A DNA stretch of 25,075 nucleotides from positions 1 to 25,075 of the forward strand of contig JACPHL010000212.1 in assembly GCA_016188625.1 (NCBI GenBank), given 5' to 3'. Below the pieces are notes generated by a model. It was not told the DNA's origin, ran no database searches, and worked only from the letters and a program-made list of their open reading frames with translations. The translations under genes were made by a program, and so were the position numbers. Source of the stretch: Candidatus Rokuibacteriota bacterium (GTDB taxonomy: Bacteria > Methylomirabilota > Methylomirabilia > Rokubacteriales > JACPHL01). The number at the start of each line of letters is the position of its first letter. Positions within the stretch are counted from its first letter, which is position 1. Positions 1 to 25,075 of the stretch are shown one piece after another.

Positions 1-1
1 T

Positions 2-7642
<7,641 letters not shown>

Positions 7643-7660
7643 TCCGCTCTCCTGATCCGC

Positions 7661-8752
7661 TCAGATCCTCATGGGCATTATAACACACAAATACCCTTCA
7701 TCCCCGAGGCTTTTCAGCACCCCGGGGCTCACCCCGTCCTTGATCTCCATGACCGCCTGCCCCCCCTCCATGGGCCCGAGCGCATCGAGGAGGTACCGAG
7801 CGTTGAACCCGACCGCGAACTCCTCCCCCGTGTATTCGGCGGGCACGGTCTCCTGGGCCTCGCCGAGATCGGGGCTCGAGCTGGCGAGCTGCACCTCCCC
7901 TTTCCGGAGGGTGAGGGTGACCGGGCGCGTCCGATCGTCGGCCAGGACCGAGACCCGCCGGAGCCCGGCCACGAAGGTCTCGCGATCGACCACGAGCCGC
8001 CTGGGGTGGGCTGCGGGGAGGACCTGCTCGTAGTTCGGGAACTGCCCTTCGATGAGCTTGGAGACGAGCAGGAACCCCTCCATCTTGAAGACGAACTGGT
8101 GTCCCCGGAGGCCGAGGGCGACCGTCTCACCCCCGCCCAGGATCCGGACCATCTCCTGGACGGCCTTCCGGGGCACGATCCCGCTCGCCTCCTTCCCCCC
8201 CTCAATCCCCTGGCGGACGAGGGCGAGCCGGTGCCCGTCGGTCGCGACCATGCGCAGCTCCTTGCCCTTCACCTCCACGAAGACCCCGTTGAGGAACCGG
8301 CGGCTCTCGTCGTGGGACATCGCGAAGCTGGTCCGGACCAGCATCCCCTTCAGCCGCTGCCCCTCGATCTCGACCCATCCGTCGCCGGCCTCGCTCTCGA
8401 TGGGAGGGTAGTCCTCCGCGGGAAGGCCGACGAGCCGGAACGTGGCGGGGGCGCTGGTCAGCCGAATCCAGCTGTTCTCCTGCACCGAGAGCTGAAGCGG
8501 CCGCGAGGGCAGCTCGCGCACCAGCTCCACCAGCTTCCGCGCCGGCACCGTGATCCCGCCCGCCCGCCGGACCTCCGCGGGCACGGTGACGCGAGCGCCG
8601 AGCTCGAGGTCGGTCGCGGCGATCCGGAGGCCGTGCTCGAACGTCTCCAGCATAACGTTGGCCAGGATGGGAAGGGTTTGGCGCGGTTCCACGACGTTCT
8701 GGATGAGTTGGAGGGCACGGAAGAGCGCGTCGCGGTCTACCTGAATCTCCAT
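7661..8752 (-). CDS. dnaN: DNA polymerase III beta sliding clamp
   Basis: Forms the ring that tethers DNA polymerase III to its template. The 363 residues match the family. The N-terminus MEIQVDRDALFRALQLIQNVV and the segment LPILANVMLE (27-36) are typical of the first clamp domain. AMSHDESRRFLNGVF (about 143-157) and MVATDGHRLALV (168-179) mark the second, and the C-terminus ends in the hydrophobic pocket segment YLCVIMPMRI. The ATG at 8752 is preceded by AGAGGAAATAAGAT, a good ribosome site. It is separated from dnaA by 178 nt that hold DnaA-box-like and AT-rich sequence, and is followed closely by recF. Confidence 0.97.
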   Translation of the reverse strand: MEIQVDRDALFRALQLIQNVVEPRQTLPILANVMLETFEHGLRIAATDLELGARVTVPAEVRRAGGITVPARKLVELVRELPSRPLQLSVQENSWIRLTSAPATFRLVGLPAEDYPPIESEAGDGWVEIEGQRLKGMLVRTSFAMSHDESRRFLNGVFVEVKGKELRMVATDGHRLALVRQGIEGGKEASGIVPRKAVQEMVRILGGGETVALGLRGHQFVFKMEGFLLVSKLIEGQFPNYEQVLPAAHPRRLVVDRETFVAGLRRVSVLADDRTRPVTLTLRKGEVQLASSSPDLGEAQETVPAEYTGEEFAVGFNARYLLDALGPMEGGQAVMEIKDGVSPGVLKSLGDEGYLCVIMPMRI

Positions 8753-8800
8753 ATCTTATTTCCTCTTAGTAACATTAAAAGCGTAGTCGGAGTAGAAGGG
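8753..8800. other. Candidate DNA-unwinding element in the dnaA-dnaN spacer
   Basis: Bases 8751-8780 are strikingly AT-rich for this window (ATATCTTATT and CATTAAAA are within it). To the right, the plus strand has TAG-TCG-GAG-TAG in triplet phase at 8784-8795, next to a DnaA-box-like CGTGGAAAA at 8803-8811. Read 3' to 5' from the box this gives GAT-GAG-GCT-GAT, reminiscent of the DnaA-trio motif (3'-GAT-5' repeats) between a DnaA box and the melting site in Bacillus subtilis. The AT-rich tract also contains the dnaN ribosome site, which could explain part of its composition. Confidence 0.35.
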
Positions 8801-8802
8801 GA

Positions 8803-8811
8803 CGTGGAAAA
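8803..8811 (-). promoter_or_regulatory. Degenerate DnaA box
   Basis: CGTGGAAAA on the plus strand is TTTTCCACG on the minus strand, 7 of 9 bases matching TTATCCACA. Alone it would be weak. It matters because it lies beside the AT-rich tract in the dnaA-dnaN spacer. Confidence 0.3.
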
Positions 8812-8914
8812 GCCGGGCGGAATGGCCAGGGCCCGTGCCGGGAGGGACTTCCGGCTCGCGGCGGCGGTGGACGGCTGGGGGATAGCGGCCTCGCCCGCGC
8901 GGTGGACGGACCGG

Positions 8915-8923
8915 TTATCCACG
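8915..8923 (+). promoter_or_regulatory. DnaA box downstream of dnaA
   Basis: TTATCCACG matches the consensus TTATCCACA at 8 of 9 bases. It lies 7 nt beyond the dnaA stop codon, in the spacer before dnaN, where some origins have a second DnaA-box cluster. Confidence 0.55.
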
Positions 8924-8930
8924 GGGATCC

Positions 8931-10244
8931 TCATTCAAGACGCAGGGAATGGATCAACTGATCCACCGTCCGCCGGAACTTGGGATCCTCCTGCAGGACG
9001 CCCTGGATCTTCTCGACGGCGTACAGGACGGTCGTGTGGTCCTTCCCCCCGAAGTTCTGGCCGATCTCGGCCAGCGAGGCGTGGGTGAGCTGGCGGACCA
9101 GGTACATGGCGATCTGGCGTGGGAAGGCGACGGCCCGCGTCCGGGTCGCCGAGCGGAGGTCCACCGGCTTCACGCCGAAGGCCTCCGCCACCCGGCGCTG
9201 GATCTGCTCGATGGTGATGATGGTCTCCCCCTTCCCCCAGATGTCGGAGAGCACCTCCTGCGCCAGGTCCAGCGTCATCTCGCGCCCGGTCAGCGAGCAG
9301 AAGGCGATCATGCGGGTCAGCGACCCCTCCAGCTCGCGGATGTTGGACTTGACCTTGTTGGCGATGAAGTAGGCGACCTCGTCGCTCAGGCGGACCCGCT
9401 CCAGCGCGGCCTTCTTCTTCAGGATGGCCACCCGGGTCTCGAAGTCGGGCGGCTGGATGTCGGCGATCAGCCCCCACTCGAAGCGCGAGCGCAGGCGCTC
9501 CTCGATCTCGGGGATCTCCTTCGGGGAGCAGTCGCTGGAGATGACGATCTGCTTGTGTGACTCGTAGAGGTCGTTGAAGGTGTGGAAGAACTCCTCCTGG
9601 GTCCGCTCCTTCCCCGAGATGAACTGGATGTCGTCCACCAGGAGCACGCCGATGGTCCGGTAGCGGGCCCGGAACTCGGTCGTCTTGTCGTAGCGGATGG
9701 CATTGATGAGGTCGTTGGTGAAGCGCTCGGAGGAGAGATAGTGGACCGAGATCCGGGGGTTCCCCCCCGCCACCCGGTGCCCGATGGCGTGGAGGAGGTG
9801 GGTCTTCCCCAGCCCCACCCCGCCGTAAATGAACAGGGGGTTGTAGGCCTTGGACGGTTGATCGGCGACCGCCTGGCACGCGGCCTGGGCGAACTGGTTG
9901 CCCGAGCCGACGACGAACGTCTCGAAGGTGTACCGGGTATTGAGCGGGGGCGCGGCCGGCTCCGCCGGCCGGCCGGCCGGCCGGGGCGGGACCTCCTCCC
10001 CCGCCCGGTCCACGACGATGGTGATCCGGGGCTCCGCCCCGAGGCACTCCCGGACCGCCGCCCGGAGGGCGGGGAGGTGGTGCTCGCGGAGCCAGTCCCG
10101 GGAGAAGCGGTTCGGGACTCCGATCTCCAGGTGGTTGTCGCGGTACGAGAGCAGGCGGCCGGGCCGGACCCAGGTCTCGAGGGCCTGGGCCGGAACCTTG
10201 CCTTCCAGGGCCGAGAGGATGCGCTCCCACAGGGGCTCATGCAT
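8931..10244 (-). CDS. dnaA: Chromosomal replication initiator protein DnaA
   Basis: Binds DnaA boxes and melts the origin in its ATP form. All four domains can be seen in the 437 residues: domain I (1-75, WERILSALEGKVPAQALETW), a short Pro/Ala-rich domain II linker (about 82-102), an AAA+ domain III with Walker A GGVGLGKT (141-148), Walker B LLVDDIQF (201-208) and the Box VII stretch KVKSNIRELEG (297-307), and domain IV with the DNA-binding signature GGKDHTTVLYA (399-409). The ATG at 10244 has AGGAG about 8 nt upstream; an overlapping ATG at 10240 is out of frame. Consensus DnaA boxes 37-56 nt upstream suggest autoregulation. The gene is read away from the candidate oriC towards dnaN. Confidence 0.98.
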   Translation of the reverse strand: MHEPLWERILSALEGKVPAQALETWVRPGRLLSYRDNHLEIGVPNRFSRDWLREHHLPALRAAVRECLGAEPRITIVVDRAGEEVPPRPAGRPAEPAAPPLNTRYTFETFVVGSGNQFAQAACQAVADQPSKAYNPLFIYGGVGLGKTHLLHAIGHRVAGGNPRISVHYLSSERFTNDLINAIRYDKTTEFRARYRTIGVLLVDDIQFISGKERTQEEFFHTFNDLYESHKQIVISSDCSPKEIPEIEERLRSRFEWGLIADIQPPDFETRVAILKKKAALERVRLSDEVAYFIANKVKSNIRELEGSLTRMIAFCSLTGREMTLDLAQEVLSDIWGKGETIITIEQIQRRVAEAFGVKPVDLRSATRTRAVAFPRQIAMYLVRQLTHASLAEIGQNFGGKDHTTVLYAVEKIQGVLQEDPKFRRTVDQLIHSLRLE

Positions 10245-10280
10245 GGCGGCGGCTCCTAGGTCCGGGAGTTACACACACAC

Positions 10281-10300
10281 TTATCCACAGCTGTGGATAA
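10281..10300. promoter_or_regulatory. Two consensus DnaA boxes as a perfect 20-bp palindrome
   Basis: TTATCCACAG is followed directly by its exact reverse complement CTGTGGATAA. Each half contains the 9-base consensus DnaA box, and the boxes are head to head, 2 bp apart. A weaker TTACACACA (7 of 9) lies exactly 12 bp to the left, at 10269-10277. The site is 37 nt from the dnaA start, so it may serve both initiation and dnaA autoregulation. Confidence 0.85.
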
Positions 10301-10464
10301 CCATCGCGGGGTGCCGGGGCCTCCGGGGACGAGCCGGTCTGGGGGCATCTGGAGCAGGCTTCATCGTGGCGCGCAACCCGAAAGCGCCAACCCCAGCTGG
10401 CCGTCTTCCCAAGGGGCTGGCAAGGAGGAAGACCGTCCCGCATCGGGGCGGCGAACCCGGAGGC

Positions 10465-10487
10465 ACGGTAGCACAGAGCCCTACCGT
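10465..10487. repeat. Inverted repeat in the candidate oriC
   Basis: ACGGTAG (10465-10471) and CTACCGT (10481-10487) are exact reverse complements separated by 9 nt. It lies between the DnaA boxes and the rpmH promoter. It could bind a dimeric protein or form a hairpin; the sequence does not say which. Confidence 0.45.
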
Positions 10488-10529
10488 CGGGCAACACCTT
10501 TTCTCCTCTCCGCACGCGCCGCGCGTCCC

Positions 10530-10558
10530 TTGACGCTTCCCGGGCGCCTCGTTATGAT
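10530..10558 (+). promoter_or_regulatory. Sigma-70-type promoter for the rpmH operon
   Basis: TTGACG (10530-10535), a 17-nt spacer and TATGAT (10553-10558) match the -35/-10 consensus at 5 of 6 bases each. The start would be near 10565, giving a leader of about 30 nt before the rpmH GTG. Confidence 0.8.
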
Positions 10559-10594
10559 TGGTGGGATTACCCAGATCATCCCACGGAGGGTGGC

Positions 10595-10729
10595 GTGAAG
10601 CGAACGTATCAGCCCAATCGCCGGAAGCGAAAGAAGGCCCACGGCTTCCGGCGGCGGATGAAGACCAGGGGAGGCCAGGATGTCCTCCGGCGGCGCCGAG
10701 CCAAGGGGCGCAAACGGCTCACCGTCTAG
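10595..10729 (+). CDS. rpmH: 50S ribosomal protein L34
   Basis: Small, highly basic protein of the large ribosomal subunit, 44 residues, starting [18 protein letters not shown], which is diagnostic for L34, and ending GRKRLTV. The start is GTG at 10595 with CGGAGGG 5-7 nt upstream and a clear promoter beyond. It is first in the rpmH-rnpA-yidD-yidC-jag cluster conserved beside many origins. Its last 50 bases overlap the start of rnpA in another frame. Confidence 0.97.
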
Positions 10730-11108
10730 TGCGCCGGGGGCGACGGCCCCGGGCCTCGCGACGCTCCCGCGGAGCGAGCGGCTCCGGGCCCACAGCGAGA
10801 TCCAGGCCCTCTTCCGGCAGGGGGTCCGCCTCGAGTCGGCGCGGTTCCTGCTGCTCTGGGGCCGCGCCCAGGGCCCTCGGCGAGTGGGGGTGGTGGCGTC
10901 CAGGCGGCTCGGCGGGAGCGTGCGGCGGAACCGGGCGCGGCGGCGGTTGCGCGAGGCCTACCGGCGCGGCAAGGGGCTGTTGCCTCCCGCGGGGATCAGC
11001 CTCCTCTTCGTGGCGCGCCCTCGCGCGCTCGAGGGGCCCTTCGCCGAGCTCGTGGCCGAGGTGGCCGAACGGCTCCGCCAGGTGGCACGGCAGCGAGGAG
11101 GGGCATGA
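10680..11108 (+). CDS. rnpA: Ribonuclease P protein component
   Basis: Protein subunit that helps the RNase P RNA trim tRNA 5' leaders. The 142 residues include the core [20 protein letters not shown] (29-48), the hydrophobic [10 protein letters not shown] strand (67-76) and the RNR motif [17 protein letters not shown] (80-96), which contacts RNA. The only in-frame start before the conserved core is ATG at 10680, preceded by GGGGAGGCCAGG, so the gene overlaps rpmH by 50 nt and has a roughly 28-residue Gly/Ala/Ser/Pro-rich N-terminal extension. A more extreme rpmH/rnpA overlap is known from Thermus. The stop overlaps the yidD ATG (ATGA). Confidence 0.93.
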
Positions 11109-11332
11109 GGCCGCTGCGGCCCCTCGCCGTCGGCGCCGCGGGGCTCCTCCGGGCCTACCAGCTCCTGGTCTCCCCGTGGCTCCCCCCGGCCTGCCGCTTC
11201 TACCCCTCGTGCTCGGAGTACGCGCGTATCGCCCTCCTTCGCCGAGGGCTCCTGCGCGGCGGCCTCATGGCCCTCAGACGGCTGGCGCTCTGCCACCCTT
11301 TCCACCCCGGCGGGTTCGACCCGCCACGATGA
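11105..11332 (+). CDS. yidD: Membrane protein insertion efficiency factor YidD
   Basis: Small membrane-associated protein thought to assist YidC-dependent insertion. The 75 residues carry the family pattern: a hydrophobic start ([19 protein letters not shown], 14-32), the cysteine motif [11 protein letters not shown] (30-40) and a late [11 protein letters not shown] (63-73). The ATG at 11105 overlaps the rnpA TGA by 4 nt, and yidC follows after 28 nt, the standard neighbours. Confidence 0.94.
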
Positions 11333-11360
11333 GCGAGCCCGCGTTCAGCCGCTGAGGGGT

Positions 11361-13115
11361 ATGGAGAAGCGAGCCCTCCTCGCCATCCTGCTCTCGACGG
11401 CGCTGCTCGTCCTCTACACCTACATCTTCGCGCCGCCGCCCGAGCCGCCCCCGCCCGCCAGGACGGCCGAGGCCCCGCCGCCCGCCCGCGAGGCCCCGCC
11501 GCCGCCCCTCCCGCCCCCGCCGCCCGTGCTCCGGGAGCCGCGCCCCGCCGGCCCCACGAGGGAGGTGTCCGTGGAGACCCCGCGGTATCGGGCGGTCTTC
11601 ACGACCGACGGGGCCCGGGTCAAGGAGTGGGAGCTCCACTACCGCGGCGCGAAGCCCCTCGCCTTGCCGGCGGCGCCGCTCCCGCTTGAGCTGCTCCTCT
11701 CCCGCCCCGACGGCCAGGGAGAGCGGCTGGTCTACGAGGTGGGGCCACGCCGGCTCGTCCTCGGGCCCGGGCAGCCGTCGGGAGAGCTCCGGTTCACGGC
11801 CGTGGATCGCTACGGGCTCAAGGTCACCAAGGCGCTCCGCTTCTCGGCCGACAGCTACCGGGTGGAGGTCCGGCTCCGGCTCGAGAATCTCCAGAAGGTC
11901 CCCCAGGGCGTCGAGGGCGCGCTCGTCTGGACGGCCCCGCCCTATGCCGGGGCGACCGAGCAGCACGGCCAGGACCTCGGTCGGCTGCTCGAGTACGCCG
12001 GGGGGGAGATCCGCGACTCCGCGAAGCAGGCGTCGGCCCCGGACCGCGTGGTGGAGGAGGCCGGGCCGCGCCCCGTGCCCGGGCAGCAGGCCAGGCCGCC
12101 GGCGCCCTTCGAGCGGCGGCTCGAGGCCTCCGGCGGGTGGGTGGCCCTTGAGAACGACCACTACCTGGCCGCCGTGCTCCCCCAGGAGCCGTCCCCGTTC
12201 CTGGTCCGGCGGACGGCCGAGGCCTCCGAGGCCGGGCTCGCGCTCCGGGGGATCCGGCTCGAGCCGGGGCAGGCCTGGGAGACCACGGCCCTGCTCTACG
12301 TCGGGCCGAAGGAGTACAGCCGGTTGAGCGCCCTCGGGGTCCGGCTGGAGGGCGTGGTCTTCCGCACCTGGACCTTCTTCTGGCTCTTCTCCATGGAGTG
12401 GTTCGCCTTCCCCCTGCTCTGGCTCATGAACTTCTTCACCGAGCACCTCGGGGGGAACTACGGGGTCGGGATCATCCTGCTCACGGTCGTCATCAAGGTG
12501 CTCTTCTACCCCCTGACCCAGAAGGGCATGACGTCCATGAAGCGGATGCAGGCCCTCCAGCCCCAGATCAACGCCCTCCGCGCCAAGTATAAGAGCGACA
12601 ACCAGCGCCTCCAGCGGGAGACGATGGAGCTCTACCGGAAGCAGAAGGTCAACCCCATGGGGGGCTGCCTGCCCATCGTCGTGCAGATCCCGATCTTCTA
12701 CGCCCTCTACGTGACGCTCTCGGCCGCCGTGGAGCTCCAGGGGGCCCCCCTCCTCTGCCTGGGGAAGGCCTGGGAGTGGCTCCCGCTCATCGGCGGCCAG
12801 GAGCTCTGGATCTGCGACCTCTCGAAGCTGGATCCGACCTACATCCTGCCCATCCTGATGGGGGCCTCCATGCTGATCCAGCAGAAGATGACCCCGATGG
12901 TCGGCGACCCCCGCCAGGCCAAGCTGATGATGTTCATGCCGATCCTGTTCACCTTCATGTTCCTGAGCTTCCCTTCGGGGCTGGTCCTCTACTGGCTCGT
13001 CAACAACGTCCTGTCCATCGCCCAACAGTCCCTCGTGGACCGGCGCGCCAGGCTGGCGAGCGCGGCCGAGCCGAAGGGGGCGCGCAAGGCCGAACCCAAG
13101 GAGCGCAAGGCATGA
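11361..13115 (+). CDS. yidC: Membrane protein insertase YidC
   Basis: Inserts membrane proteins, alone or with SecYEG; classic clients include F-ATPase subunit c. The 584-residue protein is the long Gram-negative form: N-terminal TM helix (about 5-23), a very proline-rich linker (25-65), a periplasmic beta-domain (about 66-320), then the five-helix core from FFWLFSMEWFAFPLLW (339-354). The conserved core loop TSMKRMQALQPQINALR is at 391-407 and NPMGGCLPIVVQIPIFYALY at 431-450. The TM2 position of E. coli Arg366 is Lys379 here, which keeps the positive charge. The C-terminus is basic (571-584). The ATG at 11361 follows a GAGGGG site. The stop overlaps jag by 4 nt. Confidence 0.97.
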   Translation: MEKRALLAILLSTALLVLYTYIFAPPPEPPPPARTAEAPPPAREAPPPPLPPPPPVLREPRPAGPTREVSVETPRYRAVFTTDGARVKEWELHYRGAKPLALPAAPLPLELLLSRPDGQGERLVYEVGPRRLVLGPGQPSGELRFTAVDRYGLKVTKALRFSADSYRVEVRLRLENLQKVPQGVEGALVWTAPPYAGATEQHGQDLGRLLEYAGGEIRDSAKQASAPDRVVEEAGPRPVPGQQARPPAPFERRLEASGGWVALENDHYLAAVLPQEPSPFLVRRTAEASEAGLALRGIRLEPGQAWETTALLYVGPKEYSRLSALGVRLEGVVFRTWTFFWLFSMEWFAFPLLWLMNFFTEHLGGNYGVGIILLTVVIKVLFYPLTQKGMTSMKRMQALQPQINALRAKYKSDNQRLQRETMELYRKQKVNPMGGCLPIVVQIPIFYALYVTLSAAVELQGAPLLCLGKAWEWLPLIGGQELWICDLSKLDPTYILPILMGASMLIQQKMTPMVGDPRQAKLMMFMPILFTFMFLSFPSGLVLYWLVNNVLSIAQQSLVDRRARLASAAEPKGARKAEPKERKA

Positions 13116-13750
13116 TCGCGATCGAGGAGGTGGGGCGGAGCATCGAGGAGGCCGTCGAGGCCGGGCTCAAGCGGCTCGGGCTTCCCCGGGAGCTGGTCGT
13201 CGTCGAGACCCTGGAGGAGGCGAACCGCGGATTCCTGGGGCTCGTGGGCGGTCGCCAGGCCCGGGTGCGGCTCGTGCCGACCCAGATGGGGGAGCAGGTC
13301 CTCCACGCGAAGGAGGTCCTGGCCGGGCTCCTTCAGGCGATGGGGGTCGAGACCGAGATCGGGTGGGAGGAGCTCCCCGAGGGCGGGCTCAGGCTCAACC
13401 TCTCCGGCCCTCACGCGGGGCTCCTCATCGGCAAGCACGGGCAGACCCTTGAGGCCCTGCAGTTCATCGTCCACCGGATCGTGAGCCGCCAGCCCGGCGA
13501 GCGGCTCCGGATCCAGCTCGACGTCGAGGGGTATGTCGAGCGCCGCCGGCAACAGCTCGAACAGTACGCCCTTCGCCTGGCCCAGCAGGTCAAGTCCACC
13601 GGCGAGCCCGTCACCCTCGACCCGATGAACCCCGCCGACCGCCGGACGGTCCACCTCGTGTTGCAGCGGGACAGCGAGGTCAGGACCGAAAGCCTCGGCG
13701 AGGGGCTGCTCCGCCGGCTCGTCATCGCCCCGGCGGGACGAAGGCTATAA
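13112..13750 (+). CDS. jag: RNA-binding protein Jag / KhpB (SpoIIIJ-associated)
   Basis: KH-R3H RNA-binding protein linked in other bacteria to cell-envelope control and sRNA binding. The 212 residues show an N-terminal Jag domain (1-55, with GFLGLVGGRQARVRL), a KH domain with the GxxG loop LLIGKHGQTLEAL (104-116), and a C-terminal R3H domain (MNPADRRTVHLVL, 172-184: Arg177, Arg178 and His181). The ATG at 13112 overlaps the yidC TGA. The same frame is open upstream inside yidC but that stretch is not Jag. It is last in the cluster; an AT-rich 41-nt gap separates it from rsmG. Confidence 0.94.
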   Translation: MIAIEEVGRSIEEAVEAGLKRLGLPRELVVVETLEEANRGFLGLVGGRQARVRLVPTQMGEQVLHAKEVLAGLLQAMGVETEIGWEELPEGGLRLNLSGPHAGLLIGKHGQTLEALQFIVHRIVSRQPGERLRIQLDVEGYVERRRQQLEQYALRLAQQVKSTGEPVTLDPMNPADRRTVHLVLQRDSEVRTESLGEGLLRRLVIAPAGRRL

Positions 13751-13754
13751 GTAG

Positions 13755-13783
13755 TTGATTTATAAGGTATTTTCTGCTAAGCA
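13755..13783 (+). promoter_or_regulatory. Weak promoter-like AT-rich element before rsmG
   Basis: TTGATT (13755-13760), 17 nt, then TAAGCA (13778-13783) gives a -35-like box with a poor -10. The stretch is conspicuously AT-rich, and TGATTTATAAGGTA (13756-13769) matches TGATAAATAAGGTA before mnmA at 12 of 14 positions. Confidence 0.3.
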
Positions 13784-13791
13784 GCGCCCCT

Positions 13792-14418
13792 GTGGCGGCT
13801 GAGGATGCCGAGGCCCTCCTTCGCCTCGGGGCCGGTCAGCTTGGCCTTTCCCTGGCCCCCGCGCAGCGGCGCGCCCTCCTCACGTACCTCGCGGAACTCG
13901 ACCGGTGGAACGCCCCGGCCCGGCTCACCGCCTACCGGACCGAGCGGGCCAGGGTCCTCCACCTGATCCTGGAGTCGCTCCTCCTCCTGCCGGTGCTCCC
14001 CCAAGATCCCAGCCCGCTCCTCGACATCGGGAGCGGGGCCGGCGTGCCGGGGCTCATCCTGAAGATCGCCAGGCCCGAGTGGAGGATCACCCTGCTGGAG
14101 GCCAACCGGCGCCGCGCGAACTTCCTCCGCCATCTCATTCGCACCCTCGGCCTCTCCGGGGTCAGCCTCGTCCAGGGGCGCGCCGAGCTGCTCGCCGGCG
14201 AGCCCGGGCTGAGGGCTCGGTTCCAGGCCGTGACCCTGCGGGCCGTGGCCCGGCTGGATCGGGCCGTGGCCCTGGCGCGCCCTTTTGTGGCTCCAGCGGG
14301 CCGGATCGTGATCCCGCTGCCTAAACAGGGCCCCCGGGGCCCTTTGGTTGGGGTGGTGCGGGAGGTGGCCCTCACGCCGGCCTTGCCGCTGAGGCGGAGA
14401 TTCCTTATACTCGGCTAA
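13792..14418 (+). CDS. rsmG: 16S rRNA (guanine-527-N7)-methyltransferase RsmG
   Basis: Methylates N7 of 16S rRNA G527; loss of the enzyme gives low-level streptomycin resistance in several bacteria. The 208 residues contain the Rossmann-type SAM motif LLDIGSGAGVPGL (76-88), the acidic strand end ITLLEANRRRANFLRH (99-114) and the N-terminal helices ALLTYLAELDRWNAPARLTAYR typical of the family. The start is GTG at 13792; no good Shine-Dalgarno lies before it, so the start is less certain than the gene. It sits just upstream of parA-parB, its common partner, but mnmE and mnmG, which often join this group, are absent here. Confidence 0.92.
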   Translation: MAAEDAEALLRLGAGQLGLSLAPAQRRALLTYLAELDRWNAPARLTAYRTERARVLHLILESLLLLPVLPQDPSPLLDIGSGAGVPGLILKIARPEWRITLLEANRRRANFLRHLIRTLGLSGVSLVQGRAELLAGEPGLRARFQAVTLRAVARLDRAVALARPFVAPAGRIVIPLPKQGPRGPLVGVVREVALTPALPLRRRFLILG

Positions 14419-14431
14419 ATTGAACCGGAGA

Positions 14432-14445
14432 GTTCCACGTGGCAC
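14432..14445. promoter_or_regulatory. parS-like site 1
   Basis: GTTCCACGTGGCAC is built on the CACGTG core of the bacterial parS consensus (GTTTCACGTGAAAC), with one conserved half (GTTCCACGTGG) and a weaker second half. It lies 36 nt upstream of the parA start, 3 nt from a second site. Confidence 0.65.
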
Positions 14446-14448
14446 ACC

Positions 14449-14462
14449 GTTTCACGTGGAAC
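14449..14462. promoter_or_regulatory. parS-like site 2
   Basis: GTTTCACGTGGAAC differs from the consensus GTTTCACGTGAAAC at one position. ParB should load here, beside its own gene and about 4 kb from the candidate oriC. The two sites are centred 17 bp apart. Confidence 0.8.
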
Positions 14463-14481
14463 GGAGCTCGGAGGGCGGGTC

Positions 14482-15288
14482 GTGCGCTGTATCGCCGTCG
14501 TGAACCAGAAGGGGGGGGTGGGGAAGACGACGACGGCGCTCAACCTCTCGGCGAGCCTCGCCGTGGCGGAGCGCCCGACCCTGCTGGTGGATCTGGACCC
14601 CCAGGGGAACGCCACGACCGGCCTGGGGATCGACCGGGCGGGTCTGGCCCCGCCCACCCTCTACCAAGTGCTGTTGGAGGGGGAGCCGGCCGGCCGGGCG
14701 GTGGTCGGGACTTCCCTCCCCACCCTCCACCTCCTGCCGGCGGATCACGACCTCATCGGGGCCGAGGTGGAGCTGGTGGGGGCCACCGGCCGGGAGCGGC
14801 GGCTCCGGGAGGCCCTGGAAGGGCTCGGAGAGGCCTACGGGTTCGTGGTCATCGACTGTCCCCCCTCGCTCGGGCTCCTGACGGTCAATGCCCTGGTGGC
14901 GGCCCACGGCGCCCTCATCCCCCTTCAGTGCGAGTACTTCGCGCTCGAGGGGCTGGCCCAGCTGATGCGCACCCTCCACCTGGTCCGGGAGCGCCTGAAC
15001 GCTGGCCTGGAGGTGGAGGGGATTGTCCTGACCATGTACGATGGGCGGACGAGCCTGGCGGCGCAGGTCCGCGCCGAGGTCGAGCGACATTTCGATCGGC
15101 TGCTCTTCCGGACCGTGATCCCGCGGAATGTCCGGATGAGCGAGGCGCCGAGCCACGGGAGACCGGTCGTCCAGTACGACATCCGGTCCCCCGGCGCGCT
15201 CGCCTATCTCGAACTGGCAAGGGAGGTCATCGCCCATGATCAAGCGGGGGCTGGGGAGAGGGCTCGACGCGCTCCTGCCGCCGGCTGA
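14482..15288 (+). CDS. parA: Chromosome partitioning ATPase ParA (Soj)
   Basis: Deviant Walker ATPase that binds DNA non-specifically in its ATP dimer form and moves ParB-parS complexes apart. The 268 residues begin MRCIAVVNQKGGVGKTTT, with the signature-lysine Walker A (KGGVGKTT, 10-17), the A' motif DLDPQGN (37-43) and the Walker B VVIDCPPSLG (122-131). The GTG at 14482 has GGAGGG 6 nt upstream. Its last 53 nt overlap parB in another frame, adding a basic Ala/Arg-rich tail (about 251-268) of unclear meaning. Closeness to the origin and two parS-like sites mark it as the chromosomal copy. Confidence 0.95.
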   Translation: MRCIAVVNQKGGVGKTTTALNLSASLAVAERPTLLVDLDPQGNATTGLGIDRAGLAPPTLYQVLLEGEPAGRAVVGTSLPTLHLLPADHDLIGAEVELVGATGRERRLREALEGLGEAYGFVVIDCPPSLGLLTVNALVAAHGALIPLQCEYFALEGLAQLMRTLHLVRERLNAGLEVEGIVLTMYDGRTSLAAQVRAEVERHFDRLLFRTVIPRNVRMSEAPSHGRPVVQYDIRSPGALAYLELAREVIAHDQAGAGERARRAPAAG

Positions 15289-16069
15289 GGCGCGGGCCGG
15301 GGCGATCGAGGAGATCCCGGTCGAGGCGATCGTCCCGAGCGGGCATCAGCCGCGCAAGGAGCTGGACGAGCAGGGCTTGGAGGAGCTGGCCGCCTCCCTC
15401 AAGCGGTCCGGGCTCCTCCAGCCGGTCATCGTCCGCCGGCGCGGGGATGGCTACCAGCTGGTCGTCGGCGAGCGCCGATGGCGGGCCGCCCGCCGGGCCG
15501 GCCTCGCGCGGATCCCGGCGATCGTGAGGGAGACCTCGGATGCCGAGGCCCTGGAGCTGGCCCTCGCCGAGAACCTCCTCCGGGAGGACCTGAACCCGAT
15601 GGAGGAGGCCGAGGCCTACCAACGGCTCCTCGCCGAGTTCGGCTGGAGCCAGGAGGATCTCGCCCAGCGGATCGGGAAGGACCGCTCCTCGGTGGCCAAC
15701 AGCCTCCGGCTCCTCCGGCTCCCCCCCATCATCCAGGACGACCTCCGGCGTGGCCGGCTCACCATGGGGCACGCCCGGGCCCTCCTCGGGCTCGCCACCG
15801 CCAGGGAGCAGCTCCGGCTCCGGGAGCAGATCCTGGCCCAGGACTGGTCGGTCCGGGCGACCGAGGAGCGGGTGAGGCGGAGCCGGCGGACCACCCCCCG
15901 GGCGCCGCGCCGACCGCCCGAGGTGGAGGCGCTCGAGGATGACCTCCGTAGCGCGTTCGGGACCAAGGTGCGCGTCGTCGGGACCCTGGAGCGGGGGCGG
16001 ATCGAGCTCCACTATGTCGGGGCCGAGCAGCTCAACCGGCTCCGCGACCAGCTCGTGTTCAGCAAATAG
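15236..16069 (+). CDS. parB: Chromosome partitioning protein ParB (Spo0J)
   Basis: CTP-dependent DNA clamp that loads at parS and spreads. The 277 residues start MIKRGLGRGLDALLP, the short N-terminal motif typical of the family that is thought to touch ParA. The arginine-rich CTP-binding patch GERRWRAAR is at 78-86, ENLLREDLNPMEEA at 112-125, a helix-turn-helix (about 138-160, WSQEDLAQRIGKDRSSVANS) reads parS, and a C-terminal dimer domain follows a basic linker (about 210-235). The ATG at 15236 has GGGAGGT 9 nt upstream and lies 53 nt inside parA, which implies tight coupling. Confidence 0.96.
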   Translation: MIKRGLGRGLDALLPPAEARAGAIEEIPVEAIVPSGHQPRKELDEQGLEELAASLKRSGLLQPVIVRRRGDGYQLVVGERRWRAARRAGLARIPAIVRETSDAEALELALAENLLREDLNPMEEAEAYQRLLAEFGWSQEDLAQRIGKDRSSVANSLRLLRLPPIIQDDLRRGRLTMGHARALLGLATAREQLRLREQILAQDWSVRATEERVRRSRRTTPRAPRRPPEVEALEDDLRSAFGTKVRVVGTLERGRIELHYVGAEQLNRLRDQLVFSK

Positions 16070-16086
16070 CTGATAAATAAGGTAAA

Positions 16087-17163
16087 ATGCCAACTAGAGT
16101 CGTCGTCGGCATGAGCGGGGGGGTGGACAGCTCCGTCTCGGCCGCCCTCCTCATCGAGGCCGGCTACGAGGTCGTGGGCGTCACCCTCAGGGTCTGGCCG
16201 TGGGAGGAGCCGGCCGAGGAGAGCCGACGGTTCGGGAGCTGCTGCTCTCCCGAGACGGTGGACGACGCCCGGGCCGTCGCCCGCGCTCTGGGGATCCCCT
16301 ACTACCTCCTCAACTATGAGCACGAGTTCGACCGGACCGTGATCAGCGACTTCACCCGGGAGTACCTCCGGGGGCGCACCCCGACCCCCTGCGTGGTCTG
16401 CAACCGCCAGGTCAAGTTCGGCTCGCTGCTCCGCCGGACCCTGGCCTGGGAGGCCGACTATGTGGCCACGGGCCACTACGCCAGGATCGAGGCCGACCCC
16501 GCGACCGGGCGGATGCTGCTGCGGAAGGGGGTCGATCCCGCCAAGGACCAGAGCTACTTCCTCTGGCCCCTCACCCAGGAGCAGCTCCGCCGGGCCCTCT
16601 TCCCGGTGGGACGGCTGACCAAGGCCGAGGTCCGGGCCCGGGCCCGGGCGCTCGGGCTCCGGGTCGCCGACAAGCCCGAGAGTCAGGAGATCTGCTTCGT
16701 CCCCGGGGACTACCGGGCCTTCCTCCGGGCGCGCGAGCCCGAGGCCTTCCGCCCCGGGCCCATCCTCGACCCGGAGGGCCGGCAGCTCGGGGAGCATCGC
16801 GGGCTGGCCGACTACACTGTGGGGCAGCGGAAGGGGCTCGGCCTCGCGGTGGGCCGTCCCCTCTACGTCCTCGCGTTGGACCCGGTCCGGAACGCGGTCG
16901 TCGTGGGGGACGAGGCCGCCCTCGCCCGCGACCGGCTGGTGGCCACCGACGTCAACGTCATCCCCTTCGAGCGGCTCGAGCGGCCGCTCGCCGTCGAGGC
17001 GCGGATCCGCCACGGCCACCCGCCGGCGGCCGCCCTGGTCCGCCCCCTCGCCGACGGGGAGGTCGAGGTCGTCTTCGCGACCCCGCAGCGGGCCGTGACC
17101 CCGGGGCAGTCGGTGGTCTTCTACCGGGGCGACCTCGTCATCGGCGGCGGGATCATCCGTTAG
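16087..17163 (+). CDS. mnmA: tRNA-specific 2-thiouridylase MnmA
   Basis: Adds sulfur to U34 of tRNA-Lys, -Glu and -Gln in the cytoplasm, using ATP and a sulfur relay. The 358 residues show the PP-loop SGGVDSS (10-16), the first catalytic cysteine in TPCVVCN (Cys102), DQSYFLW (154-160) and the second catalytic cysteine in ESQEICF (Cys203). GLADYTVGQRKGLGLAVG further on is also typical. The ATG at 16087 has a short AAGG site in an AT-rich 17-nt gap after parB. The atp promoter begins 3 nt past its stop. Confidence 0.96.
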   Translation: MPTRVVVGMSGGVDSSVSAALLIEAGYEVVGVTLRVWPWEEPAEESRRFGSCCSPETVDDARAVARALGIPYYLLNYEHEFDRTVISDFTREYLRGRTPTPCVVCNRQVKFGSLLRRTLAWEADYVATGHYARIEADPATGRMLLRKGVDPAKDQSYFLWPLTQEQLRRALFPVGRLTKAEVRARARALGLRVADKPESQEICFVPGDYRAFLRAREPEAFRPGPILDPEGRQLGEHRGLADYTVGQRKGLGLAVGRPLYVLALDPVRNAVVVGDEAALARDRLVATDVNVIPFERLERPLAVEARIRHGHPPAAALVRPLADGEVEVVFATPQRAVTPGQSVVFYRGDLVIGGGIIR

Positions 17164-17166
17164 GGC

Positions 17167-17196
17167 TTGACAGTGCGGAGACCCCCATGCTAGTTA
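17167..17196 (+). promoter_or_regulatory. Promoter of the atp operon
   Basis: A perfect TTGACA (17167-17172), an 18-nt spacer and TAGTTA (17191-17196) lie directly after mnmA. Transcription would start near 17203, leaving a leader of about 47 nt before the preferred atpF start at 17250. Confidence 0.65.
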
Positions 17197-17249
17197 GTAT
17201 GGCGTTTGTTCGCGCCCCTTTTTTCACAACCTCCCGCCGGCGAGGTCGG

Positions 17250-17816
17250 ATGACACGGATCGGGTCCCTGCTCGGGTGGGCGGTTCTTGCCTTCTGGCTC
17301 TCGCCGGGCCCGGCGCTGGCCGCCGAGGGCGGATGGCTCAATCTGGATCGCTCCCTCATCATCCAGGCGGTCAACTTCCTCGTGCTCCTCCTGCTCCTCT
17401 ACCGGTTCCTCTACCGCCCCCTGCTCCGCGCCCTCGAGTCGCGCTCGGCCGCGATCAAGGGGCAGCTCGAGGAGGCCCAGGCCGCCCGCGCAGAGGCCCA
17501 GCAGCGGCTGGCCGACTCCGAGGCCCGGTTCCGGGAGGCGCGCGCCGAGGCGCAGGCGGCCCGCGAGGCCGCGCAGCGCGAGGCCCAGGAGCTCCGGGAG
17601 CGGCTCGCCGCCCAGGCGCGGGAGGAGGCCTCGCGGCTGGTGGCGGCGGCGCGGGCCGAGATCGAGCAGGATGTCCGCCGCGCCAAGGCCGAGCTGCGGG
17701 AGGAGGTCGGCGACCTCGCCGTCGAGATCGCTGAGCGCCTGATCCGCCAGAGCCTCCGGGAGGACGACCACCGCCGGCTCGTCGAGGAGGCCCTGGCGAG
17801 GCTGGAGCGCTCGTGA
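17250..17816 (+). CDS. atpF: F-type ATP synthase subunit b
   Basis: Peripheral stalk subunit that holds F1 against the Fo membrane part. From the ATG at 17250 the product has 188 residues: a probable signal peptide (1-25, ending PALA|AEGG), a TM helix (about 36-52, VNFLVLLLLLYRFLY) and a long charged coiled coil of Ala/Glu/Arg heptads (60-165). I prefer this start to ATGs at 17187 and 17199 because those lie within or at the promoter and would place a basic stretch ahead of the signal peptide; CGAGG lies a few nt upstream. Signal-bearing b subunits are, as I recall, found in deltaproteobacteria and relatives. It overlaps atpH as GTGA. No atpB or atpE precedes it. Confidence 0.9.
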   Translation: MTRIGSLLGWAVLAFWLSPGPALAAEGGWLNLDRSLIIQAVNFLVLLLLLYRFLYRPLLRALESRSAAIKGQLEEAQAARAEAQQRLADSEARFREARAEAQAAREAAQREAQELRERLAAQAREEASRLVAAARAEIEQDVRRAKAELREEVGDLAVEIAERLIRQSLREDDHRRLVEEALARLERS

Positions 17817-18358
17817 GGCGAGGGGCGGCGGTGGCCCGCCGGTACGCCAAGGCCCTCATGGTCCTCGCGGCCGAGCCCGCGCGGCGGGAGGCCGCGGCCG
17901 CGGAGCTCGAGGCTTTCGCCCGGCTGCTGGACGACCAGCAGGACCTCGCCGCCCTCCTCCTCCGGCCCTGGGTGAAGGGGTCCGAGAAGCAGCGGGTGGT
18001 CCGGGCCGTGGCGGAGGGGGCCGGGCTGTCGCCCCTGCTCCGGGACTTCCTGAGCGTGGTCGCCCGAGCGGGGCGCCTCGAGATCCTGCCGGAGATCCTC
18101 GAGGCGTACCGGCAGCAGGTGGACCGGGCGGCCGGCCGGGCGCGGGCCCGGGTCCGGGCCGCCCGCCCCCTGGACGAGGCCGAGCGGGAGCGGCTGCGCG
18201 AGTACCTGGCCGGGCGGCTCGGGAAGGACGTGGTCCTCGAGGTGGCGGAGGACCCCGGCCTCCTCGGCGGATTCGTGGCCGAGATCGACAGCCTGATCCT
18301 GGACGGGAGTCTCAAGGGTCAGCTCGACGCCCTCCGCGGGCAGCTCATCAGGGGGTAG
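17813..18358 (+). CDS. atpH: F-type ATP synthase subunit delta
   Basis: Links the b stalk to the top of the alpha3-beta3 head. The 181 residues match the family: an N-terminal helical bundle ([15 protein letters not shown] at 7-21, a hallmark start) and a C-terminal part with [29 protein letters not shown] (about 146-174). The start is GTG at 17813, overlapping the atpF TGA by 4 nt; atpA starts 8 nt after its stop. Confidence 0.94.
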
Positions 18359-18365
18359 GAGCATC

Positions 18366-19892
18366 ATGATCAAGGCCGGAGAGATCAGCGAGATCATCAG
18401 GCGCCAGATCCAGGGGTACGAGGCCGAGCTGGACCTCCAGGAGGTCGGGCGGGTGATCGAGGCCGGCGACGGGATCGCCCGGGTCTGGGGCCTCGAGCAG
18501 GCCATGGCCGGCGAGCTCATCGAGTTCCCCGGCGAGGTCTACGGGATGGTCCTGAACCTCGAGGAGGACAACGTCGGCGCCGTGATCATGGGCGACGACC
18601 GGGGGATCCGCGAGGGGGACGCGGTCAAGCGCACGGGGCGGATCGCCGAGGTGCCGGTGGGCGAGGCCCTGATCGGCCGGGTGGTGAACGCCCTGGGGCA
18701 GCCCATCGACGGCAAGGGGCCGATCGAGACCGGGGAGACCCGGCCGATCGAGCGCTACGCCCCCGGGGTGGTGGACCGCCGCCCCGTCAAGGAGCCGCTC
18801 CAGACCGGGATCAAGGCCATCGACGCCATGATCCCCATCGGCCGCGGCCAGCGGGAGCTGATCATCGGCGACCGGCAGACCGGGAAGACCGCCATCGCGG
18901 TGGACACGATCATCAACCAGAAGGGGCAGGGGGTCTACTGCTTCTACGTCGCCATCGGCCAGAAGCGCTCCACGGTCGCCCAGGTGGTGAAGGTCCTCGA
19001 GGAGGCCGGGGCCATGGAGTACGCCACCGTGATCTCGGCCACCGCCTCGGAGCCGGCGCCGCTGCAGTACATCGCCCCCTACGCCGGGTGCGCCATGGCG
19101 GAGTTCTTCCGCGACTCGGGCCGCCACGCCCTCTGCATCTACGACGACCTCACCAAGCACGCCCAGGCCTACCGCCAGCTCTCCCTCCTCCTCCGCCGCC
19201 CGCCTGGGCGCGAGGCCTTCCCCGGGGACGTCTTCTACCTCCACTCGCGCCTGCTGGAGCGGGCCGCGAAGCTCAACGACGAGCTCGGGGGAGGCTCGCT
19301 GACGGCCCTGCCCATCATCGAGACCCAGCTCGGGGACGTCTCGGCCTACATCCCCACCAACGTCATCTCCATCACCGACGGCCAGATCTACCTGGAGACC
19401 GACCTCTTCTACGCCGGAGTCCGCCCGGCCGTCAACGTCGGGCTCTCGGTCTCCCGGGTGGGCGGCAACGCCCAGATCAAGGCGATGAAGCAGGTGGCCG
19501 GGAAGCTCCGGCTCGACCTCGCCCAGTTCCGGGAGCTGGCCGCCTTCGCCCAGTTCGGCTCCGAGCTGGACCGGGCGACCCAGATGCAGCTCGCCCGCGG
19601 GCAGCGGATGGTCGAGGTCCTGAAACAGGGGCAGTACGCCCCCCTGGCGGTGGAGCAGCAGATCCTCATCATCTACGCCGGCATCCAGGGGCACCTGGAC
19701 GACCTCCCGGTGGAGGCGCTCGCAGGCTTCGAGCAGGCCCTCTACGCCCACGTGGAGGAGCGCCACCCCGAGGTCTTCGCCGAGATCCGCGAGAAGAAGG
19801 AGGTCTCGGACAGCCTTCGCGAGCGGATGGACAAGGCCCTCGCCGGGGCCAAGGCCGCCTACATGAAGGCCGAGGGGATCAAGGCGGGCTAG
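18366..19892 (+). CDS. atpA: F-type ATP synthase subunit alpha
   Basis: Non-catalytic nucleotide-binding subunit of the F1 head. At 508 residues it has the standard length. The Walker A is GDRQTGKT (168-175), and SVSRVGG (361-367) carries the arginine finger (Arg364) that reaches into the beta-subunit active site. The N-terminal [14 protein letters not shown] (6-19) is the helix that meets subunit delta. The ATG at 18366 has GGAG 4-7 nt upstream. Unlike all other atp junctions here, atpA is followed by a 283-nt spacer before atpG. Confidence 0.98.
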
Positions 19893-20175
19893 GAATGCGT
19901 CCGAATAAAGCGGTTGGGGGTGCTGCCCCCCGGCAGGCCCCGATGGGGGAGGTGGCGGTCCCGAGCGGAACGGTAAGCGGAGCGGCGCGGGTCCCCGTCG
20001 TGAGCGAGCCGGGTGGGGAAGCCGGCTCACGGGCTCAGAACGAAGGAGGAGGGGCCCTGCCCGGCGAGCCACAGACGGGGGCGCCGCGGAGCGTGTGGAG
20101 CGAGGGGCCGACGCCTCCCGCGGGGCCGTCCGAGGGGGGCGGAGCCCCTCGGCGAGTTGTCCAAGGGGCGCGCGC
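19893..20175 (+). repeat. Structured atpA-atpG spacer element, related to the gyrB-gyrA spacer
   Basis: This 283-nt GC-rich spacer interrupts an otherwise compact operon. It contains inverted repeats at 19916-19930 (GGGGG/CCCCC), 20006-20028 (GAGCCGG/CCGGCTC) and 20130-20152. The end next to atpG shares the GGGGGGCGRAGCCCC hairpin core and CGAGTKGTCCA with the gyrB-gyrA spacer, in the same orientation to the downstream gene. The internal block GGCTCACGGGCTC (20024-20036) also has a counterpart there, with 11 of 13 bases identical. No promoter or terminator stands out. I infer a dispersed repeat family; copy number elsewhere is unknown. Confidence 0.5.
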
Positions 20176-20179
20176 GTGA
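19895..20179 (+). CDS. Doubtful 94-aa ORF bridging atpA and atpG
   Basis: The ATG begins 2 nt after the atpA stop (TAGGAATG), and the TGA at 20177-20179 overlaps the atpG GTG as GTGA, the arrangement of coupled genes. The product is low-complexity (Gly, Ala, Pro, Arg, Glu), with no signal, TM helix or domain I recognise; its end, SEGGGAPRRVVQGARA, resembles that of the ORF in the gyrB-gyrA spacer. At this GC content open frames are common, and repeat sequence can look like protein, so coding is unproven. A role in keeping ribosomes moving through the spacer is inference. Confidence 0.25.
   Translation: MRPNKAVGGAAPRQAPMGEVAVPSGTVSGAARVPVVSEPGGEAGSRAQNEGGGALPGEPQTGAPRSVWSEGPTPPAGPSEGGGAPRRVVQGARA
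20130..20152 (+). promoter_or_regulatory. Hairpin upstream of atpG
   Basis: CCGAGGGG (20130-20137) and CCCCTCGG (20145-20152) are exact reverse complements with a 7-nt loop. It ends 23 nt before the atpG GTG; an AAGGGG site (20163-20168) lies between. It is the counterpart of the hairpin next to gyrA. Confidence 0.6.
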
Positions 20180-21045
20180 CCCTCCGCGACATCCGCCGGC
20201 GCATCCGCTCGGTCCAGTCCACGCAGAAGATCACCCGGGCCATGAAGCTCGTGGCCGCGGCCAAGCTCCGCCGGGCCCAGGAGCGGATCCTTCAGGCCCG
20301 TCCCTACGCGGCCAAGATGGCCGAGCTGGTCGCCGGGCTGGCCCTCCGCGCCGGCGAGGAGGGCCACCCCCTCCTGGCCCGGCGGGCGGGCGGGCGGCGG
20401 CTCCTGGTGGTCATCAGCGCGGACAAGGGGCTCTGCGGCGCCTTCAACTCCAACGTCCTCCGCGCGGCCCTCGCCTTCCTCCGGGAGGGCGGGGAGGCCG
20501 AGTCCTCCCTGGTGGTGGTGGGGCGGAAGGCCCGGGACTTCTTCCGGCGCCGGTCCTGGCCCATCCGGGCCCAGCGCGTGGGGTTCCTGGACCGCCTCGG
20601 CTTCGAGGAGATCCGGGAGATCGCCGCGGAGCTGATGGGGGTCTACCTGGCCGAGGAAGTGGACGAGGTCCACCTCCTCTACAACGAGTTCCGCTCGGTC
20701 GCCGTCCAGCGGGCGGTCCGGCGCCAGCTCCTCCCCATCCAGTCCGAGGGCGCCGCCCCCGAGGCCCCGACGGCGGACTACCTCTACGAGCCGTCCCCCG
20801 GCGCGATCCTGGCGGCCCTCCTCCCGCGCCACGTGGAGGGCCAGCTCTACCGCGCCCTGCTGGAGTCCCTGGCCGGGGAGTACGGGGCCCGGATGACGGC
20901 CATGGAGGCCGCCACCAAGAACGCCCAGGAGATGATCGAGCGCCTGACCATCGACTACAACAAGGCCCGGCAGGAGCGGATCACCAAGGAGCTCCTCGAC
21001 ATCGTCGGCGGCGCCGAGGCCCTCCGCAAGAGCGCCGCAGCCTGA
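20176..21045 (+). CDS. atpG: F-type ATP synthase subunit gamma
   Basis: Rotating central shaft of F1. The GTG at 20176 gives 289 residues starting MTLRDIRRRIRSVQSTQKIT, the expected first helix, which continues into RAMKLVAAAKLRRAQ. The C-terminal helix has MTAMEAATKNAQEMIERLT and ends in ITKELLDIVGGAEAL, also typical. The frame is open 27 codons further upstream to a GTG at 20095, but that part lies in the repeat-like spacer and is not gamma sequence. AAGGGG stands 7 nt before the GTG. atpD follows after 12 nt. Confidence 0.95.
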   Translation: MTLRDIRRRIRSVQSTQKITRAMKLVAAAKLRRAQERILQARPYAAKMAELVAGLALRAGEEGHPLLARRAGGRRLLVVISADKGLCGAFNSNVLRAALAFLREGGEAESSLVVVGRKARDFFRRRSWPIRAQRVGFLDRLGFEEIREIAAELMGVYLAEEVDEVHLLYNEFRSVAVQRAVRRQLLPIQSEGAAPEAPTADYLYEPSPGAILAALLPRHVEGQLYRALLESLAGEYGARMTAMEAATKNAQEMIERLTIDYNKARQERITKELLDIVGGAEALRKSAAA

Positions 21046-22476
<1,431 letters not shown>

Positions 22477-22479
22477 CCG

Positions 22480-22887
22480 GTGGAGGGACGGCTTCACCTC
22501 GAGCTGGCCACTCCCACCCGCCTCGTGGTCTCCGAGGAGGTGGAGGAGGTGGTCGCCCCGGGCCTCCTGGGCTACTTCGGGGTCCTCCCCGGCCATGCCC
22601 CCTTCCTCACGACCCTCGGGGTCGGCGAGGTCATCTACCGCCGGGACGGGAGGGAGCACTACCTCGCCGTCACGGGCGGGTTCGCCGAGGTCGGCCCGGA
22701 GCGGGTCATCATCCTGGCCGAGACCGCGGAGCGGTCCGAGGAGATCGACACCGGACGGGCCCGGACCGCCCTGGAGCGGGCCGAGGGCCGCCTGGCCGGC
22801 CGCGCCCGGGAGGAGATCGACTACGACCGGGCCCTGCGGGCCAGGACCCGCGCCGCCACCCGGCTCCAGGTGGCCGGACGCCGCTGA
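22480..22887 (+). CDS. atpC: F-type ATP synthase subunit epsilon
   Basis: Rotor subunit that can inhibit ATP hydrolysis. The 135 residues start MEGRLHLELATPTRLVVSEEVEEVVAP, followed by GYFGVLPGHAPFLTTLGVGEV (31-51), which is diagnostic of the N-terminal beta-sandwich. A helical C-terminal part (about 88-135, rich in Arg and Ala) follows. The start is GTG at 22480. It is the last atp gene; an inverted repeat and a new promoter lie downstream. Confidence 0.95.
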   Translation: MEGRLHLELATPTRLVVSEEVEEVVAPGLLGYFGVLPGHAPFLTTLGVGEVIYRRDGREHYLAVTGGFAEVGPERVIILAETAERSEEIDTGRARTALERAEGRLAGRAREEIDYDRALRARTRAATRLQVAGRR

Positions 22888-22920
22888 CCGCCCCGCCGCC
22901 CCTCGCCCGTCGCGCCCTGA

Positions 22921-22947
22921 AAGGCGCGCCGGGGCTCGCCGCGCCTT
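22921..22947. terminator. Possible terminator hairpin after atpC
   Basis: AAGGCGCG (22921-22928) and CGCGCCTT (22940-22947) are exact reverse complements with an 11-nt loop. There is no T-run, so intrinsic termination is doubtful. Its right arm runs into the -35 box of the next promoter, so the two could interfere. Confidence 0.35.
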
Positions 22948-22974
22948 GACACCCCCGCCCCTCGGGGGTAGTCT
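22946..22974 (+). promoter_or_regulatory. Promoter for the 169-aa / DUF507 gene group
   Basis: A perfect TTGACA (22946-22951), a 17-nt spacer and TAGTCT (22969-22974) precede the ATG at 23000 by about 25 nt. The spacer itself contains CCCCCG...CGGGGG, which can fold. It would serve the genes from 23000 to about 24712. Confidence 0.6.
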
Positions 22975-22999
22975 CAGAACCGATTTGCGCGAGCGAGCC

Positions 23000-23509
23000 A
23001 TGAGCATGCCGGGCGTGGTGCGGGTGTGCCTCCGGGACAAGACGCGACAGCTCTCCGGCCTGGTGCGCCCGTGGCGGGTGCTGGCCCTGCTCGCGGCGCT
23101 CGAGGCCGAGCCGCGGAGCATCCCCGACCTCCTGGTCGCGGCCCAGCGGCTCTTCGCCGGCCACCCCTTCACCACCCCGCGCTACGACGGGATCTTCGGC
23201 TCCGTGCGCCGGCTCGGGGTCGATGCCCGCTACACCGAGCGGCGGGCGGCGGCGGGGGTGGCGATCTTCGACCTCGAGGCCCGGCGCGTCCTCTACCAGG
23301 TCCGGGGGGTGGGGTGGCGACGCGCCGGGTGGCTCTACTACCACGACGGCGAGGGATTCACCAACCGGAAGGTCCCCTTCGCCATCCCGGACTCCTGGCG
23401 GGTGGAGGGGGCCCCGGAGGACACGACGCCCCAGGTCGAGTGGAACGAGGGCGGGCCGGAGCCGTTCGCCTTCCTCTTCCTCGCCCTCGCGATCGGGATC
23501 CTGGCCTGA
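23000..23509 (+). CDS. Hypothetical protein, 169 aa
   Basis: I do not recognise the family. The ATG at 23000 follows GAGCGAG and a promoter; a second Met at codon 3 is also possible. The N-terminal half is helical and basic, with a winged-helix feel (PWRVLALLAALEAEP at 24-38, IPDLLVAAQRLF at 41-52), followed by TPRYDGIFGSVRRLGVDARY (59-78). The middle has several Trp and Tyr residues (GVGWRRAGWLYYHDGEG, 103-119), and the end is hydrophobic (PFAFLFLALAIGILA, 155-169), which could be a C-terminal membrane anchor or a buried helix. The coding bias is normal for the window. The next gene starts 2 nt after its stop, so the two are probably co-transcribed. Confidence 0.75.
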   Translation: MSMPGVVRVCLRDKTRQLSGLVRPWRVLALLAALEAEPRSIPDLLVAAQRLFAGHPFTTPRYDGIFGSVRRLGVDARYTERRAAAGVAIFDLEARRVLYQVRGVGWRRAGWLYYHDGEGFTNRKVPFAIPDSWRVEGAPEDTTPQVEWNEGGPEPFAFLFLALAIGILA

Positions 23510-23511
23510 CG

Positions 23512-23790
23512 ATGGCCCGGCGCGAGGGGATCGCCGACCGGTTCAGCGAGGGGATCCTCAAGCGGCTTCAGGGGCGGAAGTTCATCGAGGTGCGGGACGA
23601 GGCGCGGGCGCGGGCGGCCCTGCGCCGCGTCATCCTGGAGAACCTCCAGGCCGAGGAGCAGATCGACGCCGAGGCGCGGAAGATCCTCCAGGGGCACGCC
23701 CGCGAGATCCGCGACACGACCGCCGATTACAGCCGCCTCCTGACGCTGGTGAAGCAGCGGTTGGCCCGCGAGCGGGGGTTCGTCCTGTGA
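23512..23790 (+). CDS. DUF507 family protein, first copy
   Basis: The 92-residue protein lacks signal and membrane segments and is mostly charged helix. RRVILENLQAEEQIDAEARKIL (39-60) matches the conserved centre of DUF507, which typically reads R-x-x-I...E...-E-x-I-D-x-x-x-R-x-I. Function is unknown to me. It starts with ATG 2 nt after the preceding gene and overlaps the second DUF507 gene as GTGA. Its C-terminal part (REIRDTTADYSRLLTLVKQRL) departs from the usual W-x-I-L-Y pattern kept by the second copy, so the pair has diverged and may form a heteromer (inference). Confidence 0.8.
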   Translation: MARREGIADRFSEGILKRLQGRKFIEVRDEARARAALRRVILENLQAEEQIDAEARKILQGHAREIRDTTADYSRLLTLVKQRLARERGFVL

Positions 23791-24065
23791 GGTTCAGCCG
23801 GGAGCGGATCTTCTCCCTGGCCGGCCCCCTCACCACGGAGCTGCTGGCGACGGAAGGGGTCTCGGCCCTCAAGCCCGCCGAGGAGGTCCGGGCCGAGGTT
23901 ATCCGCGCTTTCACCGACGAGGCCAAGGTCGAGGACACCATCGACCAGGAGGTCCGCCGGATCCTCCAGAGCTACTCCCGCCCCGTGGTGGAGGGGAGCC
24001 CGGAGTGGGAGATCCTCTACCAGAAGACCCGCGAGGAGGTCTCCCGCCGCCGCTTCCGATTCTAG
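23787..24065 (+). CDS. DUF507 family protein, second copy
   Basis: Also 92 residues, starting MRFSRERIFSLAG from the GTG at 23787. It keeps the family pattern closely: VEDTIDQEVRRIL (48-60) and the C-terminal EGSPEWEILYQKTREE (69-84), the stretch by which I recognise DUF507 in deltaproteobacteria, Aquificae and related groups. The role is unknown. Translational coupling to the first copy (4-nt overlap) and equal length point to a tandem duplication followed by divergence. Confidence 0.88.
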   Translation: MRFSRERIFSLAGPLTTELLATEGVSALKPAEEVRAEVIRAFTDEAKVEDTIDQEVRRILQSYSRPVVEGSPEWEILYQKTREEVSRRRFRF

Positions 24066-24083
24066 CCTGGCGCCTCAGACACG

Positions 24084-24356
24084 ATGGATACCGCCGAGAT
24101 CGGACGGCTCGCCCGCTGGGCCGGCCAGGTGGCGAGCCAGGTGCACCCCACCATCCACGCCGCCGCCCTCCCCGCCGGCGAAGGGCGACGGGTGGCGGTG
24201 GAGCTGGCCCTCGGCGGGCGGACCCGCCGGGTGGAGATCCCCTACGGCTCCTGGGTGGACTACCAGGACGATCCCGAGTGGCGCGGGGAATGGGAGCGCG
24301 TGATCATCCGCGCGGCCAAGCTCCTCGTCCTCGAGACCGGGCCCGAGCCCCGATGA
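24084..24356 (+). CDS. Hypothetical protein, 90 aa
   Basis: The family is unknown to me. The ATG at 24084 is 18 nt after the DUF507 pair, without a clear Shine-Dalgarno. The product has an N-terminal helix (EIGRLARWAGQVASQV, 5-20), two strand-like segments around RRVAVELALGGRTRRVEIPYG (35-55), an acidic aromatic turn WVDYQDDPEWRGEWE (57-71) and a final helix (RVIIRAAKLLVLE). No signal or TM helix is seen. Position and strand suggest it belongs to the same transcript as the DUF507 genes. Confidence 0.65.
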   Translation: MDTAEIGRLARWAGQVASQVHPTIHAAALPAGEGRRVAVELALGGRTRRVEIPYGSWVDYQDDPEWRGEWERVIIRAAKLLVLETGPEPR

Positions 24357-24391
24357 CGGGATTCCCCGTGCGACGCGAGAGGAGGTGGCCC

Positions 24392-24712
24392 ATGCCGAAG
24401 TACCTCGTCCAGGGTTCCTACACCGCCGAGGGCACCCAGGGGCTCCTCAAGGACGGCGGCTCCAAGCGCCGCAAGGCCGCGGAGGCCCTGGCCAAGAGCC
24501 TCGGGGGGAAGCTGGAGGCGTTCTACTTCGCCTTCGGCGAGACGGACGCCTTCGCCATCGTGGACGTCCCGGACAACATCAGCGCCGCGGCCGCGGCCCT
24601 GGCCATCGCCGCCAGCGGGGCGGTCCGCGTCAAGACCACGGTCCTGATCACCCCGGAGGAGATGGACCAGGCGGCGAAGAAGACCGTCAGCTACCGTCCA
24701 CCCGGCCGGTAG
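24392..24712 (+). CDS. GYD-domain protein
   Basis: A small ferredoxin-like-fold protein of the GYD family, 106 residues. MPKYLVQGSYTAEGTQGLLKD at the start, the stretch GGKLEAFYFAFGETDAFAIVDVPD (38-61, the GYD-type core) and a final KTTVLITPEEMD (81-92) are family features. Function is not established. The ATG at 24392 is supported by a strong GAGGAGGTGG site 5 nt upstream; an ATG at 24353 in the same frame, overlapping the preceding stop, would add 13 residues but fits less well. It is the last clear protein gene in the window. Confidence 0.88.
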   Translation: MPKYLVQGSYTAEGTQGLLKDGGSKRRKAAEALAKSLGGKLEAFYFAFGETDAFAIVDVPDNISAAAAALAIAASGAVRVKTTVLITPEEMDQAAKKTVSYRPPGR

Positions 24713-24831
24713 GCGCCGGCGGGCGGGACCCGCCGCGGGGCTCGGGCCACCGGCGGCCCCGGGTAAGATCGCCTCATGGGGGCCCGGTCAGCAGACTCCT
24801 GGTGCGACCTTCCGGCCTTCGAGGAGGCAGG

Positions 24832-24951
24832 ATGTTCATCGGGCTGGAGTCGCAGTTCCTGGACATCTGCCCGGCCCTCCATCGACACTACGGCTGGGCC
24901 CCGGGCGCCCCGGGGGGCGGCACTGGCCCTCGGGAGGTGGCCGGGCTATAA
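24832..24951 (+). CDS. Possible small ORF, 39 aa
   Basis: The ATG at 24832 has a strong GAGGAGGCAGG site at 24821-24831, an unusually good start signal for an ORF of 39 codons. The N-terminal part, MFIGLESQFLDICPALHRHYGW, is mixed and plausible as protein; the rest is Gly/Pro-rich. No family is recognised. It could be a small protein, a leader peptide or a gene remnant. The rest of 24713-25075 holds only this ORF, a -10-like box, an inverted tRNA-like segment and the tRNA. Confidence 0.35.
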   Translation: MFIGLESQFLDICPALHRHYGWAPGAPGGGTGPREVAGL

Positions 24952-24952
24952 T
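24947..24952 (+). promoter_or_regulatory. Consensus -10 box facing the tRNA-Leu antisense strand
   Basis: TATAAT is a perfect -10 hexamer, but the best -35 at 17 nt (TGGCCC) is poor. It includes the stop codon of the 39-aa ORF. If active, RNA would start near 24960 and run antisense through the tRNA gene. Confidence 0.3.
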
Positions 24953-24962
24953 CGGGATGAGG

Positions 24963-24984
24963 GCCAAGTGGCGGAGGGGATTGG
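24963..24984 (+). repeat. Inverted copy of the tRNA-Leu 5' end
   Basis: This segment reads GCC-AAGTGGCGGA-GGGG-ATTGG. The tRNA on the other strand begins GCCG-AAGTGGCGGA-ATTGG. Eighteen bases match with only a 1-nt and a 4-nt indel. It covers the tRNA CCA end and the following trailer. Confidence 0.7.
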
Positions 24985-25068
24985 TGCCGAAGGGGGGACT
25001 CGAACCCCCACACCCTTGCGGGCACTAGACCCTGAATCTAGCGCGTCTGCCAATTCCGCCACTTCGGC
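24982..25068 (-). tRNA. tRNA-Leu (anticodon CAG)
   Basis: Read on the minus strand, GCCGAAG (5' end at 25068) pairs with CTTCGGC at the 3' end. The anticodon stem CTAGA/TCTAG encloses the loop TTCAGGG, placing CAG at positions 34-36, which reads leucine CTG, probably the commonest Leu codon at this GC content. A long variable arm (TGCCCGCAAGGGTG) marks the class II tRNA, and the T-arm GGGGGTTCGAGTCCCCC is standard. The discriminator A and CCA are encoded (24985-24982). The total is 87 nt including CCA. Confidence 0.96.
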
Positions 25069-25075
25069 GCCGGCA

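Follow-up and report, generated by a model that had tools for sequence, protein, structure and literature searches.

Why does an ATP synthase operon of Rokubacteria carry 283 nt between the genes for its alpha and gamma subunits, at a junction that is normally short? The spacer (positions 19893-20175) lies in a contig of 25,075 nt, which we call the window throughout, meaning that whole stretch of DNA. It belongs to a MAG of 2.6 Mb in 344 contigs that is 84% complete, and its AtpG finds its best matches in Candidatus Rokubacteria, at 65-73% identity. An earlier note on the window had described the spacer as a long insert, and a comparison of the atpA-atpG junction among relatives agrees with this: in most Rokubacteria (L031-L033, L035, L036, L039, L041) the gap measures 9-18 nt and there is no insert. 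One other Rokubacterium (L034) has a longer atpA-atpG spacer as well, with the second half of a different element, B, at L034:2923-2995, which stands in the same orientation and ends 4 nt before the ATG of atpG. The junction thus holds elements of different cores in two lineages. The features of the window that matter here are the following.

18366-19892, plus strand: atpA (ATP synthase alpha), the upstream neighbour; TAG stop at 19890-19892
19892-19914, plus strand: left end module of the atpA-atpG element, TA followed by GGAATGCGTCCGAATAAAGCGG; compare the left end of the B element, TA followed by GGAGCCCGTCCGAGTAACGC
19895-20179, plus strand: open frame of 94 codons, ATG at 19895 and TGA at 20177-20179; judged incidental
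19915-19944, plus strand: small hairpin module, GGGGGTGCTGCCCCC-CGGCAGGCCCC
19945-20121, plus strand: A core, 177 bp, palindromic, with terminal complementary arms GGGGAGGCGTCGGCCCC / GGGGCCGACGCCTCCC (consensus)
20133-20161, plus strand: R end module, a slightly degenerate copy, AGGGGGGCGGAGCCCC-TCGGCGAGTTGTC; common to the gyrB-gyrA element
20176-21045, plus strand: atpG (gamma), the downstream neighbour; GTG start at 20176-20178 with AAGGGG upstream
3971-4119, minus strand: B element between gyrB and gyrA; its R end (4005-3978) adjoins the ATG of gyrA

The insert is a composite of modules, and its left terminus is a CTAG that contains the TAG stop of atpA. A motif shared with the gyrB-gyrA spacer, GGGGGGCGRAGCCCC, had been noted earlier, and the window has exact matches to it at two places and no more, 20134-20148 (plus) and 3987-4001 (minus). 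Aligned locally, the two spacers match best over 30 nt (AGGGGGGCGGAGCCCC...CGAGT.GTCC), with a score of 35. Shuffled spacers score 23.3 on average (sd 3.0) and reach 35 or more in only 4 of 1000 shuffles, so that the similarity beats chance; an alignment no better than shuffles was one of the two outcomes that the earlier note had named as a refutation. As the best alignment spans these 30 nt, the similarity between the two spacers is confined to the R end module. The suggestion that both operons carry the same insert did not survive: the cores, A and B, are different, and only end modules are common to them, chiefly R. The R end consists of the GGGGGGCGGAGCCCCCC hairpin and then TCCGAG, and both families are built around it. 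The gyrB-gyrA copy, laid out as left end, core B and R end, has the best-preserved end module of the window. The complementary arms of the A core extend over ~16 bp, and the ends of the composite are alike over only ~5-6 bp (GGAGCC / GGTGCC). The small hairpin module is found on the same side in a few other copies (L005, L198), with similar ones in L020, L021 and L026. Two A copies of the same genome (L153:5565-5756 and G000:C277:6430-6576) are ~15 nt longer; the one at L153 resembles the long form of the relatives and may stand midway between long and short A.

Both spacers turned out to be repeated many times in their own genome, which was searched with each of them and with covariance models. 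The atpA-atpG spacer gave at least 40 copies (the best 40 of 295 candidates) of ~180 bp at 84-96% identity, and the gyrB-gyrA spacer at least 40 copies (the best 40 of 304 candidates) of a different family. The covariance model of core A found 67 matches, ~65 of them strong, and that of core B at least 138. These many copies bear out the idea of a dispersed element family that sits between genes, co-transcribed core genes included. By our estimate (67 x 177 + 138 x 150 of 2.6 million bases) the repeats make up at least ~1% of the genome. In this assembly many A copies were found close to contig ends, at most a few hundred bases away (e.g. C197, C202, C343, C62 and C333 of G000), so the repeats probably fragment assemblies of Rokubacteria.

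Across the order, the model of core B (R2) matched 57 of 59 genomes, many with at least 52 scored candidates. In a phylum-wide search only one of 35 genomes outside the order matched; these 35 double as a negative control for a GC-rich hairpin model, and they may be less GC-rich themselves. This sole genome (G076, of another order in the same class) has two B-model matches, the best with E 4e-8, for which transfer, contamination or chance are possible sources. Core A is found more narrowly: its model (R1) matched 9 of 60 genomes, which belong to three families. In those other than our MAG the form is longer, its tip varies, and there are 1-5 copies per genome. A search of Rfam returned no match to the element (the only match, E 0.89, was unrelated), and we rejected HEARO/IscB omega-RNA as the identity of the long A form, which had no Rfam match even at E<=1. 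No exact match to the R-hairpin pattern was found in viral contigs, and none to B in plasmids. The repeats share with MITEs their many dispersed copies of 100-300 bp and their lack of coding capacity. We consider it likely that the atpA-atpG spacer arose when an intergenic repeat, palindromic, modular and non-autonomous, was inserted there.

Where the copies stand was analyzed in ~335 kb of arbitrarily chosen contigs and in loci around matches, with gene calls from a home-made codon-usage caller. The sampled 335 kb held 30 element complexes, all intergenic except for overlaps with predicted gene ends, and none of the classified complexes lay in a divergent spacer. Convergent gene pairs were enriched for B (20/69 vs 15/279, p 2e-7) and more weakly for A (5/25, p 0.017). 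Among the classified A copies of the genome that lie between co-directional genes, 9 were sense and 10 antisense. Hence the same-orientation rule that had been proposed from the two operons does not hold, for A with these counts or for B with its enrichment in convergent pairs.

R ends were often found beside stop codons. An R end adjoined the stop codon of a gene reading toward the element in 62 of 107 cases, 35 of them at exactly 4 nt, the commonest distance, and 26 of the 107 R ends had a start codon at most 45 nt downstream. The stops beside R ends were TAG (30), TAA (21) and TGA (11), as against 191 TGA, 70 TAG and 33 TAA in the sampled genes, so that TAG and TAA together account for 51/62 vs a background of 103/294 (p 9e-12). 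Copies without a recognised stop have TA at the same offset in 29%, in a genome where TA makes up 0.94% of dinucleotides. In complete B copies TA stands at one fixed offset, at the left terminus in 19/55 and at the right terminus in 27/55. The left and right TA are not associated across copies (p 0.46), so that the paired ends give no significant sign of a target-site duplication and TA may be part of the element itself. The simplest reading is that TA forms the terminus of the element or is its target, with stop codons as the places where TA would occur and be tolerated. This suggests a TA-terminated repeat resembling MITE, BOX, ERIC and REP elements.

The same data might be read as a function at the 3' end of genes. 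The R hairpin after the stop would then act in the mRNA, in ribosome release or stalling, 3'-end protection or termination, and would be kept to tune the upstream gene. The prevailing distance of 4 nt and the enrichment of B between convergent genes fit such a role, as does the finding from E. coli that translation is lowered by REPs lying no more than 15 nt from a stop codon (PMC12306157). However, copies without a recognised stop have TA at that offset too, and the preference for TAG and TAA is explained by TA; about a quarter of the R ends (the 26 of 107) face a start instead. Selection at the RNA level should also give an excess of G.U over A.C pairs, yet B shows no clear one (G.T 61 vs A.C 50). 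Neither does the R hairpin look like an intrinsic terminator, with TTCCGAACC or TCCGAG following it, depending on the strand, and no U-run. We regard a function of this kind as unlikely.

Insertion of a TA-terminated repeat probably came about as follows. A repeat system has spread through the order Rokubacteria, with the atpA-atpG copy as one of its members, and its copies end at TA dinucleotides, mostly in CTAG. With TA so rare in this GC-rich genome, the tolerated sites are probably largely TAG and TAA stop codons, so that copies come to lie beside the ends of genes, whether these are convergent or part of an operon. Movement would depend on a trans-acting transposase that recognises the ends of the element, and selection would remove insertions inside genes. 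An effect on atpG, if any, would be indirect, as atpA and atpG are no longer closely spaced and their mRNA would form a stable hairpin. As to the mobiliser, Y1 (PF01797), DDE_3/IS630 (PF13358) and DDE_Tnp_1 (PF01609) transposases had no match in the 84%-complete MAG. Among the 59 genomes of the order 11 have Y1, with no visible relation to the copy number of B. We therefore did not retain mobilisation by a REP-associated Y1 transposase, nor, given the missing matches in the 84%-complete MAG, by IS630-like DDE_3 or IS4/IS5-like DDE_Tnp_1 enzymes.

Is the palindrome then kept as DNA or as RNA? Between families the pairing of the A stem is kept by two-sided changes (9 pairs, 27 cells vs 8.2 cells in shuffles). 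Within the A copies of our genome G.T exceeds A.C (64 vs 8 cells, or 16 vs 5 columns once one degenerate row is left out). This excess hints that one strand folds, but it may have its source in shared descent. The long A forms of the relatives have 33 two-sided changes and, in the best-aligned pairs, G.T 5 vs A.C 5. Two-sided changes without an excess of wobble pairs fit a palindrome at the DNA level better than an RNA under selection, and template switching that perfects the palindrome might be another source of such changes. As the excess of our own A copies is absent from B and from the long forms, selection at the RNA level was not retained as an explanation.

Different genera also share some intergenic sites of the long A palindromes, whose stems carry compensatory changes. 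Such palindromes were seen in the murG-murC spacers of four genomes (L204, L206, L215, L213), at L211, L216 and L220, and at L203, L212 and L219. They stand 13-39 nt before putative genes for murC, an acyl-CoA dehydrogenase and a glycosyltransferase in several genera, and one of the murG-murC copies is inverted (G039). These fixed loci, as far as sequence comparison goes, are the best hint of a site-bound role and could mean a site-specific function. One might go further and see in the element a structured regulatory RNA that works on the sense strand of the downstream mRNA, in the 5'-UTR of atpG, murC and others. The recurrent position before the same genes, with its compensatory changes, would agree with this, as would the G.U excess of A in our genome. 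A regulatory RNA is nevertheless very improbable in our view, since the orientation is not fixed (the 9 sense and 10 antisense copies, and the inversion at murG-murC), the long forms lack the G.U excess and Rfam has no match. It is also rather doubtful that the repeats have been adopted throughout the order as a gene-end module, in which R at 4 nt from the stop would control ribosome release, mRNA 3' ends or translation for many genes in each genome, and the long A forms would be kept at murG-murC and the other sites because they act there.

The geometry of the open frame in the atpA-atpG spacer had drawn attention before, and rightly so: its ATG lies 2 nt past the atpA stop, and its TGA (20177-20179) overlaps the GTG of atpG (20176-20178). 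This is what one might expect of a real gene, or of a translational coupler that links atpA and atpG. Against it, the coding score is -0.19 per codon (atpA +0.58, atpG +0.52), and an open frame is expected by chance: when the dinucleotides of the spacer were shuffled, 63% of the shuffles left one or more forward frames open. The A cores measure 176, 177 and 178 nt, so that no reading frame is kept across copies, and the B insert of L034 at the same junction has no such frame. The home-made caller did not predict a gene here either. A gene or coupler is thus hardly credible, and the peptide pattern to which the earlier note had pointed finds no support as a product. Most likely the frame is accidental; under the insertion that we favour, the frame and its overlap with the atpG start would be by-products of the low stop-codon density in DNA of 76% GC. 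The earlier thought that the insert tunes the translation of gamma finds no support in the relatives: most of them have no insert, and it is thus not needed for the stoichiometry of the ATP synthase or the dosing of gamma.

With the repeats, strong hairpins come to lie right where essential genes end. The same junction with and without an insert amounts to a genome-wide natural experiment on the spread of stop-adjacent palindromes and on whether they alter expression. When searching the open literature on Rokubacteria repeats, palindromic or intergenic, we found no description of them. Several known systems are related in kind. BOX elements of Streptococcus pneumoniae are modular, in many cases extend over the 3' end of a gene with its stop codon, and can have ORFs on both strands (PMC3049150). 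The Rokubacteria repeats are likewise modular, lie at gene ends and have ORFs, but they differ in sequence and host phylum, are GC-rich and order-wide, and favour one fixed distance from the native stops that they adjoin. ERIC, Correia (NEMIS) and RUP elements are non-autonomous palindromic intergenic repeats of 100-160 bp with TA at their termini, some with ORFs and some in co-transcribed operons (PMC2229807). Compared by description, the Rokubacteria repeats are similarly palindromic, intergenic and TA-terminated; RUP has an IS630 with matching ends, whereas our MAG has no match to an IS630-type transposase. Enterobacterial REP/BIME sequences are mosaic hairpin repeats that lie partly just past stops and between operon genes (PMC12306157). 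Their units measure 20-40 bp, in contrast to composites of 150-280 bp in Rokubacteria, and our MAG lacks the REP-associated Y1 transposase (RAYT). In conclusion, we class these repeats as a putative new family that resembles BOX, ERIC/Correia/RUP and REP in kind. For repeats of their kind, they are unusually widespread and stop-codon-associated.
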